Shown piece after piece: positions 1 to 47,416 of a DNA stretch of 47,416 nt. The translations under genes and the position numbers were made by a program. How positions within the stretch are numbered: the stretch's first letter is position 1; each line of letters begins with the position of its first letter. The stretch is taken from positions 1-47,416 of the forward strand of contig JAQBZB010000032.1 of NCBI GenBank assembly GCA_027622275.1. The letters are read 5' to 3'. The notes under the pieces are model-generated. The model saw nothing but the letters and a program-made list of their open reading frames with translations. It searched no databases and was not told the origin of the DNA. Source of the DNA: Planctomycetota bacterium. Lineage in GTDB: Bacteria; Planctomycetota; Planctomycetia; Pirellulales; Pirellulaceae.

Positions 1-156
1 TTTGGAGTCCACCGGGCGCGCGGGGACGAACGACGCGGCAGCCTGCTGGACTCCGAACGACAGTCGTGGGAAAGGGTGTGGCAGCAGCGCGAACGTCCCC
101 ACACACCGGCGGCTAGCGCCGTGCCGCTCACAAAGGACGGCGTGTCGCTACGCGAG
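1..156. other. Left-edge stretch with no recognisable gene
   Basis: No reading frame here resembles a known protein, and I see no RNA gene or clear hairpin. It lies downstream of the minus-strand SRPBCC gene that stops at 157-159. Confidence 0.5.
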
Positions 157-690
157 TTACGTCGCTGCCGGTCGCGACTCGATCAAGCGTTTGAGACGCT
201 CGAAATCTTCGTCCATCTTGCGGCTCACTTCGCCGGCGGCGAAGGGAGCGAAGAGGCGGACGAAGCCTTTGTAATCGGTTCGCAATTCTTGCGACAGGTG
301 CGTCTTGTCGCCGTGCGAGTGAAGACTGTACGTCGACACAATGTCGAACGCGGAACTCGTCAGCCGGACTTGGAGGAGTTCGCCGGGCTGCGTGCGCAAC
401 ACCTCGTCTTCCATGACGAATGCCGCATCGCCTTCGTGAATTGTCACGCGGGACCGCGCGCCCACGCCATGTTCTCCTTCGGTCAACGGTTTGATTTCGG
501 TGACGCCGTCCATCCACTGCAACAGCAGTTCGGGTTCGGTCAGGTAGGTGAAGACCGTTTCGGGCGGCGCGTCGATTTCGACGTCTGTCTGATACACGAC
601 GGTTCGGCCTCCGACAACGTACAGCAGAGCCACGACCGACACGAGTATGCCGATCGCGACCAGTCCGATTTTGATCAGCTTGCGTTTCAT
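157..690 (-). CDS. SRPBCC-fold membrane-anchored protein
   Basis: This 177-residue protein starts with a basic stretch (MKRKLIKIG) and one hydrophobic segment at about residues 8-26 ([20 protein letters not shown]), so it is probably anchored in the inner membrane. The rest resembles the SRPBCC / polyketide cyclase fold: an opening strand ([14 protein letters not shown]), a central strand pair, and a long C-terminal helix ([19 protein letters not shown]). SRPBCC proteins bind hydrophobic ligands in a deep cavity; the ligand here cannot be read. An upstream in-frame extension to 882 exists but lies inside gltX and looks like shadow sequence. The chosen ATG overlaps the gltX stop as ATGA, implying translational coupling to the tRNA synthetase. 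A link in function to tRNA charging is not implied. Confidence 0.8.
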
Positions 691-2261
691 GTTGCCTCCG
701 ATTCCGCGCGTTCCAAACAGCGGCCGATGCGGGCGAGGCAGCGGTCTTTGCCGAGGATTTCCAAAGCCTCGAACATGCCGAGGCCGACGCCCTTGCCGGT
801 GACGGCGACTCGTAAGGCGTGGATGATGTCGCCGATCTTGATGTCGTGCAGTTCGATGAATAAACGCAATGCGGCTTCGCATGTGGCGCGGTCGAAGGGC
901 TCGGTGTCGGCCAAGATGTCGCGAAAACTCGACAGCAAGGTCGCCGCGCCGTCCGCGCGAACGCGTTTGTCAAAGGCTTTGTCATCGTAAGTCATCGCCT
1001 CGTCCGCGACGAAGAACTCGTCGAACTCCAAGATGTCGCCAGCGGTCTTGAGGCGGTCGCCGGCGGCTTCGACGATCTTGGTCAACAGCGGCGCGGTGTC
1101 GCAGGGGGGCGGCGACGCGATGAGGCCGGCCTTTTGAAGAAACGGCACGACCAGTGCAACCTTTTGCTTGATCGGCAACTGCTGCATGTGTCGCAACTGA
1201 AAGGCGGATAGTTTTTGTGGATCGAAGCTCGCGGGCGATTTGTTGACTCGCTCCAGCGAAAAGTGCCGGATCATCTCGTCGCGCGTGAACTCCTCGGTCT
1301 TGTCGTCCAACGACCAGCCTAGCAGCACTAAGTAATTGAGGATGGCCGCGGGCAAGTAGCCGACTTCGCGGTAAAAGTCGACGATGACGGGATTGAAGGT
1401 ATCGGCGGTTGTCTCGTGACCAATCGCGGCGGCGATGGCGTTGCCGTGATCGCACAGGCTCTTGAAATCGCGATTCTTGAGATACTTGTCGAGCTTCCGC
1501 TTGCTGATCTTGGCCGTGCCGCCGGGTTCAGCCACGTAAGGCAGATGGGCGTACTCGGGCAACTTGCAACCGAGGCACCGTGCGATGAAGATCTGACGCG
1601 GCGTGTTCGACAAGTGCTCTTCGGCGCGAATCACGTGCGTGATTTCAAAATCCGCGTCGTCAACGACGCTGGCCAGATGGTACAGGCAAGAGCCATCACC
1701 GCGCTGGATGACGTGGTCTTGTTCCTTCGCCCAAACGAACGAGACGTCGCCGCGAATCAGGTCGCGAAACTCGCACTTGCCTTCGCGAGGCATCTTCAAG
1801 CGAACAACGAACTGTCGGCCTTCTCCTTCGTAGGCGGCGGCTTGTTCGTCCGTTTCCGCCATCCAACGCCGGCTGTAAACAAAGTCACGCTTTTCTTTTT
1901 CGGCAGCGGTCCGCTCGGCTTGCACCTCGTCGGTCGTGGCGTAGTCGCGATAGGCGAAGCCCGCTTCGAGCAATTGTTTCGCGGCGGCTTGATGCCGATC
2001 GCTGCGTTGCGATTGATAGTAAGGAGCATGCGGACCATCGACGCCCGGCCCTTCGTCCCAATCGAGCCCCAGCCAACGGAAGCCCGCCAGGATCGGTTCG
2101 AGAGCGGCTTCGACATTGCGCTGCTGGTCGGTATCGTCGATCCGCAGAATGAATTGACCGCCGTGCTTGCGGGCAAACAGCCAATTGAACAGCGCCGTGC
2201 GGACTCCGCCGATGTGAAGATAACCGGTGGGACTGGGAGCGAAGCGGGTACGAACGGTCAT
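687..2261 (-). CDS. gltX: Glutamate--tRNA ligase
   Basis: A 524-residue class I aminoacyl-tRNA synthetase that charges tRNA-Glu in the cytoplasm. The HIGH-type signature is at residues 9-19 ([11 protein letters not shown]), followed by the Rossmann-fold start ([22 protein letters not shown]). The KMSKS-type loop is KISKR at about 251-255. The helical anticodon-binding half follows, with the usual [16 protein letters not shown] and [14 protein letters not shown] blocks. The length is normal for a bacterial GltX. Only one copy is in the window, so it cannot be told whether the enzyme also charges tRNA-Gln as a non-discriminating form. The downstream SRPBCC gene overlaps its stop codon by four bases (ATGA). 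Confidence 0.96.
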
Positions 2262-2355
2262 CGGATACGGATGCCTGGAAGTGGGTCGGTCGTCGATGAG
2301 TGTGGTTGTACTCTTTGACTGTGATCAGTGGCAAGTGATGGGCGACAAGAGAAAG

Positions 2356-2429
2356 AATACGAGCACGACGCGCAAGCGAGTGGGTTCTTGGCGGACGGAA
2401 CTCACTCGCTGGCGCGTCGTGCTTGTATT
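2356..2429. terminator. Long imperfect palindrome (REP-like) between two minus-strand genes
   Basis: Arms at 2356-2387 and 2398-2429 are near-perfect reverse complements sharing the core GACGCGC-AGCGAGTG, separated by about 10 bases. It sits just after the stop of the membrane protein gene (2443) and upstream of gltX, where it could end transcription. There is no strong T-tract, so it may instead be a dispersed palindromic repeat. Confidence 0.6.
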
Positions 2430-2442
2430 AACGAGCAGACGA

Positions 2443-3600
2443 TCAGTCTTCGCTGTCGTCGTCTTGCCGATCCTGACGCCGCTGTAACTTTCGAAGCCGC
2501 CGCTTTTCGGCCTTCGACATTGGGCGAGGGCCGCCGACAACAGCCGGTTCGGCGGGTGCGCTGACTGTCTTCTGAATGGAAGTCTTGCTGATCGTGGGAA
2601 CCGCCGCAGGTGCCGAGTCGGTGGTCGGCTTCTCGTGCGCCGCATCGACTCGTACATTCTTCGAGCCGACCACTTCGGTGCGTCGGCTTAACGGACCGCG
2701 AGCCTTCTTGGGCGCACTCGGCTCGGCAACGACTGGCTTGGTGCGACCCGCGCGGCGCGTTCCCTGAGCCTCCTGATAGACATGTCGTCCGTATAACGCC
2801 ACGGAATACACAAGGCAGAAGTGCCCCGCCAATAACGTCGCCGAACTCGCGATTACGCGAGCCAGTTCCGCGGCGTTGAGCGCCGGGTGGAAGTTGGTGA
2901 CCACGCAACCGACGTACGAACCAGCGGCCAGACCTAAAAACGATGCGGCCAGACGCGAGCCTTTGACTTCGATCGCGAGCCGAATCAAGCAGGTTGTAAC
3001 GGCGATTCCGGTGAGCAAGACGGACCAGACGGCTCCGTCACCGAGCAGCTTTGTACCCGTCAGTTGAATCATGGCAGGTTGGAAGATCGCGCGTGCGCCA
3101 GTCGCGGCGTCAAAACTGCCAATCATGAAACAAGCGGTTGCCCACTGCCACATCCGGTATCGACCGCGGTAATCGTCCAGGCGATGCCGGCGGATCAGGT
3201 ACACCAACATGGAGGTGGCGGCTCCGATGACCAGTGTCAGCGAAGCGAACCAATGGGCGATGTTACCACGGGCCGTCAAATCGAAGACCGCGAGCGACGC
3301 GTGAAGCGACTCGGGCAGGCCGACCAGCAAGCGCGCGTAAAGCAGCTCGATCCCTGCAATGGCGAATCCGCCGCCAAGCAGCAACGCGACGAGCGTGAGC
3401 GCCCGTTGAGGAAGCAGCGAGGTGATCGGCGTTTGACGTTGAGCCAACGCCGCATCCGGGTAGACACGATCATCGGCATCTTCACGATTCTGCCGCGAAT
3501 CGTCGGCCTCAGAAGCTTCCCGACCCGGTGCCGCAAGCCTTTCGTCGCGAAAGACGCGCCGCCGCCGCTCGTCTCCCTGACCACTCTGTCGAAACTGCAT
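2443..3600 (-). CDS. Six-helix integral membrane protein of unknown function
   Basis: The 385-residue product has a hydrophilic charged N-terminus (about residues 1-60, rich in Arg, Asp and Glu). Six hydrophobic segments follow, starting near LTLVALLLGGGFAIAGIELL and then HWFASLTLVIGAATSMLVYL. The remaining four are around the WQWATACFMIG, WSVLLTGIAVTTCLI, AASFLGLAAGSYVG and SSATLLAGHFCLVYS blocks. The C-terminal 110 residues are a low-complexity, Pro/Ala/Lys-rich tail ending in a strongly basic then acidic patch (EKRRLRKLQRRQDRQDDDSED-like). I do not recognise a family beyond a planctomycete-type membrane protein. Downstream lies a palindrome; upstream it is divergent from the c-di-GMP signalling gene. 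Confidence 0.75.
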   Translation of the reverse strand: MQFRQSGQGDERRRRVFRDERLAAPGREASEADDSRQNREDADDRVYPDAALAQRQTPITSLLPQRALTLVALLLGGGFAIAGIELLYARLLVGLPESLHASLAVFDLTARGNIAHWFASLTLVIGAATSMLVYLIRRHRLDDYRGRYRMWQWATACFMIGSFDAATGARAIFQPAMIQLTGTKLLGDGAVWSVLLTGIAVTTCLIRLAIEVKGSRLAASFLGLAAGSYVGCVVTNFHPALNAAELARVIASSATLLAGHFCLVYSVALYGRHVYQEAQGTRRAGRTKPVVAEPSAPKKARGPLSRRTEVVGSKNVRVDAAHEKPTTDSAPAAVPTISKTSIQKTVSAPAEPAVVGGPRPMSKAEKRRLRKLQRRQDRQDDDSED

Positions 3601-4026
3601 AACCTGCTACCGCCTAACTTGAAGAGCGATTCCTTTCACTCTCGCACGCGAGAACGCAACTCTTCAGACTTCGGCAAACGCGCGGTGCGGACTGTACTTG
3701 TAAGCGGTGAAAGGCGCACACGTCTCCTGGCCGTACGATGACCGAGAACCATGCAACTCGACGCAATCGTTACGGTCGATACCTGCGGGTCATTCGTCGC
3801 GATCCATTTCGCGTCTTTGCCGTCAAACTCGGAGTGACGGCTGCGATCCACATGAATCGCCCAGTTGCTTCATCTAATGTGCCTTGCCGTGTTTGACCTT
3901 AGTTGTGGCGCAACCTACGTTTGTGAAGCTTCCGTTGACGGCGGTCGTTGGATTCTTCTCGACAGTACCAACGGCAACCGCGAGAGACCTAACAGCTTCT
4001 GCTCGCTGGGATCGCGATTATTGAAT
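3601..4026. other. Divergent intergenic region, about 425 bases
   Basis: This stretch separates the minus-strand membrane protein from the plus-strand signalling gene and should hold both promoters. An in-frame extension of the signalling gene reaches back to 3865 through a TTG codon. It encodes a Cys-rich, low-quality sequence, so I regard it as untranslated. No hairpin or convincing promoter was identified. Confidence 0.45.
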
Positions 4027-6312
4027 ATGGATTCACCACTTACATCGAACCCCCGTTCTGACCTCGAGGTATCGCGGCGCGCGAAAGACGCCGAGAATCG
4101 CTTGGCGGCACTGTCGTCGTTACTCGATTCGATCGACAACCACGCGAACACAGATCCGCTAGCGCCGAAGGCCAAGCCGAGTCCCCACGAGTCGCAGTTG
4201 GTGTTGGCTCGGCTTGGAATGGCGAGCAGCTTGTTCATTGCGTTGCGGGCCAAGCATGCACCGACGGCGGCACATTGCTTGCGAGTCGCTCTTGGAGCGT
4301 CGTCGTGGGCCATGGCGATGAATCTGCCAGAGGAGCTGCGCGACGATATCGAAGTTGCCTCGCTATTGCACGATGTCGGCAAAATTGGGGTCCCGGACCA
4401 CGTATTATCGAAGCCGGGCAAACTCTCGGGCGAAGAATTGCTCTTGATGGAAAGGCACCGACAGCTGGGCTGCGAGATTCTTTCCGGCTGTTGCACGACG
4501 AAGAACGTCCTGGACATCGTGCAATACATCCCCGGCTGGTACGACGGAACGAAACATGGCTTCGACCGGGGAGGAGAAGATCTTCCGCTGGGGGCTCGAA
4601 TGATTGCGGTCGTTGATGCCTTCGATGCGATGACCACCGATCACGTTTACCGCCGGGCCTTGTCGCGTGAGCGAGCCGTTGCGGAATTGTTTGAGTTCTC
4701 GGGGACACAGTTCGATCCACAACTCGTCAAACGCTTTTGCGAGCTGCTAAGTCAAGACCAAGTCCGGTTCACGGAGACGGTCGCTCGTCGTTGGTTACAG
4801 CAGATCAGCGTTGATGCTTCCAATCGATATTGGTCACTTTCCGACGCGACACCAGGCAGCGCTTTGGGCACGCGTCAAACAGAAGCGCCGTATTACGAAC
4901 GGCTGCTCGAGAGCATGCACGACAGCGTGGTGTTCGTGGACGAAAACCTGCACGTCAAGGTATGGAACCGGGCCGCCGAACGCTTAACGGGAATCAGCGG
5001 ACACAGCATCGTCGGCAACACTTGGACGCCGGATCTGGTTCGCTTGAAGGACGAGCGTGGAAACACGATCCCCGACGAAGAGTGTCCGATCGCTCAGGCG
5101 ATGAAATCGGGAACGCAGTCGTTCCGCCGATTATCACTTCTTGGCAGGAGGAAAGAACGCGTTTCAGCAGATGTACATGTCGCGCCTGTCTTGCGGGCGG
5201 ACGGCATCGCACGGGGCGCGGCGGTCATTTGGCACGATGCCTCTTCACAGATTACGTTGGAGGAACGCGTTGAGTCGTTGAACGAGAAAGCAACGCAAGA
5301 TCCCCTGACGAAGTTGTCGAATCGCGCGGAATTCGACCGTGTCCTGGAAGCGTTCGTCAAGAATCACGTTGAACAAGGTGAGCCCTGTGCGATGATCATG
5401 TGTGATATCGATCACTTTAAGAAGATCAACGACGTTCACGGCCATCAAGCAGGCGACGAAGCATTGATCCTGTTTGCAGGCATCCTCCAGGGACACGCTC
5501 GTACCGGCGATCTTGTGGCTCGTTATGGCGGTGAAGAATTCGTCGTTCTTTGTGCCGACTGTGACAACGCGACCGCGACTCGGCGAGCGGACGCGTTGCG
5601 GCGAGCGGTCTCGGAACACGCGCAACCATCGCTCGGCAACAAGTGTGTCACGGCCAGCTTTGGCGTCACGGAAGTTCAAGGGGGCGATACGCCGGAAACC
5701 TTCCTGAATCGAGCCGATCGCGCATTGCTGCAAGCCAAAAGTAATGGCCGGAACATGGTCGTCCAGCTTGGAACGGGGATCTGCGAAGACGAAGGGAATC
5801 CAAAGACTTCAAATTGGCTTGCTTGGTTCCGCGAGTCGCCCGCGGCGGAAGTGCTCTCGCGGCGATTGATGACTGTCGTGCCGATGAAGATCGCGGCTGA
5901 AAAGCTGCGAGGATTCGTTGCCGATCATCATGCTCAAATACTCGAACTCAGCGACAATCGCGTCACGCTGAAGATCGACGAAACACATTCCGCTCTTGCC
6001 AAGCTAGGGAGCGATCGGTCCGTACCGTTTGTCATGGAACTGACCTTCGACGAAGCCGGTGGCGGAACGGGGCCGCGCGGGGTGGTGCTTCAGCAACGGA
6101 CCATCATCCAAGTCGCCATTCGGCCGCGTCGACACCGAGACCGGCGACGACGAGATATGCTGGAGCGGGCGCGGCAGTTGCTGGTCAGCCTCAAGTCGTA
6201 CCTGATGGCTCAGGAGTACATGGAAGATCCACCCGAACCCGAATTCGAAGATTCCCAGGATCAATTCCTGAAGAAGTCGAAGAAGTTCCTTTCCTACTGG
6301 CTGAGTGAGTGA
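4027..6312 (+). CDS. c-di-GMP signalling protein: HD-GYP-like, PAS and GGDEF domains
   Basis: The 761-residue protein (from ATG 4027) carries an HD-GYP-like domain at about residues 70-250, with an intact HD block (LLHDVGKIGVPDHVLSKPG). Its GYP region is degenerate: the family's HHExxDGxGYP is replaced by PGWYDGTKHGFDRGG, although the following LGARMIAVVDAFDAMT is normal. A PAS domain spans about 290-405. A GGDEF domain spans about 415-580 with the active-site GGEEF near 501-505 and CDIDHFKKINDVHGH, so it should make c-di-GMP. About 180 residues of unassigned C-terminal sequence follow, including a very basic patch (RPRRHRDRRRR). The 3'-adjacent flagellin-like gene, 75 bases away, suggests a role in motility. 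A TTG start at 3865 is the alternative and looks less likely. Confidence 0.88.
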   Translation: MDSPLTSNPRSDLEVSRRAKDAENRLAALSSLLDSIDNHANTDPLAPKAKPSPHESQLVLARLGMASSLFIALRAKHAPTAAHCLRVALGASSWAMAMNLPEELRDDIEVASLLHDVGKIGVPDHVLSKPGKLSGEELLLMERHRQLGCEILSGCCTTKNVLDIVQYIPGWYDGTKHGFDRGGEDLPLGARMIAVVDAFDAMTTDHVYRRALSRERAVAELFEFSGTQFDPQLVKRFCELLSQDQVRFTETVARRWLQQISVDASNRYWSLSDATPGSALGTRQTEAPYYERLLESMHDSVVFVDENLHVKVWNRAAERLTGISGHSIVGNTWTPDLVRLKDERGNTIPDEECPIAQAMKSGTQSFRRLSLLGRRKERVSADVHVAPVLRADGIARGAAVIWHDASSQITLEERVESLNEKATQDPLTKLSNRAEFDRVLEAFVKNHVEQGEPCAMIMCDIDHFKKINDVHGHQAGDEALILFAGILQGHARTGDLVARYGGEEFVVLCADCDNATATRRADALRRAVSEHAQPSLGNKCVTASFGVTEVQGGDTPETFLNRADRALLQAKSNGRNMVVQLGTGICEDEGNPKTSNWLAWFRESPAAEVLSRRLMTVVPMKIAAEKLRGFVADHHAQILELSDNRVTLKIDETHSALAKLGSDRSVPFVMELTFDEAGGGTGPRGVVLQQRTIIQVAIRPRRHRDRRRRDMLERARQLLVSLKSYLMAQEYMEDPPEPEFEDSQDQFLKKSKKFLSYWLSE

Positions 6313-6387
6313 TTCGCTGACGCGCGTTGGGCGGGCACGCTGTGGGCCGACCTTGATGCGTGGGAGAACAAGTAGAGGGGCGTCGAC

Positions 6388-7791
6388 ATGTCACGAATCG
6401 GTGCAACCATCTCTGGCCTGGATCAGTACTTCCTCTCGCATCTTCGCAGGGTGGACGAACAGGCACTGCAGAGCGCAATTCGGCTGGTAACCGGCAAGCA
6501 GGTACCGAAGCCTTCGTTCGACCCGTCTGCCTTTGTTTTGATTAGCGGCTTCGAGAGTCACCTGAACGTCATCGAGAGTACCAAGACACAGGTGGACGTC
6601 GCGGCGAATCTTGGTTCGGAAACACAGCTTGTGCTGGACCAAACCCGTTCCAACTTGGGTGCCATCCGGGATGCGCTGCTATTGGACGAAGATCTGTCCT
6701 TGTCCAGCGAAGATCGCGACGCACAGCAGGCGGGCGTGGACGCCGCGATTCTGGCCATCCGCGACCTCGCCGGAACCGAGATCAACGGACGTCGTGTCCT
6801 CGACGGGTCGGTGAACTACACGTTCTCCGGCCGCGACCACACCCAGATCAAAGAGATTCAAGCGTTCTCGATTCGGGAGACGAGTTTTTCTGGAACCGTG
6901 TCGTCTGCCGCGACACGATCGAGCGAGCAATACACAGGACTTCTCGGCAAGATCTCCACTGGTGACGCGTCGTTTACATTGACTGGCAAACGTGGCAGCA
7001 CGACGATTTCGGTCACCAACTTAGAAGCGCTGACCGACGTGCGCGATCGAATCAACGCCGAGAGTCACAACACGGGCATTACAGCTTCGGTGTCGGGCGA
7101 CCAATTGGACTTTACAACCGTGGACTATGGTGATGATGCGACAATTGAGATCGATCTGATTTCAGGGACGTTCACAACGAGCACAACCGCGACCGGACAG
7201 GATGCAGTCGTCACGATCAACGGTAAGGCGATCTCTGGCGCGCAAGTCGATGGCAATCGTGTGAGCTACACGAACAACGGGACGCACCTCTCCTTCGAGT
7301 TTCAAGCGGGATTCAGTGGCGCGTTCAATACGGTGACTGTTTCGGATGGGAGGACGCAAAAGTTCGCGTTAACACCGGATATCAGCAAACTGACGACTTT
7401 CGCATTGCCGGGAATCCAACCGGAGTTGCTCGGTGGTACGAGCGGCTCGCTGGCCGATTTGCTGAGTGGCGGTTCGTTGTCAGGACTTGGCTCAAACACT
7501 TCCGGGGCGTTGCGCGTCGTCGATGAAGCACTTGCCAAGCTCACCATGCTCGAAGGGCGAGTCGATGCCTTCGCGGACGTGACCGTCGAGTCGGCGTCGA
7601 AGTTGCTGGAAGGACTCAAGGGTGCGGTACAGGACACCCTCGACAGCTTGAACAAAGTGAACGAAGACGAAGAGAGTCTGAAACTCGCCAAGAACCAGGC
7701 GCTGGCTTCGAGCACCCTCTCGGCGCTGGCGATCGTCCAACAACAACGCTTCAATGCGCTCGGTCTCGTGCAACTCCTGGCGGGCATCTGA
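6388..7791 (+). CDS. Flagellin-like / FlgL-type protein
   Basis: The 467-residue protein has the two coiled ends typical of flagellins and hook-filament junction proteins. The N-terminal helix (SRIGATISGLDQYFLSHLRR, then VAANLGSETQLVLDQTRSNL) is followed by the characteristic GTEINGRRVLDGSVNYTFSG turn. The C-terminal helix ends LALNQ-type as STLSALAIVQQQRFNALGLV. The middle (residues 160-330) is Ser/Thr-rich and beta-like, as expected for the exposed, variable part. The usual ribosome-site purines (GTAGAGGGG) lie upstream of the ATG. It follows the c-di-GMP enzyme by 75 bases and may be co-transcribed with it. The N-terminal sequence departs from canonical flagellin (no MxINTN start), so it may be a minor or divergent filament protein. 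Confidence 0.82.
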   Translation: MSRIGATISGLDQYFLSHLRRVDEQALQSAIRLVTGKQVPKPSFDPSAFVLISGFESHLNVIESTKTQVDVAANLGSETQLVLDQTRSNLGAIRDALLLDEDLSLSSEDRDAQQAGVDAAILAIRDLAGTEINGRRVLDGSVNYTFSGRDHTQIKEIQAFSIRETSFSGTVSSAATRSSEQYTGLLGKISTGDASFTLTGKRGSTTISVTNLEALTDVRDRINAESHNTGITASVSGDQLDFTTVDYGDDATIEIDLISGTFTTSTTATGQDAVVTINGKAISGAQVDGNRVSYTNNGTHLSFEFQAGFSGAFNTVTVSDGRTQKFALTPDISKLTTFALPGIQPELLGGTSGSLADLLSGGSLSGLGSNTSGALRVVDEALAKLTMLEGRVDAFADVTVESASKLLEGLKGAVQDTLDSLNKVNEDEESLKLAKNQALASSTLSALAIVQQQRFNALGLVQLLAGI

Positions 7792-7967
7792 CGACGTGCG
7801 CTCGACCCACGCGGGTCTTTGCCCCGATTGTGGTTGCCTTGCGCATCCATTATGCTGCGCAACTGGTGTTCCAATACCCATTTACGTGTTGTGGTTCGTC
7901 GTCGGCTCGGCCGCGATTGGGTTGCATCACGATCTGAACTCGGCGGTTGCACACAAAGGAGAATCGC

Positions 7968-8591
7968 ATGGCTTACTCATTGCCGGAATTGCCCTACGCA
8001 CACGACGCCCTCGCACCACACATCGATGTCCGCACGATGGAAATTCATCATGGCAAGCATCATCAGGCTTACGTCAACAACGTGAACGCAGCCACGGAAG
8101 GCTTGAAAGTGCCCGACTGTGTTGGCGAGTTGATCTCGGATCTGTCGCAAGTTCCAGAGGACAAACGCGGAGCCGTCCGCAACAACGGCGGTGGGCATGC
8201 GAATCATTCGTTGTTCTGGAAAGTGATGGGCCCCGGCTGCGGAGGTGCTCCGTCAGGTGATTTGGCAGCCGCGATCGACGCGGATCTCGGCGGCTTTGAC
8301 GCGTTTAAGGAAGCGTTTTCCAAAGCAGCGGCCACGCGGTTCGGCAGCGGTTGGGCGTGGTTGGTCGTGAAAGACGGCAAGCTCGCGGTCGGCTCGACTG
8401 CCAATCAAGACAGCCCGCTGATGGGCGATGCCGTGGCTGGCATGAGCGGCACGCCGATCCTGGGACTCGATGTCTGGGAACATGCGTACTATTTGAACTA
8501 TCAGAATCGCCGTCCGGATTACGTGGCAGCGTTTTGGAACGTCGTTAACTGGGACGCGGTCGCCGAGCGGTTTGCCAAAGCGAAAGACTAG
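7968..8591 (+). CDS. sodA: Superoxide dismutase, Mn type
   Basis: A 207-residue Fe/Mn superoxide dismutase that converts superoxide to oxygen and hydrogen peroxide. The metal ligands are visible: the first His in [13 protein letters not shown], the His in [11 protein letters not shown], and Asp and His in [12 protein letters not shown]. GGHxNHxLFW together with the NQD near [10 protein letters not shown] indicates the manganese subtype rather than iron; this is a family rule, not a measurement. No signal peptide is seen, so it should be cytoplasmic. The start at 7968 is preceded by AAAGGAG (7955-7961), which favours it over the in-frame ATG at 7947. A strong palindrome follows the stop. Confidence 0.95.
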
Positions 8592-8611
8592 TTGGACAGC
8601 GCCACTTCGTT

Positions 8612-8678
8612 CGTTTAGCGCCCAGCCGAAGGTGTCGGCACTGCCACCAAGCCGGTGCCTTCGGTTGGGCGCTAAACG
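8612..8678. terminator. Palindrome after sodA
   Basis: Two 28-base arms (8612-8639 and 8651-8678) pair with about three mismatches around an 11-base loop. The element fills the gap between sodA and the PII gene. It has no T-tract on either side, so it may be a mobile palindromic repeat acting as a terminator. Confidence 0.6.
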
Positions 8679-8701
8679 ACAGATCACATCGAGTTGATAC
8701 C

Positions 8702-9049
8702 GTGAAACTCATCATCGCGATTATCCAACCGAACAAACTCGAAGCGGTCAAAGCGGCGCTGACGGAAGTTAAAGTCTTTCGCTTGACGGTGATGGATTGT
8801 CAGGGATTCGGTCGCCAAAAGGGTCAGACCGAAGTCTATCGCGGCCACGAGTTCACGGTGAATCTGTTGCGCAAGGTACAGCTACAAATCGCGGTTAACG
8901 ACGAGTTTGTTCAACCCACCGTCGATGCCATTCTGAAAGCTGGCCGAACCGGCGAGAAGGGCGAGATTGGTGACGGCAAGATATTTATCCTCCCGATGGA
9001 CGACTGTGTCCGCATCCGCACGGGCGAGCGCGGCAGTGAAGCAATTTAA
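8702..9049 (+). CDS. glnB: PII nitrogen-regulatory protein with Phe at position 51
   Basis: This 115-residue protein is a full-length PII signal transducer, which senses ATP/ADP and 2-oxoglutarate as a trimer. It begins at a GTG (8702). The T-loop entry CQGFGRQKGQTEVYRG is conserved, including Gln39 and Tyr46. Lys58 (LLRKV) and the ATP-binding GDGKIF and RIRTGERG blocks are also conserved. The residue at 51, Tyr in enterobacterial GlnB/GlnK and the site of uridylylation, is Phe here (YRGHEF). There are three extra residues before IGDGKIF (TGEKGE). No amtB, glutamine synthetase or uridylyltransferase gene is nearby. Control by modification at Tyr51 is not possible; control by ligand binding alone is inferred. 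Confidence 0.93.
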   Translation: MKLIIAIIQPNKLEAVKAALTEVKVFRLTVMDCQGFGRQKGQTEVYRGHEFTVNLLRKVQLQIAVNDEFVQPTVDAILKAGRTGEKGEIGDGKIFILPMDDCVRIRTGERGSEAI

Positions 9050-9435
9050 GGACGCCACGTCCTTTTTCGGGAGTTGCATCGCGTTCGACGGGCCGGAGTC
9101 GAAGACGGCATTCGCCTGATTGATGATGATCGTGCGTAGACGCACCCTCGCTTACCGCGTAAGATGGACGTTGAGTCGTGTGGGATCTTTGCTCCAAGTT
9201 CCTTTCTTCTTGCTGTTGCTTCTCGCGTAGCGTAATTAACTAAGTAGCTCACGCCATCACGAGGAACGAGACGGAAGCCGGGTCCCGATCGGTATCCGTC
9301 CCGCACGCCATGTCGTATCGGACGCTCGGGACGCCGAGCGTTGTCTCCATTCTCTGTGAAGTGCTTCTCGGTCGCGAGTTGAGTGTGCGCGGACGCTTCT
9401 GGTAATGGGGCGCGCGTGGCTGGAGGTGTCGCCGG
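9050..9435. other. Intergenic stretch without a recognised gene
   Basis: About 385 bases between the PII gene and the first zinc-ribbon gene. A minus-strand open frame crosses it but runs antisense through the zinc-ribbon gene and has low-complexity, Arg-rich content, so I reject it. No clear terminator or RNA was found. Confidence 0.4.
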
Positions 9436-9708
9436 ATGAGCGAGAAGAAGCCCACTCCCTGGATTTCCCAGCCGAGCGGTAAAGTCTGTCCTGTTTGCGG
9501 GACGCGAACCTACTCGAAGGAAGGCATCCATCCGCAATGCGCGGTTCATCAGGCCGACGCAGTTCGCTCCGAGAAACTGAAAGCGGATCGAAAACGCGAA
9601 GCCAGTGTGCCTAAACCATCCACCTGGACCAAGAAAAAGTGCCCGAAGTGTGGCAGCGAATCGCATGTGCGACGGAAAATGTGCGATTGCGGTCATGCCT
9701 TTTTCTGA
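9436..9708 (+). CDS. Small zinc-ribbon protein (two cysteine knuckle pairs)
   Basis: A 90-residue basic protein with two likely zinc-binding sites. The N-terminal one is CPVCG at residues 18-22 with a distant HPQC. The C-terminal one is CPKCG followed by CDCGHAFF at the very end. Between them is a Lys/Arg-rich linker (about 40-68) that could touch nucleic acid. No enzymatic motif is present and the function is unknown. It precedes another tiny zinc-ribbon gene at 9850. The two are the only genes in this 800-base interval and may be functionally related, but they share no obvious sequence beyond the Cys pairs. Confidence 0.7.
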   Translation: MSEKKPTPWISQPSGKVCPVCGTRTYSKEGIHPQCAVHQADAVRSEKLKADRKREASVPKPSTWTKKKCPKCGSESHVRRKMCDCGHAFF

Positions 9709-9849
9709 ACGCGGCTTGCCTCCGGCGACTCAAGGACATCCTTGTGGTCCGCTATCGGTTCGAGCAGTTTGGACGGCTTTGAAGTCGAAACACTTCGAGG
9801 ATTCATACCATTGTTGCGCCTCGTACCCGTTTAACTGAAGGGAGCCATC

Positions 9850-10065
9850 GTGACCCAAGACACGAAGCTGACCGCCTCAATCATCGCTGACATGCGGTTT
9901 ATCCGCTGCGATCAATGCAAAGTTGCGATCCACGATGATCTGGCCACCGATTGCCCGGTGTGTGGAGCTTGGTTCGACTCGATCGTCTCGAACCACACTG
10001 GGTTGGCCCAAAAGCTTTCCGCTAAACGCGAGCAGGCGGGCGTGACAAGCTGCAAGGCACGATGA
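9850..10065 (+). CDS. Small zinc-ribbon protein
   Basis: A 71-residue product starting at a GTG with GAAGGGAG a few bases upstream. It holds a single rubredoxin-like knuckle pair, CDQC at residues 20-23 and CPVCG at about 35-39, giving one four-Cys zinc site. The remainder is helical and charged (GLAQKLSAKREQAG). No function can be assigned; regulators and chaperone-like accessory proteins often have this form. The good ribosome site and start support it being real despite the small size. Confidence 0.6.
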   Translation: MTQDTKLTASIIADMRFIRCDQCKVAIHDDLATDCPVCGAWFDSIVSNHTGLAQKLSAKREQAGVTSCKAR

Positions 10066-10447
10066 TCTCACATCGCCACCAATTTGCTGAGCACATCGCG
10101 TGGCATTGACGAGAAATGCATGCGTGCTAGACTGGTGGCTTGGATAGGTGCGAGACATGACACGCGTATTCGTGTCTTGTTCGTTCAACTTCGAGACTGC
10201 GGCACCCGGACGCCCCATCGGGCAAGATGACTGACTTGTGCGTCCCGGTATCTTTGCTTTCGACCGCGATTGATTCTCTTGCTCCTGAATCACATCGGTG
10301 CCGGCCTTCGGGTGTGTATCCCGTTCTATCACCGGACCGAAGTCAGTCGATTTGCCTCGTTCTGACAACCGCGAGCCGACAGCTATTGCGGAGTGGCGAT
10401 TTCCAGTGCCACTCGCCCCAGCCCTTTCTCGAAAGTAAGTCACGTTT
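10066..10447 (+). promoter_or_regulatory. Promoter-like site and long leader of the DEAD-box helicase gene
   Basis: TTGACG at 10106-10111 and TAGACT at 10128-10133, spaced by 16 bases, form a plausible sigma-70-type promoter. Transcription from it would leave a leader of roughly 300 bases before the helicase ATG at 10448. A small hairpin (GACACG/CGTGTC, near 10158-10175) lies in the leader. Open frames here are short and unconvincing. A long leader before a DEAD-box helicase is reminiscent of cold-shock genes; this is inference only. Confidence 0.4.
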
Positions 10448-11830
10448 ATGAAGTTTGAATCCCTCTCGCTCTGCGAACCCTTATTACGAGGCTTGCAGCA
10501 GGCGGGTTACGATGAAGCCACTCCCATCCAGCAGAAGGCGATCCCCCAGGTTCTCCAGGGTCGCGACTTGGTCGGTTGCGCCCAAACGGGTACCGGCAAG
10601 ACAGCCGCCTTCGCGCTGCCGACGTTGCAACTGTTAATGGCGCCAGTTGCCGAACCAACGGGCGCGTCGCGGCGACGCCAACGCAGCGGTCGGCGAGCCA
10701 TTCGCAGTCTCATCCTGTCACCCACGCGCGAACTGGCGGGACAAATCGCCGAGAGTCTGGCGACTTACGGCCGATTTACGGGCTTGCGTCACGCGGTCAT
10801 TTACGGCGGCGTCCGACAAGGCCCGCAAGTCCGCGTCTTAGACGCCGGCATTGATATTCTCGTGGCCACACCAGGTCGTCTGCTGGATCTGATCGGGCAA
10901 GGTTTCGTCGACCTCGCTGCCGTGGAAATCCTCATTCTTGACGAAGCCGACCAGATGCTCGACATGGGTTTCATTCACGACCTGCGGAAGATCGTCGCTC
11001 ACGTACCCAGTCGCCGCCAAACGCTGATGTTCTCAGCAACCATGCCGCCGGCAATTCGCAAGTTGGCGGGACAGTGGTTGAGCCGTCCCTTCGAAGTGCA
11101 AGTGACGCCAATCGCCTCGACACCCGAACGCGTGTCACAAACCGTTCACTTTGTGCAGCGGCAGGATAAGGCAGCCACCCTCACTCGGTTTCTGAATGAA
11201 ACTCGTCGCTCAAAGACGCTCGTGTTTTCCCGCACCAAGCGGGGCGCTGACAAGATCGCCCGTTGTCTGCAACGTGATGGGATTCGAGCCGTTGCAATTC
11301 ATGGAGATAAAAGCCAAGCTAAGCGAGACGCGGTAATTCGTGAGTTCGGTTCCAAGCGGCCTCCCGTTCTTGTTGCGACCGACCTGGCGGCGCGAGGGCT
11401 GGACTTTACGGACGTTTCGCATGTCATTAATTACGACTTGCCGGATACCCCCGAAGTTTACGTTCACCGCATCGGGCGCACGGCGCGGGCGGGGGCTTCG
11501 GGACAGGCTGTTTCTTTCTGCGATAGCGATGAACGGCGACAACTCCGCATGATTGAGAAGCTGACCGGACAAGCTGTTCCCGTTGAGAAGTTGCCGGCGT
11601 TGGCGGACAATTTGCGATCGCCTGCTGTCACATCCGAGACTGGCCTGAAAGACACTCGCAAAAAGGGCGCGGCTGAAGGAGGCAGGCAACGTCCCGCCAA
11701 ACATCGCGCTCGACACAATTCGCAATCATCGCGAGCCGGCTCGTCCAATTCATCGACTGGATCAAGACGGCGCAGGGCTGCAAAGGCGTCTCGCAGTCGT
11801 CCCAAGGAACGGTCGGGGGTCGCTGACTGA
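10448..11830 (+). CDS. DEAD-box ATP-dependent RNA helicase (RhlE/CsdA-like)
   Basis: A 460-residue RNA helicase that unwinds structured RNA using ATP. In order it shows the Q motif (GYDEATPIQQKAIP, about 20-33), Walker A (AQTGTGKT, 45-52), PTREL, TPGR, the DEAD box (LDEADQMLDMGF, 164-175), SAT (FSATMPP), and in the second domain ARGLDF and HRIGRTARAG. A basic, Ser/Arg-rich tail of about 60 residues (about 400-460) resembles the RNA-binding tails of RhlE and CsdA. An unusual basic insert (RRRQRSGRRAIR, 75-86) follows motif I. A cold-shock protein gene lies about 110 bases downstream, which suggests a cold or RNA-quality-control role. The exact subfamily is not certain. Confidence 0.93.
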   Translation: MKFESLSLCEPLLRGLQQAGYDEATPIQQKAIPQVLQGRDLVGCAQTGTGKTAAFALPTLQLLMAPVAEPTGASRRRQRSGRRAIRSLILSPTRELAGQIAESLATYGRFTGLRHAVIYGGVRQGPQVRVLDAGIDILVATPGRLLDLIGQGFVDLAAVEILILDEADQMLDMGFIHDLRKIVAHVPSRRQTLMFSATMPPAIRKLAGQWLSRPFEVQVTPIASTPERVSQTVHFVQRQDKAATLTRFLNETRRSKTLVFSRTKRGADKIARCLQRDGIRAVAIHGDKSQAKRDAVIREFGSKRPPVLVATDLAARGLDFTDVSHVINYDLPDTPEVYVHRIGRTARAGASGQAVSFCDSDERRQLRMIEKLTGQAVPVEKLPALADNLRSPAVTSETGLKDTRKKGAAEGGRQRPAKHRARHNSQSSRAGSSNSSTGSRRRRAAKASRSRPKERSGVAD

Positions 11831-11864
11831 GCAGCGTTGCGACGGCGGATGCCATCGCGTCTTG

Positions 11865-11902
11865 GTTCACCTACAAAAGAGAAGTTCACCTACAAAAGAG
11901 AA
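11865..11902 (+). repeat. Perfect 19-bp tandem duplication in the csp leader
   Basis: Two identical copies of GTTCACCTACAAAAGAGAA occupy 11865-11883 and 11884-11902, between the helicase stop and the csp start. The unit is A-rich and lies in the probable leader of csp. It may be a recent slip duplication or a regulatory repeat. Confidence 0.85.
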
Positions 11903-11938
11903 GCAGTTTAGTAGTTTTAACTTTCGGAGGAAACGGAA

Positions 11939-12136
11939 ATGCCACAAGGTACTATCAAGAAGTTGATCGCGGATAAAGGATTTGGGTTCATTGCCGGTGA
12001 TCGGGGTGAGATCTTTTTTCACCATTCCGCGCTGGTCGGGACGACCATCGAGGCACTGAGTGAGGGGCAGTCCGTCGAGTATGAAGAGGGTCGAGGTCCC
12101 AAAGGCCCCCGCGCCGAGAATGTTCGACCGGCCTAG
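11939..12136 (+). CDS. CspA-family cold-shock protein
   Basis: A 65-residue single-stranded nucleic-acid-binding beta-barrel. The RNP1 motif is KGFGFI and RNP2 is IFFHHS, where the family usually has VFVHFS. The C-terminus GRGPKGPRAENVRP is typical. A good ribosome site (CGGAGGAAACG, just before the ATG) supports the start. A perfect 19-bp tandem repeat sits in the leader. The helicase upstream and this protein are likely partners in RNA chaperoning, but co-transcription is not shown. Confidence 0.94.
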   Translation: MPQGTIKKLIADKGFGFIAGDRGEIFFHHSALVGTTIEALSEGQSVEYEEGRGPKGPRAENVRPA

Positions 12137-12270
12137 TTTTCAGAACTTCCAAGGGGAAGGTAACCTTGCGCGACGGATCGCATCAGCGCCCTCCCCGATT
12201 GGTCGTTTTTTGCGTCGATCCACTCGCTGGATCAAGTCAGATCGTACGAGCCTTTACGCGGGAGAGAGCT

Positions 12271-12486
12271 GTGTTGTCCCCATCCGAGAAAACGGTCATG
12301 CGTACATTCCGGCAGTATCTGGTAACGCCGGGCGAAATGTTGTGCTTCTTCGGTCCGAACCTGGAGCGACACAAAGCGGCGCTCCAACAATTGACAAAAA
12401 GGGATTTGCTCGTCAAAGAGCATTTTCAAGGAGCCTACTCCTTGACGCACGCTGGATTTGAAGCGATGAAGTCATCCGACAAATAG
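12271..12486 (+). CDS. Small helical protein, possible winged-helix-type
   Basis: A 71-residue product is read from GTG 12271, with GGAGAG (12261-12266) four bases upstream; a longer frame from 12166 lacks such a site. The sequence has a helix-turn-helix look (VTPGEMLCFFGPNLERHKAAL, then LVKEHFQGAYSLTHAGFEAM). The ending resembles the wing of MarR/PadR-like small regulators, with SLTHAGF recalling the common YxLTxxG block. It lacks the length for a full regulator, so it may bind DNA as part of a dimer. Function is unknown. It follows csp by about 135 bases. Confidence 0.55.
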   Translation: MLSPSEKTVMRTFRQYLVTPGEMLCFFGPNLERHKAALQQLTKRDLLVKEHFQGAYSLTHAGFEAMKSSDK

Positions 12487-12506
12487 CGGCAACGCATTTG
12501 TGTTCG

Positions 12507-12668
12507 TCATACTTCAGCCGATTCATCCAGCGATGGGGTTTCGTCGGCTGACTGCGGCTCGCTTTGAGCCAGTTTCTTCTTCTGCTTTGACGCCCTCTTC
12601 TCTTCGGCTTTCCGTTTCTTCACGGCGTCTCGCTGATGTTTCTCGAACGTCATTCGATTTTTTGCCAT
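12507..12668 (-). CDS. Very small Lys/Arg-rich conserved protein
   Basis: A 53-residue highly charged protein starting at MAKNRMTFEKHQRDAVKKRK. It contains a continuous basic helix followed by an acidic tail (SADETPSLDESAEV). Similar tiny proteins beginning MAKNRMTFEKRxRE occur widely in planctomycetes and delta-proteobacteria, as far as I recall, with no known role. An upstream frame to 12749 is possible but looks like spurious extension. It is convergent with the 71-residue gene. Because of its size it is easily missed by gene finders. Confidence 0.65.
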   Translation of the reverse strand: MAKNRMTFEKHQRDAVKKRKAEEKRASKQKKKLAQSEPQSADETPSLDESAEV

Positions 12669-12810
12669 ATTTTCAAAAAGGGTTCTACCTACTCCAAGCG
12701 GGAAGGGGGGAAAGAGAATCTGAGGTGAGCCGCCGAGTTCCCGTTGCACGTGCTCTTTCGGCGTAACAGCCGTAAAACGACTATACCTCCTTGCGTTCGA
12801 GCGTCATAGG

Positions 12811-13722
12811 TCATGTACCGGCCAGCAACAGCTTCGCGGCATCGCCGATCGCGCGGGCCTCTTCTTCGCCAATTTCGCACAGTAGCGGCATTAGTGGACC
12901 CATCGTCGCGATGCCGGACAACGTGACCGCTGTGTGCAAGACACGGACGGGGTTGATGGAATTGCGCAATTCTTCCAGTGCCGAGAAGATCTGGCGAATC
13001 TCTTCGGCTCTCTCGTAATCGCCTGCCTTGATCGCTTGGAGCATCTGCATGGACAGCCGCGGCGCCACGCAAACGCATCCGGACGTAAAGCTGGTCAGGC
13101 CAAAGTCGCGCAGATGCGTGATCGCCGGTTGTTCGCCGATGCCACTGACGATTCGCGATGTTCCGATGGCGTCGACCAACGCGCGGAGGTAATCGTCACT
13201 GGTCGTGTCGTCGCGAACGATCGCGTATTTGATCCAGGACAGCAGCCCATCGTCCATCAATTGTTTGACACGAGCGACATCGATGAATCCGTCGTGCTTG
13301 ATGTAAAGAACTGCTGGCCGGTTCACCTTTTCGACGAAGTGGCGGACGGCGGTGGCCACACCAGTGGGCGTCGCCACATCACGTGTCGGCAGAATCATGG
13401 CCGTGGGAAACGGCATGTCGCGCAGGATCGCCGCCTGGTCCATCATCATGCCGTAGCCGGGGCCGACGGATGGAATCACCAGCGACTGCTCGCCTGCGGT
13501 CTCCGCCAGCATGTCCACGAGATCCGCGTACTCGCTCAGGGCGATGTGGTACAGAATCGCGTTGCCGCCGTACAGCAGCGTCGTCACGCCACCGGCTTCA
13601 AGATGGCGGATCTGCTTCTCATTTTCGGCGCTGTTGAGCGACAAGTCGGGATTCCGCGCCAACGGTGGTACGGCAATGACGGAGGCGGCGAGCGTCTCTG
13701 AAGTAATTGTGTTGGTGTTCAT
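12811..13722 (-). CDS. DapA/KDG-aldolase-family enzyme
   Basis: A 303-residue Schiff-base-forming (beta/alpha)8 aldolase or dehydratase of the dihydrodipicolinate synthase superfamily. The Schiff-base lysine is Lys165 (LLSWIKYAIVR) and the conserved Tyr of the family is Tyr140 (AVLYIKH). The GG-containing loop (LYGGNAILYHI) replaces the usual GTTGE, hence the substrate differs from lysine biosynthesis. It lies 50 bases downstream of the mandelate-racemase-type dehydratase gene, fitting a dehydratase-aldolase pair that makes and splits a 2-keto-3-deoxy acid. That pairing is inference. It is the last gene of the minus arm of the divergent cluster. Confidence 0.85.
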   Translation of the reverse strand: MNTNTITSETLAASVIAVPPLARNPDLSLNSAENEKQIRHLEAGGVTTLLYGGNAILYHIALSEYADLVDMLAETAGEQSLVIPSVGPGYGMMMDQAAILRDMPFPTAMILPTRDVATPTGVATAVRHFVEKVNRPAVLYIKHDGFIDVARVKQLMDDGLLSWIKYAIVRDDTTSDDYLRALVDAIGTSRIVSGIGEQPAITHLRDFGLTSFTSGCVCVAPRLSMQMLQAIKAGDYERAEEIRQIFSALEELRNSINPVRVLHTAVTLSGIATMGPLMPLLCEIGEEEARAIGDAAKLLLAGT

Positions 13723-13772
13723 CGTAATGGCGACAATCCCTGTGATGTGTGTGGGAGCATGGTGGTTCGGTT

Positions 13773-14885
13773 CTATTTGACTCGAAATTCGTGAATGATG
13801 TCTTCGTCCAATTCGATCCCCAGCCCAGGACCGGCGGGCACCGGTACCCGGCCATTCACCAGCGGCGGCAGATTCTTGACCAGTTTTCGCATGAGCGGCG
13901 AGGGACGTAAACAGTACTCAACCAAATCACCGTTGGGAACCGAGGCCATCCAGTGCAGCGACGCACAGAGATTGATGCCTGTGCTGAAGCAGTGCGGCAC
14001 CGCACGGCGTCCGTGCGTTTGGCACATGTCCGAGACACGGCGGCAGACGGTCAAGCCGCCGCAAAACGCGACGTCGGGCTGGACGACATGCACACCGCGC
14101 TCGATCAGGTCTTCAAAGTCATAGTGCGTCACATCGCCTTCACCGGCCGCGATTGGAACGGGCGAGATCGGACACAACGCGGCGTAACCTTTACGATCAT
14201 CCTGCGCGAGCGGTTCTTCGAGCCAGGCGATGCCCAACGGGGCGAGCAACTCGGCGCGAGCCACGGCCGTTGGCAAATCCCACGCGTGTCCTGCGTCGAC
14301 CATCAGATCACGTTCTTCACCGAGCACGTCACGGGCTGCTTGAACGTGGGCCAGGTCGGTCGCCGCGTCTTTCCCGAACGGCCCCCAGCCGAATTTGGCC
14401 GCCGTCAAACCGAGTTCGACAAACTCGCGGGCCAGCGCAGCCGTATCGTCCGGCGTGTCGCCGAACAAGACGCTGGCGTAAGCCCGCACGGTGGTGCGCT
14501 GGGCTCCGCCGAGCAATTCATAAATCGGCTTGCCTTCCGCCTTGCCTTTGATGTCCCACAACGCAATGTCCGCGCCGCTGATGGCGTGAATCGCCGCGCC
14601 GCGACGACCGTAGCGATTCGTTTCGTAATACATCTTCTCCCAGAGGCGTTGCGGATCGAGCGGATCTTCGCCGATCAGAATCGACGTCAGGCCGTGCCGC
14701 CGCGCGGCCGATCGCGGCGCTTCGAAGCAGGCCTTGCAGACATACGACTGGCTGGTGACTTCGCCAATGCCGGTAATGCCGGCATCGGTTTCAATCCGCA
14801 CCACGAGCACATCAAGCGTCCCGTCCGGGATCGCCTCGACAACCGGGACTCGCAAATGAATCGGTTCGACGGCGGTAATCTTCAT
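13773..14885 (-). CDS. Mandelate racemase-like enolase-superfamily dehydratase
   Basis: A 370-residue enzyme that probably dehydrates an acid sugar or related alpha-hydroxy acid. The metal ligands are visible as Asp197 (VDAGHAWD), Glu223/224 (WLEEPL) and Glu249 (AAGEGD). The His-Asp dyad of the mandelate racemase subgroup is Asp271 (QPDVAFCGG) with His298 (PHCFSTGI). The first catalytic lysine is probably Lys164 in AAKFGWGPFG; that block resembles acid-sugar dehydratases. The start overlaps the MlrC stop as ATGA (14882-14885), so the two are translationally coupled. The adjacent aldolase supports an acid-sugar or amino-acid-derived substrate, but none can be named. Confidence 0.86.
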   Translation of the reverse strand: MKITAVEPIHLRVPVVEAIPDGTLDVLVVRIETDAGITGIGEVTSQSYVCKACFEAPRSAARRHGLTSILIGEDPLDPQRLWEKMYYETNRYGRRGAAIHAISGADIALWDIKGKAEGKPIYELLGGAQRTTVRAYASVLFGDTPDDTAALAREFVELGLTAAKFGWGPFGKDAATDLAHVQAARDVLGEERDLMVDAGHAWDLPTAVARAELLAPLGIAWLEEPLAQDDRKGYAALCPISPVPIAAGEGDVTHYDFEDLIERGVHVVQPDVAFCGGLTVCRRVSDMCQTHGRRAVPHCFSTGINLCASLHWMASVPNGDLVEYCLRPSPLMRKLVKNLPPLVNGRVPVPAGPGLGIELDEDIIHEFRVK

Positions 14886-16354
14886 GGCGCGTTGTTCTCG
14901 AAAGGTGAGGGGACTTCTTCGTCCAGCGGGAAGATGGGCCGCACACAGTTTGTGAACGGCAGCGAGCGGAGGTTGGCGCTGGTCGAGCCAGGGACATCCA
15001 CCGGTACGATCAAGCTGGCGATCGATTCGTACCAGGTCCGAAAGCCGTTCGGCGATTTTACAACAACCAGATCGAAGTCGACAGGATTCAAGCCGTGGCA
15101 TTCGAACACGCGACGCCCGACGACGTAAACCGGCCGCTCGGTAACCAAGACCGTAACCGGACCAATCTGCAGGACTGCCACACGACCGCTGCGCGCGGTG
15201 GTGCCGTCTTCGTAAGAAAAACCTCCGTCGTGCAGACTGACGACACGCGCAGTGACCGGCAACGGCGTGAATCGAACTGGATCGCGAGTTCCGCCGAGCG
15301 TCACCTTGATCGTCGCCCCAACTCCGGCGGCGAATGCCTGCTCGATGGCCGGGGCATCGACAATCGGTACGAGCGACTTTTTGGAGAATCCCGACGACAA
15401 CAGTCCTTGCAAGATGGCGTTGCTGTCTCCCGCCGCGCCGCTGGCTGTGGCGTCCGCGGCGTCGGAGAAGACGACTAGGCCGCGTGCGTGACCGGCCTGT
15501 TGAATCGCATCTTCCAGCGATGTCAACGCTGCCTGAAACAGTTCGCGGTGTTCCCACATGAATCGCCCGATGCGTTCTGCGTCCGCGCGAGCACGCGGCA
15601 AATCACCGTCGGTCGTGACCAACACATTCGATTGGAGCGCCGGCACATCCGTGAACGCATTGCCGATGATCACGCCGGCCGCAAGTCCGCCGTCGGACGC
15701 TTCAACCGCTTGGCACATGCGAATCGCTTCACCGAAACGCCCCGTCGCCGTCAAGAGTTCATCGCCACGCACCAACATGGGCAACTGGACACGAGCGACA
15801 GTTGGATGCAGCTTCCCGCCGAGCAAATCGATCAGGTTGCGTGCGGCCCGCTGACCGGTCTCGTAGTGGTCGGTGTGCGGGTACGTGTGATAGGGGACCA
15901 AGATGTCGGCGGCTTGGATCATGCGATCGGTCAGCACGGCGTGCAAGTCCAACGACGCGACGATCGGCCGGTTGGGAAATCGCTTGCGAAGTTCCGCCAG
16001 CAGCAGACCCTCCGGGTCGCCTTCGCGCTCGCCGGCCATCGCTCCATGCAGGCACAGATAAAGTCCGTCGACTTCCGGGTGGTCGTCTGCCGCGAGGAGC
16101 ATTTCATGGATCAAACGATCGAGGTCGGTCTGAGCGACCCGGCCTCCCGAAACCGCCGAAGCCGCGACGGTCGGCGCGACGTCGATGCCAGCCTCGGCAA
16201 ATAGGTCGAGTGCTCCGGCAAGTTCCGTCCGCGTGGCACGGAATGCGTCGATCACTTCTTGTCCGACGTACACCGAGAAGTCGTCGTAGCGTGTCGGCGC
16301 GGGATTGAACGTGGCTGTCTCTTGTTTTAATTCGCCGATGAGGATGCGTGGCAT
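14882..16354 (-). CDS. MlrC-type M81 metallo-enzyme
   Basis: A 490-residue protein of the MlrC (microcystinase C) / M81 family, whose founding member hydrolyses the linear products of microcystin breakdown. Likely metal-binding blocks are HGAM (103-106), SLDLHAVLTDRM (135-146) and the YHTYPHTDHYETG stretch (155-167). The C-terminal region has the second-domain signature with SDAADATASGAAGDSNA. Its presence beside a dehydratase, aldolase and amidohydrolase is typical of planctomycete catabolic clusters, where it may cleave an amide bond of an uncharacterised substrate. It overlaps the downstream dehydratase by ATGA. The real activity is unknown. Confidence 0.85.
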   Translation of the reverse strand: MPRILIGELKQETATFNPAPTRYDDFSVYVGQEVIDAFRATRTELAGALDLFAEAGIDVAPTVAASAVSGGRVAQTDLDRLIHEMLLAADDHPEVDGLYLCLHGAMAGEREGDPEGLLLAELRKRFPNRPIVASLDLHAVLTDRMIQAADILVPYHTYPHTDHYETGQRAARNLIDLLGGKLHPTVARVQLPMLVRGDELLTATGRFGEAIRMCQAVEASDGGLAAGVIIGNAFTDVPALQSNVLVTTDGDLPRARADAERIGRFMWEHRELFQAALTSLEDAIQQAGHARGLVVFSDAADATASGAAGDSNAILQGLLSSGFSKKSLVPIVDAPAIEQAFAAGVGATIKVTLGGTRDPVRFTPLPVTARVVSLHDGGFSYEDGTTARSGRVAVLQIGPVTVLVTERPVYVVGRRVFECHGLNPVDFDLVVVKSPNGFRTWYESIASLIVPVDVPGSTSANLRSLPFTNCVRPIFPLDEEVPSPFENNAP

Positions 16355-16380
16355 GAGCGGTGTTGTTTCGTTGTTGTGTC

Positions 16381-16504
16381 AAAGTAGCCGTCACGCTCCG
16401 CCGTGACGAGCCTGCCAGTTTGAGGTCAAGCCACAATCAGACGTCTTCTTGGGTGAAACATCTTGTGGGTAAGGCTCATCACGACGGAGCGTGATGGCCA
16501 CTTT
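16381..16504. repeat. Inverted repeat spanning the end of the amidohydrolase gene
   Basis: Arms 16381-16413 and 16472-16504 match as reverse complements at 29 of 33 positions around a loop of about 58 bases. The right arm overlaps the last codons and stop (16479) of the minus-strand amidohydrolase, so the palindrome supplies that protein's C-terminal residues. It may also act as a transcription terminator or attenuator between the two minus-strand genes. Confidence 0.7.
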
Positions 16505-17663
16505 CCGCCAGATGCCTCATGCGCAATCCGCCGCCACCCGGCAAGATCTCGCCGCGACGGATCGTTGTTGCGGCTGTCAGCAGTTCATGGCCAACGCGTG
16601 TTTGCCGATAACTGTCAGTGAATTCGAACCGGCCTTCGTGCCGCTCTAAGACTGCGATGTCCGCGATCGTCCCGACGCGCAAGGTGCCGATTTCGTCCGC
16701 GCGTTTGAGAATCTGTGCCGGGCGGGTTGTCGACATCTCGATGACGCGCTCGATCGGCACGCCGAGCATCAGGAACTTGCTCATCGTCGTCGGCATGTCG
16801 TAAACCGGGCCGTGGATATTCTTGGTGTGCAAGTCGGTGCTGATCGTGGTCGGCTCGAAACCGTCGTCGAGCGCCGCTTGGACCACTTCCCATTGGAAGC
16901 TGCCATAACCGTGCCCCACGTCAAAAATCACGCCACGTTCCGCCGCGTCTCGGATGGCTGGATAGATTTTTCCCGCGTCGTCGGTCACCCGCGTACTGCC
17001 GCCTTTGAAGCAATGCGTGATGCAGTCGCCGGGTGCGAGCGCTTCGGCGAGTTCCGGGATCGGCATCGGGCTCTCGCCGATATGCACCATCAGCCACGTC
17101 TCGGATTCGCGCGCGGCGCGAATGGCGGCGCGTAAATTCGACCAGCCTTGCTCGCCTTCGCCGATGATGTGCTTGCCGGCGCGAATCTTCACGCCGACGG
17201 CTACATCGCCATGTTGACGAATCGTCCGGACAACGCCATCCGGATCGGCGTAGCGCGGGTCGAGCAATTCACCCAGGTTGGCCGCAACGAGGCCGATGCA
17301 CGAGAGATTCACTAGCGCCAAGAGCTGGGTCCGAGCCCGGTCGATGCCGTCACGCCGGAAAGCGGCGAAGTTGTACGAGCCTGCGGTCCCGGCGTCGAGC
17401 AGTGTCGTAACGCCGCCGGCGGGACACAACGGGTCGGGGTCCAGCCCGAACGGCGAGTGCGTGTAGGCATGAACATGCAAGTCGATCAGGCCAGGCACAA
17501 CCAACAAGCCACGGGCATCGATCACGTGATTCGCTTCATAATCCGGCAGTTCGTCCGCCAACGCCGTGATCCGATCGCCGGTCACTGCCACATCGCCAGG
17601 ACCGCTAATTCCCTGCGAAGGATCGATGACCGTGCCGCCGCGAATGAGAACGTCGCAATGCAT
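16479..17663 (-). CDS. Amidohydrolase/deacetylase-family metallohydrolase (Atu3266/EF0837 type)
   Basis: A 394-residue metal-dependent hydrolase of the amidohydrolase superfamily. The metal site is legible: HxH at His63/His65 (LIDLHVHAYTH), the carboxylated lysine at Lys159 (GVKIRAGK), His194 (MVHIGESP), His217 (CITHCFKG) and the catalytic Asp277 (STDLHTKNI). This is the family of the Agrobacterium and Enterococcus proteins known as Atu3266 and EF0837. Those occur next to SelA-like PLP enzymes of the DgaE type, exactly as here across the divergent promoter. It probably hydrolyses an N-acyl-amino or ester bond. The C-terminal residues come from an inverted repeat. Confidence 0.88.
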   Translation of the reverse strand: MHCDVLIRGGTVIDPSQGISGPGDVAVTGDRITALADELPDYEANHVIDARGLLVVPGLIDLHVHAYTHSPFGLDPDPLCPAGGVTTLLDAGTAGSYNFAAFRRDGIDRARTQLLALVNLSCIGLVAANLGELLDPRYADPDGVVRTIRQHGDVAVGVKIRAGKHIIGEGEQGWSNLRAAIRAARESETWLMVHIGESPMPIPELAEALAPGDCITHCFKGGSTRVTDDAGKIYPAIRDAAERGVIFDVGHGYGSFQWEVVQAALDDGFEPTTISTDLHTKNIHGPVYDMPTTMSKFLMLGVPIERVIEMSTTRPAQILKRADEIGTLRVGTIADIAVLERHEGRFEFTDSYRQTRVGHELLTAATTIRRGEILPGGGGLRMRHLAESGHHAPS

Positions 17664-17705
17664 GGGTGAATTGCCTCGGGAATTGTGGGATGATTGATAG
17701 TCGTT

Positions 17706-17745
17706 GTTCGCTCCGCGAACAAAACGTCAGGTTCGCGGAGCGAAC
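17706..17745. repeat. Short perfect inverted repeat in the divergent promoter region
   Basis: GTTCGCTCCGCGAAC (17706-17720) and GTTCGCGGAGCGAAC (17731-17745) are exact reverse complements separated by ten bases. It lies between the amidohydrolase and the SelA-like gene, which are transcribed away from each other. It could be an operator for the whole divergent cluster, or a dispersed palindrome; the sequence alone does not decide. Confidence 0.6.
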
Positions 17746-17802
17746 CACGCCAATCATTGAACGCGATGGCTGATCGCGATGCAAGGCGAAGAGAAGCTAA
17801 CG

Positions 17803-18915
17803 ATGGACCTGTTTCAAAAGTACGGATTGACACGCGTGATTAACGCTTGCGGCAAGATGACGCATCTGGCGGGCGCGATCGTCTTGCCGGAGATCGCGGC
17901 GGCGGCCAGCGAGTCGCTCAATCATTTCTTCATTCTGGACGAACTGCAAGCTGCCGCCGGGCGAATCATCGCCGAGACAACCGGGGCCGAGAGCGGTTGT
18001 GTGACGGCATGCACTTCGGCCGGTATCACGTTGAGCGTCGCCGCGTGCATGACCGGCGCGGACATCGCCAAGGTCTTGCAGCTTCCCGACACGACCGGCC
18101 TGCCTCATCGTGTGCTAATTCAGAAGGGCCATTGCATCAATTATGGTCACCCGATTACGCAAGCGATCCGTCTATCGGGCGCGACCGCGGTCGAAGTGGG
18201 TGTCGTGAATCGTTGCCTTCCCGAAGAGTTGCGGCATGAGCTTGGCAAAGGGGACGTGGCGGCAATCGTTCATGTCGAATCGCATCACACGGTCCGATAC
18301 GGCTGGGTGCAACTCCCGGAAGTTGTGCAGCTCGCTGACGAATTCAAGGTGCCGGTGATCGTCGATGGTGCCGCGCAAGACCAACGGTTGCGTGAACTTA
18401 TCAGCACCGGCGCGGCGCTCGTGCTGACCAGCGCTCACAAGTATCTCTGCTCGACCACCGGCGGCATCGTGGCAGGGCGCAAAGACTTGGTCGACGCCGT
18501 CTCCTTGCAGAACAGAGGCATTGGCCGCCCGATGAAGGCCGGGAAAGAAGCCATCATTGGCGCGATGGCGGCGTTGCAATTTCGTGGTCGCCAAGACATG
18601 AGTGCTTGGACCGCCGAACAAGATCGTAAGGTCGCCGTGATCTTGGATCGCCTGAAAGACATTCCGGGGCTCACGCTGAGCGTTGATCCCGATCCCAATG
18701 GGTGCCCGTTTTCCCGCGTCCGCCTGACGCCCGTTGCGGACGCCGGCCAGTATTCCATGCTTTCATTGCGGGATGCGTTGGCTGCGGGGAATCCCACGAT
18801 CGTCTTGCGAGCGCACCACATCGACGAAGGTTATGTCAACATTGATGCGATCGAGCTGACCGACGACGAGATCGAGTTTGTGTGTCAGCGAATTCGCGAA
18901 GTCTTCGCGGCGTGA
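17803..18915 (+). CDS. SelA/DgaE-like PLP-dependent enzyme
   Basis: A 370-residue fold-type I PLP enzyme of the SelA-like group (DgaE family), some members of which deaminate D-glucosaminate phosphate. The PLP lysine is Lys213 (TSAHKYLCSTTGG) and the cofactor-binding aspartate is Asp188 (VIVDGAA). The first residues (LTRVINACGKMTHLAG) match the family's N-terminal block. The start is taken at ATG 17803; an ATG at 17779 is in frame and adds MQGEEKLT. It faces the amidohydrolase gene across a short promoter region with a palindrome, an arrangement known for this pair. It may deaminate or eliminate from an amino acid freed by the hydrolase; this is inference. Confidence 0.85.
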   Translation: MDLFQKYGLTRVINACGKMTHLAGAIVLPEIAAAASESLNHFFILDELQAAAGRIIAETTGAESGCVTACTSAGITLSVAACMTGADIAKVLQLPDTTGLPHRVLIQKGHCINYGHPITQAIRLSGATAVEVGVVNRCLPEELRHELGKGDVAAIVHVESHHTVRYGWVQLPEVVQLADEFKVPVIVDGAAQDQRLRELISTGAALVLTSAHKYLCSTTGGIVAGRKDLVDAVSLQNRGIGRPMKAGKEAIIGAMAALQFRGRQDMSAWTAEQDRKVAVILDRLKDIPGLTLSVDPDPNGCPFSRVRLTPVADAGQYSMLSLRDALAAGNPTIVLRAHHIDEGYVNIDAIELTDDEIEFVCQRIREVFAA

Positions 18916-18946
18916 CCGCATTTCACCTTTCAGAAACGACACTCTC

Positions 18947-20329
18947 ATGCAGCCGCCCAACCGACGACGCTTTCTTCGCCAAGCGGGAATCGCATCTTGC
19001 CTTGGCGGTCCGTTGTTGTCTTCCGCCGGTGCGATATCGCCGCTCTTCGCGGCTCCCGATAGTAAACGGCCGCGAGTTGCCGCCATCTTTACGGTGTTGC
19101 GTTTTCGCAGCCACCCCTACAACATCCTCGAAAACTTCCTGGGGCCGTATTACTTCAATGGCAAGTTGACCGATCCCGGCGTCGACGTCGTGTCGTTTTA
19201 CGCCGATCAGTTTCCCGATGACGACATGGCCCGCGAAGTGTCCCAACGCTTCAATATCCCGCTGTATGCGTCCATCGACGAGGCGCTTTGCGTCGGCGGC
19301 AGGAAGCTGGATGTCGATGCCGTGTTAATCATCGGTGAACATGGCGATTATCCGTACAATGCACGCGGGCAGCACCTGTATCCACGCAAGCGGTTCTTCG
19401 ACGAAGCGGTGGCCGTGATGCGTCGCGAGAATCGATTCTTGCCCGTGTTCAACGACAAGCACCTGTCGTATCGCTGGGATTGGGCGAAGGAGATGTACGA
19501 CATGGCGCGGGCGCATGAGATGCCGCTGTTGGCTGGCAGTTCGGTTCCGTTGGCACAACGCAAGCCGCCGCTGGACTTGCCTGACGGAGCGGAGATCGAA
19601 GAAGCCGTCTCGATCCACGGCGGCGGACTGGAATCGTACGACTTTCATGCACTCGAGGTGCTGCAATCGATTGTCGAATCCCGACAAGGCGGCGAGACCG
19701 GCGTTGCGCGGATCGAGTTGTTGTATGGCGAGAAGCTCGAGCGTGCGCGGGCGGCGGGGCGTTGGTCGCAGCCGCTTGTCGATGCCGCCATGGACGCCGA
19801 GCAAGCCATGCAGGCGAGCCGTCAAGATCGACCAAGCACCGGCGTGTTTCAAGCCCAGCCCAGCCAGCCCCCGCCGCCTGGCCCGGAAGGACCGCACGCG
19901 ATCGCTATCGAATACAAAGACGGTTTGCGCGCGACGGTACTGAAGATCGGCTCAAGTTCGGACCGCTGGAACTTTGCCTGTCGTCTGCGCGGCGAAACGA
20001 CGCCTCGGGCAACGGCGTATTTCAACAGCCCGTGGGGTAACCGCGGCCTGTTCAAAGCGTTGTCTCACGCAATTCAACAGCACTTCATCCAGCGTGTCGA
20101 ACCTTATCCCGCTGAACGGACGTTGTTGACCACGGGTATGGTCGAGGCGGTCATGCGGTCGTTTGAACAGCAGGGCCAGCCAATCGAAACGCCTCACTTG
20201 GAGATCGCCTATCAGGCCAAACCGTGGAACCAATTCCGCGAATCGGGCCGGACTTGGGACATCATCACCGCCGAGACGCCTCAACCCGCCACGTTCCAAC
20301 CTCGCTCATTCGCCGAACTGCAACGCTAA
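18947..20329 (+). CDS. Tat-exported protein of unknown function
   Basis: The 460-residue protein begins with a twin-arginine signal (RRRFLRQAG) and a hydrophobic stretch ending in a likely AFAA-type cut site (SPLFAAPD), so it is probably exported folded. I see no clear catalytic motif. Regions such as DVDAVLIIGEHGDYPYNARGQ suggest a Rossmann-like N-terminal half, as in Gfo/Idh/MocA-related proteins, but the glycine-rich nucleotide loop is not evident. A Pro-rich linker lies near residues 300-310. It starts 31 bases after the SelA-like gene, and 13 bases separate it from the MFS carrier, so the three are almost surely one operon. Likely a partner in the same catabolic pathway. Confidence 0.75.
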   Translation: MQPPNRRRFLRQAGIASCLGGPLLSSAGAISPLFAAPDSKRPRVAAIFTVLRFRSHPYNILENFLGPYYFNGKLTDPGVDVVSFYADQFPDDDMAREVSQRFNIPLYASIDEALCVGGRKLDVDAVLIIGEHGDYPYNARGQHLYPRKRFFDEAVAVMRRENRFLPVFNDKHLSYRWDWAKEMYDMARAHEMPLLAGSSVPLAQRKPPLDLPDGAEIEEAVSIHGGGLESYDFHALEVLQSIVESRQGGETGVARIELLYGEKLERARAAGRWSQPLVDAAMDAEQAMQASRQDRPSTGVFQAQPSQPPPPGPEGPHAIAIEYKDGLRATVLKIGSSSDRWNFACRLRGETTPRATAYFNSPWGNRGLFKALSHAIQQHFIQRVEPYPAERTLLTTGMVEAVMRSFEQQGQPIETPHLEIAYQAKPWNQFRESGRTWDIITAETPQPATFQPRSFAELQR

Positions 20330-20342
20330 CCGCGAAGCTCCC

Positions 20343-21653
20343 ATGCCCATCGACGACCATCGCCCGACACACTTCCGCTGGAACGTCTTTGTGCTGGCGA
20401 GCGGCACCTCCTGGCTGTTGTATCTGCATCGTTATATCTTCGGGCTGATCAAACCCGTTCTGGCCGAAGAGTGGGGCCTCGGCAACGACGAACTCGGATT
20501 GCTCGACAGCGCCTTTTCCGTCGCTTACACAGGGTTTCAGATTCCATTGGGCGTGGCGACCAACGCCTTTGGCGTCCACCTGATGTTGACGTTCATGCTC
20601 GTCGCGGGAGCGGTCGGGCTGGGGCTGCACGCGTGGGCACCGACCAGCAAGTACTTGTGGGCGGCCCGCGCGACCATGGGGCTGGGCCAGTCGGCCGTGT
20701 TTGCCGCGCAAAGCGAGATCACGAGGGCGTGGTTCCCGGTTTCGGTGCGGACGACCGTGCAGGGATGGGTGGGCGTCTTCTTCGCGCGGTTCGGTGGGCT
20801 GTCGGCTAATCTGCTTCTCGGCTCCGTGTTGCTCGGCGTGTTCGAGCTGCCGTGGCGAACCGTCGTCTACGCGATGGCGGCAGTGGGGCTTGGCCACGCG
20901 ATTCTGTTCGCGCTGTTGTTTCGAAATTCGCCGCGCAACCATCCACGCGTGAACGACGCCGAGGCGGCGTTGATCGAAGGAAGCGACGGGAAGCCGTTGA
21001 AGGCGGAGCCTCGCACGGGCATCCGCGATCTGTTTCGACGCATGAGCCTGCGTTCCATCGGCAACGTCCTGATGCTCAACCTGCAGACAATTCTCAGCAC
21101 GCTGGCGGACAATGTATTTTCTGCGTGGATTCCTCTGTTCCTGTCGCAGGTGCATGGATTGAAGTTCAAGGAAATGGGGTTCTACGCTTCCCTGCCCTTG
21201 CTCGGCGGTGCCCTGGGCGGGGCGTTCGGCGGTTGGTTGAACGATAAGATGATCGCGCGGACTGGCAGCCTGCGCTGGTCGCGGGTAGCGGTGGGAGCAA
21301 CGGGAAAGGGGATCGCCGGCGTCTTGTTGCTAACTTCCTTGTTGTGGTATGACCAACCGCAGTCGTTCTGCGTGATGCTGTTCTTTGTCAAGTTCTTTTC
21401 CGACTGGAGCCTCGTCACAACCTGGGGTTGTGTGACCGACATCGGCGGCCGGAGTTCGGCGACCGTCTTTGCCTACAACAATTCCGTGGCGGGGATCGGA
21501 TCCATCGTGGGATCGGCGCTGTATGGGTTCGAGTCCGAATACATCAGTTGGGTGTCGGTTTTTGTGACAGCGGCCGCGGCCTATTTCGTTTGCGCGTTCA
21601 CATGGTTCCTGATCAATTGCGAGCTTCCAATCATCAGTTCGGAGTCGGAATGA
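20343..21653 (+). CDS. MFS transporter of the sugar-acid/anion:cation symporter type
   Basis: A 436-residue carrier with about 12 hydrophobic segments. The start region (LYLHRYIFGLIKPVLAEEW and LGLLDSAFSVAYTGFQIPLG) is characteristic of the hexuronate and related anion:cation symporters of the major facilitator superfamily. It likely imports the substrate for the catabolic enzymes encoded around it. The ATG at 20343 is chosen over a long in-frame extension that overlaps the preceding gene. Two blocks, VRTTVQGWVGVFFARFGG and SRVAVGATGKG, correspond to cytoplasmic loops. The substrate cannot be inferred more closely. Confidence 0.88.
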   Translation: MPIDDHRPTHFRWNVFVLASGTSWLLYLHRYIFGLIKPVLAEEWGLGNDELGLLDSAFSVAYTGFQIPLGVATNAFGVHLMLTFMLVAGAVGLGLHAWAPTSKYLWAARATMGLGQSAVFAAQSEITRAWFPVSVRTTVQGWVGVFFARFGGLSANLLLGSVLLGVFELPWRTVVYAMAAVGLGHAILFALLFRNSPRNHPRVNDAEAALIEGSDGKPLKAEPRTGIRDLFRRMSLRSIGNVLMLNLQTILSTLADNVFSAWIPLFLSQVHGLKFKEMGFYASLPLLGGALGGAFGGWLNDKMIARTGSLRWSRVAVGATGKGIAGVLLLTSLLWYDQPQSFCVMLFFVKFFSDWSLVTTWGCVTDIGGRSSATVFAYNNSVAGIGSIVGSALYGFESEYISWVSVFVTAAAAYFVCAFTWFLINCELPIISSESE

Positions 21654-21683
21654 GGGCGGGCCGACCACCATGAGGAGATCGTC

Positions 21684-22118
21684 GTGGACGTCGCCGCGCG
21701 CGATGGTAAACTTCGCACAGTCATGGATGAGGAATGTGGCGATAGCATGAAGAACCGCTACGACGTTGCCGTCACTGGTGCCGGAATCGTTGGCCTCGCG
21801 CACGCGTGGCTGGCGGCGCGTGACGGCGCAAGGGTGGTCGTTCTTGAACGCGACCCGCGCGCCGTTGGCGCATCGATTCGCAACTTTGGCATGATTCAGA
21901 TACACCCATTTCTTAACGGCAATGGTCGTGCATCAAGAATACTTTGGGCCTGGGGGCTTGTGCGGTTTGGCGTACCAATTCAAGGCCGCATTCACTTGCG
22001 TCCAGATCCGCCATACAACGACGTTATGCGCGAAGCAATGCGTGGAAACTACGGCCCGCTCGCGTTGCAAATCCTGCAACACCTCTCAGTTCACTCGCCA
22101 GCCCAGCAGTTGCCATAG
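21684..22118 (+). pseudogene. Chimera: truncated FAD oxidoreductase joined in frame to a Fic-domain tail
   Basis: This 144-codon frame starts as an FAD-dependent oxidoreductase of the D-amino-acid or ThiO-like family: the dinucleotide loop [17 protein letters not shown] and the VVVLERD strand are intact. After RNFGMIQ it switches, near 21900, to the end of a Fic protein. The Fic motif [13 protein letters not shown] is followed by [12 protein letters not shown] and a short helix tail. The Fic signature HPFx(D/E)GNGR has Asn where an acidic residue is usual. Neither half is complete, so I call it a pseudogene or relic of a deletion. An oxidase of this type would fit the operon, so the cluster has probably lost its oxidase. 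Whether it is translated is unknown. Confidence 0.7.
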
Positions 22119-22365
22119 ACGCGTTGCGATTCAACGGCACTAGCATCTCGGCCAACTACCCTCCCCTCATTGTTCAGCCACTACCGACACTCGAAATCTG
22201 CCGCCGCGTGAAGAGCGCTGGGTAATCGATGCTAGCTGCAAAGGCCGCTTCATTCGTCCTTTGCGGAATGATCCTGATGTTCCTCACGCGTGGCAGCCGA
22301 TAACCAAGACGACGCTAGATCTCTAGCGATCCGCCGGAACCTCTTGCGCGACAAGGAACGTTGCA

Positions 22366-23859
22366 ATGTTCGTCATCGTCAGCGATCTGCACCTGAACGA
22401 TAAGACAACCGGCTCGCCGTTGGACTCTGGGGCATTTCAGATTTTCGCCGAGCGGCTGCATGAAACAGCCATTCGCGCGTCCTGGCGGGCAGGTGGAAAC
22501 TATCGACCGATCGAACGGCTTGATTTAGTCTTGTTGGGCGATGTGCTGGACCTGACCGGCACGTTGCATTGGGCGTCTGGAGATGTCCGCCCCTGGCACG
22601 ATTCCAGCTCGCCTGGCGTCTCGGATGCCGTCGCATCGATCGTCGACAACATCCTGGCACGAAACAGCGAGGCGTGCGATGTCTTGCGTGCGATCTCGAC
22701 AGATGGCGCGATTCGCATTCCCCCAGCAACGCAAGACGGGCAACCAGCCTACGACGCCGAGGGCGTGCCGGTGGCTGTGCGGACGGTTTACATGGTCGGC
22801 AATCACGATTGGTTGCTGCATCTGCCCGGAACCCGGTACGACACGATTCGGCAAAAAGTGACTCATCGCTTGGGGCTGGCAAATATCTACAGTGCGCCGT
22901 TTCCCCACGATCCCTACGAATCGGATGAACTGCTGGCGACGATGCGGAGGCATCGCGTCTTTGCCAGGCACGGCGACATCTTCGATCCCATCAACTTCAG
23001 CGAAGACCGCGACAGCGCCAGCCTGGGCGACGCCATTGTGATCGAGCTGATCACTCGCTTTACCTTGGAGATCGAACAGCACCTCGGTGCGGACCTGCCG
23101 CCAAGCGTCTTGAACGGTCTGCGCGAACTGGACCACATCCGCCCGATTCTGCTGGCCCCAGTTTGGATCGAAGGTTTGCTCGAACGATCCAACGTCAAAC
23201 CAGCCGTCCGCAAAGAGATCAAGCGGACGTGGGACCGGCTGGCGGACGAGTTCCTGCAACTGTCGTTGGTGCAAGACCAGGATTCCTGGAGCCCGTTTGA
23301 TATCGTGGACGGGCTGGAACGCGCATTGAAATTCAGCAAACGTTTGTCGCTTGGCTGGGCCGGAAAGGTCACCAGTTGGCTGCACAGTCTTCGTGGGGCC
23401 GAGAGCGGTTCGTATTTCCAGCACGCACTGGCGGAGCAGGATTTTCGGAATCGCCGAGCCCGCAACATTGTCTACGGTCACACGCACCACGCGGAAGCCA
23501 TTCCGCTGGACGCCAGCTATGCGGACGGTTATGTTCTGAATCAGATGTATTTCAATTCGGGAACGTGGCGACGCGTGCTCGATCAGACACGTTGGACGTC
23601 CAGCGAACACGAGTTTATTCCGACCGAGTCGTTATCGATTCTTTCATTCTTCTTCGGCGATGAGCGGGGCGGACGCCCGTTTGAATCCTGGACAGGGATG
23701 CTGGCAACGGTGAGCGACTCGGCAACGCATCGCGTTGATGCGGGGCGAGCGCCTCATGCCTCCGAACAACCGCTTTCGGCATCAAGAGTACCTGTCCGAG
23801 CGCCTCACTTCCGACGTTCATCTGCTCCGAGCCGATCCCCCACCCGCGAGACTTACTGA
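22366..23859 (+). CDS. Calcineurin-like metallophosphoesterase
   Basis: A 497-residue metallophosphoesterase. The metal and catalytic blocks are present: SDLHLND at residues 6-12, LLGDVLDLTG (about 55-64), GNHDWLL (about 145-151), ARHGDIFDP (about 204-212) and YGHTHHAEA (about 370-378), in the order expected of the calcineurin-like fold. A helical insertion of roughly 150 residues sits before the last block. The last 40 residues, rich in Ser, Arg and Pro, overlap the start of the next gene and look like read-through. The real end may be shorter, or a frameshift may have occurred. The substrate is unknown. With the downstream alpha/beta hydrolase it forms an uncharacterised pair. Confidence 0.84.
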   Translation: MFVIVSDLHLNDKTTGSPLDSGAFQIFAERLHETAIRASWRAGGNYRPIERLDLVLLGDVLDLTGTLHWASGDVRPWHDSSSPGVSDAVASIVDNILARNSEACDVLRAISTDGAIRIPPATQDGQPAYDAEGVPVAVRTVYMVGNHDWLLHLPGTRYDTIRQKVTHRLGLANIYSAPFPHDPYESDELLATMRRHRVFARHGDIFDPINFSEDRDSASLGDAIVIELITRFTLEIEQHLGADLPPSVLNGLRELDHIRPILLAPVWIEGLLERSNVKPAVRKEIKRTWDRLADEFLQLSLVQDQDSWSPFDIVDGLERALKFSKRLSLGWAGKVTSWLHSLRGAESGSYFQHALAEQDFRNRRARNIVYGHTHHAEAIPLDASYADGYVLNQMYFNSGTWRRVLDQTRWTSSEHEFIPTESLSILSFFFGDERGGRPFESWTGMLATVSDSATHRVDAGRAPHASEQPLSASRVPVRAPHFRRSSAPSRSPTRETY

Positions 23860-24916
23860 CGACTATCGTCAGCGGATGCGAGCCGTTGGCCGCACCCTTC
23901 GTGCCGCGGATGTACGGGCGATCTATCTGGTTCATGGTTCGTTCGTCGGAGCCGATGCGTTTGGGTTGTTCCGCGAAGTTGCCCGCGTTTCATCCGCCGC
24001 CGCCGAACCCCTGCGACGTCTGCAAAAGCAGTTGTTGGACGCGCTGGCGAAAGACGCGGGGAACTACACGGTCGAGTTCGCGAAGGAGTTCGAAGAAGCT
24101 ATTGCGATCGACGGCGAAAAGCCTCTTCCCGTCCGGCTGTTGAATTGGTCGAGCGAGAACCATCACATTGGCCGAGCCGACGGCGCAATCCGGCTGATCG
24201 CTGCACTTCTCGACGATCATGCGGCGAGTGAGGGCCGGGTTCTCGTGTGGGGGCACAGTCATGGCGGGAACGTCTTGGCGCTGGTCACGAATCTGCTGGG
24301 AGGAGATGCAAGTCTCCGTCAGGAGTTCTTTCACGCCTGCCGGTCCTACTATCGCTGGCCGGGGCTGGAACGAGTTGATATGCCCGAATGGCCCCGCGTT
24401 CAAGGACTGCTGGAGAACGATTCGATCCAATCGCGCGCCGCTCGGCTCGATCTGGTCACCTTCGGAACGCCCGTCCGCTATGGCTGGGAAACCAACGGCT
24501 ACGGTAATTTGCTGCACTTCATCCATCATCGCCCTGTTCCTGGCCAAGACCCGGCGGTCGCTGAGTTCCCCCGAGACGTGGAAGCAGTATTGACGGCCCG
24601 GTTCGGCGATTACATCCAGCAGTTCGGCATCGCGGGAACGAACTTTGCCCCCGCCGCATGGTCGTGGCGGGCTGCGTTGGCGGACGTGCGATTGGGCCGT
24701 CTTTTACAGCCTGGGATTCCGGCGCGAACGTTGTTGGAGCGATTGAAACTCGGCACGCGCACGCACGATGAAGGCACGAACCTGCTCGTCGATTACGGAC
24801 TGCCAACGGGTCACGTGGGGCAACATCTCGCGGGCCATGCTGTTTACACGCGATCAGATTGGTTATTGTTTCACGCAGAGGAAGTCACTCGCCGGTTCTA
24901 TCGCAATACGGGATAA
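23756..24916 (+). CDS. Alpha/beta hydrolase-like protein
   Basis: A protein of about 386 residues with an alpha/beta hydrolase outline. The first strand and oxyanion loop are IYLVHGSFVGADAFG, and the nucleophile elbow is GHSHGGN (from VLVWGHSHGGNVLAL), with Ser as the nucleophile. A late His is probable near VGQHLAGHAVYT. It begins inside the 3' end of the metallophosphoesterase, overlapping by about 100 bases. The start could also be ATG 23735. Overlapping, same-strand order suggests tight translational coupling. The substrate is not evident; a lipase or peptidase-type esterase is plausible. No signal peptide is seen. Confidence 0.72.
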   Translation: MPPNNRFRHQEYLSERLTSDVHLLRADPPPARLTDDYRQRMRAVGRTLRAADVRAIYLVHGSFVGADAFGLFREVARVSSAAAEPLRRLQKQLLDALAKDAGNYTVEFAKEFEEAIAIDGEKPLPVRLLNWSSENHHIGRADGAIRLIAALLDDHAASEGRVLVWGHSHGGNVLALVTNLLGGDASLRQEFFHACRSYYRWPGLERVDMPEWPRVQGLLENDSIQSRAARLDLVTFGTPVRYGWETNGYGNLLHFIHHRPVPGQDPAVAEFPRDVEAVLTARFGDYIQQFGIAGTNFAPAAWSWRAALADVRLGRLLQPGIPARTLLERLKLGTRTHDEGTNLLVDYGLPTGHVGQHLAGHAVYTRSDWLLFHAEEVTRRFYRNTG

Positions 24917-24919
24917 CTC

Positions 24920-25249
24920 ATGACAGGCATCATTCAAGTCACGACGACCGTTTCCGATCAAGCTGACGCCGAGCGGATCGCCGCCTCGCTCGTTGCCCAA
25001 AAACTCGCCGCCTGCGTCCAGGTCTCCGGACCGATCGAAAGTACCTATCGCTGGAAAGGCCAGATCGAGACCTCGCAGGAATGGGTTTGTGCCATCAAGA
25101 CTCGCGACGAGCTGTTCGCCGAAGTCGAACAAGTCATCCGCGGTTTGCATTCCTACGGCGAACCAGAAATCATGGCGGTACCGATCACCGCGGCGAGTGC
25201 CGGGTATCGCGATTGGCTGTTGTCCTCGGTGAAGGCATTGGACCGTTGA
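24920..25249 (+). CDS. cutA: CutA-type divalent-cation tolerance protein
   Basis: A 109-residue small trimeric protein. The family core is visible: VTTTVSDQADAERIAASLVAQKLAACVQ at the start (read in two pieces), YRWKGQIETSQEWVCAIKT in the middle, and PEIMAVPI near the end. CutA is widespread and linked to copper tolerance in enterobacteria; its precise role elsewhere is not settled. The gene begins only a few bases after the upstream hydrolase ends, so it probably shares a transcript. Length and motifs are standard. Confidence 0.93.
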   Translation: MTGIIQVTTTVSDQADAERIAASLVAQKLAACVQVSGPIESTYRWKGQIETSQEWVCAIKTRDELFAEVEQVIRGLHSYGEPEIMAVPITAASAGYRDWLLSSVKALDR

Positions 25250-25276
25250 ACGAGGCACAACCTCCGGCCAAATGGC

Positions 25277-25708
25277 ATGCAGCCTTTTCATATCGTCATC
25301 CGAGCGATCCCGAACAGAGAGTTGCCGACGCAATCGATCACCTTTGCCGGCCGCGACATTGACGCGTTGATTGTTCCGCCCGCCCTGCAGGCAACGCCGC
25401 TGGGAGTGAGCTTCGAACAGGCCGCCGATGCCTTGGCGACATTTCCGCGGATGCACGTCGAGCCCGATGGTTCGTTCGTTTGGGTTTCGTCCTCGGAAGA
25501 TGAAGAGGCCTGGCAAGTCGACGGGAATCTGTACGACCGTGACGGCAGCTTGATCGCGATCGATCTGAAAGGAACTTGCGATCAGACGAAGGTCGTGCTG
25601 TTGCTCGACGTCTTTCGCGCTGCTGGCCGCGAGTTGATGATCGAAGTTGTGCGCGATGCGACATTCATTCGCGAACGCGACTTTCTCGAATCGCTGCCGA
25701 AGTTGTGA
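25277..25708 (+). CDS. Conserved protein of unknown function
   Basis: A 143-residue acidic, mostly beta protein with no recognised motif. It has strands such as MQPFHIVIRAIPN and FAGRDIDALIVPP, a central acidic stretch (SSSEDEEAWQVDG), and a helix-strand end (VVLLLDVFRAAGRELMIEVV). It follows cutA by 27 bases on the same strand, so co-transcription is likely. I do not recognise its family. Confidence 0.6.
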   Translation: MQPFHIVIRAIPNRELPTQSITFAGRDIDALIVPPALQATPLGVSFEQAADALATFPRMHVEPDGSFVWVSSSEDEEAWQVDGNLYDRDGSLIAIDLKGTCDQTKVVLLLDVFRAAGRELMIEVVRDATFIRERDFLESLPKL

Positions 25709-25857
25709 GCGTGGCCACCACACCAGTTCGCACCAGCGCGCAACGAGCACAGATGAGTTCATCCTGGCGTATTGGTCGACACCCATGAACTCACAGAATT
25801 CGCTGGACTCGATACACTCGAGGAAAGGCGTGGCTCACGGAATCGCAAGCGAAGCAA

Positions 25858-26451
25858 TTGCACGAGTGCAAAGACGCATTTGCTCCCATTTCAGTTCCGG
25901 CCCCGGAGGTCGAGTTAGGCAGGGGGGCTGGCTTTGGGCTGCGAGAACAAAGCGAGAAAGTCGAACGAGCAGCCGTGAACTATCCGAGACGACTACTTAA
26001 AGATCGCGGCTTTACGCTGAAGTCGGTCGAGCGCGACAGGATCGGTTACGCCTTGCTCGCGCGCCGTAAGAACTCGGAGCTTCATGTCGAGCTGAAAGGA
26101 GTGGCCGGCGATACGCCGGATTTCATCATCACTGGCAACGAAGTCAGACAGGCCAGCACAGACAAAGAGTTCCGACTAATTGTAGTTATCAATGCCCTGA
26201 AGAGAGAACGGCGCGCTATCGAGATTTCGGGTAAAGAATTCCTCGCTTGCTATCAACTAGAGGCGGTTGCCTATCGAGCCAAGAAGATGAAGTACACGAC
26301 GTCTCTACTTGAGATGCGGATTCCAGAAGCGAAGGCGCAAACTACGCAACCCTTGGGCGGCCCTCGTTTCGAGGCGTGTCCGGTCGTTTCAGCGACCATT
26401 CATTCTTCTCGATGGGCTCATGAAGCCATCTGCAATAAGATAGGAACGTGA
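25858..26451 (+). CDS. DUF3883-domain protein
   Basis: A 197-residue protein dominated by a DUF3883 domain (also named for the C-terminal part of the plant NO VEIN protein). The block GFGLREQSEKVERAAVNY begins the domain. Then come SVERDRIGYALLARRKNSELHVELKG and FIITGNEVRQASTDKEFRLIVV, which resemble restriction-like nuclease folds (VELKG-type strand). DUF3883 is found in defence and mobile contexts, but its function is not known. The flanking TA and methyltransferase remnants suggest that this is a decayed accessory patch. The N-terminal 30 residues are unremarkable; the true start is uncertain. Confidence 0.65.
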   Translation: MHECKDAFAPISVPAPEVELGRGAGFGLREQSEKVERAAVNYPRRLLKDRGFTLKSVERDRIGYALLARRKNSELHVELKGVAGDTPDFIITGNEVRQASTDKEFRLIVVINALKRERRAIEISGKEFLACYQLEAVAYRAKKMKYTTSLLEMRIPEAKAQTTQPLGGPRFEACPVVSATIHSSRWAHEAICNKIGT

Positions 26452-26461
26452 ACTCGATGTT

Positions 26462-26716
26462 TTGTACGGGATACACGCCCTGAATCTAGCCCTGAATCTT
26501 ACCGCGCAGGAGTTGGCGGAAATCCGGCAAAGGACCAGCGAGCCGGATGCCGTCACCCAGGCAGCGAAAGAGTTTCTTAGGATCTGTCGGTCGCGTGAAT
26601 TGACGTCGATAGCCGCGGAATTGGATTACGGTGAAAACGCTTGGCGGGAGTTGGACAGCGCTGAATTGAGTCGGCCCGAAGTCAACATCGAAGTGGACGT
26701 ATACCCCGATGTCTGA
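26462..26716 (+). CDS. Antitoxin-like small protein upstream of a broken PIN toxin
   Basis: An 84-residue acidic protein read from a TTG. The helical N-terminal part (LTAQELAEIRQRTSEPDAVTQ) and an acidic C-terminus (ELDSAELSRPEVNIEVDV) are typical of antitoxins paired with PIN-domain toxins. Its stop overlaps the start of the toxin reading frame by eight bases, as in functional toxin-antitoxin pairs. No DNA-binding motif is certain. Because the toxin is deleted internally, the antitoxin may now be orphaned. Confidence 0.5.
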   Translation: MYGIHALNLALNLTAQELAEIRQRTSEPDAVTQAAKEFLRICRSRELTSIAAELDYGENAWRELDSAELSRPEVNIEVDVYPDV

Positions 26717-26842
26717 TCGCGTTCTTGTCGACACTTGCATTTGGGCGAGCGTCTTCGCGAAGCCCAACTCCGCCACGAGCTGTCCGTCTACACGATCGAT
26801 CCCGAGTTCGATCTCATCGCGGACTTGAAGTGGTTACCGTGA
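26709..26842 (+). pseudogene. PIN-domain toxin remnant with internal deletion
   Basis: The frame from ATG 26709 begins with the PIN-domain start (VLVDTCIWASVF, carrying the first catalytic Asp). In another frame from about 26750 the C-terminal PIN part follows (LREAQLRHELSVYTIDPEFDLIADLKWLP, given in short pieces: YTIDPEFDLIADL), ending in a stop at 26840-26842. A working PIN toxin has about 130 residues; both ends are here, but the middle is missing. I read it as an internal deletion. The toxin is therefore probably inactive. Confidence 0.6.
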
Positions 26843-26994
26843 GGGCAAACACCAGGAACATCTAACGCAGACGGTGGTCGCGCCCTTGGCTGAGATGGCG
26901 ATGCCGCGCAAAGGCTGCGGCCATTTCAACTTCGCTAACCCGCATTTCTCATAACATGGCTAGCGCGAGGCCCCCAGATTTGTCATAACTTGGG

Positions 26995-27509
26995 TTGGAT
27001 GAAAGTTGGGAGATTCATGCGTACGAACCGAATCCCGAATGCCGGTCGAGGGAACGGTTACGCGACTTCGGTTTGACGGTAACGCCGCATGATGTCGCGA
27101 TCTGGACTTACGATGGAAAGACCCAGTTACTCCAGGATAACCATCGCCAGAGCGGGAGCGGTTCGCCAAATGACGGCAAAAGTGATGCAGACGGCTGGGC
27201 CAGTTGCCTCGCCGACGTCGGTACGCGGCATCCAGGACTGAATACGGCAATCGAAGTTCCCTGTGAGGATCTGTCCCGCCTCTTCGCCGCCTCTTCGCCG
27301 GAAGATTTCGTCGTCGTGAAGATGGACATCGAGGGAGCAAAGTTTGCTGTGCTACGTCACCTGATTCAGCAAGGTACGATTACACACTCACCCAAGAACT
27401 TTACATCGAGTGGCACGAGCGTTTTCTACCATTTGAGAACGCCCAGTCGCGAATCGATCTAGAACGGACGATCCGTGCCCTGGGCGTGGCTGTGATTCCC
27501 TGGGGATAA
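26995..27509 (+). pseudogene. FkbM-type methyltransferase remnant
   Basis: The first frame (26995 to about 27380) encodes EIHAYEPNPEC and VVVKMDIEGAKFAVLRHL, both diagnostic of FkbM-family SAM-dependent O-methyltransferases. A frameshift near 27380 then leads to the C-terminal part, ELYIEWHERFLPF and IRALGVAVIPWG, ending in a stop at 27507-27509. The N-terminal SAM-binding motif I is missing and no frame upstream supplies it. The gene is thus truncated and frameshifted. Confidence 0.65.
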
Positions 27510-27603
27510 CTCAGATCGGCCGCGCCGATCCTTCACGCCGACGCAGCCCGGGCGTTTGTCAAGAAGCATTCAACACCAGGTGGCTTTAGTGGTCGCGCCG
27601 TCT

Positions 27604-27630
27604 GCCGGAACTGCGCGGACTTGTTCCGGC
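27604..27630. terminator. Hairpin downstream of the alpha-E gene
   Basis: GCCGGAAC (27604-27611) and GTTCCGGC (27623-27630) form an eight-pair stem with an 11-base loop. It lies a few bases beyond the alpha-E gene's stop (27641, minus strand). No T-tract follows on the minus strand, so its function as a terminator is uncertain. Confidence 0.4.
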
Positions 27631-27640
27631 CTACTTTTCT

Positions 27641-28639
27641 CTACATGAACCCCTGGCTTTGCATCTGTGTTCGACCGCCATTGCCTTTCGTGGCATCCGC
27701 CGCGATGAACGTCTCGTAGATCGCCTCGCCGATACCATTCAGCTTCGTCTGCAAGGCGTCCAAGAACTCATGCAGGCCGACTTCGATGATGTCGTCATCG
27801 ACATGTGCGTAGGCCAGTTCGCTGCGGAGTTTGCCCATTCGTTTCTCGGCGGCATTCCAGAATGTTCCCAGTGGCGAGCCGGAAATGGCGTGCAGCGATT
27901 GGTCCGCTTCGTTGACGCAATACATGATCGAACGCGGAAACATGCGATCCAGGATGAGAAAACCGACAACTCGCTCCGGCGTGATGCCGTGATGGCGTTT
28001 GCGGAACATCTCCAAGCCGCCGACGCTTCGCAATACAGCCGACCATTGCAGATCGTCAAACGACGTTCCAACATCGCTTAAATCCGGCAACAGCAGAAAG
28101 TACTTCACATCGAGGATGCGGGACGTCTTGTCGGCGCGTTCGAGATACCGGCCCAAGCGGGCGAAATGCCAAGGCTCGCCGTGCGGCATCGTGCCATCCG
28201 CGATCCCTTTGAAGCGATAGCTGGCGTTCCTTACCTCCGAGTAGAAGTCCTGCAGCGATTGCAGCGAGTCGCTGGAAGATGCGGCATCCATCACCAACAG
28301 GTAAAAGGAATTCAAATCCTCCCACATTTCGGAAGAAATCGTTTCACGGACGCTTCGCGCATTCTCCCTGGCTGCTTGCAGACAACACAGAATCGAGTTC
28401 GGATACTCCGGATCAAACGTCAGGAAGCGGACCACGTTCTCTTGGGTCGGCTCGCCATAATACTCGTCGAACCATTCGTGCTCGCCGGTTGCACTGACCA
28501 GGGGCTGCCACTGGCCCGCGGACCCTGGTGGGAGATCGAGCATCATGTTGAACGTCACATCGACGAAGCGGGCGAGATTCTCAGCCCGTTCAACGTAACG
28601 TGACATCCAGTAAATCGAATCGGCGACGCGGCTGAGCAT
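27641..28639 (-). CDS. Alpha-E domain protein
   Basis: A 332-residue, almost entirely helical protein of the alpha-E (DUF403) family. It begins MLSRVADSIYWMSRYVERAENLARFVDV, a family signature (quoted here in two pieces: MLSRVADSIYWM and RYVERAENLARF). It also has FARLGRYLERADKTSRILD and FLILDRMFPRSIMYCV. Alpha-E proteins are encoded with circularly permuted ATP-grasp enzymes and transglutaminases in many bacteria, as here. They are proposed, but not shown, to take part in a peptide-modification system. Its gene follows the split ATP-grasp by 47 bases and is likely the last gene of the block. Confidence 0.88.
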   Translation of the reverse strand: MLSRVADSIYWMSRYVERAENLARFVDVTFNMMLDLPPGSAGQWQPLVSATGEHEWFDEYYGEPTQENVVRFLTFDPEYPNSILCCLQAARENARSVRETISSEMWEDLNSFYLLVMDAASSSDSLQSLQDFYSEVRNASYRFKGIADGTMPHGEPWHFARLGRYLERADKTSRILDVKYFLLLPDLSDVGTSFDDLQWSAVLRSVGGLEMFRKRHHGITPERVVGFLILDRMFPRSIMYCVNEADQSLHAISGSPLGTFWNAAEKRMGKLRSELAYAHVDDDIIEVGLHEFLDALQTKLNGIGEAIYETFIAADATKGNGGRTQMQSQGFM

Positions 28640-28686
28640 GTTGATGGTACTCGACGTGATGGTGCTTCGTGGTTCGTCCTTCGCTC

Positions 28687-30198
28687 TCAGCTCTGTTCAA
28701 TGACCCACGTATCCTTGCTGCCGCCGCCTTGCGACGAGTTCACCACGAGCGAACCTTTCTTCAACGCCACCCGGGTCAAGCCGCCGGGCAGCACAAAGAT
28801 GTCTTTGCCATAGAGAATGTAAGGCCGCAAGTCGACGTGCCGGCCTTCGACGTGCCGGCCTTCGACGTGATCGCCGACGATCGTTGGCACGCGGGAGAGC
28901 GAAAGGGTCGGTTGAGCGATGTAGTTGCGGGGATTCGCCTTGATCAAGCCGGCGAACTGTTCTTGTTCGGCGGCAGTCGAATGTGGCCCGATCAGCATCC
29001 CGTACCCGCCCGACTCGTTGGCCGCCTTGACGACGAGCTGGTCAAGATTCTGAAGCACGTATTCGCGTTGCTTCTTTTCCCAGCACATATAGGTTGGTAC
29101 GTTCGGGATGATCATGTCTTCGTCCAGATAATACCGGACGATCTTGTCGACATACGTGTAGATCACCTTGTCGTCCGCGATGCCGGTCCCGGGAGCATTC
29201 GCCAGGGCGACGCGACCGGCACGGTAGACAGCCATCAATCCTGGAACACCAAGCAGCGATTCCGGGCGGAAGGCCTCGGGGTCTAGAAAGTCATCATCGA
29301 TGCGACGGTAGATCACGTCGACTCGCTTGAGACCGGCCGTCGTTCGCATGTTGACGAATCCGTCGTGAACGACCAGGTCGCTCCCTTGCACCAGTTCGAC
29401 ACCCATTTGTTGTGCGAGGAACGAGTGCTCGTAATAAGCCGAGTTGAAACTGCCGGGCGAGAGTACGACGACGGTCGGATTCGGCAAGCCGTCCGGTGCC
29501 AGATGCACCAAAGTATTCAGCAGCTGGCCGGGGTAATCCACCACGGGCTTGACGTGCGAGTCGGCAAAGATCTGCGGAAAGCTCCGCTTCATGACCAGCC
29601 GGTTTTGCAGGACATACGAGACACCGGAGGGGCACCGCAAGTTGTCTTCCAGGACGTGGATTTGCCCGTCGGCGTCGCGAATCAGGTCCGTCCCAGTAAT
29701 GTGACACCAAACGCCCCGCGGGGGATTCATGCCTTGGCAAAGCTGGCGATAGCTGGCTGCCCCTAAGACAATGTCCCGCGGGATGATCCCGTCGTTCAGG
29801 ATCTTTTGGTCGTGATAGATGTCGTCGATGAACAGGTTGAGCGCCCGAATCCGTTGCTTCAGGCCGCGCTCCAGCCACTCCCATTCGTGCGCTGGGACGA
29901 TCCGCGGAATGATGTCGAACGGAAAGATCTTCTCTTTCCCTTTGGTGTCGCCATAAACCGCGAACGTAATTCCCAAGCGGAACAGCGATCGCTCCGCGCC
30001 GGCCTGGCGTCGCAAGAGTTCGTCGAATTCGAGCGACGAAAGTTTCTCGATCAACAACTCGGCACCGGGCCGGGGCTGGCCCGATTCGTCGACTAACTCG
30101 TCGAAGAACTCGGCGGTGTCGTACGTGCCAAAATCGAGTCTGCTCGTGGGGCTTTGGCTCATGCCATCCCTGGGGTTTGCGACCGACCGAGTTTTCAT
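28687..30198 (-). CDS. Circularly permuted ATP-grasp protein (stand-alone)
   Basis: A 503-residue protein of the circularly permuted type 2 ATP-grasp family, presumed to form an amide or peptide bond using ATP. The nucleotide-binding elements look intact. These are [19 protein letters not shown] (acidic metal-binding region), the [12 protein letters not shown] block, and [17 protein letters not shown], a lysine strand followed by the glycine-rich loop. A 15-base micro-duplication creates a repeated VEGRH before the conserved HVDLRPY. The start may instead be the Met at residue 13. Its partner, the alpha-E gene, lies downstream. The actual substrate is not known. Confidence 0.88.
28833..28869. 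repeat. 15-bp tandem micro-duplication in the ATP-grasp gene
   Basis: The unit CGACGTGCCGGCCTT occurs at 28833-28847 and 28848-28862, followed by the partial copy CGACGTG to 28869. On the minus strand it adds five residues in frame to the protein. It may be a hypermutable slip site. Confidence 0.85.
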
Positions 30199-30313
30199 GG
30201 AATCTCAGGGTTCCGCCGAGATCAATGCGACCGCCATCCGTGCATCATCGTGATCGAGTACACGTTTGACAAGGGCATTCTCGTTCGGTGAGCGGATCGC
30301 GTCAGCGTTTTTT

Positions 30314-30372
30314 GTACGATGGCCATCCAAGGCCGTCGTGAAGCAATCGACGGCCTTGGAAGGCCATCGTAC
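30314..30372. terminator. Palindrome between the transglutaminase and the ATP-grasp gene
   Basis: A 25-base arm at 30314-30338 pairs with 30348-30372 (perfect or nearly so; core AAGGCCGTCG/CGACGGCCTT) around a nine-base loop. It lies after the transglutaminase stop at 30381 (minus strand). It would act as a terminator or mRNA-stabilising hairpin. On the minus strand the right arm is followed by AAAAAACGC, not T-rich, so read-through into the ATP-grasp gene is likely. Confidence 0.55.
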
Positions 30373-30380
30373 TATTCGTC

Positions 30381-31259
30381 TCACGGCGCTGGCGTGACGT
30401 CAACCGCGACGGTCAAGCGATGAGATCCGCCTCCGACAAACATGCCCGCCACGGGACAGACGTCTCCGAAGTCACGCCCCCAGGCGACGGTGATGTGTTC
30501 GGTGGACGGCAGAAGATCGTTCGTTGGATCAGCGTCGATCCAACCGTGCTCCCCACAGTAGACCGAGACCCAGGCGTGCGACGCGTCGGCACCGACGAGC
30601 CGTCGCTGATCTTCGGCCTGATGCGTCCGCAGATAGCCGCTTACGTAACGGGCCGCCAGCCCGAGCGGGCGGAGACAGCCGAGCATCACGTGCGCCAAGT
30701 CCTGGCACACGCCGCGCTTTTTCTCGAAGGCTTCCGCGATCGGCGTGTTCACGGTCGTCGCCGCCGGGTCGTAGGTGAAGTCCGACTTGATCCGATGCGT
30801 CAAGTCGCGAAGAGCTTCGACAATGGGCCGGTTGGGAGTGAAGCTTTGCCGACCGTAGTCCGCCAACTCCGCCAGCATCGGGACGCGCGGCGACGGAAAG
30901 CAGAATTGATATTCCGCCAAACCTGCCTCGGTCCGATTCTGAGGCAAGGCCTCGCGGACCTTCTCCCAGGCCGCCGCCGACCCATCGGGCGGCAACGGCC
31001 GCTCCAGCAATTCGACCGTGCTATGCGCTGTGATTTGCAGCTTGCGATGCCCCGTGCTGAGCGAGAACAGCGATGCCGTATTGCCGAAGTAGTCGGTTCG
31101 GCGATGAGGCGAGGCGGGAACGGGGCGGACCGTCAGCCGATGATAGGAACAGCTTTGATAAGGCGTCGTGCGCGGCGTTAGATAAACCACGTTCTGGCAC
31201 ACCGCGACCGGCGCGTCGTACTCGTAAGTCGTCGTGTGGCTCACTTTGTATTTGATCAC
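30381..31259 (-). CDS. Transglutaminase-family protein
   Basis: A 292-residue transglutaminase-like cysteine protein with an intact triad: Cys185 (RGVCQDLAH), His228 (ADASHAWVS) and Asp244 (IDADPTND). The N-terminal 90 residues form the beta domain found in this bacterial subfamily (KYKVSHTTTYEYDAPVAV). Such proteins occur with circularly permuted ATP-grasp and alpha-E proteins. They may cleave or transfer acyl groups on peptides, but no substrate is established. It starts three bases after the upstream fused ATP-grasp/alpha-E gene ends, so the pair is tightly coupled. No signal peptide is evident. Confidence 0.88.
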   Translation of the reverse strand: MIKYKVSHTTTYEYDAPVAVCQNVVYLTPRTTPYQSCSYHRLTVRPVPASPHRRTDYFGNTASLFSLSTGHRKLQITAHSTVELLERPLPPDGSAAAWEKVREALPQNRTEAGLAEYQFCFPSPRVPMLAELADYGRQSFTPNRPIVEALRDLTHRIKSDFTYDPAATTVNTPIAEAFEKKRGVCQDLAHVMLGCLRPLGLAARYVSGYLRTHQAEDQRRLVGADASHAWVSVYCGEHGWIDADPTNDLLPSTEHITVAWGRDFGDVCPVAGMFVGGGSHRLTVAVDVTPAP

Positions 31260-31262
31260 GTG

Positions 31263-33800
31263 CTACGGCCTCGCCTCGCTCATCTGTCGCGGAAGATCGG
31301 CATGGATCAAGTAGCGATGGCCGATCAGGTTCGACAGCTTGGGGAGCTGGGTGCTGATCCGGGTCAACGCCCGCTCCAGGGGCGTCGACTTGGCCGATGC
31401 ACGATGCTCCTGCAGGGAGTCGAGATCGAGCATCCGGGCACTATGAAGCATCGACAAGGCGATGCGTTGGTCCGCGCCGCGCAGAGGTTGCGAATCGTCT
31501 CGCGGCAGGTGTTCGACATGGTCCGCGATCGCTTCCAATTGAAAGACGAGCGACCGGGGATTTGTCTCGTCGGTCAGCAGCAAGTCCAAGACTGGTGCCA
31601 GATTCACGCCCGCCAGGTAACGGCCGCGATAAGTCATGATGCTGTCCGCCACCTCCAGCACGGCTTCCAAGGCTCGCGCATCGTTTTCATTCGAGACGGC
31701 GAACAACGACTGCACGATCGCCAGCGTGTGTTGCGACCGCTCCAGCCGTCGTCCCAATTCAAGGAAACGCCAAGCTGGAGTCCGCGTCATGCTCTCGCCA
31801 ATCAGTCCATCGAAGGTTGCCAGATCGCCGATCAGGTCGTTCAGCAAGTCAAGCAACTCGGCCAAGCCGAATCGCGGCGTCGCGGCCGTCGTTTCGAACT
31901 CTCGCTTGACGCGATGCAAGACTCGCCAACTGTCGAGCGACAGGCGATCGCGGACCAGCCCGGCATTGCGGTGAGCCGCTGTAAACATCGAGCGCAGACT
32001 GTCCGGTTGAGACGCGTCGAGCATGGTCGTCGGCAGCACCTGGCTGATCGTTGGCAGCAGCTCGCGCATCGATTCGAGCGCGAAGCCTGGCTCGACGAGC
32101 CCGTGCTGCGCAAGACAGTGGACGAGGACGGCGAGATCCGGCAAATTCTCGCTGCCCGACTCGCTGGTCAGCCGCGACACGACGGGGCGCAACAGTCGGC
32201 AGGCGTTCTGCGCGCGTTCAATGTGACGTCCCAACCAGAACAAATTGTCCGCGACGCGGCTGGGCAACTCGGCCCCCGTCCGGCGCAGCGCAACCGACTG
32301 CTTTCCCGCGCTGAGCAACGTCACCGGACGCACCGGCGAGTTCGACAATACCCACGCGTCTTTGCTGACTTCGCCTCCGAGTACGGACAGATCCAACGGG
32401 GCCGACGCGCGCGCCATGCAGACCAGCCCACCGGGCATGACGTGGTAGGAATCTTTCGTGGCCACCAGGAAGACGCGCAGTGCGACGCGTTGTGAATCGC
32501 AAACTCCGTTGCGCCACACCGGCCCACAAGATCGTGACACTTGTTCTTGCCCGATCAGATCACGGGGACGCGCTTCGATGAGCCGATCCAACTCGTCGGT
32601 TGACTTGGCCCAGAGCGATTCGGGAGCGGGACTCTCACGTCGTGCGACTCGAAAGGCGGCGCGCACCGAAATCTTGCCGAGCCGCGAGTGGACATCCGAT
32701 CGAGCCTGCTGCTGGCCACACCACCACGTTGCCGCCGAGGGCAGGAGCAGTCCTTCGCCCAGCCACTCGCGAGCGATGCGCGGCAGGAACGGTATCAACG
32801 AGGGAGATTCGATGATCGAGCTGCCAAGTGAGTTCGCAATCGCGACGTTGCCAAGCCGCGCGGCTTGCAACAGTCCGGGCACGCCATAAGCCGGGTTGCC
32901 GCGCAGCTCCAGCGGATCGCAATACTCGTCACTCAAGCGCCGAAAGATGACATCGACGGGCAGCAGACCGGCCAACGTCTTCATGAAGACCCGGTCGTCG
33001 CGGACGGCGAGATCGCCTCCTTCGACCAGCGTGTAGCCGAGATAGCGGGCGAGGTAGGCATCCTCAAAATAATTCGGGCCCGTCGGTCCATGGCTCAAAA
33101 TGACGATGCGAGGGTTCTCGCGATGGGACGCCAACACGCTGAGCGTCTTGCGGAGCGAGATAAAGAACGGTGCCAGCCGCTCGACTTTGCAGTCGTGGAT
33201 GACCTTTGGCAACATCCGCGACATGACAACCCGATTTTCCAGAGCGTAGCCGACCCCCAAGGGCGCGTCGGTTCGATCACCCGCCACCCACCAGCGGCCA
33301 TCCGGGGCACGAGCCAAGTCGACGGCGTACAGATGGAGAAAGCGGCCGTCGCGAATTCCTTGCTTGTGAAATTCGCGATGAAAGCCGGGATGCGAGAACA
33401 GCCAATCCGCCGGCAAGAGGCCTCGCTGCAAGAGTGTCTGAGGGCCAAACAAATCGCGCAGGACGCGGTCCAGCAACTCGGCCCGCTGCCGCAAGCCGAT
33501 CGCCAGTTCCGACCACTCCTCGGGCGAGATCACCAGCGGAAAGGCATCCAGCTCCCAAGGCCGCGTGTTGCCGTTGACGCCTTCGTACGCATTGTACGTG
33601 ATGCCGTTCTCGCGGACTTCTTCCTGAGCTTGTTGCCAGCGACGGGCGATTTCTTCATGGCCCAACGCTTCGATGGCGTCCGCAAACGGTTGCCAGCTTG
33701 GACGGATCGCCCCCGCTGAATCACACATCTCGTCGTAAACTCCCGTCATGGACGAGTAGTTGCCGAAGATATGGTTTGGGTTGGCGGTTAGGCGAGTCAT
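31263..33800 (-). CDS. Fused circularly permuted ATP-grasp and alpha-E protein
   Basis: An 845-residue fusion. Residues 1-480 or so are a circularly permuted ATP-grasp unit: GITYNAYEGVNGNTRPWELD, AGDRTDAPLGVGYALENR, PGLLQAARLGNVAIAN and YHVMPGGLVCMARAS. About 520-845 are an alpha-E unit (LPSRVADNLFWLGRHIERAQN onwards). In the region where the stand-alone paralogue has [14 protein letters not shown] this protein reads ISVRAAFRVARRES, so the glycine-rich loop is missing. Its catalytic ability is therefore doubtful. The start is taken at ATG 33800; a longer frame to 33917 runs into repeat DNA. It is the head of a minus-strand module with the small transglutaminase. Confidence 0.87.
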   Translation of the reverse strand: MTRLTANPNHIFGNYSSMTGVYDEMCDSAGAIRPSWQPFADAIEALGHEEIARRWQQAQEEVRENGITYNAYEGVNGNTRPWELDAFPLVISPEEWSELAIGLRQRAELLDRVLRDLFGPQTLLQRGLLPADWLFSHPGFHREFHKQGIRDGRFLHLYAVDLARAPDGRWWVAGDRTDAPLGVGYALENRVVMSRMLPKVIHDCKVERLAPFFISLRKTLSVLASHRENPRIVILSHGPTGPNYFEDAYLARYLGYTLVEGGDLAVRDDRVFMKTLAGLLPVDVIFRRLSDEYCDPLELRGNPAYGVPGLLQAARLGNVAIANSLGSSIIESPSLIPFLPRIAREWLGEGLLLPSAATWWCGQQQARSDVHSRLGKISVRAAFRVARRESPAPESLWAKSTDELDRLIEARPRDLIGQEQVSRSCGPVWRNGVCDSQRVALRVFLVATKDSYHVMPGGLVCMARASAPLDLSVLGGEVSKDAWVLSNSPVRPVTLLSAGKQSVALRRTGAELPSRVADNLFWLGRHIERAQNACRLLRPVVSRLTSESGSENLPDLAVLVHCLAQHGLVEPGFALESMRELLPTISQVLPTTMLDASQPDSLRSMFTAAHRNAGLVRDRLSLDSWRVLHRVKREFETTAATPRFGLAELLDLLNDLIGDLATFDGLIGESMTRTPAWRFLELGRRLERSQHTLAIVQSLFAVSNENDARALEAVLEVADSIMTYRGRYLAGVNLAPVLDLLLTDETNPRSLVFQLEAIADHVEHLPRDDSQPLRGADQRIALSMLHSARMLDLDSLQEHRASAKSTPLERALTRISTQLPKLSNLIGHRYLIHADLPRQMSEARP

Positions 33801-33953
33801 GAGCGGAGTGGCAGGCGCAAGTGGTTCTGGTGTGAAAACGGCCTTCTGAAATGTGATCCGCGAGAAACCGACTTGCGAATGACTCCTGTCCCCAACGAGC
33901 TTGTCTCGTTGGAACATAAGATTTGCAAGTTAGAATCGGACGCTTCTTAAGCC

Positions 33954-34058
33954 AAGACCCCAACGAGCTTGTCCCGTTCGGTGAATGAGATTCAGAGCCG
34001 TACAACGCGGTGCCGCCAGAATCTCATTCACCCACGAGACAAGCTCGTGGGGGTCTTA
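33954..34058. repeat. Long imperfect palindrome
   Basis: Left arm 33954-33993 and right arm 34019-34058 are reverse complements, apart from a few differences, with a 25-base loop. They share AACGAGCTTGTC and GGTGAATGAGATTC cores. A variant of the first core recurs at about 33890-33915, so this is a dispersed family. Confidence 0.65.
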
Positions 34059-34155
34059 GGTTTCTAGCAACGTCCTTCTAACCCGCCAATCTTTGGTTCC
34101 AACGGGGCAAGCCCGTTGGGGACCGGAGAACTCGTCACACCTCGCATCGATACTA

Positions 34156-34335
34156 CTAACCCGGATTATTCATCAGCCGCCTGGCGCTAGCCTGCGGTTC
34201 TCGCGAACTTCGAGAGAACCGCACGCTAGCGCGTGGCGGCTGATTTGCGTGGTGTTTTGGGCAAGATAGCCGTAACTCTTTTTACAAACGTATGTTTTGA
34301 AGAATGCTGACCGGTTCGTGAATAATCCGGGCTAA
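34156..34335. mobile_element. MITE-like element with 13-bp inverted ends and 4-bp flanks
   Basis: The element spans 34160-34331 (172 bp). Its ends are CCCGGATTATTCA (34160-34172) and the exact reverse complement TGAATAATCCGGG (34319-34331). They are flanked on both sides by CTAA (34156-34159 and 34332-34335), consistent with a 4-bp target duplication. Inside are nested hairpins with GCGGTTCTC/GAGAACCGC and GCGCTAGC/GCTAGCGC stems (about 34170-34245). The tips and 4-bp duplication recall IS1380-type transposons, but no transposase is present here, so mobilisation would have to come in trans. The family name is inference. Confidence 0.7.
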
Positions 34336-34371
34336 CAGCTTCTTGTGAGGTCACCATGGAACAGCCAAGCT

Positions 34372-37300
34372 TCAACTCGGCGAGGCGCGGCGCAGGTCAA
34401 GGGTCAATGGATATTGCGGATTCGGTTCGTCGACTGCAATATCTATCGGCCCGCCCGTGTGCCCGGACGCAAAAAATCGCGAGGCCCGGCGAGATTCGGC
34501 TTCGTACGAATTGATCGGAAAGGTGTCGTAATGACGCCCGCCGGGATGTGACACGTGGTACGTACAGCCCCCGATGCTCCGCCGATTCCAGGTGTCGACC
34601 AGATCGATCACCAGCGGCGAATGGACGGGAATGGTCGGATGCAAGCAGCTGGGAGGCTGCCAGGCACGATAGCGCACCCCGGCCACATACTCGCCTTGGA
34701 CTTCCGTCGGATGGAGCGGCAGCTTGCGGCCGTTGCAGGTCACGATGTGACGCGAGTCCGTCATGCCGCTGACTTTGACTTGCATTCGCTCGATCGACGA
34801 GTCGACATAGCGCGCGGTGCCGCCGCCGCCGGGCTCTTCGCCCAACACGTACCAGGGTTCGATCGCCTGTCGCAGTTCGAGCTTGATATCATCTTTCTGG
34901 GTCGTGCCGATCGCGGGGAAACGAAACTCGAAATGCGACGCAAACCAATCCAGCTCCAGCGGAATGCCGAAGTCGCGGGTTTCGGCGATCACGTCGCGCA
35001 GGTCGCTATGCACGAAGTGCGGCAGCAGATAGCGGTCGTGCAACGTGGTGCCCCAGTGAACGAGCTTCTCGCGGTACGGCTCGTCCCAGAAACGGGCCAC
35101 GAGTGCGCGAAGCAAGAGCTGTTGAGTGAGGCTCATCCTGGCGTGCGGCGGCATCTCGAAGCCGCGGAACTCGACCAGCCCCAACCGCCCCGTGCTGCTG
35201 TCCGGCGAGTACAGCTTGTCGATACAGAACTCGGCGCGATGCGTGTTGCCGGTCAAGTCGACCAGCAAATTGCGAAAGATCCGATCGACAACCCACGGCG
35301 AGACGTCGTTGCCGGAAGCCGAATCGGGGACTTGCTGGCAAGCGATCTCCAGTTCGTAGATCGCGTCGCGGCGTCCCTCGTCGACTCGCGGCGCTTGGCT
35401 CGTCGGGCCGATGAAGCCGCTCGAAAACAGATACGAAAGCGACGGATGGTTGTTCCAATACGAGATGAGACTCTTCAGCAGATCGGGGCGACGCAGGAAC
35501 GGGCTGTCCAACGGCGTCTTGCCTCCCAACACGATATGGTTCCCGCCTCCAGTCCCCGTATGCCGCCCGTCCAGGTCGTACTTCTCCGTGCCCAGCCGCG
35601 TCTGTCGAGCTTCTTCGTACAGGATGGTGGTATTCGTCGCGAGTTCGTCCCAGGAACTGGCCGGATGAATATTGACCTCGATGACACCTGGGTCCGGCGT
35701 CACACTGACATGACTGATCCGCGGATCGTGCGGCGGCGTGTAGCCTTCCACCACGATCGGCAGTTCCGTCGCCATCGCGGTGTCTTCGACAGCGGTCAGC
35801 AAATCGAAGTAGTCTTCCAGTCGTTCCGTCGGCGGCATGAAGACGTGTAGCCGCCCTTCGCGCGGCTCGATGCAAAGCGCGGTTCGCACAATCGATTGCG
35901 GCGACGTCGGTGGATGCGTCGACGCCGACTCATTTACACCCGTCTCGGAGCGGGCGTGTTCGGGCAGCGGTCGGCGGCCCGGATGTTCGGGCAACGGCTC
36001 GCGCGGCGCGGTCGGATCGGTCTCGAAGAAGTCGCCGTAGCGAGTTGGCGGCGTCCACGGCAGCGATTCCATCGGCAGACGCAGCCCAATCGGCGAGTCG
36101 CCGGGAAGCAAGAAGAGGACTCCCGATCGCATCGGCCACGGACTGCTGGTCCAACGCGGCTTAGCTTGCCACCACTGACGCTTCAGCGGCAGCACATAGC
36201 CCGAGACTTCGCCCAGCCCTTGCTCGACAAGCCTTGCCAAGCGGATTCGCTCTTCCACATTCTTCAGCTTGCTATCGCTCGGATCGACGTTAACGGCGAG
36301 CTTGCGTTCCTTGTCGATGTAGTGCCAAGCGTCTTCGTACGCGGGTATCGCACATTTCTTATCGACTTCCAGCTGCTTCGCCAGTTCTTCGACGAAGCGT
36401 TTCGCGTCCGTCTGCTTGTGCCCGTAATCCTTTCCTTCTTCAGCAACGAGCGATGGTTCGAGCCACACCGGCTCGCCGTCCGTTCGCCAGTAGCAGCTGA
36501 AGGCCCAGCGCGGCAACGGTTCGCCGGGATACCACTTCCCTTGTCCGAAATGGAGCAGGCTGTTCGATGCGAATCGCTGTTGCAGACGCGACAGCAACTC
36601 AGCCGCGATCCGCCGCTTGGTCGGCCCGACGGCCGCTGTCGTCCACTCGGCTGCTTCCATGTCGTCGATCGACACGAACGTCGGCTCGCCGCCCATTGTC
36701 AGCCGCACGTCACCGCGCTCCAAACGCTCGTCGACTTCCTTGCCAACGGCATCGATTTGCTGCCACTGTTCTTCCGAGTACGGTTTCGTGACACGAGGGT
36801 CCTCGTGGATGCGTTTGACCGACATGCTGAAACTGAATTCAGTTTCCACGGCTTCGACGCCGCCGCTCACCGGCGCGGCGGTCGACGGATCTGGCGTGCA
36901 GGCGACCGGGATGTGCCCTTCGCCGGCGAACAATCCTGACGTCGGGTCGAGTCCAATCCAACCGGCTCCCGGAATGAAGACTTCCGCCCAGGCGTGCAAG
37001 TCGGTGAAGTCGCGTTCCGCCCCCGACGGACCATCCAGCGCCTTGATGTCCGGGATCAGCTGAATCAGATAACCCGAAACAAATCTGGCCGCCAGCCCGA
37101 ACTGCCGCAGAATCTGAACCAGCAGCCAAGCCGTATCCCGGCAGGAACCTTTCTTCAGCGTCAACGTCTCCTCGCAGGTTTGCACACCCGGCTCCATGCG
37201 GATCGCGTATTCGATTTGCTGCTGCAACAGTTGGTTCAGATCGACCAGGAAATAAACCGTGTGCCGTTTCGTGCAATCCACGGTCTTGAGGAACTCGCTC

Positions 37301-37680
37301 AATCGCGATCCGGGAGCTTCGCATTCCAGGAACGGCAGCAGGTCCTTGGCCAACAAGGCCTCGTACTGGAAGGGATAAAAGTCGGCACTGGGCTCGACAA
37401 AGAAGTCGAACGGATTGATCACCGCCATGTCGGCGATCAGATCGACCGCAATGCTCAGCTCGCGAACCTTCTCGGAAAAGACGATCCGAGCCTGGAAGTT
37501 GCCGAACGGGTCTTGTTGCCAATTAATGAAGTGCTCGGGCGGCTGGACCTTGAGCGAGTAACTCAAGATCGACGTCCGGCAATGCGGAGCCGGACGCAGC
37601 CGCACCACTTGCGGCCCCATGCTGGCCGGTCGCGCGTAGCGATAGTGAGTCTGATGATTAAGTGCGATGCGGATTGTCAT
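34372..37680 (-). CDS. Large transglutaminase protein with DUF2126-type C-terminal region
   Basis: The 1102-residue protein begins with a transglutaminase-like domain (about 1-300). The triad is Cys180 (LKKGSCRDTA), His229 (TDLHAWAEV) and Asp245 (IGLDPTSG). The remaining 800 residues match the DUF2126 type: RLTMGGEPTFVSIDD, LHFGQGKWYPGEPLPRWA, KYDLDGRHTGTGGGNH (with the GTGGGNH motif), and RPDLLKSLISYWNNHPSLSYLF (in parts). The C-terminal half may be another ATP-dependent ligase-like or amidoligase domain. It is the largest gene of the block and lies upstream on the same strand. Function is unknown. Confidence 0.87.
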   Translation of the reverse strand: MTIRIALNHQTHYRYARPASMGPQVVRLRPAPHCRTSILSYSLKVQPPEHFINWQQDPFGNFQARIVFSEKVRELSIAVDLIADMAVINPFDFFVEPSADFYPFQYEALLAKDLLPFLECEAPGSRLSEFLKTVDCTKRHTVYFLVDLNQLLQQQIEYAIRMEPGVQTCEETLTLKKGSCRDTAWLLVQILRQFGLAARFVSGYLIQLIPDIKALDGPSGAERDFTDLHAWAEVFIPGAGWIGLDPTSGLFAGEGHIPVACTPDPSTAAPVSGGVEAVETEFSFSMSVKRIHEDPRVTKPYSEEQWQQIDAVGKEVDERLERGDVRLTMGGEPTFVSIDDMEAAEWTTAAVGPTKRRIAAELLSRLQQRFASNSLLHFGQGKWYPGEPLPRWAFSCYWRTDGEPVWLEPSLVAEEGKDYGHKQTDAKRFVEELAKQLEVDKKCAIPAYEDAWHYIDKERKLAVNVDPSDSKLKNVEERIRLARLVEQGLGEVSGYVLPLKRQWWQAKPRWTSSPWPMRSGVLFLLPGDSPIGLRLPMESLPWTPPTRYGDFFETDPTAPREPLPEHPGRRPLPEHARSETGVNESASTHPPTSPQSIVRTALCIEPREGRLHVFMPPTERLEDYFDLLTAVEDTAMATELPIVVEGYTPPHDPRISHVSVTPDPGVIEVNIHPASSWDELATNTTILYEEARQTRLGTEKYDLDGRHTGTGGGNHIVLGGKTPLDSPFLRRPDLLKSLISYWNNHPSLSYLFSSGFIGPTSQAPRVDEGRRDAIYELEIACQQVPDSASGNDVSPWVVDRIFRNLLVDLTGNTHRAEFCIDKLYSPDSSTGRLGLVEFRGFEMPPHARMSLTQQLLLRALVARFWDEPYREKLVHWGTTLHDRYLLPHFVHSDLRDVIAETRDFGIPLELDWFASHFEFRFPAIGTTQKDDIKLELRQAIEPWYVLGEEPGGGGTARYVDSSIERMQVKVSGMTDSRHIVTCNGRKLPLHPTEVQGEYVAGVRYRAWQPPSCLHPTIPVHSPLVIDLVDTWNRRSIGGCTYHVSHPGGRHYDTFPINSYEAESRRASRFFASGHTGGPIDIAVDEPNPQYPLTLDLRRASPS

Positions 37681-37758
37681 GCGCGCATTCTATGCAAAGA
37701 GGCTCGCTTCAAATAGGCGACGGTAAAGCTCTCACCGCGGGTCCGCCTAGACACTCTG

Positions 37759-37879
37759 GTTCCCAGGCTCCTGCCTGGGAACTGGGAACCCACTGCTCGC
37801 GAGGCTCCTGCCTCGCGTACCTATGGAGGGCAGGCGGGAGCCTGCCAGACATTGCGTTCCCAGGCAGGAGCCTGGGAAC
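37759..37879. repeat. Cluster of four short palindromes sharing one core
   Basis: Four hairpins share the AGGCTCCTGCCT-type core: 37759-37782, 37798-37817, 37829-37846 and 37856-37879. The first and fourth are exact 24-base reverse complements of each other, so they can pair locally or over the whole cluster. They lie between the transglutaminase (start 37680) and the beta-propeller gene (stop 37897), both minus strand. They probably act as a terminator after the propeller gene. Confidence 0.7.
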
Positions 37880-37896
37880 GAGTTGCGACGAGCGCG

Positions 37897-39138
37897 TTAC
37901 GGATGCGCGATCCGATAAAGATGTGTCTTCGTGCGGATGAGCAGATCGTTTTCGATCACCGCGGGCGAGGCCATGCAGCCGTTGTCGAGTTGGTTCTCGG
38001 CGAGAATTCGAAACGCTTTCGGATCGGCCGCGATGACTCGCATCGTGCCATCTTCACCAACGAAGTAGATCCGCCCGTCGGCATGGATCGGCGACGCGGT
38101 GTGCGGGCCGCCCATCCGCTCGGTCCAAGTGGCCTTGCCGGTTTCCAGATCCAGGCACGAAACAATCCCTTTGTCGTTCACCATGTAAAGGTGATCGCCG
38201 ACGATCAATTGCGAGGGACGCGTGGGCGTGGACTGCTTGGTGTCCCACACGACGTGCGTCTTCGTAACGTCGCCGCTGCCGTCCGGGCGAACGGCCAGCA
38301 AACAGAGCCCGCCTTGCAGGTTGATGAAGACTTTCTCGTGGCTGTAGAGCGGTCGCGCGGCCGCGTTAAAGCCGCCATGATAGACCGTCCACAGCAACTC
38401 GCCAGTCGACGGATCATACGACTCGGTGCCGACCGACGCGGTACTGAGCAGCTGGCTTCGCCCGGCATGTTCAAAGACGGTCGGCGTCGAATAGGATTTC
38501 TTGAAATCGCCGTCGTCTGTCCCGTAGTCGATCGTGCGGTCCTTCTTCCAGACCGTTGTGCCTGTTTTCTTATCCAGCGCCGCGACGTACTGGTAATCCG
38601 CGCCGTCGAACGTCAAGTACAGCAAGTCGCCGAACACGATCGGCGACGATCCGGCGGCTCGCAGATGATCGCATGGCAAGTTCTGCCGCGACCACAAGAT
38701 CTTGCCGTCGGTCGTGTCGAGACACGCCGTTCCCGCGCTGCCGTAATGCACCCACAGGCGGCTTTCTTCGATCACCGGCGTCGGGCTCGCATAGCTGTTG
38801 TAGTCGATGCAGAACATCGGCTCGGCGATCTCGAACACGGTCACGTCGCGCAAGATCTTGCCCGAACTTCCATCGACGCAAACCACCGACAGCCGCTTGC
38901 CATCCGGCGTCGCATTCGACATCCAGATCCGGTCGCCCCACACCACCGGCGACGACCATGCCTTGCCATCGATCGCCGTCTTCCAAGCGACGTTCTCCGA
39001 CTCGCTCCACTTGATCGGCAGACTCGCCGGTGCGGCAGCACCATTACCACGCGATCCGCGAAACTGGTTCCAATACTCGGCTCCGGTAGCGCAGGAACAT
39101 GTCGCTCCAATTAGCATCGCCGCACAGATCTTTTGCAT
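37897..39138 (-). CDS. Exported PQQ-type beta-propeller protein
   Basis: A 413-residue protein with an N-terminal signal (MQKICAAMLIGATCSCATGA) and then WNQFRGSRGNG, the usual start of planctomycete outer beta-propeller proteins. Repeating blades each have an alternating GKxxW-type strand: GSSGKILRDV, TDGKILWSRQ, KKTGTTVWKKD, STGELLWTVY and ETGKATWTER. No PQQ ligand or enzyme residues are certain, so it is probably a binding or scaffold protein. It is cut off from the upstream sucCD by a divergent region and from the ATP-grasp block by a hairpin cluster. Lipoprotein anchoring is possible (Cys 14 or 16) but unproven. Confidence 0.8.
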   Translation of the reverse strand: MQKICAAMLIGATCSCATGAEYWNQFRGSRGNGAAAPASLPIKWSESENVAWKTAIDGKAWSSPVVWGDRIWMSNATPDGKRLSVVCVDGSSGKILRDVTVFEIAEPMFCIDYNSYASPTPVIEESRLWVHYGSAGTACLDTTDGKILWSRQNLPCDHLRAAGSSPIVFGDLLYLTFDGADYQYVAALDKKTGTTVWKKDRTIDYGTDDGDFKKSYSTPTVFEHAGRSQLLSTASVGTESYDPSTGELLWTVYHGGFNAAARPLYSHEKVFINLQGGLCLLAVRPDGSGDVTKTHVVWDTKQSTPTRPSQLIVGDHLYMVNDKGIVSCLDLETGKATWTERMGGPHTASPIHADGRIYFVGEDGTMRVIAADPKAFRILAENQLDNGCMASPAVIENDLLIRTKTHLYRIAHP

Positions 39139-39457
39139 CGGTCATTTCCTTCGTTGGACAGCGGTCTGCCAATCGGTCGTTCTCACACGAACCAAGATAA
39201 TCCATCAGGCTGCCGCTTCCCAGTGATCGGTGAGATCGGCAGTGGTACAAGTTGCGGAGATTTGTAGCGGAAGTGGTGACACTTCCAATGTCTCTCGACT
39301 TCGGCAACCAAAATGTACCGCGAACCGTCGTCCATCTTGTACAGCTTCGATGATTAAATCGCCAGGACCCGTCGTGGCGGCTCATTGCTGTCGCTCGAAT
39401 TGACACCTATAATCCGCAACTCACTCTTAACTCAACGCATTGAGCGGAATTGTCGCG
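39139..39457. promoter_or_regulatory. Divergent intergenic region with a candidate sucC promoter
   Basis: A TATAAT at 39409-39414, with TTGCTG at 39386-39391 seventeen bases upstream, is the best sigma-70-like promoter for sucC on the plus strand. A TTGACA at 39401 is only two bases from the TATAAT and cannot serve with it. The rest of the 319-base region shows no gene. Confidence 0.4.
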
Positions 39458-40642
39458 ATGAAGATTCACGAGTATCAGGCCAAGCAAGTGCTGCGTGGCG
39501 CAGGGGTCGCCGTTCTCGAAGGCCATGTCGCCGAAACCCCGGACGCAGCCGCCAAGGCGTACGAGACGTTGGGCGGGAAGATCGCCGTTGTCAAAGCTCA
39601 GATTCATGCGGGCGGGCGCGGCAAAGGGACGACGAAAGAGAATCCGAAGCAACACGGCGTGCAACTCGTGAAGAGTGCCGACGAAGCGCGCGCGGTCGCC
39701 GAAGGTTTGCTGGGCAACACGTTGGTCACGATTCAAACGGGGCCGGAAGGCAAGACAGTCAACAAAGTCTTCGTCGAAGCCGGCTGCAATATCGCTCGCG
39801 AGTTGTATCTCGGCATCGTGTTGGATCGGGCCGCTGCAAGGCCGGTGTTGATGTGTTCGACCGAAGGCGGCGTCGAGATCGAGAAGGTCGCCGAAGTGAC
39901 GCCGGAATTGATCTTCAAGGAACACTTCGATCCGCACTTCGGCCTGCAAAGCTATCAAGTCCGCAAGCTCTGCGCGAAGCTGGGGATCAAAGGCAAGAGT
40001 GTCCGCAGCGCCGATCGCTTCATGCGGGGGCTTTGCAAAGTGTTTGTCGCCTACGATTGCAGTCTGGCTGAAATCAACCCTCTCGTGGTGACTGCCGAAG
40101 GAGAATTAGTCGCGCTCGATGCGAAGATGAGCTTCGACGACAACGCACTCTTCCGCCATCAAGACATTATCGAGTATCGCGACCTGAGCGAGGAAGAGCC
40201 CTTGGAACTTCGCGCCGGCAAGGCCGGCTTGAGCTACGTCAAGCTCGAAGGAAACATCGGCTGCCTGGTCAACGGAGCCGGGCTCGCGATGAGCACGATG
40301 GACATCATCAAGCTGAACGGCGGCGAGCCTGCGAATTTTCTCGACGTGGGCGGTGGTGCCGACGCCGAGCAGGTAACGGAAGCGTTCCGGATCATTCTCT
40401 CCGACCCTCACGTCAAAGCGGTGCTCGTGAATATCTTCGGCGGCATCATGCGTTGCACGACGATCGCCAACGCCTTGGTGCAAGCTTACAAGACCGTCGG
40501 CTTCAGCGTGCCGCTGGTCGTTCGCTTGGAAGGGACCGAAGTCGAAGAAGGGAAGAAGATCATCGCTGAGAGCGATGTTGACATTGTTACCGCCGACGAC
40601 CTGAACGACGCGGCCCGCAAGGTCGTGGCGACGTTGGCCTAA
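39458..40642 (+). CDS. sucC: Succinyl-CoA synthetase, beta subunit
   Basis: A 394-residue subunit of the TCA-cycle enzyme that makes ATP or GTP from succinyl-CoA. The N-terminal ATP-grasp domain shows [17 protein letters not shown] and [10 protein letters not shown], with the nucleotide-contacting EVTPELI block later. The C-terminal half has [13 protein letters not shown] and the phosphohistidine-contacting [13 protein letters not shown]. The ATG at 39458 is the correct start by homology; an in-frame start at 39440 is possible. It precedes sucD by 78 bases, which hold a hairpin. Confidence 0.97.
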
Positions 40643-40643
40643 C

Positions 40644-40691
40644 GTAGCGTTGGCTTCCAGCCAACGAATGGCGGCTGGAAGCCACCACTAC
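40644..40691. repeat. Palindrome between sucC and sucD
   Basis: GTAGCGTTGGCTTCCAGCC (40644-40662) and GGCTGGAAGCCACCACTAC (40673-40691) are near reverse complements. It lies in the short gap of the sucCD pair, so it may modulate the ratio of the two subunits rather than end transcription. Confidence 0.6.
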
Positions 40692-40720
40692 AGAACTTAG
40701 CACACTCGAAAGTTGCGACG

Positions 40721-41602
40721 ATGAGCATTCTGGTAAACAAAAACACACGCGTGATCTGCCAAGGCATCACGGGCAAGGCCGGCGAATTCCACTCGAAGAA
40801 CTGTCTCGACTACGGCACCAAGATGGTCGGCGGCGTGACGCCCGGCAAAGGCGGCGAGACCGCTCTCGGTTTGCCCGTGTTCGATACCGTGATGGAAGCC
40901 GTCGAGCAAACCGGCGCGGACGCCACGATGATCTTCGTCCCCGCTCCGTTCACGGCGGATGCGATCTTGGAGGCGATTGACGCCGGCATCAAAACGATCG
41001 TCGCCATTACGGAAGGCGTCCCGGTGCTGGACATGGTCCGCGTTTACGAGATCGTGCGGCAAAGCGACTCGGTCTTGATCGGGCCGAACTGCCCCGGCGT
41101 GATTACCTCCGACGAGTGCAAGATCGGCATCATGCCAGGCTACATTCACAAGCCGGGCAAGGTCGGTGTGATGAGCCGTAGCGGCACGCTGACGTACGAA
41201 GCCGTCTGGCAAACGTCGAGCATGGGACTCGGCCAGACGACTTGCGTGGGACTCGGCGGCGACCCGATCGTCGGCACTTCGTTTATCGATCTGTTCAAAC
41301 TCTACGAAGCCGACCCGGCCACCGAAGCGATTCTCATGATTGGCGAAATCGGCGGTACCGCGGAAGAGGAAGCCGCCGCCTTCGTCAAAGCACACGTCAC
41401 GAAACCGGTCGCCGCCTTCATCGCCGGCCGCACCGCGCCTCCCGGCCGACGCATGGGTCACGCTGGTGCCATCATCTCCGGCGGCAAAGGCACCGCCGCC
41501 GAAAAGGTCACCGCACTGCAAGACGCCGGCATCGAAGTCGCCGAAAGCCCCGGCGACATGGGCGTCGCCGTTGCCCGCGCGATAAAGAACAAAGGCGGGT
41601 AG
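40721..41602 (+). CDS. sucD: Succinyl-CoA synthetase, alpha subunit
   Basis: A 293-residue CoA-binding and phosphohistidine-bearing subunit. The CoA-binding Rossmann fold begins [19 protein letters not shown]. The phosphohistidine is the His in [18 protein letters not shown] (about residue 247). The GPNCPGVI and GEIGGTAEE blocks are also conserved. It forms a heterodimer (or heterotetramer) with SucC and closes the TCA cycle at succinate. A normal length and motif set supports the call. Confidence 0.97.
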
Positions 41603-41747
41603 TGCGCCCGACTCTGTTTCAGAATGCATCGCGCAACGGGTATGCTTTCACAGTTCTGGATCGTCCTACGCGATTTGTCAGGCTACAATGGCAGCAAGGG
41701 TCTGCACCCTTGAGGAATTGTTCTTGGTGAGATTGGAGAAAGTCGAA

Positions 41748-41837
41748 ATGGTAGGACCTAACTACACGGCGGTAATTCGCCGAGATGGCCAGTGGTGGAT
41801 TGGTTAGGTTGAAGAAATCCCCGGCGTCAATTCTCAG
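41748..41837 (+). pseudogene. HicB antitoxin remnant with an internal stop
   Basis: The ATG at 41748 with GGAG upstream opens YTAVIRRDGQWWIG, the start of a HicB-type antitoxin. A TAG at 41805-41807 sits where the family has Trp (WWIG-W-VEE). The sequence then continues VEEIPGVNSQ in the same frame before meeting transposase DNA at about 41835. The gene is thus both stopped and truncated. No matching HicA toxin was found. Confidence 0.65.
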
Positions 41838-42240
41838 CTTGCTGGTTCTTCGACGTATCGGGCATGGATACCGTCGATCCATCGAACATCAAGACGCGAC
41901 GACGTTTCCAAAGCCACCGTGGATCAACTTTTGAGTGCAGCGCACGTCCCACTAACTGAGCAACAACCGAGAAGAAGTTTTCCGGCAGACGTTGTCTGGC
42001 TTGGCAGTAGGCACCGGTCTTTGCAGAGCGCGGGCGTTGCCCTCCGGAAATACGGTGGGTGATCAAGCGGGCGACAGCCGCACGGTATGCATGGTCCGCG
42101 CTAAGCACCTGCCCCAGAAAGACCCACCGAGTGGCCCTCGGCCCCAAAATCGCACCTCTCGTCGAGTGGCGGGACGCTTGATTTCACGTAAAATCGTCTG
42201 GATGCTGGTCGGCTCATCCTGATTCAGCATCGGTCTCAAC
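41830..42240 (-). pseudogene. IS4-type transposase remnant
   Basis: Read on the minus strand from about 42236 to 41835: TSIQTILREIK, a frameshift near 42170, then LGQVLSADHAYRAAVARLI, TGAYCQARQRLPENFF and the N-terminal catalytic-region block VLMFDGSTVSMPD, after which it ends in hicB sequence. This is the N-terminal part of an IS4-family DDE transposase, frameshifted and missing its C-terminal half. The inverted repeats were not identified. It marks a deletion junction with hicB. Confidence 0.7.
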
Positions 42241-42364
42241 TGTGATCCAGTGGTTCCTTCCTGTGAAAGCGCGGCGTTGGCCAGTGGGAATCGTCGATGG
42301 CGGTGGTTTGACGCAGGCCCGTCAGATGGTCAGAATCTGAGCGACAGTTATTCGGGACTCCCAA

Positions 42365-44065
42365 GTGAGCCGTATCGTGATTGGCCGACTTACAAAAGAA
42401 CACATTGTTGCCGAACCGGGATTCAATCGTTGGAAGATCCCGCCCGCTTCGATTGCCATCCACCTTTGTATCGGTTCCGTTTACGCCTGGAGTATCTTCA
42501 ACCCAGCTCTGATCAGGGTGCATGGCGTTGCTGCCAGCGCGGCCGATGACTGGACACTCTCGCAGGTCGTGTGGATCTTTACCGTCGCTATCGTCTGTCT
42601 CGGTCTGTCTGCGGCAGTGGCCGGTCGGTGGCTGGAGCAGGTCGGTCCGCGCCTGGTGGGAACGGTGGCAGCTGTCTGTTGGGGCGGGGGATTTCTCGTC
42701 GGCGGATTGGGCATTCTCACGCATCAACTCTGGCTGCTGTATCTGGGATACGGGGTCATCGGAGGCTGCGGGTTGGGACTGGGATACGTCTCGCCGGTCA
42801 GCACACTGATCCGCTGGTTCCCGGACCGTCGAGGCATGGCCGCTGGCATGGCAATTATGGGTTTTGGCGGCGGAGCCATGATTGGAGCCCCCTTAAAGGA
42901 ATTTCTGATCCGGTCGTTCTATCGCGCACCGGATTACCTCGGCCCGGTCAGCAATCTCGTTCTCAAGACCGAAGGCGGCCGACGGTTTGCTGATGTTGCC
43001 GGACAACTCCGCGAAGTGGTCGTGGTCGGCGCAAACGACGTAACGCAGATGATCGTGCAGGGGCCGACAGGAGTCTACATCGTCGATACGGGACGAACCG
43101 GAGTGGCGGAAGCGTTTTTCGTACTGGGAACCGTGTATTTCCTGGTGATGCTTCTCGCGGCGTTTTCTTACCGCGTTCCGCCGCCCGGATGGAAGCCTCA
43201 GGGTTGGACGCAACCCGAACAGAATACTTCTTCGCGTGGGCTGATCAGTTCTCGCGACGTCGCAATCGATCAGGCCGTGAAAACGCCGCAGTTTTATCTG
43301 CTCTGGGTCGTGTTGTGTTTAAACGTGACGGCCGGCATCGGCGTCCTGGGAGTTGCCAAGACAATGATCACGGAAATCTTCGGATCGACGCTGCCGGAAA
43401 CGGTGGACGCAAGTTTTGCCGCAACGTATGTGCTGATGATCAGCGTCTTCAACATGTTAGGTCGCTTTTTCTGGGCCAGCGCATCAGACTATCTCGGTCG
43501 ACAGAGAACGTATTCGATCTTCTTCATTCTGGGGATCGTCCTCTATCTGTCGGTTCCGTATTCGGCGTACCGGATGAGCGTCTCGCCGGCGGTCGTGTGG
43601 CTGGTGGTCTTCTACGCAGTTACCATGATCATCTTCACAATGTACGGTGGCGGGTTTGCGACGATACCGGCGTATCTCGCCGATTTGTTTGGAACGCGGT
43701 TCGTCGGGGGGATTCACGGTCGGCTGCTGACGGCGTGGAGCGTCTCAGGCGTCCTGGGGCCGTGGGCTATTACATGGTTTCGCGAACGATCGGTCGAGTC
43801 GGGCATCAACGATCTGGCCACGCAAATCGATCCCGTACGTTTCCGCGAAGCGTTTGGCGCTCCCGTGGATCAGCTCGACTCACTGGTCGCGAACAAAATC
43901 GTGACGATTTCGCGATTGATGGAATATGCCCCCCCTGAAACCGTCGATCCTTCCAGCACGCTTTACAATTCCACGATGTACATCATGGCCGCATTGCTCG
44001 TCCTCGCGCTCATCGCGAATCTTATGGTCCGACCAGTTGCCCCGAAGCATCATTTCACGGAGTAG
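42365..44065 (+). CDS. OFA-family MFS transporter
   Basis: A 566-residue carrier starting at a GTG. The first helix (HLCIGSVYAWSIFNPAL) and the block YGVIGGCGLGLGYVSPVSTLIRWFPDRRG (in parts) are typical of the oxalate/formate antiporter-related MFS proteins. The long loop (about 185-240) between helices six and seven and the block YGGGFATIPAYLADLFGT are present. It has about 12 membrane segments and an extra C-terminal pair of helices. The substrate is unknown; a monocarboxylate is likely. It follows the transposase remnant and probably has its own promoter. Confidence 0.87.
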   Translation: MSRIVIGRLTKEHIVAEPGFNRWKIPPASIAIHLCIGSVYAWSIFNPALIRVHGVAASAADDWTLSQVVWIFTVAIVCLGLSAAVAGRWLEQVGPRLVGTVAAVCWGGGFLVGGLGILTHQLWLLYLGYGVIGGCGLGLGYVSPVSTLIRWFPDRRGMAAGMAIMGFGGGAMIGAPLKEFLIRSFYRAPDYLGPVSNLVLKTEGGRRFADVAGQLREVVVVGANDVTQMIVQGPTGVYIVDTGRTGVAEAFFVLGTVYFLVMLLAAFSYRVPPPGWKPQGWTQPEQNTSSRGLISSRDVAIDQAVKTPQFYLLWVVLCLNVTAGIGVLGVAKTMITEIFGSTLPETVDASFAATYVLMISVFNMLGRFFWASASDYLGRQRTYSIFFILGIVLYLSVPYSAYRMSVSPAVVWLVVFYAVTMIIFTMYGGGFATIPAYLADLFGTRFVGGIHGRLLTAWSVSGVLGPWAITWFRERSVESGINDLATQIDPVRFREAFGAPVDQLDSLVANKIVTISRLMEYAPPETVDPSSTLYNSTMYIMAALLVLALIANLMVRPVAPKHHFTE

Positions 44066-44357
44066 TTATGATCCGAGCGTTGCCTCTTCTCAGCGCTGGC
44101 TCCGGACGGTTCGTCCTTGGTCATGTTGCGAGAACCGCGGGCAGCACCGAGAGTTGACCGTCTCGAGCACTCGATGTGACGACAGGAGCTCAGCTAGATC
44201 TCCAGCCATTTGTGCGGTCAGTCGTTGTGACCGAATGCACGAAGTGGATTGTCGCTTCCCGCGTCGTTCGTGAACACGACGCGCGCAACGGAGAACGTCC
44301 TGTAACTCGTTTTCTGTCAGACGCGCCGAGGGGCGGCTGTGTCGTTGCCGGAGCCGG
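44066..44357. other. Intergenic region, convergent gene ends
   Basis: About 290 bases between the OFA carrier (plus) and the kinase-TPR gene (minus), which converge. An open frame on the minus strand (LTENELQDVLRCARRV) is a weak candidate without homology I can name. No terminator hairpin was clear. Confidence 0.4.
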
Positions 44358-47300
44358 TTACTCGTTCGGTGTGCCGACGCATTCTTCTGTACCGTCCAGG
44401 TCGGCTGATGACGATTCCTTGGGATCGGATTGAGTTGGGGCATCCGCAGGGTCCGCATCGGGGGCCATCAGTTGTTTGGCTTCGGCGAAGAAGCTTTGTA
44501 GCTCGGTGTCCTGCAACAGGGCGGGCTCGTTGGCCTGCTTCCATGCAAGTGACTTGTCCAACCACTTCGCGGCTTCGGTTTCCTGTTTGAGCTGATGGTG
44601 GGCCATGGCGATAAACAGCCAGTTGTGGGGCACATCGGCTCCGTGTTTGATCGAACTGTTCAGCGATTCGATCGCTTCGGACCACAGTTCGGCTCGATAG
44701 AGCGCAACGCCCAGCGTGTTCAACAAACCAGCGTTGTTTGGCGCCAGTTCATTGGCTTTGCGCGCCCACTCAAGAGCCTGCTCCGTGTGTGTATACAACC
44801 CGTCCTTATCCGGAGTAATGGCCAGCAACCAGGCCGCGTCATTGAGGCGTTGCGGGCTGTTCGGAGTGAGCTCGATGACTGATTTCCACAAGGCGACGGT
44901 TTCATCCCGGCGGCCGGCGTGGAAGTAGGAAATCGCCAGGTCGCTCATCGCCAGGACCGTAATTAGCTGCTCCGGTCCGAGCACTTTGCGGCAGAGCGTC
45001 AGCACCTCCTCGCGCAGCTGGAGCGCCTCGTTCCGGCGGCCAGCGTGGAAGTAGGAAATCCCCAAGTCGCGCATCACCGAGAGCGTATTTGGCGTCTCCG
45101 GTCCGAGCACCTTGCGGCAGAGCGTCAGCAACTCCTCGCGCAGCTTGAGCGCCTCGTCGTGACGACCGGCGTGGAAATAGGATTCCGCCAGGAAGTTCAT
45201 CCCCACGATCGTTTCGTGGTGTTCCATGCCGACCACTTTGCGCATGAGCTCAAGCACCTCCTCATGCATTTTGATCGCCTCGTCCTGACGACCGGCGTGG
45301 AAATAGGATTCCGCCAGGAAGTGCATCCTCCTGAGCGTATCGAGGTGCTCCGGGCCGCACACCTTGCGGTATAGCGTCAGCACCTCCTCGCGTAGCTTGA
45401 GCGCCTCGTCCCGACGACCGGCGTTGAAGTAGGAAATCCCCAAGTCGCTCATCGCCTTGAGCGTATCGGGGTGTTCCGGGCCGCTTATCTTGCGGCAGAG
45501 TGTCAGTACCTCCTCGCGCAGCTGGAGCGCCTCGTCCCGGCGACGGGAGTGGAAGTAGGAATGCGCCAATTTTTGCATCGCGCTGACCGTTTCGGGGTGC
45601 TCCGGTCCGAGCAGCTTGCGACGAAGCGTCAGCACCTCCTGTTCCATCTTGAGCGCCTCGTCCCGGCGGCCGATGTTGAAGTAGGAATACGCCAGTAGTA
45701 GCATCGCGTGGACCGTTGTGGGGTGCTCCGGGCCGAGCACCTTGCGGGAAAGCGTCAGCACCTCCTCTTGTAGCTTGATTGCCTCGTCGAAGTGGGCGGC
45801 GTCCCAGTAGGAACTCGCCAAGTGCGTCATCGCGTGGACCGTGTAGGGGTGCTCCGGGCCGAACACCCTGCGGGAAACCGTCAGCACCTCCTCTCGTAGC
45901 TGGAGCGCCTCGTCAAAGCGGGCGGCGTCCAGGTAGGAACTCGCCGTTGCCGTCATCGCGGTGACCGTTTTGGGGTGTTCCGGGCCGTGCACCTTGCGGG
46001 AAAGCGTCAGCGCCTCCTCTCGTAGCTTGAGCGCCTCGTCCAGGCGGCCGGCGGGGAAGTAGGAACTCGCCAATTGCAACATCGCGAAGACCGTTTGGGG
46101 GTGCTCCGGGCCGTGCACCTTGCGGGAAAGCGTCAGCAACTCCTCTCGTAGCTTGAGCGCCTCGTCCCGACGGCCGGCGTCGTGGTAGGAAGTTGACAGG
46201 TTACTCATCGTTTTGAGCGTGTCAGTGTGCTCCGGGCCGTACAACTTGCGGCGGAGTGCTACCACCTCCTCATTCAGATTGAGCGCCTCGTCCCGGCGGC
46301 CGGTGTCGTGGTAGGAAGACGCCAGACTGTGCATCGCATTGAGCGTGTTGGTGTGCTCCGGGCCGGAGGTGGCGAGGTAGAAGTCCCGCACCTTCTCTTG
46401 CAGGGGGATGGCCTGCCGCGCAAGGCCGAGCGCATAGTAGGTCTTCCCGAGTGTCGCTTGCAGCTTCGCCCGCTGGGCGGGCTGGGCGGCGAGGTCGGTC
46501 TCCAGCTTCTTCGCCGCGGTGTCGAGCAACTCCACCACCTTGATCTCTCGGCCGTCGCGCTCCGGGTCGGGGCTTTGGAAGACTTCGCCGAGGAACTTCG
46601 AGATGTCCTCCGCGTCCTTGCGCGCCAGTTCTTTCGCGTCGCGCTCGGCGGCGACTTCCACGAGCGTCTCGGCCGTTTGTTTCTCGGCCGTCGTTGCGCG
46701 GACCGCCTCAGCTCTGGCCGATTCGGCACTGGTGATCGCTTCCTGCCTGGCTTTGCTTTCGGCCAGACGAACGGCGATGGCTGCTCGCTTTTCGGACAGG
46801 GCCCAGAACATGCCGCTGGTCGTTCCCACTACGCCCAACAGCAGCGCGACGGCAATCGCACTGGCTGCGATCACACCGACCCGGTTGCGTTTGATGAACT
46901 TCCGCATCCGGTAGCGGGCCGACGGAGGACTGGCGCTGACCGGTTCGTCCGACAGATGCCGCCGGATGTCTTCGGCCAATCCAGTGGCCGTTTCGTAGCG
47001 GCGGCTGCGTTCCTTTTCCAGCGCCTTCATCACCACCCAGTCCAGATCGCCGGTAAGGCTGCGCGTCAGGTGGGCGGGATCGATGCTCCGTTGGGCCGCG
47101 ACACTCGGCAGACTGTCGCTGCCACTCAGCCGCGTGCTCGGCTTGGGTGGATCGACCTCTTTGATCAACCGCAGGATCTCGTTGACAGCTGCCTGTTTCA
47201 TCGTCGCCTTTTCCAAAGGCGTGCTGCCCGTCAACAGTTCATACAGAATCACCCCCAGCGCATAGACGTCCGTTCGCGTGTCGATATCCAGGTTGTTGTG

Positions 47301-47416
47301 TTCTGCCTGTTCGGGACTCATGTACAACGGCGTGCCGACCATCATCCCGTGGGCTGTGTACAGCGATTGTTCGGTCAGCGAATGGTGCATCGCTTTGGCC
47401 AGACCAAAGTCGATGA
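44358..47416 (-). CDS. Ser/Thr protein kinase with C-terminal TPR array (partial)
   Basis: The gene runs off the right edge, so the kinase N-lobe is not seen. At the very edge the DFG motif is legible (IDFGLAK), then GTPLYMSPEQA (activation segment) and DVYALGVILYELLTG, giving a eukaryotic-like kinase. A membrane segment follows (RVGVIAASAIAVALLLG), then an Ala/Glu-rich coiled linker, and twelve tandem 42-residue TPR-type units from about 46367 down to 44856, each with GPEHPxT and AGRRDEALKLREE-type cores. Further TPR-like helices lie in the C-terminal 150 residues. This is a planctomycete hallmark architecture. The target is not known. Confidence 0.9.
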   Translation of the reverse strand, partial: IDFGLAKAMHHSLTEQSLYTAHGMMVGTPLYMSPEQAEHNNLDIDTRTDVYALGVILYELLTGSTPLEKATMKQAAVNEILRLIKEVDPPKPSTRLSGSDSLPSVAAQRSIDPAHLTRSLTGDLDWVVMKALEKERSRRYETATGLAEDIRRHLSDEPVSASPPSARYRMRKFIKRNRVGVIAASAIAVALLLGVVGTTSGMFWALSEKRAAIAVRLAESKARQEAITSAESARAEAVRATTAEKQTAETLVEVAAERDAKELARKDAEDISKFLGEVFQSPDPERDGREIKVVELLDTAAKKLETDLAAQPAQRAKLQATLGKTYYALGLARQAIPLQEKVRDFYLATSGPEHTNTLNAMHSLASSYHDTGRRDEALNLNEEVVALRRKLYGPEHTDTLKTMSNLSTSYHDAGRRDEALKLREELLTLSRKVHGPEHPQTVFAMLQLASSYFPAGRLDEALKLREEALTLSRKVHGPEHPKTVTAMTATASSYLDAARFDEALQLREEVLTVSRRVFGPEHPYTVHAMTHLASSYWDAAHFDEAIKLQEEVLTLSRKVLGPEHPTTVHAMLLLAYSYFNIGRRDEALKMEQEVLTLRRKLLGPEHPETVSAMQKLAHSYFHSRRRDEALQLREEVLTLCRKISGPEHPDTLKAMSDLGISYFNAGRRDEALKLREEVLTLYRKVCGPEHLDTLRRMHFLAESYFHAGRQDEAIKMHEEVLELMRKVVGMEHHETIVGMNFLAESYFHAGRHDEALKLREELLTLCRKVLGPETPNTLSVMRDLGISYFHAGRRNEALQLREEVLTLCRKVLGPEQLITVLAMSDLAISYFHAGRRDETVALWKSVIELTPNSPQRLNDAAWLLAITPDKDGLYTHTEQALEWARKANELAPNNAGLLNTLGVALYRAELWSEAIESLNSSIKHGADVPHNWLFIAMAHHQLKQETEAAKWLDKSLAWKQANEPALLQDTELQSFFAEAKQLMAPDADPADAPTQSDPKESSSADLDGTEECVGTPNE
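44856..46367 (-). repeat. Twelve 126-bp coding repeats (TPR units)
   Basis: Twelve tandem units of 126 bases (42 codons each) lie inside the kinase gene. They keep phase exactly and vary most at the start of each unit, while GRRDEAL-type segments stay nearly constant. The last unit is degenerate. The pattern reflects protein repeats rather than a CRISPR or mobile array. Confidence 0.88.

Follow-up and report, generated by a model that had tools for sequence, protein, structure and literature searches.

An in-frame join between fragments of an FAD oxidoreductase gene and a Fic gene in a Pirellulaceae genome, probably a rearrangement scar

PbfD enzymes convert N-methyl-AEP to phosphonoacetaldehyde by oxidation and, for the two tested, act on AEP as well; phosphonoacetaldehyde is hydrolysed by PhnX (PMC10590968). 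As described there, A. baumannii PbfD1 carries the annotation TIGR03364, the commonest association of pbfD genes other than pbfD1 is with phnX alone, and homologs occur in several phyla, within the PVC group mostly in Planctomycetota (PMC10590968). The locus described here combines part of such a gene with part of a gene of the ~216-amino acid Fic/DOC type (PF02661), with other examples in G131 and G114, two genomes of the family, and on the viral contig L197. The consensus of the Fic active-site motif is HPFx(D/E/N)GN(G/K)R. Gene-fragment fusions and pseudogenes that stem from illegitimate recombination are ordinary in bacteria. No gene fusion between a Fic domain and an FAD-dependent oxidoreductase was found in the literature, and a search on planctomycete pseudogenes, gene fusion, and microhomology returned no report of such a join among the matches listed.

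The window, that is, the whole stretch of DNA analyzed, is 47,416 nucleotides in length (contig JAQBZB010000032.1 of assembly GCA_027622275.1). An initial annotation had described, at 21684–22118, an FAD-binding start passing into a Fic motif near 21900 within one unbroken frame, with both parts incomplete. Matches to PF01266, TIGR03364, and PF02661, along with identity to Fic C-termini, bear out this description, and aligned relatives place the switch at the ATT codon 21894–21896. The frame joins ~50 codons from the start of a pbfD-type gene to ~73 codons from the end of an unrelated Fic gene without a change of reading frame, in the following context.

12811–21673 (no strand assigned): left flank, collinear with C37, a contig of the same-genus genome G001; it holds the cluster of amidohydrolase, DgaE-like, Tat-signal protein, and MFS genes
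20331–21653 (+): MFS transporter gene immediately preceding the fused frame (the longer frame 20163–21653 matches PF07690 at E 1.8e-37)
21684–22118 (+): fused open frame with a GTG start, 144 codons (144 amino acids), open without a break
21747–21893 (+): 5' part of an FAD oxidoreductase gene of the pbfD/TIGR03364 type ([21 protein letters not shown]...RNFGM), by PF01266, TIGR03364, and DNA identity to 88 relatives
21894–21896 (+): junction codon ATT (Ile), the sole bases that both parents can supply, judged from relatives
21897–22118 (+): 3' part of a Fic gene ([11 protein letters not shown]...) with its stop codon at 22116–22118, by Fic C-terminus identity, alignment, and PF02661
22119–22249 (no strand assigned): spacer without a match in the compared loci of G001 and G002, with a second derived join somewhere inside
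22250–25697 (+): right flank, coding for metallophosphatase-like, hydrolase-like, and CutA1 proteins and a small ORF, collinear with C172 of G001 and C889 of G002

The natural start of the fused frame is probably ATG 21747, because position 1 of TIGR03364 falls at residue 26; the product would have 123 amino acids. The N-terminal part matches the DAO family (PF01266; residues 27–75, profile positions 1–50 of 353, E 3.6e-12) and contains the dinucleotide-binding motif GAGIVG (residues 32–37). The best NCBIfam family for the frame is TIGR03364 (HpnW_proposed; 76 bits, E 2.9e-21), with an alignment that nominally spans profile positions 1–104 of 365, across the join; DNA identity stops at the join. 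Judged from sequence, the match to the FAD family is not due to chance. The frame shares the first ~50 residues with the PbfD/TIGR03364 FAD-dependent N-methyl-AEP/AEP oxidases, including the motif [11 protein letters not shown] as well as GASIRNFGM, but it differs from them in being a start only: its score lies under the cut-off of 285.1, and the full oxidoreductase domain (365 positions) is not present, just the ~50 codons from the ATG.

On the Fic side, the whole frame matches PF02661 at residues 60–89 (profile positions 61–90 of 93; 24.4 bits, gathering score 24). Only positions 73–90 lie in the tail, which scores 20.2 bits alone, and the complete Fic core (93 positions) is not present. The active-site motif is intact (HPFLNGNGR, residues 74–82). 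Codons 72–144 are 57, 55, and 58% identical to the C-termini of Fic proteins from three family genomes (G071, G131, and G114, respectively; E 1.1e-24 to 5.7e-17), matches of a strength that would not arise by chance. The tail shares an IHPFxNGNGR-type motif with the ~216-amino acid Fic proteins, but their ~140 N-terminal residues, including most of the Fic core, are absent from the fused frame. The whole proteins in G131 and G114 have 215 and 216 amino acids, and the window retains their last third. Searching with the 73 codons from 21897 (E ≤ 0.01) gave matches in 11 of 241 family genomes, namely the genome itself, the three strong cases, and seven more with weak matches (E from 5.7e-4 to 0.007). 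At this threshold there was no match in G002, and the one in G001 was weak and lay on a different contig.

The source of the Fic fragment may be mobile. A viral contig in IMG/VR (L197, 3578–4237) codes for a 219-amino acid Fic relative with 52% identity to the tail, and this gene lies upstream of one for a terminase large subunit (phrog_38, E 3.2e-48), which suggests that the ~216-amino acid Fic type may be carried by phages or prophages. Third-position GC is 0.54 in the Fic part, as against 0.70 in the FAD part and 0.68–0.78 in the three neighboring genes measured; over 74 codons, this difference is only suggestive. Four plasmid records matched a whole Fic relative (L150), all at 27.5%, and searching the PDB by sequence with a whole Fic relative as query returned Fic structures (best 3cuc, E 1.3e-5). 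Three other Fic genes of the same genome exceed the Pfam cut-off (on C206, C210, and C129); the fused-protein query gave a Fic-side match to that on C206 only (35%, E 0.62), and so the tail was not copied from these genes, which we rejected as its parent.

Several observations were made on the Fic relatives themselves. The Fic gene of G071, the nearest relative by score (L149, 248–899), appears frameshifted when read by eye, with its N- and C-terminal parts in different frames. G131 and G114 have in common a three-gene set (L150, 3742–5113, and L151, 5591–7020) in which two small proteins are encoded upstream of the ~216-amino acid Fic protein. The first has 131 and 161 amino acids in the two genomes (50% identical over 121) and the second 119 and 104 (35% over 54); none of the four matches a Pfam family significantly, nor do the 131- and 119-amino acid proteins match one in NCBIfam. 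The set is possibly a toxin-antitoxin-like unit.

The position of the join was determined from relatives of each parent. FAD relatives (88 distinct sequences) were picked by GIVGLAHAW, a motif whose end lies 84 bases ahead of the join, and Fic relatives (4 distinct sequences) by a motif beginning at 21918. DNA identity of the FAD relatives to the window is 0.78 at 21867–21893 and 0.23 at 21897–21941; for the Fic relatives it is 0.24 at 21843–21890 and 0.75 at 21894–21917. The base at 21893 is common to 0.68 of the FAD sequences and to none of the Fic sequences, and that at 21897 to all 4 Fic sequences and 1% of the FAD sequences. The Met codon 21891–21893 is not universal among FAD relatives (0.65 at 21891 and 0.68 at 21893). 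This sharp change in both sets locates the switch at about ATT 21894–21896, and relatives picked by motifs at the join give the same identity switch. Judged from these relatives, the parents can share at most 3 nucleotides at the join. So short a shared sequence is typical of illegitimate recombination and is far shorter than the overlap required for a k-mer assembler to misjoin two loci. Recombination between repeats was considered and rejected: the only direct repeat found in 21600–22400 has 15 nucleotides at 87% identity (21801 and 22285), with neither copy at the join.

The two flanks of the fused frame are separate loci in G001, on contigs of 207 kb (C37) and 54 kb (C172), and interior in both. 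The left flank aligns to C37 in three blocks (12821–13726, 13780–17785, and 17803–21673; 77–81% nucleotide identity), with seven proteins 74–90% identical, and the upstream MFS transporter is 81% identical to its G001 ortholog. The right flank has 77% nucleotide identity to C172 and 80% to C889 of G002, and in both genomes its upstream neighbor, an open frame, spans ~1,370 codons. At least two joins are thus derived in the window's lineage, one at 21894–21896 and one within 22119–22249. Separately, G001 has a 363-amino acid frame between its amidohydrolase and DgaE-like genes (L152, 6621–7712), presumably enolase-superfamily-like, without a counterpart at window positions 17785–17803.

An arrangement of this kind could also arise if the assembler or a chimeric read had linked, at about 21895, two loci that lie far apart in one genome. 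The assembly is a draft of 555 contigs (96.2% complete, 4.05% contaminated), the flanks lie on different, interior parts of G001, and repeats are found at contig starts elsewhere in the assembly. We nevertheless regard such an artefact as unlikely. Both flanks are 77–81% identical to same-genus genomes, so that this is no cross-species chimera; the overlap of at most 3 nucleotides is short for a misjoin; and no match to the missing 3' part of pbfD turned up elsewhere in the genome.

The initial annotation had held that an FAD oxidase here would fit the catabolic cluster and that the pathway had probably lost a step. By family, the FAD gene belongs instead to a phosphonate (AEP) module and not to the amidohydrolase/DgaE-like cluster itself, which the module partly adjoins in G001. 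There, the MFS gene is directly followed by genes for a VOC protein, HpnZ (TIGR03366, 383 bits, cut-off 328.1), PhnX (TIGR01422, 315 bits, cut-off 220), and an MFS transporter that we take to be UhpC-type, NCBIfam having given no match. G001 is the sole relative with part of the module beside the cluster, and it has no TIGR03364 protein over threshold. The neighborhood of TIGR03364 genes was drawn from 80 loci kept out of 169 stretches encoding a relative (269 matched the pattern), some of them clipped by contig ends. Relatives of the G001 HAD hydrolase (PhnX) occur nearby in 55 of these loci, those of its UhpC-type MFS transporter in 37, and those of its alcohol dehydrogenase (HpnZ) in 34; all three are present in 26 loci and none of them in 15. 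From the one genome G001 and these frequent neighbors, we infer that pbfD stood at this locus in the ancestor.

The module appears lost from the window's genome, and it is the module (pbfD, phnX, hpnZ, and the uhpC-type transporter) rather than a single step that was not found. No intact TIGR03364 gene was detected, since the 13 matches are all under cut-off and none goes past profile position 221 of 365; nor was a PhnX found at E ≤ 1e-10, or an HpnZ over the TIGR03366 cut-off (best 150 bits). The VOC-hpnZ-phnX-uhpC stretch of G001 has no DNA match in this genome, the matches among the best 40 of 70 candidates starting at query position 4075, past these genes. As the assembly is a draft and only the best candidates were scored, loss of the whole module is probable. 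TIGR03364 exceeds its cut-off in 118 of 241 family genomes, so that about half retain the oxidase, and in none of three genomes of the genus (the window's own genome judged on the best 7 of 59 candidates). The fusion points to the probable loss, in this lineage, of an AEP utilization module next to the cluster. TIGR03364 matches with in-frame stops were also seen in three family genomes (G072, C83:16137–16856; G182, C269:2733–3467; G022, C122:14485–15372), and decay of this oxidase may recur in the family.

We conclude that the fused frame is most likely a non-functional rearrangement scar and not a new protein. In the ancestor, a phosphonate module with pbfD, phnX, hpnZ, and a uhpC-type transporter would have adjoined the amidohydrolase/DgaE-like cluster, and the metallophosphatase gene would have acquired a Fic gene as its upstream neighbor. 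Breaks in pbfD and in this Fic gene, joined by illegitimate (non-homologous) recombination, would then have removed or displaced the remainder of both genes and of the module, the frame being left open by chance. Staying in frame across a join has a one-in-three prior and calls for no selection. The initial annotation's alternative of a relic left by a deletion is favored as to the relic; a simple local deletion does not by itself explain the arrangement, because the flanks are separate loci in G001. Such a scar is ordinary in kind. As in other gene-fragment fusions and pseudogenes, both genes are truncated and unrelated to each other, they have minimal sequence in common where they meet, and the flanks come from separate loci; the difference is that the frame happens to persist across the join. 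Among the observations that count against a scar, neither part of the frame contains stops or frameshifts, so that decay is not visible, and the whole Fic parent was not found in the genus.

The other possibility raised initially was a new chimeric protein, which could act, for example, as a truncated regulator or small binding protein. The open frame, the intact GxGxxG-type and HPFLNGNGR motifs, the probable ATG, and the co-directional MFS gene upstream are compatible with this. Each half, however, is without most of its fold, with only ~50 FAD-domain residues and PF02661 positions 73–90 of 93 left. An AlphaFold2 model of the 123-amino acid product (single sequence without an alignment) had a mean pLDDT of 44.8 and no confident fold, and no promoter- or terminator-like sites were detected in 21500–22500, both weak evidence. 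A functional chimera is therefore very improbable, and one that is expressed and kept, such as the Fic C-terminal part on a beta-alpha-beta dinucleotide-binding cap, still more so.

Recurrence of the fusion was sought with 21747–22115 as the query in 396 genomes of the order, sampled from a larger group, with up to 11 best candidates per genome. Matches at E ≤ 1e-10 were found in 79 genomes. Only the window's own genome matched the whole query (272.8 bits), and the other 78 reached at most 71.8 bits. That highest value belongs to G131 and is on the Fic side (residues 44–116); the remaining 77 are on the FAD side, beginning at query residue 1–8 and scoring at most 70.7 bits. Three FAD-side matches extend past residue 100 (G084, G167, and G168), and all three are full-length TIGR03364 proteins. 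Among the 80 kept loci, some align to the query end (for example L033, 12–144, 41%), and L033 goes on as an FAD enzyme. A protein family with this domain order was accordingly rejected, there being no second case in the 396 sampled genomes. The case is mostly a caution: two fragments that each carry a motif and meet in frame look like a new domain architecture, yet this join behaves as a one-off scar.

Two repeats occur elsewhere in the window. A ~60-nucleotide repeat at 26933–26992 is internal here and has other copies 8–11 bases from the starts of contigs C78, C236, C310, C362, C470, and C478, so that this repeat seems to break the assembly elsewhere. At 30314–30372 is a near-perfect hairpin of ~60 nucleotides (DNA fold –31.4 kcal/mol, z –9.9), which we take to belong to a REP-like family and which occurs at no fewer than ~30 places in the genome (best 40 of 299 candidates).
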